Below are positions 1-42,098 of a stretch of DNA of 42,098 bases, one piece after another. Below the pieces are notes generated by a model, which ran no database searches, was not told where the DNA came from, and saw only the letters and a list, made by a program, of their open reading frames with translations. The DNA is taken from the NCBI GenBank assembly GCA_900317925.1, contig ONIQ01000017.1, positions 1-42,098 on the forward strand. The letters are read 5' to 3'. Made by a program: the position numbers and the translations under genes. The DNA is from an uncultured Bacteroidales bacterium. Its GTDB lineage: Bacteria; Bacteroidota; Bacteroidia; Bacteroidales; UBA932. Each line of letters begins with the position of its first letter. Position 1 is the stretch's first letter.

Positions 1-277
1 CGTTCATGCTCACAAGAAGTGGTTCTACCTGAACTTTGTTATAGTGGTAGTCATCATATTCTTTCCATAAACGTTCTCTGGTTTCTTTATCTGCATAATC
101 CCCGTTGGACCCGATATAAAACAATCCGTTGTTTTCTTCATATTCATTATACCTTAATTCAATAGAAGAAACATTTAAAAATTGAGAGACGATATGTTCA
201 CTCACGCCAGGATGATCATCGACCCGGACACACGAACATAAGATGGTTCCTACTAGTATTAAATAATTAATCTTCAT
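1..277 (-). CDS. small lipoprotein, 3' end missing (off left edge)
   Basis: Reading the minus strand from the ATG at 277 gives an uninterrupted frame of 92 codons to the window edge, starting MKINYLILVGTILCSCVRVD. The short hydrophobic stretch followed by Cys looks like a lipoprotein signal with a lipobox ending in C14 or C16, so the product is probably anchored in a membrane. The rest is charged and rich in Tyr, Glu and Asn, and I recognise no family. The stretch is clearly more AT-rich than the adjacent division genes, which suggests an accessory or acquired gene. It is separated from ftsZ by a terminator hairpin, so it is probably its own unit. No TAnnTTTG box was seen directly upstream. 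Confidence 0.6.
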   Translation of the reverse strand, partial: MKINYLILVGTILCSCVRVDDHPGVSEHIVSQFLNVSSIELRYNEYEENNGLFYIGSNGDYADKETRERLWKEYDDYHYNKVQVEPLLVSMN

Positions 278-350
278 AATTCTTTTGTCATTTAGTACAC
301 ATTTCAACCGTATAAACACACAGTTCCTCGAAATGCGTCTCGGGTGAACG

Positions 351-384
351 CAAAATCGCCACTCTGCGAGTGCAAAGTGGCGAT
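351..384 (-). terminator. intrinsic terminator after ftsZ
   Basis: A perfect 9-bp stem, ATCGCCACT at 355-363 pairing with AGTGGCGAT at 376-384, has a 12-nt loop. On the minus strand it is followed by TTTTG (351-354 plus flank). It sits about 20 nt past the ftsZ stop and closes the dcw operon. Confidence 0.75.
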
Positions 385-402
385 AGCGAAAGATAACAAA
401 TA

Positions 403-1668
403 CTACGATTTCCCTTCATTGTTCGGGCGGGCGACGCGGCGGATGGCGGCGGTGTTTTCCAGCTCGCCCAGGTTTTCGTCGGGACTGACGAGGAGGACGG
501 GGCGGTTCTCATCGGTAAAGTGGAAGGTCCGCTTGTTCTCTGCGGTGGAGAAACCCACCTTGATGATGCCGCTGTCGGTCTCGGGGATGGCTACGTCACC
601 GTTGGACAGTTCCCGGTTGCGGTCATAGACGAAATCCTTGCCGATGATGATCAGTTTTCCGAGGCTCACGTCCGTGATATCGGTGAGTTTGGTAATCTGG
701 AAGCCGGTGGCGATGACGGTGATGTTCACCCGGTCGCCCACATCGGGATTCTCGTCCCAGATGATGCCGCGCTTGAACTTCACCAGGTTGCCGGCGCGCT
801 CGGTAATCATCTGGTCGATCTTCTTGAGCTCGTCCATCCGCATCCCTTTTTCGTTCTTGCCGGTGGTAACGTTTACCAGCATGTTGCGGGCGGTGGAGAG
901 GTCGAAATCGTTCAGCAGCGGGGAATCCAGGGCTTCGCGGATGGCATCTTCCAGACGGGAGGCGCCGGTGCCCGAGCCGCAGCCCATGAGGGCCATGCCG
1001 CTGGCGCGCATCATGGTCTTCACGTCCTCGAAGTCCACGTTGATATAGCCCGGCTTGGTGATAATCTCGATGATGCCGCGCACGGCGGTGGCCAGCACTT
1101 CGTCCGTCTTGGGGAAGGCGTCCTGGATAAGCTGGTTACCAAAGAAATCGTACAGCTTCTCGTTGTTGATGATCAGCAGGCTGTCCACGTTCTTTTGCAG
1201 TTCGTGGATGCCGTCGATGGCCTTGGAAAGCGATTCGGTGCCTTCGTTCTTGAAGGGGAGGGTGACCACGCCCACGGTCAGGATGCCCTTGTCCTTGGCC
1301 ATCTTGGCGATGACCGGCGACGCACCTGTGCCCGTGCCGCCGCCCATTCCGGCGGTGATGAAGAGCATCTGCGTGCCGCTTTCAATGACAATCCGGTTGA
1401 TTTCTTCCTGCGTCTCGATGGCGGCGTTGCGACCCTTGATGGGGTCGGTGCCGGCGCCCAGCAGGCCGTGTCCCAATTGAATCTTCACGGGGACGGGGCT
1501 CTTGGAAAGAGCCTGGGAATCGGTGTTGCAGACAATGAAACTGCAACCTTCGATTCTCTGGTTGAACATATAGTTGACGGCATTGCATCCGCCGCCGCCC
1601 ACGCCGATCATCGATTCGGAAGGCATCCAGTCCTTCGGGGTAATATCTATGTTGAGGTCGTCGTACAT
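403..1668 (-). CDS. ftsZ: cell division GTPase FtsZ
   Basis: FtsZ is the tubulin-like GTPase that polymerises into the cytokinetic ring at mid-cell. The 421-residue product has the N-terminal nucleotide motif IGVGGGGCNAVN, the tubulin signature GMGGGTGTGASP, and the T7-loop region NVDFEDVKTMM whose Asp completes the active site of the neighbouring subunit. Length is normal for Bacteroidetes. The C-terminus reads LENTAAIRRVARPNNEGKS. It has the Arg pair of the usual conserved C-terminal peptide that contacts FtsA, but the usual IPxFLRR pattern is degenerate. It is the last gene of the dcw operon, 12 nt after ftsA, and is followed by a terminator. Confidence 0.97.
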   Translation of the reverse strand: MYDDLNIDITPKDWMPSESMIGVGGGGCNAVNYMFNQRIEGCSFIVCNTDSQALSKSPVPVKIQLGHGLLGAGTDPIKGRNAAIETQEEINRIVIESGTQMLFITAGMGGGTGTGASPVIAKMAKDKGILTVGVVTLPFKNEGTESLSKAIDGIHELQKNVDSLLIINNEKLYDFFGNQLIQDAFPKTDEVLATAVRGIIEIITKPGYINVDFEDVKTMMRASGMALMGCGSGTGASRLEDAIREALDSPLLNDFDLSTARNMLVNVTTGKNEKGMRMDELKKIDQMITERAGNLVKFKRGIIWDENPDVGDRVNITVIATGFQITKLTDITDVSLGKLIIIGKDFVYDRNRELSNGDVAIPETDSGIIKVGFSTAENKRTFHFTDENRPVLLVSPDENLGELENTAAIRRVARPNNEGKS

Positions 1669-1680
1669 AACCGTTGCTGT

Positions 1681-3204
1681 TTATTCGTTGTTGTTCTTGT
1701 CCATATCGTCGTAGAGGCTTCCCACCAGTTCTTCACCGGTAGATTTTACCTTTCCCCAGATGATTTTGGTCATCTTGGCAAAGCGGGATGGCGTCTTTTC
1801 CGGCTTCTTTTTGGGTTCCCGGGGGACTTCCTCGCCAAATTCAACGGGATCGATCAGGAAGTTCTCACGCGGGAGCTTCGGCTCCGCCGGCTCGGGTTTT
1901 GCAGCCGGGGTTTCGACCGGTTCCGCCTCGCCCGGGTGGAAGAGGGCATCCACCGGATCGGCCTCGGCTTGCGGCTCTTGAGCGGGCTCCGGTTCCGGCT
2001 CGGGCGGAAGGATGGGCGCGTCCAGGCAATTGAGCAGCCGGTCGTTCTTGGCCGCCAGGACCATGCCTACGGCGGCTGTGGCCCCCGTTTCGAATACACC
2101 GGTGCAGCCCGATGCCGAGAAGAGGTGGCGCGGATAGCCGGTCCGGACGTGGTAGCCGGAAAGCTCCGTCACATAGCTGGCGCAGTTCAGCAGGTTCGCT
2201 CCGCCGCCGGTGATGACCACGCCTGCCCGCAGGCTGTCGGCAAAGCCGCTTTCCTCGATCAGGTAGAGCATGGAATCGATGATCTCCTTTTCCCGCAGGG
2301 TGATGATCTCCGAGAGGTATTTGACCGGCAGCTGTTTGAGGGGAACGCCGTTCTCATCGTTGATCTGGATGATTTTCTCGCTCAGGTTCTGCAGGCGGTC
2401 GGGCATGCAGGCGCCATAGGCCAGTTTGATGTTTTCCGCCAGGCGCTCGCTGAGCCCGCACTCGGTGCGGATGTCGCTGGTGATGGTTTTGCCGCCGAAG
2501 GGGATGGCGCCGTAGTGACGCATCACCTTGCCTTTGTAGATGGTCACCGAGGTAGAACCGGCACCCATGTCAATCAGGGCCACGCCGTTCTCCATTTCCT
2601 CTTCCGTGAGCACCGCTTTGGCCACTACGTCGGGCAGGAAGTATTTCCGGGCGATGGCAATGCCCAGTTCGTTCATCACCACATCCAGGTTGGCCACCGA
2701 GCGGCGACGCCCGATGAAGACCTTGAAATTGCCTTCCAGATAGTCGCTCACCATGCCCACGATGTCGCTTTCGACCTGCTGGAAACTGTCTTCCGTAGAG
2801 AAACTCTGGGCTACCGCCCCGTACATCACTTCGTTCTTCTCGTCGTTCAGCGGATACGACTCCAAGGCCATTTCCTTCAGGTTCTCCACCTCTTCCTCGG
2901 TGATGCAGCCGGCTTCTTCGCCGCGCGGCACCTTGCCGCTGGCGCTTTCCTGCTTCACGTAGTATTTGGGCAGGCCCACCACCACCTGGAGGATCTTGAT
3001 GCGCAGATCCTTTTCCGCCTCGGCAATGGCCTCCTTCAGCGGTGCCGATGCCTTTTTGGGGTTGAACACGTAGCTGTTCCGGATGCCGTCCGAAGGCGTT
3101 TCCTTGTAGTAAACGATCTGGACGTCATTGCCGCTGATCCGGGCTACCGTCAGGGCAATTTTCGAACTGCCCAGATCGACCGATGCGATGTATCTTTCTT
3201 CCAT
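1681..3204 (-). CDS. ftsA: cell division protein FtsA
   Basis: FtsA is an actin-like ATPase that tethers FtsZ to the inner membrane and recruits the later divisome. The 507-aa product starts MEERYIASVDLGSSKIALTV, with the phosphate-1 loop near residue 11, and contains the actin-type motifs ALIDMGAGSTSVTIYKGK and VVITGGGANL. The catalytic core is followed by a Pro/Glu-rich linker of about 80 residues and then an amphipathic C-terminal helix (SRFAKMTKIIWGKVKSTGEE), which is probably the membrane anchor. The start at 3204 leaves a 13-nt gap after ftsQ. A start 10 codons upstream would overlap ftsQ and lacks support. Confidence 0.95.
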   Translation of the reverse strand: MEERYIASVDLGSSKIALTVARISGNDVQIVYYKETPSDGIRNSYVFNPKKASAPLKEAIAEAEKDLRIKILQVVVGLPKYYVKQESASGKVPRGEEAGCITEEEVENLKEMALESYPLNDEKNEVMYGAVAQSFSTEDSFQQVESDIVGMVSDYLEGNFKVFIGRRRSVANLDVVMNELGIAIARKYFLPDVVAKAVLTEEEMENGVALIDMGAGSTSVTIYKGKVMRHYGAIPFGGKTITSDIRTECGLSERLAENIKLAYGACMPDRLQNLSEKIIQINDENGVPLKQLPVKYLSEIITLREKEIIDSMLYLIEESGFADSLRAGVVITGGGANLLNCASYVTELSGYHVRTGYPRHLFSASGCTGVFETGATAAVGMVLAAKNDRLLNCLDAPILPPEPEPEPAQEPQAEADPVDALFHPGEAEPVETPAAKPEPAEPKLPRENFLIDPVEFGEEVPREPKKKPEKTPSRFAKMTKIIWGKVKSTGEELVGSLYDDMDKNNNE

Positions 3205-3217
3205 ATATCGATTGTTT

Positions 3218-3994
3218 TTATTTTCTGCAAACAATTTGTTTTTCGAACTTGACGTTCACCGTCCTATAGTAGTCGGCCCCTTTCTCCGGCACGATATACC
3301 GGTAGTAATCCTCCAACCGGCCGAATTTGTCGGCACAGTCGAAGGGATTGCCGAAAATGAAGCGCTCCTTCCCCTCGCGCGGGATCAGCACCAGGTCTCC
3401 GTTATTCTCTACATGCATCTGGACGATGGCATCCTTCCAAATCCGGCTGTGTTCCATGAACCGGACCATTTCCAGCATGCCGGCCAGCCACCGGTTTTCC
3501 TTCTCGTCCGAAATCCTCCCCTTGAAGCCCTCCGGGACCGTTATCGGGACGGCTCCGTCCACGATGGGAACGCGGGCCGTGAAATGCTCCTGGAGCGGGA
3601 AAATATAGCCTTGTGCATCGGCATACCAGCCCTGGCCGGCTTTCCTGAACCGCAGGACGGGCCGCCGCTGGAGAATGTTGATCCGGAGCATCCGGTCCTT
3701 CGTAACGTATGCCTCGCTCCGGAGGATGGCGCTCTTGCCTTCCAGCAGGGTCTCGATCCGCTTCAAGTCTACGCTGTCCAGCCGTTGGCCGATGTAGGCT
3801 CCGTAGTCCCGGGACAGGATGGCCTCCACTTCGTCCTGCGTGACGAAGGAACCCTCTCCGTCGAACGAGACTTCCAGCCGCTCGACCGTGCGCAGCCTGC
3901 GCTGGGATGCATCCAGCAGGCCCATGGCTACGAGAACCATGACCAGCAGGGCAGCCAGACCGGCTACGACCAGGTATGGGAGGACTTTTCTCAT
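3218..3994 (-). CDS. ftsQ: cell division protein FtsQ
   Basis: FtsQ is a bitopic membrane protein that links early and late divisome proteins. The 258-aa product has a short cytoplasmic N-terminus, one membrane segment (about residues 7-28, LVVAGLAALLVMVLVAMGLL), then a POTRA-like region (VERLEVSFDGEGSFVTQDEV and onwards) and the FtsQ/DivIB beta domain. The ATG overlaps the murC stop by 4 nt (ATGA), so translation is probably coupled. Sequence identity across FtsQ proteins is always low, so the call also rests on its position between murC and ftsA. Confidence 0.9.
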   Translation of the reverse strand: MRKVLPYLVVAGLAALLVMVLVAMGLLDASQRRLRTVERLEVSFDGEGSFVTQDEVEAILSRDYGAYIGQRLDSVDLKRIETLLEGKSAILRSEAYVTKDRMLRINILQRRPVLRFRKAGQGWYADAQGYIFPLQEHFTARVPIVDGAVPITVPEGFKGRISDEKENRWLAGMLEMVRFMEHSRIWKDAIVQMHVENNGDLVLIPREGKERFIFGNPFDCADKFGRLEDYYRYIVPEKGADYYRTVNVKFEKQIVCRK

Positions 3995-6609
3995 AAGCGT
4001 TTCTCCAGCATGTCCGTAATGGGACCGATAAAGCGGTCAATGTTGCCGGCGCCGAAGGTCACCAGCACGTCCACCGGTTCATGGGCCAGGTAATCCATCA
4101 GTTCCTCCTTTTTCAGCAGCACTTTCTCCGGGGCGGTTACCTTGTCGAAGATGATGTCCGAGGTGACGCCCGGGATGGGTTCTTCACGGGCCGGGTAGAT
4201 GTCCAGCAGGATCAGTTTGTCCACCCCGCTCAAGGCCTGTGCGAAGCCGTCTGCGAAGTCCCGCGTTCGGGTGAACAGGTGCGGCTGGAAGATGGCCGTC
4301 ATCTTGCGCGTGGGGAAGATCTCTTTCAGCGATGAAATGGCGGTTGCCAGTTCCTGTGGATGGTGGGCATAATCATCAATGTAGGTGCAGCCCGGCCGGT
4401 TTACGTGTACGTCCAGCCGCCTGCGCACACCCTGGAAAGAGGCGATGGCCTCGCGCACCTTCTCCGGGGCCAGGCCGTAGGTCAGGCACAGGGCCGCCGC
4501 AGCCACGCTGTTCTCCACGTTGAGCCATCCCGGTACGTTCGTACGCATCCCTTCCAGTACGCCTCCCGGCCAGACCAGGTCGAAGGAGAAGTATCCCAGT
4601 TCGTCGGGGACGATGTTCCGGGCATGGAAATCGGCCTTCGGGTCATTATAATGGTAGTGCAGGATCCGGGCCGGCGTATCCTGGGCCGTAAGCGGAAGCC
4701 CCAACTTAGCAATCAAGGTACCGCTCACCTGCGCGGCAAAGTCCTTGAAAGCCTGGCGGTAAGCCTCTGCTGTCCCGTAAATGTCCAGGTGGTCGGGGTC
4801 CATGGCCGTTACCACCGCCACTTCCGGGAACAACTGGAGGAAGGAACGGTCAAACTCGTCCGCTTCCGCCACCACTGTCGGCGTTTTCGAGGTAAGCAGG
4901 TTGGTATTGTAATTCTTGGAAATACCGCCCAGGAAGGCAGAGCAGCCTTCGCCCGATGCGGTCAGGATGTGGGCGGCCAGGGTGCTCGTCGTGGTCTTGC
5001 CATGCGTGCCCGCAACCGCCAGGCAGCGCTGCCCGCGGGCGATTTCGCCCAGCACGCGCGACCGTTTCACCAGCCGGTAGCCGTTTTCCCGAACGAAAAC
5101 CAGTTCCCCCATATCGTCCGGGATGGCCGGGGTATAGACCACCAGGGTTCCGTCCTTTTCGGACGGGACCAAATCCGGCCGGTCTTCATAGTGGATGGCG
5201 ATGCCTTCGGCCTCCAGTTCTTTCGTCAGATCAGAAGGAGTGCGGTCATAACCGCTCACCTCCAATCCTTTAAACTTATAGTACCGGGCAATCGCACTCA
5301 TCCCGATTCCCCCGATTCCGATAAAATATACCCGCTTGTAGGACGGACCTTCCATCTCGTTCGCTGAAAATAGGGGATATGCTCTCTCGACGGAAGATCC
5401 GTCCTCCTTAGCGGGTGCAGCCTTCGGCGAAGGAGCATATTCCCTCGTTCCTGCGAGTGAGTCGGAGGGTGCACCCGCTGAACCGAGGACCAATTTATAG
5501 GCTTCGTCGGCAATAACTTGCGCCGCGTTGGTCAGCGCCAACTTCGCAATATTGGCCTCCAGCTGCTGAATTCTCGCCTCGTCCCGGAGCAGTGCCAGAG
5601 CCGTCGGCAACAGCTGCTCCGGCGCCTCGGCATCCCGCACCATCAGGGCCGCATCCTTGTTCACCAGCGCCATCGCATTGTGCGTCTGATGGTCCTCCGC
5701 CACGTTCGGCGACGGCACAAAGATGGAAGCCTTGTGCGCGGCGCACAGCTCGGAAACGGTGCTCGCACCGCTGCGGGAGATGACCACATCGGCCACCGCA
5801 TACGCATAATCCATGCGCCCGATAAAGTCCGTAAAGTGGATGAACGGCAGGTTGCGGCCGGCCATAAAGGCTTCGATGCCTTTCTTGTAGTATTTGCCGC
5901 ACTGCCAGATGATTTCAACGTTGTCGCCGCCCGGGCAACCCTGCTCAATCCAATGCTTCATGGCTTTGTTCAGCGTACCGCTGCCCAGGCTTCCGCCCAC
6001 AATGAGCAGATGATCTTTCTGCGGATCCAATCCGTAGTACTCCATCCCCTCCAGCACCATCTGGGCGGTGGCGGGCACGATATCGGACCGGATGGGATTG
6101 CCGCTCATAACGATCTTATCGGCCGGGAAAAACCGCTCCATGCCCTCATACGCCACGCAGATGCAGCCGGCCTTGCGGCCCACGATCTTGTTGGTGAGCC
6201 CGGCAAAACCATTCTGCTCCTGGATGAGCGACGGGATGCCTTTGCGGGTTGCCTGCCACAGCAGGGGAGCGGAAGCGTATCCGCCTACGCCGATGGCGAT
6301 ATCGGGCTTGAACTCGTCCAGGATTCGGCCGGCCTCGCGGACGCTCTGGAAAACTTTGAAAGGCACCTTCAGGTCGTTCACAATGTTGTGCAGGTTGAGC
6401 TGGCGCTGCAGCCCCAGGATCGGCAGGCCCACAATCTTGTAGCCGGCTGCGGGCACCTTCTCCATCTCCATCTTGCCTTCTGCACCGACGAAAAGGATCT
6501 CCGTGTCCGGATTCAATTCCTTGAGCTTGTTGGCAATGGAAATGGCCGGGAAGATGTGCCCGCCCGTTCCGCCGCCGCTGATAATTACCCGAAGTGCCTT
6601 GTATTCCAT
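3991..6609 (-). CDS. murG-murC: MurG-MurC fusion protein (lipid II synthase / UDP-MurNAc:L-Ala ligase)
   Basis: One open frame of 872 codons carries two consecutive cell-wall enzymes. Residues 1 to about 376 are MurG, the membrane-associated GlcNAc transferase that makes lipid II, with the G-loop SGGGTGGHIFPA at 11-22. Residues from about 424 are MurC, the ATP-dependent ligase adding L-Ala to UDP-MurNAc, with the dinucleotide-like FIGIGGIGMSA start, the ATP loop GTHGKTTT near 534 and DDYAHHPQE. Residues 377-423 are a low-complexity linker encoded almost wholly by two inverted palindromic elements (5340-5405, 5410-5479). The chosen start at 6609 (MEYKALRVIISG) lies 4 nt after ftsW. An internal ATG at 5355 would give a stand-alone MurC of 454 aa, the usual size, so separate MurC synthesis is possible. 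The 3' end overlaps ftsQ by 4 nt. Confidence 0.93.
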   Translation of the reverse strand: MEYKALRVIISGGGTGGHIFPAISIANKLKELNPDTEILFVGAEGKMEMEKVPAAGYKIVGLPILGLQRQLNLHNIVNDLKVPFKVFQSVREAGRILDEFKPDIAIGVGGYASAPLLWQATRKGIPSLIQEQNGFAGLTNKIVGRKAGCICVAYEGMERFFPADKIVMSGNPIRSDIVPATAQMVLEGMEYYGLDPQKDHLLIVGGSLGSGTLNKAMKHWIEQGCPGGDNVEIIWQCGKYYKKGIEAFMAGRNLPFIHFTDFIGRMDYAYAVADVVISRSGASTVSELCAAHKASIFVPSPNVAEDHQTHNAMALVNKDAALMVRDAEAPEQLLPTALALLRDEARIQQLEANIAKLALTNAAQVIADEAYKLVLGSAGAPSDSLAGTREYAPSPKAAPAKEDGSSVERAYPLFSANEMEGPSYKRVYFIGIGGIGMSAIARYYKFKGLEVSGYDRTPSDLTKELEAEGIAIHYEDRPDLVPSEKDGTLVVYTPAIPDDMGELVFVRENGYRLVKRSRVLGEIARGQRCLAVAGTHGKTTTSTLAAHILTASGEGCSAFLGGISKNYNTNLLTSKTPTVVAEADEFDRSFLQLFPEVAVVTAMDPDHLDIYGTAEAYRQAFKDFAAQVSGTLIAKLGLPLTAQDTPARILHYHYNDPKADFHARNIVPDELGYFSFDLVWPGGVLEGMRTNVPGWLNVENSVAAAALCLTYGLAPEKVREAIASFQGVRRRLDVHVNRPGCTYIDDYAHHPQELATAISSLKEIFPTRKMTAIFQPHLFTRTRDFADGFAQALSGVDKLILLDIYPAREEPIPGVTSDIIFDKVTAPEKVLLKKEELMDYLAHEPVDVLVTFGAGNIDRFIGPITDMLEKRL
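5340..5405 (-). repeat. in-frame palindromic element, copy 1 (MurG-MurC linker)
   Basis: Arms at 5340-5353 and 5392-5405 are complementary at 13 of 14 positions. The centre contains CGTTCGCTGAAA and ATATGCTCTCTCG on the plus strand and matches the rsmH copy at about 30 of 34 positions. Translated on the minus strand as part of the fusion it reads ERAYPLFSANEMEG. The arms are unlike those of the other copies, although each pairs with itself. Confidence 0.85.
5410..5479 (+). repeat. in-frame palindromic element, copy 2, inverted (MurG-MurC linker)
   Basis: Arms at 5410-5426 and 5463-5479 pair at 15 of 17 positions, starting AGCGGGTGCA. The centre is the reverse complement of the copy 1 and rsmH centres (GCATATTCCCTCGTTC on the plus strand), matching the rsmH copy at about 28 of 33 positions. 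It lies only 4 nt from copy 1. In the fusion protein it is read from its other strand as SLAGTREYAPSP, so the element is open in both orientations. Confidence 0.82.
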
Positions 6610-6613
6610 ATCT

Positions 6614-8008
6614 TTATTCCAGATTATCGATTTCTTCAATGTCGTTGAGCTCATTCAATGCCTCCATGTCCGGCTCGTCGGCAGGCATCGCTTCCAGCTG
6701 GGCGCGGGCCTGTGCCGCCTGGATTTCCTTGTCCATCTTGCGTTTCGCGCTCCGGCTGATGGACAGGATGATGCCAAAGGCGATGCTGAACATGATGAAC
6801 GAGGAGTTTCCGTGGCTCACCATGGGGAGGGTCTGTCCGGTGAGCGGACCGATGCCCACGTTGATGAACATGTGCATCATGGCCTGGCCGGTGATGAGCA
6901 GCACCAAGCCGGCCACGGCCGTCTTCGCAAACAGGTTGTCGCAGTTGCGGACGATCATGGAACCACGCGCCAACAGGCTGATATACAGGAAGATGACCAC
7001 AATGGCTCCCAAGATGCCGTATTCCTCTATGATGAAACTGAACATGTAGTCTTCGAACATGACCGGTACCACGTACCGCTGCGTACTGCCGCCCGGGCCT
7101 TTACCGATGAGGATGCCCCGGCCTTCGTGCACCGCAATCTTGGCGCTCATGGGCTGCTTCATCTTGTCCAGCGCCCGCTGGAATTCGATGGAATTCCGCG
7201 GCTTGGTGCGGATGACCTCCAGCTGATGCTCGCGGTTGTTTTCCAGACGCGCCAGGGCGCTCTCCAGGTGAGGGAAGATGGGTTTCGGCGTGGCTTTGTC
7301 GATGGCCACGAGGAGGAGCAGCAGGGCAATGGCGCCCACAAAAGGAAGAATCAGCTCCTTGACGCTGATGCCGCCCACCAGGATGGTTACGAACATGATG
7401 CCGCCGATAAAGAGCGTACTGGACAGGGACCCCGGCATGATGCCCACGCAAACCGAAAGCATGGGGAAATAGACATAGGTAAACTTCGTGATGCCATCTG
7501 CATGCTTCTGCACCCAAGGTGAATCCTTGAAGAAGATGGGATGCAACTTTTTGTTCTGATAGGCATCCACGGCCCAGGACAGGTACATGACCATGGCCAC
7601 CTTGACCACTTCGAATACGTGCACCTGGAACCCGAATACCGAGATGGAACGCCAGGCATCGTTGATATACAGGGCCTTGATGACGCCCAGGTTGCCGTGG
7701 GCGACGAGGAAGATGAGCAGGAGCATGGAAAAGCCCCAGCCCAGTTTGGAAACGGCCCGGAAAAACCGCTGGCTCCGGATATTGTAGCAGAGGATGATGA
7801 AGAAGAGACCCGCCAGCGAGATCAGCAACTGCTCTTTCATGATGGCCGTCCGCGTGGTATGCTGCTGGATGGCCAGCAGGGGCGTGGACGAGAAGATGGC
7901 TACGATGGACAGGAGGATGAGCAGGAGCACAATCATCCAGACCACCTTGTCGCCTTGCAGGTTGCCTACGAAATTCCAGAATTTCTTGCCGTTGTCTCGC
8001 TTCGCCAT
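6614..8008 (-). CDS. ftsW: lipid II polymerase FtsW (SEDS family)
   Basis: FtsW is the septal peptidoglycan glycosyltransferase, a multi-pass inner-membrane SEDS protein that works with FtsI. The 464-aa product has about ten hydrophobic segments, beginning VVWMIVLLLILLSIVAIF. It has the periplasmic motif YVVPVMFEDYMFSFIIEE, whose Asp corresponds to the catalytic acidic residue of SEDS enzymes, and the late motif NVGIGPLTGQTLPMVSHGNS. The C-terminal tail after KRKMDKE is acidic and cytoplasmic. A ~65-residue soluble stretch in the middle (KATPKPIFPHLESALARLEN and on) makes it longer than the E. coli protein. Spacing is 3 nt after murD and 4 nt before murG. Confidence 0.95.
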   Translation of the reverse strand: MAKRDNGKKFWNFVGNLQGDKVVWMIVLLLILLSIVAIFSSTPLLAIQQHTTRTAIMKEQLLISLAGLFFIILCYNIRSQRFFRAVSKLGWGFSMLLLIFLVAHGNLGVIKALYINDAWRSISVFGFQVHVFEVVKVAMVMYLSWAVDAYQNKKLHPIFFKDSPWVQKHADGITKFTYVYFPMLSVCVGIMPGSLSSTLFIGGIMFVTILVGGISVKELILPFVGAIALLLLLVAIDKATPKPIFPHLESALARLENNREHQLEVIRTKPRNSIEFQRALDKMKQPMSAKIAVHEGRGILIGKGPGGSTQRYVVPVMFEDYMFSFIIEEYGILGAIVVIFLYISLLARGSMIVRNCDNLFAKTAVAGLVLLITGQAMMHMFINVGIGPLTGQTLPMVSHGNSSFIMFSIAFGIILSISRSAKRKMDKEIQAAQARAQLEAMPADEPDMEALNELNDIEEIDNLE

Positions 8009-8011
8009 GGT

Positions 8012-9358
8012 TTACAGTCTCCTGACAGCTTCTTTGAATTTTTCTCCGCGGTCTTCGTAATTCTTGAACAGGTCGAAGCTGGCGCAGCAGGGGCTCAGGA
8101 GCACCACGTCGCCCGGCTGGGCGAATTGGCTGGCTGCCTGGACCGCTTCTTCGGCACTCAGCGCATCTACCATCTTATCGGTTCCCACGATGTCTTCGAA
8201 GGCGGCGTGGAGTTTTTTGTTATCGACCCCCAGGCACACGATGGCCTTGACTTTTTCCCGCACCAGGTCGGCCAGGACGCTGTAGTCGTTTCCCTTGTCG
8301 GTGCCGCCGGCAATCCACACAACGGGTTTGCGCTGGCATTCCAGGGCGTACCAGGCCGAATCCACGTTGGTGGCCTTGGAGTCATTGATATAGAGGACGT
8401 CGCGGATGCTCAAAACGGGCTCCAGCCGGTGTTCGATGGCTTGGAAGGACGACAGGGACTTCCGGATCACATCGTTGCCGATGCCCGCCGCCTTGGCTGC
8501 CAGGGCCGCCGCCATGGAGTTGTACACGTTGTGCCGTCCGCCGAGTGCAAGCTCCTGTAGGTACAGGTCGCATTCTTCCTCCTGGTAGCGCACCACCATC
8601 TTCTCGTCCTTGACAAAGGCGCCTTCTTTCAACTCCACGCCTTCCTTCTGGGTGAACGGGAGCATTTTGGCCTGGATGATGATCTTGTTCAGGTGGTCGA
8701 TGGTGATGGCGTCGTCCGAATCAAAAATGAAGCAGTCTTCCTTGCGGAGGTTGCGGGTGATGCGGAATTTGGCCTTCACGTAGTTTTCCATCTGGTAGTC
8801 GTAACGGTCCAGGTGGTCGGGCGTAATGTTGGTGATGATGGCGATATCGGGCCGGAAATCATAGCAGTTGTCCAGCTGGAAGCTGCTGATTTCCAGGACA
8901 TAATAATCGAAATGTTCCGTGGCTACCTGGTAGGCGTAGCTCTTGCCGATGTTGCCGCCCAGCCCCACGTTCAGGCCTGCGTTCTGCAGCAGGTAGTAGA
9001 TCAGGGAAGTGGTCGTGGTCTTGCCGTTGCTGCCGGTGATGCAGATCTTTTTCGCGGTGTCGTACCGGCCCGCAAATTCGATCTCGGAAATGATATGCGT
9101 ACCCTTCTCCTCCAGCTTGCGCACCATCGGGGCCGTGCTGGGGATGCCGGGGCTTTTTACAACCTCGTCGGCGTTGAGGATGAGTTCCTCGGTATGCTGT
9201 CCTTGCTCGAAGGGAATCTCCCATTTGCGCAGTTCGTCCGCATATTTCGGATCGATGGTTCCCTTATCGGACAGGAACACGTCGAAGCCTTTCACCTTTG
9301 CGAGCACGGCGGCTCCCACGCCGCTTTCCGCTCCTCCCAAAACTACGATTCTTGACAT
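8012..9358 (-). CDS. murD: UDP-MurNAc-L-alanine:D-glutamate ligase MurD
   Basis: MurD is the cytoplasmic ATP-dependent ligase that adds D-Glu to UDP-MurNAc-L-Ala. The 448-aa product shows an N-terminal UDP-binding region (IVVLGGAESGVGAAVLAK), the ATP loop ITGSNGKTTTTSLIYYLL near residue 107, the NITPDHLDRYD motif, and the C-terminal domain motif NDSKATNVDSAWYALE followed by WIAGGTDKGNDY. Length is normal for the family. It lies 24 nt downstream of mraY and is followed by ftsW after 3 nt. Confidence 0.97.
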   Translation of the reverse strand: MSRIVVLGGAESGVGAAVLAKVKGFDVFLSDKGTIDPKYADELRKWEIPFEQGQHTEELILNADEVVKSPGIPSTAPMVRKLEEKGTHIISEIEFAGRYDTAKKICITGSNGKTTTTSLIYYLLQNAGLNVGLGGNIGKSYAYQVATEHFDYYVLEISSFQLDNCYDFRPDIAIITNITPDHLDRYDYQMENYVKAKFRITRNLRKEDCFIFDSDDAITIDHLNKIIIQAKMLPFTQKEGVELKEGAFVKDEKMVVRYQEEECDLYLQELALGGRHNVYNSMAAALAAKAAGIGNDVIRKSLSSFQAIEHRLEPVLSIRDVLYINDSKATNVDSAWYALECQRKPVVWIAGGTDKGNDYSVLADLVREKVKAIVCLGVDNKKLHAAFEDIVGTDKMVDALSAEEAVQAASQFAQPGDVVLLSPCCASFDLFKNYEDRGEKFKEAVRRL

Positions 9359-9382
9359 TGTATCGATCTATCTTTCAAATAA

Positions 9383-10654
9383 TTATCTAACTTTCAACAG
9401 GGCCAGGGTCGCGACGGCCAGCAAAATGCCCACAATCCAGAAACGGGCTACGATCTTGGCTTCGTGATGCGGGGGTACGGGCTTGGGAATGAGCACCTTG
9501 CCCGGAACCTGCTTCTTGTCCTGATAGTGGTGATGGAGCGGGGTCATGCTCCAGATGCGGGCGCCTTCGCCGGTTTTGCGTTTGGTCCACCGGAAATAGG
9601 TCCGCTGCATCAGTACGCTCAAGCTTTCCATCAGGAAAATGCCGCACAGCAGCGGGAGCAGCAGTTCCTTGCGGATGAGCACGGCGCTCACGCCGATGAT
9701 GCCGCCGATGGTGAGGCTGCCCGTATCGCCCATGAACACCTGGGCGGGGTAGGAGTTGTACCAGAGGAACCCGATCAGCGCGCCCACGAAGGCACTCATA
9801 AAGATGGCAATCTCTCCAGAACCCGGTATGTACATGATGTTCAGGTAGTTCGAATCGATGAGGTTGCCGCCCAGCCAGGCCAGTACGCCGATGACGACGC
9901 CTACGATGGCCGAGGTTCCCGCCGCCAGGCCGTCCAGGCCGTCGGTGAGGTTGGTGCCGTTGGAGCAGGCGGTGATGACGAACACGATCATCAGCACGTA
10001 GATCATCCATTTGGTGTACCAGTTCCATTTGCCTTTCAGGGGCGAAAGCCATTTGTAATCAAATTCATGGTCCTTGACGAAGGGGATGGTGGTCTTGGTG
10101 CTCTTGACCACGTCTTCGTTCCGGTAGCGGCCCGATTCTACGATTTCTTCCTGTTCCTCTTCGGGAATGGCCACCTTTTCCCGGACGACGATGTCGTCGC
10201 TGGTCCAGACGGTGAGCCCGATGACCAGGCCCAACAGGATCTGGGCAAGCAACTTGCCGTGTTCGCTCATTCCTTCCTTGTTGTGCTTGAACACCTTGAT
10301 ATAGTCGTCGGTGAAGCCCAGCGCTCCGCACCAAAGGGTGCTGAGCAGGAGCAGGAGCACATATACATTGGTGAGGTCGCAGAAGAGCAGCACGGCCGTA
10401 AGGATGGACAGGATGATGATCACGCCGCCCATGGTGGGGGTGCCTTTCTTTTCAATCTGGCCCTGGAGACCCAGGTCGCGGACCGTTTCGCCAATCTGTT
10501 TGCGCTGGAGCAGGGCAATGATTTTCTTGCCCACGAGCAGGGAGAACAACATGGCGGTGGCGCTGGCCAGGAAGGCCCTGAATGACAGATAGTTCATCAA
10601 TCCCTGTCCGGGGATGTCATATTCTTTCAGCAGTTGGAACAGGTGGTATATCAT
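9383..10654 (-). CDS. mraY: phospho-MurNAc-pentapeptide transferase MraY
   Basis: MraY is an integral membrane enzyme that moves phospho-MurNAc-pentapeptide onto undecaprenyl phosphate to form lipid I. The 423-aa product has the N-terminal motif KKGTPTMGGVIII, the Asp-rich motif GFTDDYIKVFKHN, NGTNLTDGLDGLAAG, and the final MTPLHHHYQ motif with the conserved His cluster. Membrane segments cover most of the rest. An insertion of about 60 residues after the fourth segment (VREKVAIPEEEQEEIVESGR) accounts for its size relative to the ~360-aa E. coli enzyme, as is usual in Bacteroidetes. The start overlaps the murE stop by 4 nt (ATGA). Confidence 0.97.
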   Translation of the reverse strand: MIYHLFQLLKEYDIPGQGLMNYLSFRAFLASATAMLFSLLVGKKIIALLQRKQIGETVRDLGLQGQIEKKGTPTMGGVIIILSILTAVLLFCDLTNVYVLLLLLSTLWCGALGFTDDYIKVFKHNKEGMSEHGKLLAQILLGLVIGLTVWTSDDIVVREKVAIPEEEQEEIVESGRYRNEDVVKSTKTTIPFVKDHEFDYKWLSPLKGKWNWYTKWMIYVLMIVFVITACSNGTNLTDGLDGLAAGTSAIVGVVIGVLAWLGGNLIDSNYLNIMYIPGSGEIAIFMSAFVGALIGFLWYNSYPAQVFMGDTGSLTIGGIIGVSAVLIRKELLLPLLCGIFLMESLSVLMQRTYFRWTKRKTGEGARIWSMTPLHHHYQDKKQVPGKVLIPKPVPPHHEAKIVARFWIVGILLAVATLALLKVR

Positions 10655-12123
10655 AACGTCTCAAATACTTCTTTAACAATTTCCCTCTCGTCAAAATGCC
10701 GTTTTTCCGTGCCGATAATCTGGTAGGTTTCGTGTCCTTTCCCGGCCAGCAGGATGCTGGAGCCTTCGGGAGAGAGCAGCAGGGCGGTACGGATGGCCTC
10801 GCGGCGGTCGGCGATAAACACGGCCTTTGCCAGACCGGCGGGGCTGAAACCGGCTTTGATATCGTCCAGGATATCTTCGGTGCGCTCCGTGCGGCTGTTG
10901 TCGGAGGTGACGAAGATGCGGTCGGCGTATTTTTCGGCTACCTGCGCCATCTCCGGGCGCTTGGTCTTGTCCCGGTCGCCCCCGCAGCCGAACAGGCACA
11001 CCAGGTTCTTTTTCGGGGCGATGTCGCGCAGGGTCTTCAGCACGTTGTCCAGGGCGTCGGGCGTATGAGCGTAATCGATGATGACGCTTAAGCCACGCGG
11101 ACCGGACAGGTTCTCCAGACGGCCTTTGGCGGGAGTCAGCCGGCTCAGGGCCACCAGCACCTCGTCGGGTTTCGCACCCACTTCCAGGGCGGCCGAGTAG
11201 ATGGCCAGCAGGTTGTAGGCGTTGTGCTGTCCGATCAGACGGGTCCAGGTCTCCCGGCCGTCGATGCGCAGCATCATCCCCTCGAAACTCTCTTCCATGA
11301 CGCGGCAGGTGTGGTCGGCCATGCTCCGGAGCGAGTAGGTCACCACGCGGGCCTGCGTGTTCTGGACCATCACCATGCCGTGTTTGTCGTCGATATTGGT
11401 CAGGGCAACGGCATCGGACGGGAGATTGTCGAAGAACAGTTTCTTGCAGCGGAGGTATTCCGCAAAGGTCTTGTGGTAATCCAGGTGGTCGTGGGTCAGG
11501 TTGGAGAAGATGCCCACCCGGAAGGCCAGGCCGGCAACCCGCTCCTGTTCCACGCCGATGGAACTGACTTCCATGAAGCAGTATTCGCAGCCAGCCTGTA
11601 CCATCTGAGCCATCAGCGAGTTGATGGTGATGGGGTCTGAGGTGGTGTTGACGGCTTCGAATTCTTTTTTGTCCACGAAGTTGGCGATGGTGGAAAGCAG
11701 GCCGCAGGAGTATCCCAGATTCATGAACAGGTGATACAGCAGGGTAACGGTCGTGGTCTTGCCGTTGGTGCCGGTAATGCCCACGAGGGTCAGCTTGCGG
11801 GAAGGATGGTCGAAGAAATTGTCGGCCATCAAGGCCACGGCGTGCCGGGAATTCTCTACTTGGACGAAGGTGACAGAGGCATCGGCACCGGACTTTTTCA
11901 TCGCGGCAGCGACAGCATCGGCATCTTCATACGCAATGGCGACGGCTCCTTTTTCGATGGCCGAGGCGATGTAGGCATGCCCGTCCGAAGCATAGCCTTT
12001 TACAGCGACGAACAGGGCGCCGGGAACGACCTGGCGCGAGTCGCTGCACAGGGCCGTAATCTCACGGTCCGGGCCATGCATGGCGGCAACGCCGCATCCT
12101 TTTATGATCTGGCTCAGTTTCAT
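10651..12123 (-). CDS. murE: UDP-MurNAc-tripeptide synthetase MurE
   Basis: MurE is the cytoplasmic ligase that adds the third stem-peptide residue, meso-diaminopimelate in most Gram-negatives. From the ATG at 12123 (MKLSQIIKGCGVA) the product has 490 aa, with CSDSRQVVPGALFVAVKGYA, the ATP loop GITGTNGKTTTVTLLYH, and VIIDYAHTPDALDNVL. The substrate-selecting motif reads SDNSRTE where DAP-adding enzymes normally have DNPR. The Asn and Arg are kept and the Pro is Ser. This still fits DAP better than the lysine-type motif. The longer upstream frame is rejected because the 12123 start overlaps the ftsI stop by 4 nt, matching the coupling seen elsewhere in the operon. Confidence 0.96.
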   Translation of the reverse strand: MKLSQIIKGCGVAAMHGPDREITALCSDSRQVVPGALFVAVKGYASDGHAYIASAIEKGAVAIAYEDADAVAAAMKKSGADASVTFVQVENSRHAVALMADNFFDHPSRKLTLVGITGTNGKTTTVTLLYHLFMNLGYSCGLLSTIANFVDKKEFEAVNTTSDPITINSLMAQMVQAGCEYCFMEVSSIGVEQERVAGLAFRVGIFSNLTHDHLDYHKTFAEYLRCKKLFFDNLPSDAVALTNIDDKHGMVMVQNTQARVVTYSLRSMADHTCRVMEESFEGMMLRIDGRETWTRLIGQHNAYNLLAIYSAALEVGAKPDEVLVALSRLTPAKGRLENLSGPRGLSVIIDYAHTPDALDNVLKTLRDIAPKKNLVCLFGCGGDRDKTKRPEMAQVAEKYADRIFVTSDNSRTERTEDILDDIKAGFSPAGLAKAVFIADRREAIRTALLLSPEGSSILLAGKGHETYQIIGTEKRHFDEREIVKEVFETL

Positions 12124-14237
12124 TTCAGTGTAAGATTGATGATGGTTCCGGCGGGTTTTGCTCCACCTGCGGCAGGGCTTTGTGCCGCGACATGGCCCGT
12201 ACCGGTCCATTCGCAGCGGTATCCTGCATTCTCAATGGCATATACAGCATCTTCCAGTCCCATCCCTTTGACGTCCGGAACGATGGGTTTCTTCTTGTCT
12301 TCCGGTGCGTTGATGGTGGGGACGACCATTTCGGGGAAAGCGCCTTTTTTGGTGAGCACCTCGGTGGGCGCGTTGTCCATCGCATAGAGGTTGTCCACGA
12401 TCTCGCCCATGGTCATGGCCGGGATGGTGCCGCCGTAGAAGGTCTTGGCGGACAGCCTCGAATAGATGGTGACGATGGCCGTGTAGCGGGGGGCATCGGC
12501 CGGGAAGAAGCCCACGAAGGTAGCCTGGTTCTTTTTGCGGCCCCACGCGTCGCGGTACGGATCGCCCGAACCCTTGGCTTCGGCGGGGGAGAGAACCACC
12601 CACGAGGTGCCGGTCTTGCCGGCTACTTCCCATTTGCGGTTGCGCAGACGCTTCGCGGTACCTTCCTCAATGACGGAGCGGAGGCCTCGCACGAGGGTAT
12701 CGGCCGTGGCGGGTGAACAGATGGATGCGTTCAGCACGCTGGGACCGAGTTTCTTTTTCACCACGCCATACTGCTCGATGCTTTCCACCAGGTAGGGTTT
12801 CATCATGCGGCCGCGGTTGGCGATGGCATTGTAGAAGGTGACAATGTGCAGCGGGGTTTCGGACACGTTGTATCCGATGGCCACCTGTCCCAGGTCGGTG
12901 TCGCTCCAGTAGCGACTGTCCGGCGAGGGCACGGAGGGCGTGGCCATGCCTTCCAGGTCGAAGTCGAAGGCTTCGCCCAGCTTGTACATGTATATTTTGT
13001 CCAGGAACTTTTTGGGGTTCCGGGCGTAGTTGGTCACGGCCAGATAGCGGAACATGTAGTTGGACGACACCTTGAAGCCCTCGATGATGGGGATTTCCTT
13101 GGCGCCGCCGTTGGCCCGTTCGTACTGGGTGATGTGGTCGTCAATGCCCGGGAATCCTTTCATAAAACCGTGGTTGGAAGGGATTTTGTCGTCCAGCGAG
13201 TGGATGATGCCGTCTTCGATGACGGTCATGAGGGTGCTGGTTTTGAAGACCGAACCCGGTTCGCCCTTGCGTCCGATGGCCATGTTCAGCACCTCGTTCA
13301 CCCGCCCCGAGGTGGAGTCGCGCAGGAGGTTCACCATGGCGCGGACGGCTCCCGTTTTGACATCCAGCACCACCACGCAACCGCCTTCGATGTCTTCGTT
13401 CTCGGCGATGTTGCGGCGCAGGGCTTTGTCTGCGATATCCTGCAGGTCGATGTTGAGGGTGGTGCGCACGTCCATGCCGTCCACGGCCTCTTTGTATCCT
13501 TTCTGGAAATCCTGGATCCGGCCGCGGTTATCCGTGGTGCGGAGCCACATCTGGCCTTCGGTCCCGTGCAGGACATAGTCGAATTTTCCTTCCAGGCCGA
13601 TGTGGTTGTTGCCGTTGGAGTTGCTGTTATCCTTTACGTAGCCGATGGTGCGGCGGGCCAGCGTGCCGTACGGATACTGGCGCGTATCTTTCTTTTCGAT
13701 GATCATGCCGCCCTTGTACTGGCCTTCGCGGAAGAGCGGAAGCCCCTTTACGGTCTGGAGGGTTTCGTGATCGATCATGTGCCCGAGTTTGAGATACCGG
13801 CTCCCTTTCTCCCGTCCTTCCAGGATGAGGTTGTAGTACTGCTCGGCAGTCTTGTCGCGGTAAACGGAGGCCAGGCCGTCGCAAAGCTCGCGGGCTTTTT
13901 CCCGCCAGGCCTGCTCGCGGGCGGCGCCGTCCTTCCTGTCGTAGGCGTGGGCTTCTTTGAGAACCGTGCAGTCCATGTAGATCTGGTACATGGGCGTGGA
14001 CACGGCCAGCAGGCGGCCGTCGTGCGAGATAATGGCGCCCCGTTCGGGATACAGGGTTTCGCGGATGCTCTGGGGACGGAAGAAGGCTTCGATGTCTTTG
14101 TCCGGGGTCCAGATCCACTGGATGTAGATGATGCGGCCGATCAGCAGCACCGCGGCGGCAAGGAACGCAAAGTAGAGGGCAGACAGAATCATGCCGATCC
14201 TGTCGCGTCCCTGCTCCTGTTGTTGCTGTCTTGCCAT
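12120..14237 (-). CDS. ftsI: septal transpeptidase FtsI (PBP3-type) with PASTA domain
   Basis: FtsI is a class B penicillin-binding protein that crosslinks septal peptidoglycan with FtsW. The 705-aa product has one N-terminal membrane segment (MILSALYFAFLAAAVLLIG), a dimerisation/pedestal region, and a transpeptidase domain. The catalytic SVFK motif lies near residue 330, SSN near 392 and AGKTGT near 542. The last ~60 residues (PIVPDVKGMGLEDAVYAI and on) form a PASTA domain, often present in Bacteroidetes and Gram-positive enzymes and absent from E. coli FtsI. It lies 35 nt after ftsL. Confidence 0.95.
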   Translation of the reverse strand: MARQQQQEQGRDRIGMILSALYFAFLAAAVLLIGRIIYIQWIWTPDKDIEAFFRPQSIRETLYPERGAIISHDGRLLAVSTPMYQIYMDCTVLKEAHAYDRKDGAAREQAWREKARELCDGLASVYRDKTAEQYYNLILEGREKGSRYLKLGHMIDHETLQTVKGLPLFREGQYKGGMIIEKKDTRQYPYGTLARRTIGYVKDNSNSNGNNHIGLEGKFDYVLHGTEGQMWLRTTDNRGRIQDFQKGYKEAVDGMDVRTTLNIDLQDIADKALRRNIAENEDIEGGCVVVLDVKTGAVRAMVNLLRDSTSGRVNEVLNMAIGRKGEPGSVFKTSTLMTVIEDGIIHSLDDKIPSNHGFMKGFPGIDDHITQYERANGGAKEIPIIEGFKVSSNYMFRYLAVTNYARNPKKFLDKIYMYKLGEAFDFDLEGMATPSVPSPDSRYWSDTDLGQVAIGYNVSETPLHIVTFYNAIANRGRMMKPYLVESIEQYGVVKKKLGPSVLNASICSPATADTLVRGLRSVIEEGTAKRLRNRKWEVAGKTGTSWVVLSPAEAKGSGDPYRDAWGRKKNQATFVGFFPADAPRYTAIVTIYSRLSAKTFYGGTIPAMTMGEIVDNLYAMDNAPTEVLTKKGAFPEMVVPTINAPEDKKKPIVPDVKGMGLEDAVYAIENAGYRCEWTGTGHVAAQSPAAGGAKPAGTIINLTLK

Positions 14238-14272
14238 TTTGTTCCCGTTTTTTTGTCTTTATTATTCCGGCT

Positions 14273-14629
14273 CTATTTTTGGATGCGGGCGGCGGGCTTT
14301 TCCGGAAGACCCACCTTGGACCCTTTCTCTTCCAACAGGTCCCGCACCGTGGTCATCCGGTTCAGACCGGCCAGTTCCACCACTTTTTGGGCGTGGTAAA
14401 TCTCCACGTTTGCCAGTTCTTTCTTGCCGGCCTCCACTTTCGTGAGGGTCTTTTCTACCTGAAGGCTTAGCCAAATACTCATGAAGAACAGGAAGAAGGT
14501 CCAGATGATGTGGATGAAGTACTGGCCCAGGTTCATGGTGTTCATGAAATCGCCCCGCTTGATCGCTCCGAGTGCCCGGACGATCCAGCGGCCGACATCG
14601 GCCCATCTCCATTTCCTTTCGTTCTCCAT
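14273..14629 (-). CDS. ftsL: FtsL-like divisome protein
   Basis: This is a small bitopic protein of 118 aa. A charged cytoplasmic start (MENERKWRWADVGRW) is followed by one membrane segment (YFIHIIWTFFLFFMSIWLSL, about residues 37-56) and a periplasmic helix with coiled-coil character (QVEKTLTKVEAGKKELANVE). Topology, size and position between rsmH and ftsI match FtsL, which forms a complex with FtsQ and a DivIC/FtsB partner to activate FtsWI. Sequence alone is weakly conserved, so the name rests mainly on context. Confidence 0.85.
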   Translation of the reverse strand: MENERKWRWADVGRWIVRALGAIKRGDFMNTMNLGQYFIHIIWTFFLFFMSIWLSLQVEKTLTKVEAGKKELANVEIYHAQKVVELAGLNRMTTVRDLLEEKGSKVGLPEKPAARIQK

Positions 14630-14654
14630 ATAGTGGCTTAAATGTCGCTTTCTT

Positions 14655-15740
14655 TCAAATTTTTTCCGCGATGCGGAGTTTTGCGCTCCGTGCGCGGGTA
14701 TTCCTGGCGATTTCCTCCTCGCTCGGAAGAATCGGTTTGCGGTTCACAGCCTGCAAGGGGGCGTGCGTGCGGCCGTACAGGTCTTTTTCTTCCCGCCCTT
14801 CCACATTGCCGGTTTTGATGAAATTTTTCACCATGCGGTCTTCCAGCGAGTGATAGGTGATCACCACCAGCCGGCCGCCGGGTTTCAGTGACGCTGCCGC
14901 CCCTTCGAGGAATTTCTCCAGCGAGTGCATCTCCTGGTTTACCTCGATCCGAAGCCCCTGATACACCTTGGCCAGCACCTTGTGCTCGGCCATTTTCGGG
15001 AGGATGGGTGCCAGCGCCTTGTCCAGCTGACCCGTGGTCCGGATGGGCTCTTGTTCGCGGGCTGATACAATCAAGCGGGCGGCCTTGCGGGGATTGTCCA
15101 CCTCGGCATACAGGCGCAGGATGCGCTCCAGCTCGGCCTCGCCATAGGTATTGACGATGTCGGCAGCCGTTTTCCCGGCTTCGGTGTTCATGCGCATATC
15201 CAAGGGCGCATCGAACCGGAACGAGAAGCCCCGCTCCGCTGTGTCGAACTGGTGGGACGATACCCCGAGGTCTGCCAGGATCCCGTCGAAGACAGCCCCT
15301 TCCGCCTCCTGTGCGGGTTGGCCTTCCGCCTCCGGCAGACCCTCCGGTTCGTTCGCTGAAACGAGGGAATATGCTCTCTCGCCGGAGGGTCTGCCGGAGG
15401 CCACGCCAGCCTTGGCGGTCAGTTGCTTGCCAACCCTGGCGGTCGGCTGTTCGCCGGCCGAAAGGGCGGCCAGCCCTTTGCGCCAGGCCAGGACACCGTA
15501 GTTGTGGATAAAGCGGAAATTGTTGTGAATCAAGATCAGACGCGGATCGTCGATCTTGTTATCAAGGGCCTGAATGTCACGATCGAAGGCGATGACGAAA
15601 CCGTCTTCGTGCAAGCGTGAAAGAACTCCGGCGGTGTGACCACCGCCTCCGAATGTGGCATCAGCGTATAGTCCGGAGGGATTGGTGACGAGAGCCGAAA
15701 CGCTCTCTGTAAGCAGCACCGGTGTATGATATTCAGACAT
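14655..15740 (-). CDS. rsmH: 16S rRNA m4C1402 methyltransferase RsmH with a ~60-residue insertion
   Basis: RsmH (MraW) methylates the N4 of C1402 in 16S rRNA using SAM. The 361-aa product starts YHTPVLLTESV, has the SAM motif DATFGGGGHT (27-36), FDGILADLGVSSHQFD (151-166) and VITYHSLEDRMVKNF. Family members are normally about 300-315 aa. The excess lies at roughly residues 85-148, between the usual NNFRFIHNYGVL strand and the DGILADLGVSS motif. That insertion contains an 8-residue tandem repeat (97-112) and a palindromic element (114-138) reading ERAYSLVSANEPEG, nearly the same peptide as in the MurG-MurC linker. The conserved motifs on both sides are intact, so the enzyme is probably active. 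The ribosome binding site is a full AGGAGG. Confidence 0.95.
   Translation of the reverse strand: MSEYHTPVLLTESVSALVTNPSGLYADATFGGGGHTAGVLSRLHEDGFVIAFDRDIQALDNKIDDPRLILIHNNFRFIHNYGVLAWRKGLAALSAGEQPTARVGKQLTAKAGVASGRPSGERAYSLVSANEPEGLPEAEGQPAQEAEGAVFDGILADLGVSSHQFDTAERGFSFRFDAPLDMRMNTEAGKTAADIVNTYGEAELERILRLYAEVDNPRKAARLIVSAREQEPIRTTGQLDKALAPILPKMAEHKVLAKVYQGLRIEVNQEMHSLEKFLEGAAASLKPGGRLVVITYHSLEDRMVKNFIKTGNVEGREEKDLYGRTHAPLQAVNRKPILPSEEEIARNTRARSAKLRIAEKI
15328..15401 (-). repeat. in-frame palindromic element, copy 3 (inside rsmH)
   Basis: A perfect 20-bp inverted repeat, arms 15328-15347 and 15382-15401 (plus strand beginning GCCTCCGGCAGACC), flanks a 34-nt centre containing CGTTCGCTGAAA and ATATGCTCTCTCG. 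The centre is shared with the two elements in the murG-murC junction while the arms are not. The reading frame of rsmH passes through it, coding residues 114-138. Confidence 0.88.
15407..15454 (-). repeat. two tandem 24-nt repeats within rsmH
   Basis: Units 15407-15430 and 15431-15454 share CTGGCGGTC-type sequence and encode the imperfect 8-residue repeat EQPTARVG / KQLTAKAG in RsmH. They directly adjoin the palindromic element. On its other side CCTTCCGCCTCC also occurs twice, 24 nt apart (15298-15309, 15322-15333). Confidence 0.7.
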
Positions 15741-15747
15741 GGGGCAT

Positions 15748-15753
15748 CCTCCT
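15748..15753 (-). promoter_or_regulatory. strong Shine-Dalgarno site of rsmH
   Basis: AGGAGG on the minus strand lies 7 nt before the rsmH ATG and overlaps the mraZ stop codon. Full Shine-Dalgarno sites are uncommon in this phylum and the other starts in this window lack one. It fixes the rsmH start and suggests coupled translation with mraZ. Confidence 0.7.
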
Positions 15754-16207
15754 ACCTTTGCTGAGACAGTTGTCCGGCAATGGCGAGGAATTCATCGTTC
15801 GACAGTCCGCTGGCCTCATAGGCCTCCTTGGACCAAATCTCGATTTTGAAGTCGCTGCCCGAGAACACCACCTCTTTGGTTACACCGATGGAATCCAGAA
15901 GTTTCCGGGGGATGGAGATGCGCCCCAGTTTGGCGTCGGGTTCAACGACAGCGCGGTCACGCATATACTCTCTCCAGAAACGGGCGTGATCGCGATTGAA
16001 CGCAATGTTTAGTTTGCTATAGATTTCATTCGACTGGCGCTCCCACTCGGCATAGGTGAACATGTCCAGGCAGCCGTCGAAGATGTTCCTCTTCACGACA
16101 AACCGGGTGTCCCCGTCGGTGGGCAGCAGGTTTTTGAACGGCGAGGGAAGGACCAATCTTCCCTTGTCGTCCACCTTTCCGCTATATTCGCCGATGAATG
16201 TAATCAT
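15752..16207 (-). CDS. mraZ: transcriptional regulator MraZ
   Basis: MraZ is a small double-AbrB-fold DNA-binding protein that typically heads the dcw cluster and regulates it by binding repeats upstream of its own gene. The 151-aa product begins MITFIGEYSGKVDDKGRLVL, the standard first SpoVT/AbrB half, and the second half contains DAKLGRISIPRKLLDSIGVT. Length is normal. It is the first gene of the operon, 11 nt before rsmH. Confidence 0.95.
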   Translation of the reverse strand: MITFIGEYSGKVDDKGRLVLPSPFKNLLPTDGDTRFVVKRNIFDGCLDMFTYAEWERQSNEIYSKLNIAFNRDHARFWREYMRDRAVVEPDAKLGRISIPRKLLDSIGVTKEVVFSGSDFKIEIWSKEAYEASGLSNDEFLAIAGQLSQQR

Positions 16208-16237
16208 ACGTTTTTATCAATCTTTCACGCTTGGATA

Positions 16238-16245
16238 CAAAGATA
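16238..16245 (-). promoter_or_regulatory. probable -7 box of the dcw operon promoter
   Basis: TATCTTTG on the minus strand matches the Bacteroidetes -7 consensus TAnnTTTG and lies 30 nt before the mraZ ATG. No convincing TTTG -33 box was found at 19-20 nt, so the assignment rests on the -7 box and position. The remainder of 16208-16440 is AT-rich and holds no gene. Confidence 0.5.
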
Positions 16246-16361
16246 CGAATAATTTTCCATTTTCTTCCATCTTTTTACAATTTTTTCCACATTTTTATCA
16301 ACAGCACCGGCCTGTCCTTTTTCGGGTGCAATCCTAACCCCTTGCCACAGAGCAATTTCCC

Positions 16362-16398
16362 GGAAAGCCGGTTCCCAAAAAACGGGAACCGGCTTTCC
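16362..16398 (-). terminator. perfect 15-bp inverted repeat, probable terminator of the HAD gene
   Basis: GGAAAGCCGGTTCCC (16362-16376) and its exact complement (16384-16398) enclose the 7-nt loop AAAAAAC. It lies 42 nt past the stop of the minus-strand HAD gene and upstream of the dcw promoter. There is no clear T-run after the stem on either strand, so it is not a textbook intrinsic terminator, although the location fits. Confidence 0.5.
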
Positions 16399-16440
16399 AG
16401 CAAGCGTTTGATTATTAAGAAGTTAAAAATGCAGAAAAGG

Positions 16441-17331
16441 TCAGGCGTCGTGGGAGGCCAGGATCATTTCGCCGAGCTCCTGGATGTCGCGGACGATGAA
16501 GTCCGGGGGGAAGAATTCCGGGTTGGGATTGGTGCGGGCGTCTTCGGCTACGGCCAGGGCGGTTTCCACGCGCGTTTCCCCGGAGAGGACCAGCACACCT
16601 ACGGCGCCGGCATTGTGGGCCATGGCGGTATCGGTGTAGATGCGGTCGCCGATCATGGCAATTTCATCCGGCTGCAGGCCGTGGCGGTCCATGATGCCGT
16701 CCAGCATGGTCGGGTCGGGTTTCCCGAGGACGATGTCCGGCCGCCGCCCGGTGGCGTGTTCGATGCATTTCTGGAGCGAGCCGCAATCGACCAGGATAAC
16801 GGGCTGATCGGTGGGACATACGCGGTCGGGGTTGGTGGCTACGTAGGGAATGCCCTGCGAGGCCCACCAGGCGGCCCGGCACAGGCGGGGATAGACCAGG
16901 GTGGTATCGAAGGCGACCACCAGGACATCCGGCACGTCGGCGGGATCGTCGGCGCAGGCTTCAAAGCCGGCTTTCTCGAACTGGCTAACCATGCTGGGGG
17001 TGCCCAGCATAAAGAGGCGTCGGGCCGCCGGCCAGGTCTTTTTGATATAGTCGATGGCCGCCAGGGAAGTGGTATACATGTTGTCTTCGGTGGCGTGGAT
17101 GCCCATTCCTTCCAGTTTGGCCAGGTAGTCGGCTACCGATTTGGTGGGGTTGTTGGTCAGGAAGGAGTAGCCGATGCCCGCCGCCTTCATCCGGTCCAGG
17201 AAGTCGATGGTGAAGGGGAAGAGCTTGCTGCCCAGATAGATGGTTCCGTCCATGTCCAGGGCAAGATGTTTGATCTTGCGCAGTTTCGCCTTCATTTCGG
17301 GCGTAAGGATCTTGTTGTAATTCTCTTTCAT
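16441..17331 (-). CDS. HAD-IIA family phosphatase (NagD / phosphoglycolate-glycerol-phosphate type)
   Basis: A cytoplasmic HAD hydrolase of 296 aa from the ATG at 17331 (MKENYNKILTPEMKAKLRKI). Motif I is ALDMDGTIYLG with the two catalytic Asp, motif II is FLTNNPTKS, the Lys motif lies in VLGKPDPTMLDGI, and motif III is MIGDRIYTDTAMAHNAG. The cap and the TNPD segment are typical of subclass IIA, which removes phosphate from small organic phosphates such as glycerol phosphate or nucleotides. The exact substrate cannot be read from sequence. It is divergent from an organophosphate transporter, suggesting it dephosphorylates what is imported. The longer upstream frame is unlikely because it would cross the promoter region. 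Confidence 0.9.
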   Translation of the reverse strand: MKENYNKILTPEMKAKLRKIKHLALDMDGTIYLGSKLFPFTIDFLDRMKAAGIGYSFLTNNPTKSVADYLAKLEGMGIHATEDNMYTTSLAAIDYIKKTWPAARRLFMLGTPSMVSQFEKAGFEACADDPADVPDVLVVAFDTTLVYPRLCRAAWWASQGIPYVATNPDRVCPTDQPVILVDCGSLQKCIEHATGRRPDIVLGKPDPTMLDGIMDRHGLQPDEIAMIGDRIYTDTAMAHNAGAVGVLVLSGETRVETALAVAEDARTNPNPEFFPPDFIVRDIQELGEMILASHDA

Positions 17332-17336
17332 GTGGG

Positions 17337-17344
17337 CAAAGATA
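17337..17344 (-). promoter_or_regulatory. -7 box close to the HAD start
   Basis: TATCTTTG on the minus strand ends 5 nt before the HAD ATG, so transcription would begin at or next to the start codon (leaderless). No clear -33 box is visible. Confidence 0.5.
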
Positions 17345-17367
17345 GGGATTAATTCCCGATTTTTTAC

Positions 17368-17375
17368 TATCTTTG
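17368..17375 (+). promoter_or_regulatory. -7 box of the transporter-sulfatase unit
   Basis: TATCTTTG lies 26 nt before the transporter ATG at 17402, predicting a leader of about 20 nt. It is only 23 nt from the HAD -7 box on the other strand. No convincing -33 TTTG was found. Confidence 0.45.
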
Positions 17376-17401
17376 TTTGTTTAGAATTTTGTTTTCGGAA
17401 T

Positions 17402-18826
17402 ATGGAACAGAACCTCAAGGAACAAACCATCAAGGAGAAATATGCATATTGGGAGTGGCGCACGCTCATCCTGCTGATGATCGGCTATGCCCTCTTCTAT
17501 TTCGTGCGGAAAAATTTCAGCATCGTGATGCCGGCCCTGGAAGCGGAACTGGGTATCAGCAAAACCCGGCTGGGCCTCTTCCTGACCATGAACGGAATCA
17601 TCTACGGGGTGTCCCGGTTTATCAACGGCTTCCTGGCCGACCGGGTAAGCCGCCGGAAAATGATGGCCACGGGCCTGCTGCTGTCGGCAGTGGTCAACCT
17701 GTTCATCGGCCTGAGTCCCGAGATGGACGGTCTCTTCCATTTCCTGGATGCCGAAGGCAAAGCCACGATGGGTCTGGTGGTCTTCATCGGGTCGCTGTGG
17801 CTCATCAACGGATACACCCAGGGCATGGGGTATCCGCCCTGCGGCGCCCTGATGGCCCAGTGGATCAAGCCTTCGGAACTGGCTCTCAAGCAGTCTGTCT
17901 GGAACTCCTCGCATTCTATCGGAGCCGGCCTGGTGGCACTGCTCTGCGGAACGGTCATCCTCAAATTCTTTGGTTATGAGTCGTGGCAGTGGTGCTTCTA
18001 CATCCCGGCTATCCTGGCCATTTTCGGGGCTGCCATGCTTTTCTTCGGCTTACGGGACGACCCTGCATCGGTCGGCCTGCCCGATCCGGAACAGTTGGAC
18101 GAACACCTCGCCGGAAAAGAGGTCGAATCCGAATCGAAAGAATTTAAAGAACTGGCTTACAAGCGTTTGGTGGGTCCGATGGTTTTCCAGAACCGGTATG
18201 TCTGGATTCTGGCCCTTACCAATGTATTTGTATATGTCATCCGTTTCACCATCCTGGACTGGGGCTCTACTTTCCTGACACAGTACAAAGGCCTTCCCAT
18301 TTCCAAGGCATCCGTCGTCGTGGCTTTGTCCGAGATCGCCGGCGGCATTATCGGAACGCTCCTGGCCGGCTTTGCGACGGATAAGTTCTTCAAGGGGAAA
18401 TCCCATCAGACTTGTTTTATCGGCCTGCTTGGCGCCACCATCATGTTCGCGCTCTTCTGGATGATGCCGAAAGAATGGAACGGTCTGGGCGTATTCTGCA
18501 TTATCATGGCGAGTTTCTTCGTCTATATGCCGCAGGCCCTCATCGGCGTGGCCGCTTCGAACCAGAGTACCAAGCGTGTTGCGGCCTCCAGCAATGGCGT
18601 GATGGGCATTTTCGCCTATGCCGCCACCGTTATTTCGGGTGTGGTATTCGGTGCCCTGGCCGACAGCGCAGGCGGTTGGGATGCCGTGTTCCGTGTTGCC
18701 ATCATCATGGGCTGCATCGGATCCGTCATCATTGCCACCATGTGGAAGGCGCCGGCCAACGGATACGATAAAGCCAACCGAATCCTGGACGAAGTCCGGG
18801 CAGAATATTCCGCCTCTCATGAATAA
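17402..18826 (+). CDS. MFS organophosphate:phosphate antiporter (GlpT/UhpT/UhpC-like)
   Basis: A 474-aa inner-membrane transporter with about twelve hydrophobic segments. Family marks include the early YFVRKNFSIVMPALEAELG segment, which holds an Arg equivalent to the phosphate-binding Arg of GlpT, the MFS loop GFLADRVSRRKMMATGLLL, and WLINGYTQGMGYPPCGALMA. These are typical of the glycerol-3-phosphate / hexose-phosphate group. Which ester is carried is not clear. UhpC-type sensors look similar, but no two-component partner is nearby. It shares its promoter region with the HAD phosphatase, and its stop overlaps the sulfatase start by 8 nt. The start at MEQNLKE is preferred because the longer frame includes the promoter. 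Confidence 0.88.
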   Translation: MEQNLKEQTIKEKYAYWEWRTLILLMIGYALFYFVRKNFSIVMPALEAELGISKTRLGLFLTMNGIIYGVSRFINGFLADRVSRRKMMATGLLLSAVVNLFIGLSPEMDGLFHFLDAEGKATMGLVVFIGSLWLINGYTQGMGYPPCGALMAQWIKPSELALKQSVWNSSHSIGAGLVALLCGTVILKFFGYESWQWCFYIPAILAIFGAAMLFFGLRDDPASVGLPDPEQLDEHLAGKEVESESKEFKELAYKRLVGPMVFQNRYVWILALTNVFVYVIRFTILDWGSTFLTQYKGLPISKASVVVALSEIAGGIIGTLLAGFATDKFFKGKSHQTCFIGLLGATIMFALFWMMPKEWNGLGVFCIIMASFFVYMPQALIGVAASNQSTKRVAASSNGVMGIFAYAATVISGVVFGALADSAGGWDAVFRVAIIMGCIGSVIIATMWKAPANGYDKANRILDEVRAEYSASHE

Positions 18827-20360
18827 GTCCGTCCTCCTGGCCCTTCCCGCCCTTGCAGCGGCGGGCGGCTTTGCGACCGGTTCCCGGCCGGCCCCCCGTC
18901 CCAATATCATCTACCTGATGTTCGATGATCTGGGTTACGGCGATCTGGGCTGCTACGGGCAGGATCAGATCGAGACACCGAACATCGATGCGCTCGCCCG
19001 CGAGGGCCTGCGGTTTACCGATATGTACACCGCCTGCCCGCTATCGGCCCCGTCCCGCTGTTCCATCCTGACCGGGATGCATTCCGGGCATAGCCAGATC
19101 CGCCTGAATGACGAGGCAAATCCGCGTCCGGAAGAGGGGATGTGCGATTATTTCTTCGACCGGATGGTGGCCGATTCCACCTTCGAGGGACAGTTCCCGC
19201 TGGCCCCGGGCACCCCGACGCTCGCCCGGATGATGCAGGAGGCCGGTTATAAAACCGCGATGGTAGGCAAGTGGGGACTGGGCAATCCGGGTTCCGGCTC
19301 CATGCCGACGGATATGGGGTTCGATTATTTCTACGGCTTTGTATGTCAGGTACTTGCCCATTCCTATTATCCGGATATGCTGTGGGAAAACGACCATCGC
19401 GTAAAGACCGGAAACGCCTATATGCCGGTGAACCGCCGCCTGGATCCGGGGGCCGATCCGTACGATCCCCGCTCTTACGACAAATTCAACCAGCGGCACT
19501 ACTCGCCAGACCTGATGTATGACAAGCTGGAGCAGTTTATTGTGGACCATGCCGATGGGCCCTTTATGGCGATGTGGACCACCACCGTGCCGCACAGTAC
19601 GGTCCAGGCGCCCGAAGACGAGGTCCTGTACTATGTGAACAAGCTGGGAGAGGAAAAGACGCCCGTCACCGAGCCGGGCTGGTACTATCCGGTGCTGTAT
19701 CCGCACTCGGCCTATGCGGCCATGATTACCCATATCGACACGCAGGTGGGACGGCTCGTTGCCAAACTCAAAGAGTTGGGCATATATGATAACACATTGA
19801 TTATCATTACTTCCGATAACGGTCCGGCCTGTAATGCCGAATCCCCCATGGAATATTTCCACAGCGGCGGACCTTTCAAATGCCGCAAGGGCTGGGGGAA
19901 GAGTTCCCTGCACGAGGGGGGCATCCGGATGCCGTTCATCGCCTCGTGGCCGGCGGCCATAAAACCGGGCATAACCGACTATGTCGGCCAGTTTACCGAC
20001 CTCATGCCTACCTTTGCCGAACTGGCCGGAGTGAAGGCTCCGCAGAACGACGGCATCTCTTTCGTGCCCACGCTGCTGGGGCGTGAGCAGCGGGAGCAGC
20101 ACCCCTTCCTTTACTGGGAATTCCCGGGCGGCAAGGGCTGGCTGGCCGTTCGCGAGGGCCCCTGGAAGGGATTGGTCAGGAGCGTCAAGGAAGGCAACGG
20201 GCGCATGGAACTGTACAATCTTTCGGACGATCCGCGCGAAAGTACCAATGTGGCGGCCGAACATCCGGATATCGTTGAACGTCTCTGGAAGAACATCCGC
20301 GCATCCCATGAGCTTCCTGCCAACGGTAATCCCAAGTTTATCATGTCCTTGCCGGATTAG
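18819..20360 (+). CDS. secreted Ser-type sulfatase (family S1)
   Basis: An exported arylsulfatase-fold hydrolase of 513 aa that cleaves sulfate esters from sugars or similar substrates. Residues 1-22 look like a signal peptide (VLLALPALAAAGGFA). Metal ligands D36 and D37 lie in YLMFDDLGYGDLGCYG, and SDNGP further on supplies others. The active-site motif is SAPSRCSILTG with S76 as the residue that would be converted to formylglycine, so activity needs an anaerobic sulfatase-maturating enzyme, which is not encoded in this window. The ATG overlaps the transporter stop by 8 nt, giving tight co-expression. It could belong to a sulfated-glycan pathway; the specific substrate is not readable. Confidence 0.92.
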   Translation: MNKSVLLALPALAAAGGFATGSRPAPRPNIIYLMFDDLGYGDLGCYGQDQIETPNIDALAREGLRFTDMYTACPLSAPSRCSILTGMHSGHSQIRLNDEANPRPEEGMCDYFFDRMVADSTFEGQFPLAPGTPTLARMMQEAGYKTAMVGKWGLGNPGSGSMPTDMGFDYFYGFVCQVLAHSYYPDMLWENDHRVKTGNAYMPVNRRLDPGADPYDPRSYDKFNQRHYSPDLMYDKLEQFIVDHADGPFMAMWTTTVPHSTVQAPEDEVLYYVNKLGEEKTPVTEPGWYYPVLYPHSAYAAMITHIDTQVGRLVAKLKELGIYDNTLIIITSDNGPACNAESPMEYFHSGGPFKCRKGWGKSSLHEGGIRMPFIASWPAAIKPGITDYVGQFTDLMPTFAELAGVKAPQNDGISFVPTLLGREQREQHPFLYWEFPGGKGWLAVREGPWKGLVRSVKEGNGRMELYNLSDDPRESTNVAAEHPDIVERLWKNIRASHELPANGNPKFIMSLPD

Positions 20361-20379
20361 AGATTAATACGTATATTTG
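20348..20379 (+). promoter_or_regulatory. upp promoter, close to the start codon
   Basis: CTTG at 20348-20351, a 20-nt spacer, and TATATTTG at 20372-20379 match the Bacteroidetes promoter pattern. The -7 box ends 4 nt before the upp ATG, predicting a leaderless transcript. The -33 box lies inside the end of the sulfatase gene. Confidence 0.6.
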
Positions 20380-20383
20380 TCGC

Positions 20384-21037
20384 ATGAAAGTCATCAATCT
20401 GGGAGAGTCGAACTCCATCCTTAACAATTACGTGGCGCAGATGCGCGATAAGACCATCCAGAAAGACAGTCTCCGGTTTCGCACGAATATGCAGCGTCTG
20501 GGAAATGTTTTTGGATACGAAATCAGCAAAGTCCTGGAATACAGCACGAAAGAGGTAACGACGCCGCTGGGCATCGCACAGGTCTCCACCTGCGACACTC
20601 CGCTGGTACTGGCCACCATCATGCGGGCGGGCCTGCCGCTTCACCAAGGCTTGCTGGACGTCTTCGACAGTGCCGAGAACGCCTTCGTGTCGGCCTTCCG
20701 CAAATACGACCGCGGGAACGAATTCCACATCAACGTGGATTACTGCACCTGCCCGAACATTGAAGGGAAAACCCTGATCTTGTCCGATACCATGCTGGCC
20801 ACCGGTTCCTCGCTGGAAGTTAGTTTCAACCGTCTGCGGCACGATGGGGGAGATCCGGTCTATACCCATTTCGTCTGCCCCATCGCCAGTGTATATGCGC
20901 TGGAGTATCTGCAGAAACACCTGCCGGCCAATACCACCCTGTGGACGGCCGCCATCGATGAAGAACTGACCAGCCACTCTTACATTGTCCCCGGACTGGG
21001 CGATGCAGGAGACCTGGCATACGGAGCAAAACTGTAA
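20384..21037 (+). CDS. upp: uracil phosphoribosyltransferase
   Basis: A cytoplasmic pyrimidine-salvage enzyme that makes UMP from uracil and PRPP. The 217-aa product has VLATIMRAGLPLHQGLLD, the PRPP loop ILSDTMLATGSSLEV, and the uracil-binding C-terminal signature PGLGDAGDLAYG. The PRPP loop has SDTMLATGSS where many family members have DPMLATGGS. Length is normal. It has its own promoter overlapping the sulfatase end and is followed by a hairpin terminator, so it is a single-gene unit. Confidence 0.93.
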   Translation: MKVINLGESNSILNNYVAQMRDKTIQKDSLRFRTNMQRLGNVFGYEISKVLEYSTKEVTTPLGIAQVSTCDTPLVLATIMRAGLPLHQGLLDVFDSAENAFVSAFRKYDRGNEFHINVDYCTCPNIEGKTLILSDTMLATGSSLEVSFNRLRHDGGDPVYTHFVCPIASVYALEYLQKHLPANTTLWTAAIDEELTSHSYIVPGLGDAGDLAYGAKL

Positions 21038-21051
21038 GGAGACGGGATTCC

Positions 21052-21100
21052 TTTAAGAATCATCCATTTCTTTAAGAAACATTCATTCTTTCTTTAAGAA
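21052..21100. repeat. three direct copies of TTTAAGAA between upp and radC
   Basis: TTTAAGAA occurs at 21052-21059, 21071-21078 and 21093-21100 (spacing 19 and 22 nt), the last two preceded by similar CATT..TTC sequence. It lies in the upp 3' region before the terminator. No function is assigned. Confidence 0.5.
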
Positions 21101-21118
21101 AGATACATTTCTACCCTG

Positions 21119-21151
21119 AAGTCCCTTGTGACGCTTGTCTGCAAGGGACTT
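21119..21151 (+). terminator. hairpin terminator after upp
   Basis: A perfect 10-bp stem, AAGTCCCTTG (21119-21128) with CAAGGGACTT (21142-21151), has a 13-nt loop and is followed by a short T-rich run (TCTTC). It lies about 80 nt past the upp stop. Confidence 0.6.
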
Positions 21152-21165
21152 TCTTCGTATCATTG
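21134..21165 (+). promoter_or_regulatory. possible radC promoter
   Basis: CTTG at 21134-21137, a 20-nt spacer, and TATCATTG at 21158-21165 (one mismatch to TAnnTTTG) lie 35 nt before the radC ATG. The -33 box falls in the loop of the upp terminator. Confidence 0.35.
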
Positions 21166-21200
21166 CAGCCAGTATCTTCTCTTAAATAAACCTGCATGAT

Positions 21201-21896
21201 ATGAAAATGAAAGACTTGTTACCGGAAGAGAGACCGGTAGAAAAATATCTCTCCCGCGGGGCAACGGCTTTGAGCAACGGCGAACTGCTGGCCATCATTC
21301 TCCGGACGGGGACAGGCGAAGAGAATGCCCTTGAACTGGCGCAGCGCCTCTTGCTGGAAGCCGGTGGAAGCCTCCGTTCGCTGGCGGATATGGATGTGGA
21401 ACTGCTCCGTACCTTGAAAGGGATTGGCCGGAAGAAGGCCGCCTGCCTGGGAGCGTCCCTGGAACTCGGCCGCCGGTTCTTCGAAGAAGGCAATACGGTG
21501 TCCAGGGTATCTGTGAACCGGCCCGAAGATGTTTACCGGGCTATGATCCCGCACCTGCGCGGCAGGGACCACGAAGAATGCTGGGTTCTGTATCTGAATG
21601 CAGCCAACTACGTGATCTGTAAAGAGATGGAAAGCCTGGGGGGAAGCGAGAACACCGTCCTGGACGTGCGTCGGGTGGTGAAAAAGGCCTTGGACCGGAA
21701 AGCGGCGGCGCTGATTCTCATCCACAACCATCCCTCCGGAAATCCTCGTCCGGGAAAGCATGACATTTCCCGGACGAATGATCTCCGCAATGCCCTGCGC
21801 GCCTTTAATATCGACTTACTGGACCACCTTATCATTTCCGATGGCAGCTTCTTTTCCTTCGGCAGCAATGGCGTGATCCAGATGGACCAGGCTTAG
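21201..21896 (+). CDS. radC: RadC-family JAB/MPN domain protein
   Basis: A 231-aa protein of the UPF0758/RadC family. The N-terminal third has helix-hairpin-helix character (LLRTLKGIGRKKAACLGASL) and the C-terminal part is a JAB metalloprotease-like domain with the zinc motif HNHPSGNPRPGKHDISRTND (His-x-His-Pro, then Ser and Asp). It was once thought to act in DNA repair, and its cellular role is not settled. The start at MKMKDLLPEERP is the only suitable ATG; an ATG 5 nt earlier is followed at once by a stop. Its stop codon abuts the stop of the convergent phosphoesterase gene with no gap. Confidence 0.92.
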   Translation: MKMKDLLPEERPVEKYLSRGATALSNGELLAIILRTGTGEENALELAQRLLLEAGGSLRSLADMDVELLRTLKGIGRKKAACLGASLELGRRFFEEGNTVSRVSVNRPEDVYRAMIPHLRGRDHEECWVLYLNAANYVICKEMESLGGSENTVLDVRRVVKKALDRKAAALILIHNHPSGNPRPGKHDISRTNDLRNALRAFNIDLLDHLIISDGSFFSFGSNGVIQMDQA

Positions 21897-24764
21897 TTAT
21901 AGCGCGGCGACTGCATCCTGATACGCCTTGAGGGCTTCGGCATCGGACATGGCGCCGGTGTAGATCTTGGCGTCGACAATCACCATGTCGGTGCAGGGGA
22001 AGTCGGTTCCCACGTTATTCTTGGCGATATCGGCACCCAGGCAGAAGCGATTGAAGGTATCGCCGTCGCCGCAGTAGAAACTACCGGAAATGGAGGAGAA
22101 AGCACTTAACTGGCCGTTCATGTAGATCCGGAGCTGTTTGCCGGCCGCATCATACACGCATACGGCATGGGTAAGCTCGGATGTAGAGGCCGGAGTGTTT
22201 GCGTCCACGTTCTTATAGGTATTGTAGCTGCCTTCCCCAACAATGAAGTAAGGGACGCCGGAAGGACGTGTTGCCATGCCCCAACCGCCGGACTGTGTGC
22301 CACAGACCACGCCGTGGATGGCATTGACCCCGGCGCCCGGAGCTTTGTCAACGTAGAAGGCTTCCACGGTGAAGCCTCCCGTGGCAAAGGCCTTCATTTC
22401 ATCGGTATTGAGGATTTGGTTGAACTCGCAAAGGATGTACTTGTCGGCTCCGGCCTGCAGGGCATCCACCGTATAGGTGGTTCCTTTGTGTTTGACGCTC
22501 ATCTTGGAAGCGGTTGCACCGTGGGGCGTAATCTTTACGTTCTCCTTGCTGTCCGTTACCGTTCCATTGGCAAAATCCAGGTCGACATAGGTGGCAGTCT
22601 GAACCGGCGTACTGCTCCCTTCAACGGTAAAGGTGCGGGTAAGCGGCTCACTGGCGGCATCCCACGAGTCGTAAGCGGTAAGGGTAAGCTCGTATTCGCC
22701 GGCACTCAGCAAGCCGAAGGAACTCTCCCAGGTAGCCTTCATCTGCCCGGTCTGGGGATGCAGGTAGAAATCGGCCAGGTATTTGCGCGTGGAAATGACG
22801 GAGCCGTTCTTCTTCAAGGAGAGAACATAGTGGTGCACGAACATTTCATCCTGACCGGCCGCCCATTCTGCGGAGTAGAACTTGGATGTTCCCAAGGTCT
22901 TCTCCTTAATGTCCAACGACGGCAGGAAGGGATTATGGTTTTGGTCGATTCGATTGGAACCATAGCGTTTCAGGTGCGACAAGTCCGCCTGCGGATAGGG
23001 AATCTCATACGGTAAGCCGATAACGGCCTTGTTGTAGAAATCCATCGGCGTGGCGCGCATGTTTCCGTTGGCATCCAGTTGAATGAGCCAGCCCTGTGAG
23101 AACTGTTCGCAGTCGTTCATTACCGTGGCACTTCTCATGCCTTCGTATTTGCCGTTTTCAATGGCCATGTAGCGGGTGGAACCGCAGCCGAAGGAGGTGA
23201 AAGAAGCCTGCCAGATACTGCGCGGGTCGTTGAGCGGGAAGTGGAGATGGCCACTGAAGGTAATTACCTGCGGGTATTTCGCGAGCACGTCGCTGATGGT
23301 ACGGGTGGCCCAGTTATCATTGCTTTCCCATATACTGCTTTGCGCCTTTCCCATCGGCGTACCCAAAAGGCTGCCATAAACCGTATTTTCAATCATCGGA
23401 TGGGTGTTTACGATGACGAATTTCTCCGGTTCCGCCTCGGTGATGGCCTTGAGCCGGTTGTCCAGCCAGGTTTTGACATTGAGGTCATAATCCACCGGAT
23501 TGCAGGAATTGGGCGTGATGGAGAGGACGTGGTAACCATCCACCAGGCAGTCGCGGCATTCGAAATTCTTCCGGTTGTCCTGATCCAAATCAAAGGTGAA
23601 GTAATTGTCTCCCAGACCGGTCTGCATGACCTTGGCCTGGGCGACGGTATTCGCAGTCCACCAGTAGGAAGGGTTGGCGTCGTGGTTGCCTACGGTATAG
23701 ATCATCGGCACTTTTGTGGGATCCAGCACCTGCTCGTATAACTGCTTGAAATAGAGGATCTGGGTGGCGGTGGCGGACGGCTGGTCGGTCAGGTCGCCGG
23801 CTACGACCACGGCATCCAGGCCGTCCGGGTCTTTCTCGGAAGCCTTTGCCTTCATCTGGTTCAAGGCGTTCACAAGTTTCTGGGCATAGGCGTTGGTGGT
23901 GCTGTTGATGTGGGTATCGCTGATGGCTCCGAATGAGAAGACGATGTTGTCCTCGTCGAAGACCGGCACCTTGGAGGGAACTGCCTCGCTCATATCTACC
24001 GAAAAACGCGCTACTACGCCCGATTTAAGCGCTACTTCCGGGGGGAGGGTAATGGTTTTGGATACGGTCCCGCTTTCCGAAAGGACAGAAACCGTCAACT
24101 TGGATCCGCCCAGATGAACATTCTTCCAGGCGAAGAAGATATCCTTGGTCGCGGACGTGTTGAGGGTAAGCGTAGGGCCATCTTCCACTGAAGAGGTCAG
24201 GAATACCTTTTTGGGCGTGACGGAAAGGCCTTCCAGCGACAGCCGCCCATAAGCCGAAATGCTCTTAAAACTCAACTGGACAGGGGTGGACGGTTCGGAA
24301 GGAATCACCGCGGAAGAAAGCATGACGATGGCGTTCGGGTCTGGACTTCCAGCCTGTGGCGTCTGCTCGTCCGGCATTATGATCGAGAGAGCGCTGCCTA
24401 CGATAGCGGCAATGGACGAGGCAGGAGAGGCGACGGTCAATAGGGTGCCTGCGGGAAGACTCGATTCTAAAGTAAAAGAGGCTCTTTTCCCGTCTGCCGA
24501 AGGGACGACGGGAATGGTGCCAAGGTCGTTGAAAGCATCGCCCTGGGCGGATTTGGAGAACATCCTCACCTCATCCCCCTCTTTCCAATATAAGGGGTAA
24601 TGGCCATCGGCAACTTCTCCGAAATAAACCTTCGTCTCGGGCAGGCCTGCGTCGAAGCGATACAGCCTTTTCTCTTGCGGGTTGTTATCTTTCTCTGCCT
24701 TCTGGCACGAGGAGGCGTTGGTAAACAGGACCAGTGCGCCCAGGATTAATGCTATGCGTTTCAT
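21897..24764 (-). CDS. surface lipoprotein with calcineurin-like phosphoesterase and LamG/ConA-like domains
   Basis: A 955-aa multidomain lipoprotein. The signal MKRIALILGALVLFTNASSC ends at the lipidated Cys20. Residues about 35-260 resemble a fimbrillin-like module (LPETKVYFG and YWKEGDEVRMFS). A metallophosphoesterase follows with SDTH near 279, GDLTD near 321, GNHD near 358 and GHLHFP near 506, the standard two-metal ligands. A beta-sandwich region leads to a C-terminal LamG/ConA-like lectin fold from about 726 (DLDFANGTVTD, FTVEAFYVD, RIYMNGQLS). It is the last gene of the SusCD operon, 3 nt after its neighbour. It probably removes phosphate from a phosphodiester or phosphomonoester on the target glycan; the exact bond is not known. 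Confidence 0.85.
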   Translation of the reverse strand: MKRIALILGALVLFTNASSCQKAEKDNNPQEKRLYRFDAGLPETKVYFGEVADGHYPLYWKEGDEVRMFSKSAQGDAFNDLGTIPVVPSADGKRASFTLESSLPAGTLLTVASPASSIAAIVGSALSIIMPDEQTPQAGSPDPNAIVMLSSAVIPSEPSTPVQLSFKSISAYGRLSLEGLSVTPKKVFLTSSVEDGPTLTLNTSATKDIFFAWKNVHLGGSKLTVSVLSESGTVSKTITLPPEVALKSGVVARFSVDMSEAVPSKVPVFDEDNIVFSFGAISDTHINSTTNAYAQKLVNALNQMKAKASEKDPDGLDAVVVAGDLTDQPSATATQILYFKQLYEQVLDPTKVPMIYTVGNHDANPSYWWTANTVAQAKVMQTGLGDNYFTFDLDQDNRKNFECRDCLVDGYHVLSITPNSCNPVDYDLNVKTWLDNRLKAITEAEPEKFVIVNTHPMIENTVYGSLLGTPMGKAQSSIWESNDNWATRTISDVLAKYPQVITFSGHLHFPLNDPRSIWQASFTSFGCGSTRYMAIENGKYEGMRSATVMNDCEQFSQGWLIQLDANGNMRATPMDFYNKAVIGLPYEIPYPQADLSHLKRYGSNRIDQNHNPFLPSLDIKEKTLGTSKFYSAEWAAGQDEMFVHHYVLSLKKNGSVISTRKYLADFYLHPQTGQMKATWESSFGLLSAGEYELTLTAYDSWDAASEPLTRTFTVEGSSTPVQTATYVDLDFANGTVTDSKENVKITPHGATASKMSVKHKGTTYTVDALQAGADKYILCEFNQILNTDEMKAFATGGFTVEAFYVDKAPGAGVNAIHGVVCGTQSGGWGMATRPSGVPYFIVGEGSYNTYKNVDANTPASTSELTHAVCVYDAAGKQLRIYMNGQLSAFSSISGSFYCGDGDTFNRFCLGADIAKNNVGTDFPCTDMVIVDAKIYTGAMSDAEALKAYQDAVAAL

Positions 24765-24767
24765 CTT

Positions 24768-25949
24768 TTATTCTGCTTCAGAGGGGATGTAACCATAGGG
24801 AACCAGTTCCCACAGGTCAATATAGCCGCTGTTATGATAGGAGTTTTTGAAAACGATGGCAAAATACCTTCCGGCCTTGGCGGGGGAGATGGCGATTTCG
24901 GGATCGTTGTCGTTGCGGTTGACCGTCCCCTCGAAGACGGGGGTGCCGTAGTTTTGGGCATAGTCGGCATCGTCCGGATCGAAGGGTTTGTCACCTATAT
25001 ACACGGCGATCTCCCGGATGTAGTGATACGTGCTTCCGCTCGGGCTCAGGTTCATCACAAAGGACGAGAAGGTGTTCTCCTTCCCTTCCTCCGTCCCGGT
25101 ATCGACGGTCAGGACCTTCGGGAATTTCTTGGCATCGGACGAACTGCGCGAAGAGTGCCAGCGGCCGCTGCTGGAGGCATTGCCATCGAAAATCTTGTCG
25201 GCCGTGTAACTGCTATACTCTTGATCGGTTGTGACGGAAACTTTCCAACCTTTTGTGTCCAGCGGATACAGGATGGGCTCCGGAGATTTGGTCCAACTGA
25301 CGGAAGCCACTTCGTCCATACCATCTGCCGGTTTGTAACTGGAACGGTATTCGAAATACTTTCCTTTTTGGGCTCCGGGAAGGCGAATCTCGCGGTCGGC
25401 CGGAAGCATGGTGGGGCCTTCGATCCATTGGCCCGCGGCATTCTTGTAACGGAAGTGTGTCGCGGTCATCTCATCGGTCGATTTGGTCATAAGGATAACA
25501 GCGTCTTCACCGTCCATCTTGGCCGATGAGACACTCCTTTCGGCGTGGGAAACCAGCCAACTCTCACCGAAGGGTGCTGTGGTGAGTTCTGTGGCAAGGG
25601 ACTTGTTGCCCGCCTCATCGAAATTCACGATTTCAAACGTATAGGAACGGTCTTCCAGATTATCAATGGTAGCCTCGAGCTTCCCTGCCGGATAATCGGC
25701 GTAGTTGAAGTCACGTGACTGGGTGCGGTTGTCCCAGAAGACCTTGGCTGTGCGCAGGGACGGGTCCATGGGCGCTTCCCATTTCAGGGTAATGCGCTGG
25801 TAACCCTTCTCAACGCTGGCATTGATGGCTTTGGCCGGATAGATGTAGCCGCCTTCTTTGAGGTATTCCTTGTACACCGTGTCCTGTTTGGCACAGGATG
25901 CCGCCAGGGTCAGGACACCGAAAAATGTTATGGTAAGGATCTTTTTCAT
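24768..25949 (-). CDS. lipoprotein with DUF4998-like and discoidin-like domains
   Basis: A 393-aa lipoprotein with the signal MKKILTITFFGVLTLAASC and lipidated Cys19. The part after it (DTVYKEYLKEGGYIYPAKAI, LKWEAPMDPSLRTAKVFWD) matches the DUF4998 pattern, a fibronectin-III-like module common in SusCD operons. The C-terminal ~150 residues (KIFDGNASSSGRWHS to SGYIDLWELVPYG) look like an F5/8 type C (discoidin) carbohydrate-binding fold. It most likely is a surface glycan-binding protein assisting SusD. It lies 12 nt after the DUF4959-type gene and 3 nt before the phosphoesterase gene. Confidence 0.78.
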   Translation of the reverse strand: MKKILTITFFGVLTLAASCAKQDTVYKEYLKEGGYIYPAKAINASVEKGYQRITLKWEAPMDPSLRTAKVFWDNRTQSRDFNYADYPAGKLEATIDNLEDRSYTFEIVNFDEAGNKSLATELTTAPFGESWLVSHAERSVSSAKMDGEDAVILMTKSTDEMTATHFRYKNAAGQWIEGPTMLPADREIRLPGAQKGKYFEYRSSYKPADGMDEVASVSWTKSPEPILYPLDTKGWKVSVTTDQEYSSYTADKIFDGNASSSGRWHSSRSSSDAKKFPKVLTVDTGTEEGKENTFSSFVMNLSPSGSTYHYIREIAVYIGDKPFDPDDADYAQNYGTPVFEGTVNRNDNDPEIAISPAKAGRYFAIVFKNSYHNSGYIDLWELVPYGYIPSEAE

Positions 25950-25961
25950 CTCTGGTCGCGT

Positions 25962-27254
25962 TTAGTTGGATTGGATGACTTGGCCGAACGGGGTCACTTC
26001 ACCGGTCTGGACCTGACGGTTGGACGTGTTGTGGCCATATTCGAAGGTGGTGAATGTGTGGACGAAGACCACCCGCAGGTAACGGACCTCATCGTTGCAG
26101 CGAGGATACTGGACCGGATCAAACTCAAAGTCATTTCCGGCATTGAATACCTGTCCGTCTTCAGAAGTGATGTCGCCCGGAAGGCCGTTGGCCAGGTAGC
26201 CGGAGGGCTTGGCCTGCGTGAACTTGCCCAGACAGAACCAGGAATCGTCAAAGCCATAGGGGTTGTCGGGCGTGGGCTCTACTATTTCGCCGGTAGGGTT
26301 CATGCTGCCCCAGAATTCATAATCACGAACGGCACCGCCGCCAAAGATAATATAGCCAATACGCGGCAGCGTGGTAACGCGGCTCAGGCGTGCGGTCACG
26401 CCCAGGTCGATGGTGAGCCAGGTAGGGCTGGGTCCGTCGGGCATGCTGACGAAGAAATGGGGAGTCTGGCTGAGACCGGATCCGTCCCACAGGGCGGCCG
26501 TGGGGTAGTTGGACTCGTTGTAGCTGAAACAGTTGTCATCGGCGATGCCGGCCCGTTTGAATTTTTTCGGATCCAGTTTCACTTCTTCGATCGGCGTCAG
26601 GACGGCGACCGTGGTGTCGGAGATGTTCCCCCAGTGGTCCCGCAGATAGACCCCGAAGATGGCCTCTTTCGGTTCCAGGCCGCGGCGGGACAGGAAAATG
26701 TCTTCGCTCGCGGTGAACAGGGTGGTTACCTCCTCCCATTTCATGTCCTTGGGCGCCTTGCCCATGTCCGAAAGGTCGTCATCCTTGAGGATGCAGATGG
26801 CCAGGTCGCTTTTCGAGACGTTCTTGGCGATGTGTACCTTCACGCCGCCGAAGGATTCCATGACGGTGAATTCCGTGGTCTGGATGGCGGGCGCCAGCGG
26901 GGTTACTTTCACCTCGGTTTCTTTAGACCGCTCCTCATTTACATTGAAAGCATACAATTTGATGGAGCGTTCTTTCGTGTCATTGAAGCCCTCGATGGTG
27001 AGGCTGTCCACGTAACGGGATATTTTTGCATTGACCTCTGCTCCGTTGCGCTCGTAAACGGCAACAACGCCTTTGAGATACTCGTCATCGGGAATGTTGA
27101 CCTTGATGACGGCGCCTCCGGCGGTAGGACGGACTTCCTTGACGGTGATAGGACCCGGGACGGGGACGTCGGGTCGCTGGTCAATGCGTCCGCCAAGGTC
27201 CTTCCCGCAGGAAACGATCAGGGCGATACTAAGAAGAATTGCTATCTTTTTCAT
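25962..27254 (-). CDS. DUF4959/DUF5126/DUF5000-like surface lipoprotein
   Basis: A 430-aa lipoprotein from MKKIAILLSIALIVSCGKD, with lipidated Cys16. The N-terminal beta module (ITVKEVRPTAGGAVIKVNIP) resembles DUF4959, the middle (TTEFTVMESFGGVKVHI to GNISDTTVAVLTP) resembles DUF5126, and the C-terminal part (AALWDGSGLSQTPHFFVS, LTIDLGVTARLSRVTTLPR) is a discoidin-like DUF5000. This order is common in Bacteroidetes glycan loci next to SusD and suggests cell-surface glycan binding. Several in-frame starts exist (27269, 27260, 27254); 27254 gives the cleanest signal peptide. It follows susD by 20 nt. Confidence 0.8.
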   Translation of the reverse strand: MKKIAILLSIALIVSCGKDLGGRIDQRPDVPVPGPITVKEVRPTAGGAVIKVNIPDDEYLKGVVAVYERNGAEVNAKISRYVDSLTIEGFNDTKERSIKLYAFNVNEERSKETEVKVTPLAPAIQTTEFTVMESFGGVKVHIAKNVSKSDLAICILKDDDLSDMGKAPKDMKWEEVTTLFTASEDIFLSRRGLEPKEAIFGVYLRDHWGNISDTTVAVLTPIEEVKLDPKKFKRAGIADDNCFSYNESNYPTAALWDGSGLSQTPHFFVSMPDGPSPTWLTIDLGVTARLSRVTTLPRIGYIIFGGGAVRDYEFWGSMNPTGEIVEPTPDNPYGFDDSWFCLGKFTQAKPSGYLANGLPGDITSEDGQVFNAGNDFEFDPVQYPRCNDEVRYLRVVFVHTFTTFEYGHNTSNRQVQTGEVTPFGQVIQSN

Positions 27255-27274
27255 ACTCATTCTTTCCATAAAAT

Positions 27275-29224
27275 TTACCAACCGAGATTTTGTACCAGAT
27301 TCGGGTTCCGTTCCAGGTAATAGGTGCTAATGGGCCAGAAATAATCTTTCAGGCCGAAAGTCTGGCTGGCGACCAGTTTCTTGACATAATAGTCTTCCGG
27401 CGTAGATCCCGTGACCGTGTACCCATAAATCCCTTTCTGGTACTCGGCAGGTGCTTCCTTCCAGCGGCGGATGTCCCAGAATCGCTGGCTCTCGAAGCAG
27501 AGTTCAACCAGCCGTTCGCGGTGAATGATATTCCGCATACCGTACTGGGTGTTATAGTAGCCGGGATTGTTGCTGAACTGGTCCCAGGATGTCTTGACAT
27601 CGGGGATACCGGCCCGCTGGCGGATGGCATCCAGATACTGGAACAGGTCGGCGCTGTGCGGTCCGTTCGGGCCTTCGGCCTCGTTGATGGCTTCTGCATA
27701 GAGCAGGTACAGATCTGCCAGACGGATGATGGGCCAGGCGAAATTGTAGGAGGAGAACTTGTTCGCGGCTGTGAAGTTACACTGGATCGGGTAAAGCTTT
27801 TTGGCAAAGTAACCCGTGACAGGCCCCACCTCGCCGCCGGATTTGCCCTGGGCGCCGCCGTTGCGGCACTCGAGGTGATGGATGCCTTCGGGCTGGAGGT
27901 CGTTGTAGTTGGCCAGCTGGCCCACCCATTTTCCTCCGTCAAAGCCCAGGAAGGCGTAAAAACGGGGTTCGCGGTTGAAGTTCTGCTCTACGGTGGTGTA
28001 GCCCTGCTCCAGGTAGAAGGAGTGGTCGGCCGACCCGGCGCGGAGGGCCTGGGTGTTCGTATTTTCCCAGGAACGGTCGTTGGCAATAGGAAGCCCGTTG
28101 TTGGTCAGGAACTGGTCCACAATTTTCATGGGCACGCCGACAAAACGATAGCCGCCCGTGGTGTGGGAGTTGTCGGTCATATTCGGCATGGTCCACTGCT
28201 GGAAGGCCGTATTTTCACCGTACCCGCCGGGGTCTCGCTGGGTATTGCCCCAGACCACTTCCGTGTTCCAGTTCTCAGAGAAAGCCTTCCGCAGGGTCAC
28301 CGTGGTCATGAGCGAATCGACCATGCGGTAATCCTGTTTTACATAACTCTTGTCATAGAGCTTGATGTTGGCCAGGGCACATTCGTCAATGGCTTCCTTG
28401 CAGGCGGTTACGGCATAGGTCCAGCGTGCCAGTTTCTGTTCGGGCGTCTTGGAGGGGAACAGCTGGCGTCCCTGGTTGTCCACCAGGGAGGCTTCCTCTT
28501 CGTTGCCGTTGAACAGCGGGCTGGCGGCATAGACGGCGACCTTGGCTTTCAGGGCCTTGCAGACCGGTTTGGTGATGTGCCCGTATTGGTCGGTCGATTC
28601 CGGAAGCAGGGGGAGGTCGGTATAAGCCTTGTCCAGTAGCTCGATGATATAGTCGAAACAATCGTCGATGTTGTCACGGTACACACGCACCGTTTCAACG
28701 TCAGAGTCAATAGGTAAACTTTCCCGGATGACGGGAACCGGTCCCCATTTGCGGACCAGATTGAAGTGGTAATAGGCCTTCAGGAAGGTGGCTTCGGCCT
28801 TCCACTGCTGTTTTTCGGTACGGGTCATGTCCGGCACGCGGTCCACGTTCTCCACGAGGATGTCGCAGCAGCGGATGCCCCGGTACATGTCTGCCCAGTC
28901 GTTGGCATAGACGTTGGAGGCGCTCTGGTATCCGCGGGCTATCTGGAAGTACGTGTTCCGGACACGGTCGTTGGTGTTGGAAACGATCCGGCCCACCAGG
29001 TCCCACAACTCATCTCCGGTGAGCATGGCCGGGTCGTGGATGACGTTGCCTTCGATGGGCATATAGGAGTAGCACGTGCCCAGATACCGCTCGGCGGTGG
29101 ATCGGAGGTTGAATGCCATGTCCAGCGTGGCGATACCATCGTTCGGCACCACGTCGAGGAATTTATTGCAGCTTCCTGCTAAGGTCAGGAGGCAAAGGGT
29201 AGCGAATGCATATATCTTTTTCAT
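27275..29224 (-). CDS. SusD/RagB-family glycan-binding lipoprotein
   Basis: A surface lipoprotein of 649 aa that lids the SusC channel and captures the glycan. The signal MKKIYAFATLCLLTLAGSC precedes NKFLDVVPNDG, the standard SusD opening. Further SusD marks are the TPR-rich helical N-terminal half (FLKAYYHFNLVRKWGPVPVI), the RLADLYLLYAEAINEAEG segment, and the C-terminal IHRERLVELCFESQRFWDIR followed by ERNPNLVQNLGW. It lies 10 nt downstream of susC. Ligand specificity cannot be read, though the neighbouring GH92 genes suggest mannose-containing glycans. Confidence 0.95.
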   Translation of the reverse strand: MKKIYAFATLCLLTLAGSCNKFLDVVPNDGIATLDMAFNLRSTAERYLGTCYSYMPIEGNVIHDPAMLTGDELWDLVGRIVSNTNDRVRNTYFQIARGYQSASNVYANDWADMYRGIRCCDILVENVDRVPDMTRTEKQQWKAEATFLKAYYHFNLVRKWGPVPVIRESLPIDSDVETVRVYRDNIDDCFDYIIELLDKAYTDLPLLPESTDQYGHITKPVCKALKAKVAVYAASPLFNGNEEEASLVDNQGRQLFPSKTPEQKLARWTYAVTACKEAIDECALANIKLYDKSYVKQDYRMVDSLMTTVTLRKAFSENWNTEVVWGNTQRDPGGYGENTAFQQWTMPNMTDNSHTTGGYRFVGVPMKIVDQFLTNNGLPIANDRSWENTNTQALRAGSADHSFYLEQGYTTVEQNFNREPRFYAFLGFDGGKWVGQLANYNDLQPEGIHHLECRNGGAQGKSGGEVGPVTGYFAKKLYPIQCNFTAANKFSSYNFAWPIIRLADLYLLYAEAINEAEGPNGPHSADLFQYLDAIRQRAGIPDVKTSWDQFSNNPGYYNTQYGMRNIIHRERLVELCFESQRFWDIRRWKEAPAEYQKGIYGYTVTGSTPEDYYVKKLVASQTFGLKDYFWPISTYYLERNPNLVQNLGW

Positions 29225-29234
29225 ATCCGTCCGA

Positions 29235-32200
29235 TTATTTGAAGGTTACGTGAAGACCGATATTGAAAGTACGCTGGATCGGGTAGTTGAGGCCCGAATC
29301 GGCAAGTTCCGGATCCCAGAGTTTGAACCGGCTCCAGCAAAGGAGGTTGTTGCCCTGGAAGTAAAAACGCAGGTTCTCGATGTGCCAGCCCTTTGTCCAC
29401 TTGTACGGAAGGGTGTAACCGAATTCCAACTGTTTCAGACGCAGGAAGGCGCCGTCGCGCATCCACCAGGTACTCTCGGCGGAGTTGTTGTAGTTCGCAT
29501 ATGCGCTATAGCGCGGCCACAGGGCATAGATGTCGCGGTTGTCCTCGCTCCAGTGGCTGTCGGCATAGGCTTTCAGCAGTTGTGTGTTGTGGACGAACGG
29601 GGCCGTGCCCGCGATATTCTTGGAGGGATTGTAGTCCGTGGAGGCGTCGATCCAGAAAGACTCGTTGGCCAGACCCTGGAAGAAGACCGAGAAGTCAAAG
29701 CCTTTCCAGCCCATGGAAGCACCGAAACCGTAGATGATTTCCGGCGAGGTCGGCAGACCGATCGGCACACGGTCGGCTTCGGTGATGACACCGTCGCCGT
29801 TCACATCGGTGTACTTGATGTCGCCGCCGCCGTACTGGCTACCGAAGGATGCCTGCGAAGGGCTGTTGGCCGCTTCTTCATCGTCAATGAAGAGGCGCTC
29901 TGCGATATAGCCCCAGGTCTGCTTGATGGAATGGCCCTTGTGCAGGCGGTATTCTTCTTTGTATTCGGGTTCCTCGTATACAAGATACTCGCTGGTGGAA
30001 TAGGTGAAGTTACCGCGGGCCGATGTCCAGAAATCTTTGCTCCATACTTGCTTGTAGTCGGCCTGGATATCAATACCATGGGCTTTGGCTTCACCGATGT
30101 TGGCCGAGATCCCGGCCTGCAGACCCATGGTCTCCGGCACATCGGCGCGGGACATGAAGATGTCCTTGCGGTGCTCGGTGAAGAACTCGGCAATCACGTC
30201 AATCTTCTTGAATAAACCCAGTTCTACTGCGTAGTTGGCCTTGTAGGAGGTTTCCCACGTAATGGCTTCGTTGGCGTAGCGGTTTACCGTGATGCCGTTG
30301 AAGGTCACGCCCTTGTTTTCTCCGAAGAACGACTTGCGGGCTGTGCTGTTCATGGCCATCTCCGAGAGATAGTAGAAACGGTTGGAGGAACTGCCGATGT
30401 TATCGTTACCCACCAGACCGTAGGACGCACGCAACTTCAGGTTGTGGACGTATTTTTCTTTGATTTTCTTGAACCAGGGCTCATTGGAGATCACCCAGGC
30501 GCCGCCGAAGGAGGGGAAGAAACCCCAGCGTTTGCTCTCATGGAAACGTTCGGAACCATTGTAACCGAAGTTGAACTCGGCAAAGTAGCGCTTGTCCCAG
30601 CCGTAGGTGAAACGTCCGGAAAGGCCGGCGTTGCGGGAAGGCAGGGAAAGTTGCAGGGAACCGGCGTTGGCGTTGAGTTGCTCACGGGCCGTAAGAACCA
30701 GCAGGCCGGTTACCTCGTGCTTGCCGAATTCGCGGGCATAGTTCAGCCGGCTTTCGGAATACATGGTATTGGTAATGGTCTTGGCTCCTTCCGAGTAAGT
30801 CAGGTAGTCCGTACCCGTATCGTTGATACGCTGGATGTGATATTCTCCCGTATAGGAATCATAACTGTCCAACGTATACCAGAAGGGAGAGAAGGAACGA
30901 TAAACGGCGTAATTGGAAAGACGCGTCAGGTTGAAGAGCGTCATGAACTTCAGGCCCTTGGTGATGAAACTCAGGTCCTGGTTCAGTTCCACCGCTGCAA
31001 TCATCTGCGAACGCTGGAGGTCCCGGTAGCCGCGCACCAGGTCGGCATAGGGATTGGAGTAGGAACCGTCCTTGTAGTTACCGAACATGATGTGCTGGAT
31101 GCCTACGTGTTCTTCGTCCATGGGATAATAAGGCGGGAACAACACGGGGTCGGAGTGGACCACCTGCTTGTACACGGCATCACCACCATTGAGCGGGCCG
31201 GTATAGTCCGTGAAGTTTCCCGTCAGACGGACGGCCAACTGGGTGGTCTTGGTTATGTTGATATCCACGTTGGACCGCAGGGTGTAGGTCTTCTGGTCGA
31301 TGTTGTTGTTGAAGGAGTTGCGTTTGTCTACCTTTAGGATACCGGTATCTTCGGTAAAGGAACCCGTCACATAATAGCGGGCCACCTTGCCGCCGCCTCG
31401 GGCCGAGATGTTGGCGCGGTACGCTGTAGAGAAGTCCTTGAACAGCATGTCGTACCAGTCGTTGGCCGGATAGATCAGTCGGTTGGCGCCTTCTTTACCG
31501 GTTTGTTCAATCTTGTCATACGAATACATCAGTTCGCCCAGAGGGTCACGCGTCGAAATGGCCTCGTTGTAGGCTTTCATGTAGGTGACCGGATCGGCCA
31601 GTTCGATGTTGGAAGTCGGCTGGGAGATGGAGGTCTCCACGCGGGCGAAAATCTTCGCCGGACCTTCCTGGCCGCGTTTGGTGGTCACGTAGATGACACC
31701 GTTCGCACCGCGCGCACCGTACAGGGCCGTAGCCGTCGCGTCCTTCATGATGGAGAAACTTTCGATGTCATCCGGCTGCAGACGTGCCAGGTCGGTGCTC
31801 GTCAGTTCGATGTTGTCGATCAGGATGAGCGGGGAGGTGTTGGCACCGAAGGTGGTGATACCACGCACGAAGAAGTCGGCGTTGTCCTGTCCCGGCTCAC
31901 CGCTTCGCTGGTAAGCAATCACACCTGCCACGTTACCCGCAAGGGCGGTGGTGAGGTTGCTGGAAGGGACCTTCAGCGTGGCCACGTCAATGGCGGTCAC
32001 GGAACCGATAACACTCTCTTTGCGCTGTTTGCCGAAAGCCACGGCCACGGCTTCGTCCAGCACTTCTGCCTGGTTCTTCAATTTGACAAGGAAGTTGGTC
32101 CCGTCGCCCACGGTAAGGGTCTGGGGCTCCTTGCCGAAGAATTCGACCTTGAGTTGGTCTGTGGACTTGACACCGGAAATCTCAAAGGCGCCGTCCAGGT

Positions 32201-32372
32201 CCGCGATCACGCCGCGGGTGGATCCCACGACGGATACGGTGGCACCGGGCAGGGTTTGTCCGGTCTCCTCTTCATACACCACGCCTTTCACCGTCTTGGT
32301 CTTTGTCTGCGCCAGGGCGCCGACAGCAAGCAAGACAGTAAAAAGCATCGAAATGATTTTACGCATAAACAT
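29235..32372 (-). CDS. SusC/RagA-family TonB-dependent transporter
   Basis: A 1045-aa outer-membrane transporter that imports oligosaccharides using TonB energy. After the signal peptide (IISMLFTVLLAVGALAQ) comes a carboxypeptidase-regulatory-like domain (VKGVVYEEETGQTLPGATVS), then the plug with LQPDDIESFSIMKDATATAL and YGARGANGVIYVTTKRG, the SusC signature. The rest is a 22-strand barrel ending in FNIGLHVTFK with the terminal aromatic. Two ATGs (32372 and 32366) are possible. It pairs with SusD 10 nt downstream and follows a small lipoprotein by 15 nt. No HTCS, SusR or ECF-sigma/anti-sigma regulator is present in the window. Confidence 0.96.
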   Translation of the reverse strand: MFMRKIISMLFTVLLAVGALAQTKTKTVKGVVYEEETGQTLPGATVSVVGSTRGVIADLDGAFEISGVKSTDQLKVEFFGKEPQTLTVGDGTNFLVKLKNQAEVLDEAVAVAFGKQRKESVIGSVTAIDVATLKVPSSNLTTALAGNVAGVIAYQRSGEPGQDNADFFVRGITTFGANTSPLILIDNIELTSTDLARLQPDDIESFSIMKDATATALYGARGANGVIYVTTKRGQEGPAKIFARVETSISQPTSNIELADPVTYMKAYNEAISTRDPLGELMYSYDKIEQTGKEGANRLIYPANDWYDMLFKDFSTAYRANISARGGGKVARYYVTGSFTEDTGILKVDKRNSFNNNIDQKTYTLRSNVDINITKTTQLAVRLTGNFTDYTGPLNGGDAVYKQVVHSDPVLFPPYYPMDEEHVGIQHIMFGNYKDGSYSNPYADLVRGYRDLQRSQMIAAVELNQDLSFITKGLKFMTLFNLTRLSNYAVYRSFSPFWYTLDSYDSYTGEYHIQRINDTGTDYLTYSEGAKTITNTMYSESRLNYAREFGKHEVTGLLVLTAREQLNANAGSLQLSLPSRNAGLSGRFTYGWDKRYFAEFNFGYNGSERFHESKRWGFFPSFGGAWVISNEPWFKKIKEKYVHNLKLRASYGLVGNDNIGSSSNRFYYLSEMAMNSTARKSFFGENKGVTFNGITVNRYANEAITWETSYKANYAVELGLFKKIDVIAEFFTEHRKDIFMSRADVPETMGLQAGISANIGEAKAHGIDIQADYKQVWSKDFWTSARGNFTYSTSEYLVYEEPEYKEEYRLHKGHSIKQTWGYIAERLFIDDEEAANSPSQASFGSQYGGGDIKYTDVNGDGVITEADRVPIGLPTSPEIIYGFGASMGWKGFDFSVFFQGLANESFWIDASTDYNPSKNIAGTAPFVHNTQLLKAYADSHWSEDNRDIYALWPRYSAYANYNNSAESTWWMRDGAFLRLKQLEFGYTLPYKWTKGWHIENLRFYFQGNNLLCWSRFKLWDPELADSGLNYPIQRTFNIGLHVTFK

Positions 32373-32387
32373 TATGGTTGGTTTTGG

Positions 32388-33320
32388 TTATTTTTCAGTA
32401 TATCCTCCTCCGGTGATCCCTCCGCCGCCGGTTTCCGGCTCCCAGGCCGACAGCGTCCGCCGGACACGGTATAATTTCCCGGCCTGCGGGGCTTCCTTGG
32501 GATCAAAGGTGGCCGACCAAGTGGTCTCACCGTCTTTGACTTCAATAATGGAGCCGGTAAAATCATCTCCGGCCCAGATACAGAGCCAGTTGTGCAACGT
32601 GTTTCCTTCAGGAGTCCCAGCCACGGTAGCGATAGGCCCTTTGGTGTTACGGTTGGCGATGCGGAAGGGCACTCCCCAGGTCAGCCGGACGCGGTTGTAG
32701 AAGGTTTTCCCCTCGTTTTTCAGGGTGATGGCCGTCCCCACGGGGGGAACGGAACCTTCAGGGAAAGAGAGTTCCAATTTCAGCAGGGAGGTCCTGTAGC
32801 TGAATGCGACGGTTCCGGCCAGGTTGCCGGCGCTGCCTTCCAAGGCTTCCAGGGGAACGGAACCGGCGATGATCTGCCGTCCCATGGCTTCCTGCAGGCT
32901 TCCGCTCTGTGCGGCCAGTTCTACGAAGGGGGTCGCCCCGTATGTCATGTAGTCGGGTTCGGCGTCGCTGTCCAGATAGGTGAATATCTCGGTAGATCCG
33001 TCCGGGACGGAAATATCTCCGGCGGAGAAGGCCGCCCTTCTGCCGTCCGCAGAGAGAGAGGCGGGATCGACGGGCAGGACGATTTCGTTTCCGACCTGGT
33101 TTCCGGCCGCATTGCGGAAGTAGACCAAGATCCGGTCATGTGCATCGAAGGATACTTTATATCCGTTTTCGTCCCCGCCCGCCCATTGCAGCTTGGTAAC
33201 GGGAGGGAGCGATGCGTCCAGGCACAGGCGGATACCGGCGGACTCCGGAGACGGCGAGTCTTTCCGACAGGCACAGAGCGTCCCGGAAATCCATGCGATA
33301 ATGAGCAGCCACTTTTTCAT
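32388..33320 (-). CDS. lipoprotein of unknown function, fimbrillin-like N-terminal module
   Basis: A 310-aa lipoprotein from the ATG at 33320 (MKKWLLIIAWISGTLCACRK), lipidated at Cys16 or Cys18. The first region (LPPVTKLQWAGGDENGYKVS, followed by DRILVYF) shares the LPxxTK...W...D layout with the GLUG protein and the phosphoesterase of this locus, suggesting a fimbrillin-like beta fold. The rest is beta-rich with no catalytic motif seen, and ends in a glycine-rich tail (ETGGGGITGGGYTEK). It starts 10 nt after a 47-aa peptide gene and precedes susC, so a role in surface assembly or glycan binding is plausible. Confidence 0.75.
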   Translation of the reverse strand: MKKWLLIIAWISGTLCACRKDSPSPESAGIRLCLDASLPPVTKLQWAGGDENGYKVSFDAHDRILVYFRNAAGNQVGNEIVLPVDPASLSADGRRAAFSAGDISVPDGSTEIFTYLDSDAEPDYMTYGATPFVELAAQSGSLQEAMGRQIIAGSVPLEALEGSAGNLAGTVAFSYRTSLLKLELSFPEGSVPPVGTAITLKNEGKTFYNRVRLTWGVPFRIANRNTKGPIATVAGTPEGNTLHNWLCIWAGDDFTGSIIEVKDGETTWSATFDPKEAPQAGKLYRVRRTLSAWEPETGGGGITGGGYTEK

Positions 33321-33330
33321 AATTGTTTTG

Positions 33331-33474
33331 CTACCAATCTCCTCCGAATCCATAGTCCAAATCCTGCCCGTCCAGGTCCATCTCCGGTTCCGGGCTACCG
33401 GACAACAGCGCCGCCGCTTCCAAGCAGTCCAACAGGGAAGCGTCCGGGGTGCGATATGCCGATACCTTTTTCAT
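33331..33474 (-). CDS. 47-aa peptide A preceding the SusCD operon lipoprotein
   Basis: A short frame starting MKKVSAYRTPDASLLDCLEA and ending DLDYGFGGDW. It sits 19 nt downstream of a good -7 box and 10 nt ahead of the next gene, as the first gene of the operon. It resembles the 44-aa peptide at 36425-36559 in layout: basic start, a T-P pair near residue 9-11, LL-rich middle with LL.(A/G)S, then an acidic C-terminus with Trp. There is no signal peptide. Peptides of this style often precede surface lipoprotein genes in Bacteroidetes, but I know no established function. A leader-peptide role is an alternative. Confidence 0.6.
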   Translation of the reverse strand: MKKVSAYRTPDASLLDCLEAAALLSGSPEPEMDLDGQDLDYGFGGDW

Positions 33475-33492
33475 TCGTCAGCAAAAAGAATA

Positions 33493-33524
33493 CAAACTTA
33501 ATAAAAAAAAGAAAAAGAGACAAC
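33493..33524 (-). promoter_or_regulatory. promoter of the SusCD operon
   Basis: On the minus strand GTTG (33524-33521), a 20-nt spacer, and TAAGTTTG (33500-33493) match the Bacteroidetes pattern. The -7 box ends 18 nt before the peptide A ATG. The -33 box lies within the terminator stem of the upstream GLUG gene. Confidence 0.55.
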
Positions 33525-33542
33525 CGAAATTGCCTCTTTTTC
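33503..33542 (-). terminator. intrinsic terminator after the GLUG-repeat gene
   Basis: Arms 33511-33523 and 33530-33542 pair over 13 positions, the single non-Watson-Crick position being a G-U wobble. The loop is 6 nt, and on the minus strand eight T follow (33510-33503). This is the clearest intrinsic terminator in the window and lies 21 nt past the GLUG gene stop. Confidence 0.85.
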
Positions 33543-33563
33543 TTCAAAAAGAATGGTTCCGTC

Positions 33564-36404
33564 CTATTCTCTGACGAATACGGGTCCGGTTGTCCAGCCC
33601 CATGCCAAGTACGGCGTGGTATCCGTCTTGTTGGCGTTGACCCAGGCATTCAAGGCTTCATCGAGGATGGACTGGTCCACATCGGCTACCTTCACGGGCA
33701 TGGCTAGCTCGCCATCAGCATTATAGTTTGTGACCGTGGCTTCATCCGGGAGCGGTTTTCCCGCCGTACCGACGACTGTGGTGCAGACTCCGTTCTTGTA
33801 ATAAGCGTATTTGAGTACGACCGAAGCGGCGTCAATACTACCGTAGATTGCACCCAGGCGGGCACCGGCACCCTCTACCGGTTCAACATTGCCCTGCGGA
33901 CCGACGTAAGCGTTATTGACAACGTTTTCAACCGTGGTAGTCGAGCCGCCACGTCCGACGATACCTCCCATGTAAACGCCTTTGTGTGCGGTCTGTTTGT
34001 ATTCTACGTTTCCGTTGTTGATACAATTGTATATATGGGCCTTACTGGTAGCGAAGCCAGTACTTGTAGAAACAGAAGCTGCACCCAGAATGCCACCGGA
34101 GACTTCGCCGTTGTCTCCGTCGCTGCGATTGGCGGTGATGACACCTTTGTTTTCGCAGTTGCGGATGGTGATAAGGGTATTGTTCCCATTTGTACGTGAG
34201 GTCACGTAACCGACGATACCTCCAATCCAATACATGGAATTCAGCGCACCTTCATTGACGCAGTCATTGACGAGCATTTCGACGGAATTGTCCTGGAATC
34301 CCAAAGCGTGGCCGACGATGCCTCCCATTATAGAAGAAGCGTTGGACAGGGCCCCGGTGTTTTTACAGCGAACAAATTCGATACTTTTTCCGGTGCTTCC
34401 CATGGCACGTCCTGCAATTCCACCGATACCCTGACCGTTGGCGCTTACCTTTCCGTTATTGACGCAATCTTCGACCGTAAAGGTAGTCCAGGTGGTGGAA
34501 TTGATTTCGCCAACGATGCCGCCTGCGGCACCGCCGGAGCTTTTGACGTCACCATTGTTGGTGCATTTCTGGAGACGATATGCTACATAATGCCAACCGG
34601 TGATGCCACCCACGGCGGAAACTCTTTGATAATAGGAAGTGATTGAAGAAGATGCTGTTACGGTACCGTTGTTCGTGCAGTTTGCCAGACCGGCCCAATA
34701 ATTGATACCGGTGATGCCTCCGACCTTGTTGGAAGCTGTGACATCTCCGTTGTTGGTGCAGTCTTTTACGGTCGTATTCTGGGTCCAGCTGCTGATACCT
34801 CCTGCGCATTGCTGATAATTCTTTTGGGTCCCGATAGCCCCTTTGCCCGTAGCTCCCGTGGTGCCGGTTGCAGCGGCCGTTGCGGTAACCTTCCCGGAAT
34901 TGGTGCAGGAAGAGAGGGTGGAAGCGTAGGTATAACCGCTGATGCCGGCGATGCAGTAGGTGCCGGAAATGTCACCGGTATTCTCGCAGTCGGACACAAC
35001 GATGTTGTTTGTGTTGGCCGAAGCCGCAATCTGTCCGATGATACCGCCATTGTTGTAGCCGCTGCCTTTGATGGTGCCGGTGTTCTTGCAGTGGTCGATA
35101 ACCAGCATGTTTTTGGCATTTACCGTCGCGTAGCCGGCGATACCGCCCAACCAGCTGGATCCCGTAACGGAAGCATTATTGGTGACATGGCTGATCGTGA
35201 CAGGAGTGGTACATTCCTTTGAAATGTCGATTCTCCCGACAAGACCGGCTACAGCTCCTCCGGTCGTCGTAACGGAACCGTTGATTGTCAGGTTTTTGAT
35301 TGTCGCTCCGTCGGCCACTTCTCCGAACAGGCCGATGCGCTGGACATCCGGACTGGCTGCGCCGTTGATGTCCACGGTGATGGTTTTGTCGTTGCCGTCA
35401 AAGGTCCCCTTGAAGGCTTTCATATCCGTTCCGATATAGTAGCCGATCTGGTTCGTGACGCCGCTGATGTCGTTCATCACCTTGAGGTATTCACCGCTGA
35501 AGTCGCGGCCTTCGGCGACCGCGCTGGACAGGGCGATCATGTGGCCCAGGGTCTCGATCTGCCAGGGTTCGGCTTCCGTACCCGCACCGTTCAGGGGCTT
35601 GAGGTCGTCACCGATATTGCCCAGGTCATACAGCTCGTTGGCTTTTACCGATTTGGCACTCTTGGTAACCTTGGTCTGCGAAGCGAATGTGAAGTTTGTG
35701 GTAGCCGCCGTGAGGGTGAATCCCGCATCGAAAGAGCCGGGGATGACAGCGAAATAGAAGTCGCCGGTCAGGCCGTCAACCTGTGCGGAAATGCTGGTTG
35801 CCTTGACGGAAGGGGACAGGACCGGCTCGGAGCCGCTGAGATCGACGGTGCAGGTGCCCGTAACGGCGTTTCCGTTCGCCGCACCGATGGCCAGGGAATA
35901 TACGGGGGCCTTCGTCTCTTCCGGAACGGTCACCTTCAGGATGGCGGTAACGTTCTTCAGGCTTACCGAATAAGTGGTGGTCTGGGCGGCGGCGATGTTC
36001 GCATTTTTGAACTGACCGTCCTGAACGCCCGGAACCTTGACGGAGACCTTACCGTCTTTTACACCGGCTGCCGCCTCATAAGGATAAACCACATACATGT
36101 TCGGCGTCTCGGAGGTAATCATGGTACCTTTCGTCTTGAAGGTAAAGGACTTCTGACCCCAGGACTCCTCGGGAACGCCGATTTTCTCGGTGAGGGTACC
36201 GTTCGATATCCAAAGCGAGTCATTCTTGGCCCATACGGTCTTGCCTTCCACAAGGTCGGTCTTGGTGACCTCGGGGAGGGAAACGGTGAATTCCTGTCCG
36301 GCACCTTGTCCGGCGGGGGTGAACTGTTCTGCCTGTTCTTTCTGGCAGGATGCAACTGTCAGGGATGCGATAGCTGCAATCAGGAGATAATTGATCTTTT
36401 TCAT
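33564..36404 (-). CDS. large GLUG-repeat surface lipoprotein
   Basis: A 946-aa lipoprotein from the ATG at 36404 (MKKINYLLIAAIASLTVASC), lipidated at Cys20. Residues about 30-280 form a fimbrillin-like module (VSLPEVTKTD, VWAKNDSLWIS, YVVYPYEAA). From about residue 290 a GTEAEPWQIETLGHM segment starts a GLUG-type right-handed beta-helix. I count about 11 copies of a C-x-N-x-G-x-(V/I) turn (DCTNNGDVTAS, KCTNNGDVKSS, NCENKGVITAN and others) alternating with about 13 GGI(A/V/T)G turns. Similar proteins are cell-surface adhesins or glycan-binding proteins; no catalytic site is seen. It follows a 44-aa peptide by 20 nt and ends in a strong terminator, so it is separate from the SusCD operon. Confidence 0.85.
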   Translation of the reverse strand: MKKINYLLIAAIASLTVASCQKEQAEQFTPAGQGAGQEFTVSLPEVTKTDLVEGKTVWAKNDSLWISNGTLTEKIGVPEESWGQKSFTFKTKGTMITSETPNMYVVYPYEAAAGVKDGKVSVKVPGVQDGQFKNANIAAAQTTTYSVSLKNVTAILKVTVPEETKAPVYSLAIGAANGNAVTGTCTVDLSGSEPVLSPSVKATSISAQVDGLTGDFYFAVIPGSFDAGFTLTAATTNFTFASQTKVTKSAKSVKANELYDLGNIGDDLKPLNGAGTEAEPWQIETLGHMIALSSAVAEGRDFSGEYLKVMNDISGVTNQIGYYIGTDMKAFKGTFDGNDKTITVDINGAASPDVQRIGLFGEVADGATIKNLTINGSVTTTGGAVAGLVGRIDISKECTTPVTISHVTNNASVTGSSWLGGIAGYATVNAKNMLVIDHCKNTGTIKGSGYNNGGIIGQIAASANTNNIVVSDCENTGDISGTYCIAGISGYTYASTLSSCTNSGKVTATAAATGTTGATGKGAIGTQKNYQQCAGGISSWTQNTTVKDCTNNGDVTASNKVGGITGINYWAGLANCTNNGTVTASSSITSYYQRVSAVGGITGWHYVAYRLQKCTNNGDVKSSGGAAGGIVGEINSTTWTTFTVEDCVNNGKVSANGQGIGGIAGRAMGSTGKSIEFVRCKNTGALSNASSIMGGIVGHALGFQDNSVEMLVNDCVNEGALNSMYWIGGIVGYVTSRTNGNNTLITIRNCENKGVITANRSDGDNGEVSGGILGAASVSTSTGFATSKAHIYNCINNGNVEYKQTAHKGVYMGGIVGRGGSTTTVENVVNNAYVGPQGNVEPVEGAGARLGAIYGSIDAASVVLKYAYYKNGVCTTVVGTAGKPLPDEATVTNYNADGELAMPVKVADVDQSILDEALNAWVNANKTDTTPYLAWGWTTGPVFVRE

Positions 36405-36424
36405 GGCTTTCTTCTTTTTGCAGT

Positions 36425-36559
36425 TTAATTTTCCCAATCCCACTCTTTGGGATTATAATCATTTAGACCCACTTCACTGGCGGCCAGGAGACCTTCCTGC
36501 AGCAAAGCGTCATCATCCTCGACAAGAGGTGTTAGATAGATTTGTTTCCTCATCTGCAT
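36425..36559 (-). CDS. 44-aa peptide B preceding the GLUG-repeat gene
   Basis: A short frame starting MQMRKQIYLTPLVEDDDALL and ending NPKEWDWEN, with an alternative start at the second Met (36553). Layout parallels peptide A: basic start, T-P pair, LLQEGLLAAS in the middle, acidic Trp-containing end, no signal sequence. It is the first gene of its unit, 20 nt before the lipoprotein ATG. The recurrence of this arrangement supports it as a real gene. Function unknown. Confidence 0.6.
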   Translation of the reverse strand: MQMRKQIYLTPLVEDDDALLQEGLLAASEVGLNDYNPKEWDWEN

Positions 36560-36603
36560 ATGGTTTTTAAGGTTAAATAATTTGCTCCATAACAATTTGG
36601 AGA

Positions 36604-36635
36604 CGAAAGTTAGTGAAAACGTTTTTAAAATGCAA
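36604..36635 (-). promoter_or_regulatory. promoter of the peptide B-GLUG unit
   Basis: On the minus strand CTTG (36635-36632), a 20-nt spacer and TAACTTTC (36611-36604), one mismatch to TAnnTTTG. The -7 box ends 44 nt before the peptide B start. Its -33 box directly abuts that of the divergent GH92 promoter. Confidence 0.45.
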
Positions 36636-36666
36636 GTTTGTCATCCAAAAAAAACTTATTATCTTT
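36636..36666 (+). promoter_or_regulatory. promoter of the GH92 operon
   Basis: TTTG at 36636-36639, a 19-nt spacer, and TATCTTTG at 36659-36666 are an exact match to the Bacteroidetes consensus. The -7 box ends 27 nt before the first GH92 ATG. Confidence 0.8.
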
Positions 36667-36693
36667 GTTTTGATGATAATTTTATGAATAATT

Positions 36694-39045
36694 ATGAAAA
36701 AATTATTAATTCTTCTTTCCGTTCTGCTTTGCCTGGGCGGGGGCGCTCTGGCGCAGTCGGCCTCTTCCAACGCCGCCTTCGTGGCACCCTTTATCGGAAC
36801 GGACGGAATGGGTCACACCTTCCCGGGTGCCTGTGTCCCCTTCGGTGGCGTGCAGCTGAGTCCCGATACGGACACCATCCCGCACAATGTGGGCGGGAAA
36901 TATCAGCCCAAAGTATATGAATACTGCGCTGGATATCGCTACAGCGACCCTACGATCGTGGGTTTCAGCCACACGCACTTCAGCGGAACCGGCCATTCGG
37001 ACCTGGGCGATATCCTCCTGATGCCCGGAACCGGGGCGGTAAAACTGAACCCCGGGACGGCCGATAATCCCGACAGCGGATACCGTTGCCGGTACAACCA
37101 CGATACGGAAAAAGCCGTTCCCGGCTACTATGAGGTCACCCTGGCCGATAACGGTGTCCGGGCGCAACTCACGGTAACGCCGCGCGTGGGCGTGCATAAA
37201 TATTCATTTCCGGCAGGGTCCGACGGCCACTTGATCCTGGATTTGGTGCACGGGATTTACAATTATGACGGAAAGACGCTTTGGGCCGAAGTCCGCGTCG
37301 TGAACGACACCCTGCTCACCGGTTATCGGGTGACCAACGGGTGGGCACGCACGAATGCCACATACTTTGCCATTTCGTTCTCCCAGCCTATGACGGAATA
37401 TGGCTGGACGGACCGGGAAACGCCCAAATACAAAGGTGGCTATTCGAAATTCCCGCAGTACCACAACTTTCCGGAGATGGCGGGCCGCAAGGTGGTCGCC
37501 TGGATGAAATTCAATACCCGCGAGCATCCCGAGCTGACGGTGAAAGTGGCCTTAAGCGCAACCGGAACGGAGGGGGCGCTGAAGAACCTGCGGGCCGAGA
37601 CGGCCGGAAAGAGTTTCGAGACCCTCTGTGCCGAGGCGGCCGCTGCCTGGGACCAGGCGCTTTCCCTCATCGAAATGGACGGTACTCCCGACCAGAAGAC
37701 CATGTTCTATACCTCCCTGTATCACACGATGATCAACCCGTCCCTGTACATGGACGTGGACGGCCGTTACCGCGGACTGGACCACAACGTGCACCTGGCG
37801 AAGGGTTTTACGAACTATACGGTTTTCTCGCTGTGGGATACGTATCGTGCCGAGCATCCCTTCCTGACCTGGCTGATGCCGGCCCTGTCGAGGGATCTGG
37901 TGGAATCGATGCTGGCCCACTGGCGGGAGAGTGCCCACGGTATGCTGCCCATCTGGAGCCACATGGCCAATGAAAACTGGTGTATGACCGGGTATCACGC
38001 GGTCTCTGTCCTGGCCGACGCCATGGCGAAGGGACTTCCCATCGACCGCTTGACCGCGCTGAAGGCAATGGTCTCTACGGCCAATGTCCCCTGGTATGGC
38101 GGTCTGGGTGAGTACATTAAGCGGGGCTACGTGCCCATCGAGGCCTCTTCTACCAGCGCCAGCAACACGCTGGAGTATGCGTACGACGACTGGGCCATCT
38201 GGCAGGCCGCCCGCCTCTGCGGGAATGCCGGCGCCGGCATCGAGAAGGATTTCCGTGCGCGCGCGTTATATTATAGGAACGTTTTCGATCCTTCCATCGG
38301 ATTCTGCCGGCCGCGTCACAGCGGGGGCGGTTTCCGCGAAGTGTTCGATGTGAAGCAGACCGTAGGACAGGGATTCATCGAGGGAAACTCGCTGAATTTC
38401 TCGTTCCACGCGCCCCAGGATGTGTATGGCATGATGGCCTGCATGGGCGGCGAGAAAAAGTTTACCGCCAACCTGGACGAACTCTTCGGCATGGAACTCC
38501 CGGCTTATTGTTATGAGGACAACGAGGATGTGGATGCGGCCGGCCTGATTGGCGGCTATGTGCATGGCAACGAGCCCAGCCACCATATCCCGTACCTGTA
38601 TGCCTGGACTACGCAGCCCTGGAAGACGCAGTACTGGCTGCGCGAGATTATGAACCGCCAGTACAAGGCCGATATGCACGGTTTGGGCGGCAACGACGAC
38701 TGCGGCCAGATGAGCGCCTGGTACATCTTCTCTGCCCTGGGTTTCTATCCGGTTTGCCCGGGCACCGACCAGTATGTCTTGGGAGCTCCGTATATCCCGT
38801 ACGCGAAGGTGAATCTGCCGAATGGCAAGACTCTGGAAATCAAGGCTCCCGGCGTAAACGACACCAACCGTTACGTGCGCCGCGTGCTGTTGAACGGCAA
38901 GCCTTATACCAAACTCTATTTGACCCACGCCGACCTGATGGCCGGCGGAACGCTGGAATTCGTGATGGCTGCCAAACCCGACAAGAAACGCGGGCAGGCG
39001 GCCGCGGACAAACCGTATTCCATGACCGATATAAACGGAAACTGA
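36694..39045 (+). CDS. GH92 family alpha-mannosidase, first of two
   Basis: A secreted, calcium-dependent exo-alpha-mannosidase of 783 aa. Signal peptide MKKLLILLSVLLCLGGGALA is followed at once by the GH92 opening FVAPFIGTDGMGHTFPGACV and FGGVQLSPDTDT. Catalytic-domain motifs are SLWDTYRAEHPFLTWLMP, YAYDDWAIWQAARLCG, GNEPSHHIPYLY near 624 (the Glu matches the general acid of the family) and GNDDCGQMSAWYIFSALGFY near 666 (Asp pair matching the general base). GH92 enzymes invert and trim alpha-1,2, 1,3 or 1,4-mannosides; linkage cannot be settled by eye. It is directly followed (1 nt) by a second GH92 gene. Confidence 0.95.
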   Translation: MKKLLILLSVLLCLGGGALAQSASSNAAFVAPFIGTDGMGHTFPGACVPFGGVQLSPDTDTIPHNVGGKYQPKVYEYCAGYRYSDPTIVGFSHTHFSGTGHSDLGDILLMPGTGAVKLNPGTADNPDSGYRCRYNHDTEKAVPGYYEVTLADNGVRAQLTVTPRVGVHKYSFPAGSDGHLILDLVHGIYNYDGKTLWAEVRVVNDTLLTGYRVTNGWARTNATYFAISFSQPMTEYGWTDRETPKYKGGYSKFPQYHNFPEMAGRKVVAWMKFNTREHPELTVKVALSATGTEGALKNLRAETAGKSFETLCAEAAAAWDQALSLIEMDGTPDQKTMFYTSLYHTMINPSLYMDVDGRYRGLDHNVHLAKGFTNYTVFSLWDTYRAEHPFLTWLMPALSRDLVESMLAHWRESAHGMLPIWSHMANENWCMTGYHAVSVLADAMAKGLPIDRLTALKAMVSTANVPWYGGLGEYIKRGYVPIEASSTSASNTLEYAYDDWAIWQAARLCGNAGAGIEKDFRARALYYRNVFDPSIGFCRPRHSGGGFREVFDVKQTVGQGFIEGNSLNFSFHAPQDVYGMMACMGGEKKFTANLDELFGMELPAYCYEDNEDVDAAGLIGGYVHGNEPSHHIPYLYAWTTQPWKTQYWLREIMNRQYKADMHGLGGNDDCGQMSAWYIFSALGFYPVCPGTDQYVLGAPYIPYAKVNLPNGKTLEIKAPGVNDTNRYVRRVLLNGKPYTKLYLTHADLMAGGTLEFVMAAKPDKKRGQAAADKPYSMTDINGN

Positions 39046-39046
39046 T

Positions 39047-41239
39047 ATGCGCAAATCCCTTCTTTTCCTGGCAGGAATCTGCCTTTGCCTGGGCCTTGGC
39101 GCCCAGGGGCGTCTGATTGACGACGTGAACCCTTTTGTGGGAACCGACGGCTTCGGAAACATTTACCCCGGTGCCCAGGTGCCCTTCGGGGGCATCCAGA
39201 TAAGCCCGGATACCAACGACAAAGATTATGATACGGCAGCCGGTTACAAGTATTCCCAGCCCGCCATCCAGGGATTCAGCCTGACGCACCTGAGCGGAAC
39301 GGGCATCCCGGACCTGGGAGACTTCCTGTTCCTTCCGGGAGTGGGGGAGAAGACGGCTCCGTCGCGGTTCGACCACGGTCAGGAGTGGGCGCATCCCGGG
39401 TATTATGGCGTGATGCTGCAGGACAGCGGTATCAAGGCGGAAATGACGGCGGCCGATCGCAGCGGCATCTTCCGTTTCACCTATCCGGCCAGCGACGATG
39501 CTTTTGTGATGGTGGATCTGAACCATACGCTGTATTGGAAGTGCGCCTGGTCCAGTGTGCGCCAGTGGGATGAATATACGATTGTGGGCAGCAAGATTGT
39601 CAGCGGATGGAGTCCGGAACGATATGTTTTCTTTGCCGCCCGCTTCGACCGTCCGGTGTCCGATTTCCGGATCCTCCAGGATGGTAAACCGGTCATTTAC
39701 AATACGAAACGATTCCGCAGTCATCTGGAAGCCTGGGGAACCGGCTTGCAGGCTTTCGTGCGTTTCGCTACGAAGGAAGGGGAGAGCGTACAGGTGAAGG
39801 TGGCGGTATCGGCTACCGGGATCGACGGTGCCCTGAAAAACCTTTCCGAAGTGGCGGAGGCCGATTTCGGGGGTGTGCTGGCATCGGCCGAAAACCGCTG
39901 GGAGAAGGAACTCGGGAAATACGAACTGGACAGCGACGATGTTCGCCTGCGGCAGACGTTCTATACGAGCGTCTATCATACCGCCCTGCATCCCTTCCTC
40001 TTCCAGGATGTGGACGGCCGGTATCGTGGACACGACAAGAATATCGCCCGTGCAGAGGGGTGGCACAATATGACGGTTTTCTCGCTCTGGGACACCTACA
40101 GGGCGTTTCATCCGCTGCTGAACCTGGTGAACCGTCCCTTGCAGGCGGATATCGCGAATTCCATGCTGGCGCATTTTGACAAGAGCGCTGAACACATGCT
40201 TCCCATTTGGTCCTTCTACGGCGGGGAAACCTGGTGCATGATCGGTTATCATGCGTGCAGCGTGCTGGCGGATATGATCATGAAAGACGTGCCGGGTTTC
40301 GATTACGAGCGGGCCTTTCAGGCCATGAAGACCACAGCCACCAATCCGCACTATGACTGTATTCCGGAGTACACTTCCCTGGGCTACGTTCCCTTCGATA
40401 AAGAGAAAGAAAGTGTTTCCAAGACCCTGGAATATGCCTACGATGACTGGTGCATTGCACAGGTAGCCAGGAAATTAGGCCACGAAGATGACTATGCTTT
40501 CTTCCTGAATCGTTCGCGGAACTGGCGCAACCTGTACGACCCGGAAACCAAGTATATGCGCGGTCGGGATTCGAAGGGGGAGTGGCGTACGCCGTTTGCT
40601 CCCATCGCCTACCAGGGCCCCGGTTCCGTGAATGGCTGGGGCGATATTACCGAGGGCTTTACCATGCAGTATACGTGGACGGTTCCGCACGATTTCGATA
40701 CCTATGTGTCCATGGCGGGCCGTGAATTCCTGCTGAAACGGCTGGAGGATATGTTTACCATGGAGATGGATGAGAATATCCCGGGCGCGCACGACATCTG
40801 GGGCCGGATTGGCGGTTACTGGCACGGAAATGAGCCCTGCCACCATGTGCTGTACCTGTTTAACAAACTCGGTAAGCCGAAGGATTGCCAGAAGTGGATC
40901 CGCTACGTGGCCGACCATTTCTACGGCAACGAGCCGGCTTCGCTCAGCGGCAACGACGACTGTGGCCAGATGAGCGCCTGGTACCTCTTCAATTGCATGG
41001 GGTTCTATCCCGTCTGCCCCGGCAGCGACGAATATGAATTGGGCTCTCCCTGCGTTCCGGGCATGAAACTCCACCTTTCCGACGGTGGAACGCTTACCAT
41101 CCGGACAAAGAATTGGAGTCCTGAAAACGTTTATGTCAAAGCCGTTTACCTGAACGGCCAAAAGCTGTCCGGCAGCACACTCCGTTACGAGGATATCAAG
41201 GACGGCGCCGATTTGCTGTACGTGATGTCAAAGCGATAG
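39047..41239 (+). CDS. GH92 family alpha-mannosidase, second of two
   Basis: A 730-aa paralogue of the preceding gene. Signal peptide SLLFLAGICLCLGLGAQ, then DVNPFVGTDGFGNIYPGAQV and FGGIQISPDTND. Motifs include SLWDTYRAFHPLLNLVN, YAYDDWCIAQVARKLG, GYWHGNEPCHHVLYLFN near 593 and GNDDCGQMSAWYLFNCMGFY near 635, so the catalytic residues appear intact. The two proteins differ widely outside these motifs, which suggests different linkage specificities acting in sequence. The 3' end overlaps the convergent antitoxin gene by 12 nt. Confidence 0.95.
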   Translation: MRKSLLFLAGICLCLGLGAQGRLIDDVNPFVGTDGFGNIYPGAQVPFGGIQISPDTNDKDYDTAAGYKYSQPAIQGFSLTHLSGTGIPDLGDFLFLPGVGEKTAPSRFDHGQEWAHPGYYGVMLQDSGIKAEMTAADRSGIFRFTYPASDDAFVMVDLNHTLYWKCAWSSVRQWDEYTIVGSKIVSGWSPERYVFFAARFDRPVSDFRILQDGKPVIYNTKRFRSHLEAWGTGLQAFVRFATKEGESVQVKVAVSATGIDGALKNLSEVAEADFGGVLASAENRWEKELGKYELDSDDVRLRQTFYTSVYHTALHPFLFQDVDGRYRGHDKNIARAEGWHNMTVFSLWDTYRAFHPLLNLVNRPLQADIANSMLAHFDKSAEHMLPIWSFYGGETWCMIGYHACSVLADMIMKDVPGFDYERAFQAMKTTATNPHYDCIPEYTSLGYVPFDKEKESVSKTLEYAYDDWCIAQVARKLGHEDDYAFFLNRSRNWRNLYDPETKYMRGRDSKGEWRTPFAPIAYQGPGSVNGWGDITEGFTMQYTWTVPHDFDTYVSMAGREFLLKRLEDMFTMEMDENIPGAHDIWGRIGGYWHGNEPCHHVLYLFNKLGKPKDCQKWIRYVADHFYGNEPASLSGNDDCGQMSAWYLFNCMGFYPVCPGSDEYELGSPCVPGMKLHLSDGGTLTIRTKNWSPENVYVKAVYLNGQKLSGSTLRYEDIKDGADLLYVMSKR

Positions 41240-41593
41240 GACGATTGCAGGATCGATATTCAATCTGGAGGAAATGAGCCTCGCCTGTTCAAAGGTGGGA
41301 TAGGTTTTCCCATTGATGATTGCACATAAACGTGGTGCCGTTATTCCCAGGATATCGGCCAGTTGCTTTTGTGTCCAATTGTTTTCCGTCAGGCGGGCGT
41401 TTATGGTGGCGGAAAGCGTTGGCGTTTCTATGGGATGATGCTCTTTCTCATACTCTTCGGCCAGTGCGGAGAGCATATCCAATTCCTGAAGGCGGAAATC
41501 GTCAGCGGGCGTATTCTCGTCCGTTTCAAAGAATAGTTGGTCTATCCGGGCCATGATGGCATTGTATTGCTTCTCGTCTTTAATCTGTGCCAT
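41228..41593 (-). CDS. higA: HigA-type antitoxin (XRE HTH)
   Basis: A 121-aa antitoxin from MAQIKDEKQYNAIMARIDQL. The N-terminal half is acidic and helical, with a HigA-type pattern. A C-terminal helix-turn-helix (NWTQKQLADILGITAPRLCA, then NGKTYPTFEQARLISSRLNI) would bind the toxin promoter. It lies 10 nt downstream of the toxin gene, the toxin-first order typical of higBA. The start at 41593 is chosen because the longer frame would overlap higB and lacks a plausible start. Its stop overlaps the end of the convergent GH92 gene by 12 nt. Confidence 0.88.
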   Translation of the reverse strand: MAQIKDEKQYNAIMARIDQLFFETDENTPADDFRLQELDMLSALAEEYEKEHHPIETPTLSATINARLTENNWTQKQLADILGITAPRLCAIINGKTYPTFEQARLISSRLNIDPAIVLSL

Positions 41594-41603
41594 GGTTTTC
41601 CTC

Positions 41604-41897
41604 CTAAATGGTTGATGCGTCAATTTTGTCATATTCATTATGTGTACCGACAAAGCGGATATACACGAGTTTGGGAGTGAATTTTATTGCCGCCACCAGA
41701 CGGTATTCATTTCCTTTAATATTAAAGACATACCGCTGATTATTTACGTAATCTACGGAATTGGAATCCTTTCGCATATCGTTAAATGAATTCCAACCGG
41801 CTCTTATGGTCTTGATATACCATTCTTTCAGGGCTTGCTCGCTATCCGGATGCCTGGTCCAGAATTTTTTCAAAGTGGATATCGCGATCACTCTCAT
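41604..41897 (-). CDS. higB: HigB-type toxin (RelE-superfamily mRNA interferase)
   Basis: A 97-aa basic protein starting MRVIAISTLKKFWTRHPDSE, followed by ALKEWYIKTIRAGWNSFNDM, RYVFNIKGNEYRLVAAIKF and YIRFVGTHNEYDKI. This layout is that of HigB, which cleaves mRNA on the ribosome when HigA is lost. The C-terminal R..GTH.EYD segment contains the usual His/Tyr positions. It has its own consensus promoter with a -7 box ending 4 nt before the ATG. The pair is a likely mobile or stabilising module, next to a possible insertion-sequence end. Confidence 0.9.
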   Translation of the reverse strand: MRVIAISTLKKFWTRHPDSEQALKEWYIKTIRAGWNSFNDMRKDSNSVDYVNNQRYVFNIKGNEYRLVAAIKFTPKLVYIRFVGTHNEYDKIDASTI

Positions 41898-41901
41898 GGT
41901 A

Positions 41902-41932
41902 CAAATGTAATAATTATAATATTTATAACAAA
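41902..41932 (-). promoter_or_regulatory. higBA promoter, close to the start codon
   Basis: On the minus strand TTTG (41932-41929), exactly 19 nt, then TACATTTG (41909-41902), an exact consensus match. Only 4 nt separate the -7 box from the higB ATG, predicting a leaderless mRNA. Confidence 0.7.
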
Positions 41933-42001
41933 ATTATTTATTTGATAATTACGCTTTTTGCTTATGCTCTCCGTAAAGATGGTTATTCTTAGATAAAGAA
42001 A

Positions 42002-42026
42002 TGGGGTGCCCCGAAAAACTTGGACA
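42002..42026 (+). mobile_element. possible terminal repeat of an IS3-like insertion sequence
   Basis: The stretch ending CCCCGAAAAACTTGGACA resembles the terminal inverted repeats of IS3-family elements (CCCC-A-rich-TTGGACA). An open frame starts 16 nt further on and runs off the window. The other end is not visible, so this is tentative. Confidence 0.35.
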
Positions 42027-42041
42027 TAAAACGAAAGGATT

Positions 42042-42098
42042 ATGCCAGAGTTAAAGAGAGCCGTGAGTACACAAGTGAAAATCAAGGTTATCCGAGCG
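42042..42098 (+). CDS. start of a reading frame at the right edge, possibly a transposase
   Basis: The first 19 codons (MPELKRAVSTQVKIKVIRA) run off the window. It is basic, and its position just inside a possible IS3-like end suggests an OrfA-type transposase. There is too little sequence to recognise the family. Confidence 0.3.
   Translation, partial: MPELKRAVSTQVKIKVIRA

Follow-up and report, generated by a model that had tools for sequence, protein, structure and literature searches.

Whether a short palindrome can lie inside a core gene without spoiling its reading frame, and how it came to be there, is the question raised by the DNA analysed here, a stretch of 42,098 nucleotides from an uncultured Bacteroidales bacterium (the host) that is referred to below as the window. 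The original prediction, made from the letters of this stretch, described three palindromic copies with a common centre and self-complementary arms, inserted in frame in essential genes. The features concerned are as follows.

3991-6654, minus strand: fused murG-murC frame (887 aa), with TIGR01133 at residues 19-383 and TIGR01082 at residues 442-876; the segment separating the enzymes contains copies 1 and 2
5336-5409, plus strand: element copy 1, covariance model match; arms 5336-5355 and 5390-5409, core 5356-5389
5408-5481, minus strand: element copy 2, covariance model match; arms 5408-5427 and 5462-5481, core 5428-5461
14655-15740, minus strand: rsmH (361 aa), TIGR00006, with copy 3 inside
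15328-15401, plus strand: element copy 3, covariance model match; arms 15328-15347 and 15382-15401, core 15348-15381

All three copies were recovered at the places predicted, both by reading the sequence and with covariance models. Their arms pair with each other and differ from copy to copy, as had been claimed, with 15, 19 and 20 of 20 arm positions paired in copies 1, 2 and 3, respectively, when G-U pairs are allowed. A shared centre is likewise present, although the 28-30 matches in 33-34 positions first reported were slightly generous, hand counts for the three pairwise comparisons giving 25, 27 and 30 of 34. Translated from the minus strand, copy 1 reads VERAYPLFSANEMEG in the linker between MurG and MurC and copy 3 reads GERAYSLVSANEPEG in RsmH, while copy 2, which abuts copy 1 in the opposite orientation, reads DSLAGTREYAPSP; these peptides agree with those given originally, and no frame is broken, copies 1 and 2 being contained in the MurG-MurC frame between the two enzymes and copy 3 in RsmH. 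The folding of copy 3 with its flanks exceeds chance, with a z of -7.95. Two further stretches of the window, 16358-16402 and 33505-33548, are strong plain hairpins that lack the core and match the model weakly; they are possibly terminators.

A first alignment of nine copies, made up of the three in the window and six host copies from a pattern search, showed a 34-nt core flanked by 20-nt arms, in which 92.6% of arm cells were paired, compared with 45-51% when the 3′ partners were shifted by 1-3 columns, and in some copy both sides had changed at 19 of the 27 pairs. The set was extended with three covariance models built in turn (R2 and R3 among them). Among 74 copies from many species, 86.5% of cells were paired against 39-46% with the partners slid; the information content was 0.01-0.69 bit in arm columns, which were nevertheless 91% paired, and up to 2 bits in core columns. 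The consensus of the core, some 34 nt, is roughly TCGCAGRAAA..AGG.AATATGCTC..TCG and is stop-free in most frames; matches are 66-108 nt long, mostly about 74, and the stem of about 20 bp has no conserved sequence. Copies with nearly the same core need not have similar arms. Core identity is at least 0.91 in 24 pairs of copies, only one of which (L022-L105) sits in the same gene of both species; in 17 of the other 23 the arm identity runs are at most 5 nt on both sides, and in the remaining six an inner stem of 8-11 nt is shared on at least one side (on both in five of the six). Subfamilies were judged by eye from a view of the 26 loci L075-L100 without L082, L089 and L096: the host has the ERAYSLVSANE type, a second coding type reading SVAEKKADAPSGAS occurs in other species, and a third lies outside coding-like frames in several species.

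Some copies depart from this plan. Two cores (L033:1501-1608 and L036:1501-1586) are longer and interrupted, as if the core had received an insertion, and the first of these, at 108 nt the longest match, is identical in the sister metagenome-assembled genome (MAG) RUG14513. Elsewhere the arms run on into tandem repeats (L026:1554-1643, L013 upstream of position 1501, and L069, a GH95-like gene of RUG14513); at L026 a 30-nt unit is present three times. These repeats look as though a minisatellite had grown out of an arm. A short tandem repeat of the GGTTGGCGCCTATCA type in the flank of RUG14513 locus L114 (query about 1081-1260) is unrelated to the element.

The original prediction expected a mobile element to be dispersed over the whole genome, often in coding regions and missing from orthologues in sister species, rather than limited to three copies or conserved in all distant orthologues. 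A covariance search of the host genome (2.18 Mb, 95% complete) gave 35 matches (R2, E <= 0.1), mostly coding and in frame. Several copies of the family are absent from orthologues in the sister species and in other relatives, and neither of the two outcomes named beforehand as refuting the prediction was observed. RUG14513, which is titled 'uncultured Bacteroidia bacterium', gave 37 matches under the same model and threshold. Within the genus, which is perhaps Cryptobacteroides, 52 of 400 genomes carry the element at E <= 0.001 (host and RUG14513 counted), a figure that may be an undercount because 12 candidates were scored per genome and that may include single weak chance hits near the threshold; among the high-quality genomes of the genus it was found in 13 of 150 at the same threshold. 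Over the family 7 of 398 genomes have it, confined to one of 25 genera, and over the order it was found in 1 of 393, the host itself, with no match in the others, of which about 390 fall outside the genus by their order of kinship. Carriage by viruses was rejected, two exact-pattern scans of viral contigs having given no match, and a pattern scan of named genomes, from which the records nearest the host may be missing, returned 14 stretches, 13 from RUG14513 and one other (L054).

Thirty-two of the 35 host copies lie in open frames with coding-like codon usage. Strictly intragenic copies number 31; the copy at L018 precedes the probable start of an HtrA-type protease. On average 4.5 of six frames are open in a host copy compared with 2.9 of six in shuffled copies, and 22 of the 32 coding-like copies use two registers that are exchanged when the core is inverted (L023, misplaced by its motif, is excluded). 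Family models identified the carriers as RsmH, MurG-MurC, HisD-HisC, PurL, an RsmF-type methyltransferase, a PatB-type lyase, TilS, HemW, FolP, Fmt, DnaX, CysS, MutS, a U32 peptidase, a BatD/TPR protein, an A2M-family protein and a GH3 glycosidase; for L014, L033 and L120 the family-model libraries tried gave no hit.

Two gene pairs are fused in the host, with copies of the element at the joints. In the relatives displayed, murC has its own start, often with an ATGA overlap with murG (e.g. L143, L148 and L153), and in the host and RUG14513 the murG-murC junction consists of two abutting opposite copies with a single frame running through them. In host HisD-HisC, HisD extends to residue 438, the element occupies residues 442-466 and HisC begins at residue 488; this fusion is also found in RUG14513, and hisC is separate from hisD in L205 and L206. 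In the relative G270, murC lies in a frame of 639 aa. An in-frame ATG stands directly ahead of MurC in the host (MEGPSYKRVYF), so that translation of MurC may also begin internally.

In RsmH the copy sits in a loop. Between residues 81 and 151 the host protein has about 70 residues, copy 3 included, where the solved relatives 3tka and 1wg8 have 9, and the insert is predicted to be disordered, residues 93-146 having pLDDT below 50 in a modest model (mean pLDDT 68.8, ten sequences). At L144, L198 and L199 the loop bounded by FRFI.NY and DGILADLG is short and has no insert, and at L195 and L162 different copies of the family are found in it. The site appears permissive, and was filled either repeatedly or by an ancient copy that has since changed. 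The RsmH proteins of G355 and G396 (L167 and L197) have a different insert of about 40 residues in the same loop, which is not recognised by R3 and is perhaps a decayed copy or another element.

Comparison of the two sister species revealed alleles with and without the element. Clean presence/absence sites are five in number, GH3, HisA, PurH, AroE and RnfB. The host GH3 gene has a 72-nt insert, reading LCS, 24 residues and GTKVRK, where RUG14513 reads LCSGTKVRK. For the ten RUG14513 loci with no partner locus among those of the host, the counterpart stretch was found in the host in every case (for L114 by 55 nt only): HisA, PurH, AroE and RnfB (L129, L130, L136 and L131) have no copy there (no R3 match), AtpG, a MalQ-like gene, the GH95-like gene and L133 have apparent decayed or one-armed remnants, the TruB counterpart has no core, and the state of L064/L135 is ambiguous, the names AtpG, MalQ-like, GH95-like and TruB being read from translations. 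Because the HisA insert is absent from the host and from the five relatives displayed (of eight fetched, picked by motif), the RUG14513 insert is derived on present evidence. The empty PurH allele may be the scar of a loss, as it is three residues longer than the eight relatives displayed (of 19 fetched, picked by motif). In the other direction, two of six pieces from host loci without a RUG14513 partner were matched, Fmt and L019; at Fmt the RUG14513 core is present and the arms are decayed.

Where both species keep a copy, the core may lie in either direction. Copies 1 and 2 are both identical in RUG14513 (copy 1 over 74 nt). Of the 21 orthologous sites, three have a core that lies the other way round between its arms. 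In rsmH (copy 3), 39 of 40 arm positions are identical between the species and the core is identical at 34 of 34 positions after reversal, so that the peptide ERAYSLVSANE of one RsmH is SFAETREYALS in the other with the frame unshifted; at L071/L068 the arms are identical at 38 of 40 positions and the reversed cores at 32 of 34, and at L121/L112 at 28 of 40 and 25 of 34. In yeast genes, according to the sections of a study cited here, template switching at inverted repeats homogenises the arms and inverts the spacer (PMC8604942). The three inverted cores would be as polymerase template switching predicts, and we prefer this process to selection for the stem as the account of these alleles. Identity over the 21 orthologous pairs, which include only copies recognised in both species (an ascertainment bias) and some overlapping flanks, was 93.7% in cores, 92.1% in arms and 88.5% in flanks, with the core above the flank in 17 of 21; such conservation of the element above its flanks is what a neutral passenger would not show, and on these alignments would count against one. 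Arm changes between the sisters are often one-sided, and arm correction is therefore incomplete. Forty of 500 arm positions had changed on both sides and were still paired; as 32 of the 40 come from L022, L023, L030 and L032, which are not clear orthologues, compensatory evolution of the arms was dropped as a general claim.

The reading that we consider probable is that these copies form a short, dispersed, apparently non-autonomous palindromic family, tolerated in genes because it can be translated. What is inherited as the identity of the element would be the core of about 34 nt, which in each copy caps a stem of about 20 bp whose sequence is particular to that copy; template switching by the polymerase between the arms during replication would keep the stems paired and flip the cores, and cores that read through in both orientations would persist in genes. 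A benefit to the cell need not be assumed; the by-products would be additional loops, probably disordered, together with enzyme fusions and protein changes that span several residues. If the copies were functional hairpins of RNA or DNA, acting in regulation, in the modulation of translation or in protein binding, and were maintained by selection in the genes bearing them, with stems that change in a compensatory way, this would explain why cores and arms are conserved above flanks in the 21 orthologous pairs, why the stems are very stable and why both-sided changes at the orthologous site L018 preserve pairs. We nonetheless regard such a function as unlikely, since the copies lie in unrelated host genes and in either orientation, the same gene may lack a copy in the sister or in relatives, cores are inverted, remnants are decayed, and no Rfam model matched the window at the gathering threshold. 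It is very improbable that the copies arose as an artefact of assembly, amplification or contamination, even though to our knowledge every genome in the comparison is a metagenome assembly and L054 comes from a MAG titled Chloroflexi: the same sites with the same arms recur in two separate assemblies, other subfamilies are found in further genomes, reading frames are kept, and L054 was rejected as a true copy and taken as a chance hit because it has no paired arms.

Template switching within a translatable palindromic family accounts for upkeep and flipping, and not for arrival at new sites. We tentatively suggest, as a possibility that we rate as doubtful, a mobile element without a transposase, in which the hairpin tip (the core with a varying inner stem) would be copied between sites by replication template switching, the outer stem would be new at each site and the core would flip in place, with the result that core enzymes across one genus would contain invertible peptides in frame and would occasionally be fused by them. 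No enzyme or donor for the movement was found with the Y1 (PF01797) profile or among arm matches in the host loci and the window, where the arms of 31 host copies gave only matches of 13-17 nt beyond their own site and neighbouring copies. Movement of a REP- or MITE-like element by a transposase encoded elsewhere (e.g. Y1/RAYT or an insertion sequence) appears improbable: short dispersed palindromes are often moved so, the RAYT-REP association being an example in the parts of the account cited (PMC3733652), and RUG14513 has one Y1 match, whereas PF01797 matches occur in 9 of the 14 element-bearing genomes examined and in 5 of the 10 that lack the element, with none in the host at E <= 1e-5, no element lies near the six Y1 loci fetched, and the arms, which form the termini, lack the conservation shown by MITE terminal repeats. 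Y1 was the transposase family covered, and with no association between it and the element in these genome counts and loci a Y1/RAYT transposase was rejected as the mover. A preference for palindromic targets was also dropped. Two empty alleles looked palindromic by eye, and the fraction of positions along the locus that are as palindromic as the target was 0.015 for PurH, 0.20 for GH3, 0.79 for HisA and 0.70 for AroE, so that only PurH, the possible scar, stands out of these four clean sites.

Gene fusion, core inversion and the spread in one genus go beyond the original prediction. Seemingly useless DNA would here add to, join and rewrite parts of core proteins. Some genomes of this Bacteroidales genus contain dozens of copies, and between two close species the same sites occur with the element present, absent, decayed or inverted. 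The entry of an element, its absorption into a protein and the beginnings of a fusion thus become testable by comparing sister alleles.

The best-known palindromic elements that sit in frame in coding genes are those of Rickettsia and Wolbachia. The palindromic elements of these bacteria (RPE and WPE) are described, in the parts of the reports cited, as dispersed repeats of several families that lie partly in genes without loss of frame, and one gene site may hold different families in different species (PMC3767692, PMC10969869). The likeness drawn in the original prediction holds as an analogy, with 35 dispersed host copies of which 32 are in coding-like frames, and does not establish membership: RPE measure 100-150 bp in the passages cited (PMC3767692) and the matches here 66-108 nt, mostly about 74; the element belongs to one Bacteroidales genus; and it has a shared core, copy-specific stems and cores inverted between species, the RPE being compared by description only. 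By this analogy the element would work like an RPE, and it is not classed as one. REPs, as characterised in the portions of the source cited, are short dispersed palindromes, some intragenic and often paired, as here, but their conserved stems are short, as a rule 6-9 bp, they end in a GTAG or CGTC tag and they lie for the most part outside genes (PMC3733652), whereas the present stem of about 20 bp has no conserved sequence and Y1 genes do not track with the element. It does not group with MITEs either, the arms not being common to most copies with near-identical cores; no target-site duplication, a MITE feature, was seen by eye at clean sites, where the boundaries are ambiguous. A literature search, in which subscription journals for the most part and preprints fell outside the coverage, found no description of such elements in Bacteroidales, which is weak evidence of absence. 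Yeast GC clusters and the sponge RHE are, going by their titles, reportedly mobile or invading short repeated or hairpin-forming elements of mitochondria; they belong to organelle genomes and the likeness is one of title only.

The mitochondrial genes of Nematomorpha contain coding inverted repeats whose arms are kept identical, for which template switching has been proposed; the repeats are perfect and up to 284 bp long, with no dispersed shared core described in the sections cited (PMC6649704), in contrast to the dispersed 34-nt core found here. The template switching reported from yeast offers, within the extracts cited, both signs seen here, arm homogenisation and spacer inversion in coding sequence, as a mutational process at short repeats that are unrelated to one another and whose inverted spacers measure a few bases (PMC8604942), whereas here it would act on one dispersed element with a 34-nt core, whose copies would be recurrent natural instances in which template switching rewrites a protein.
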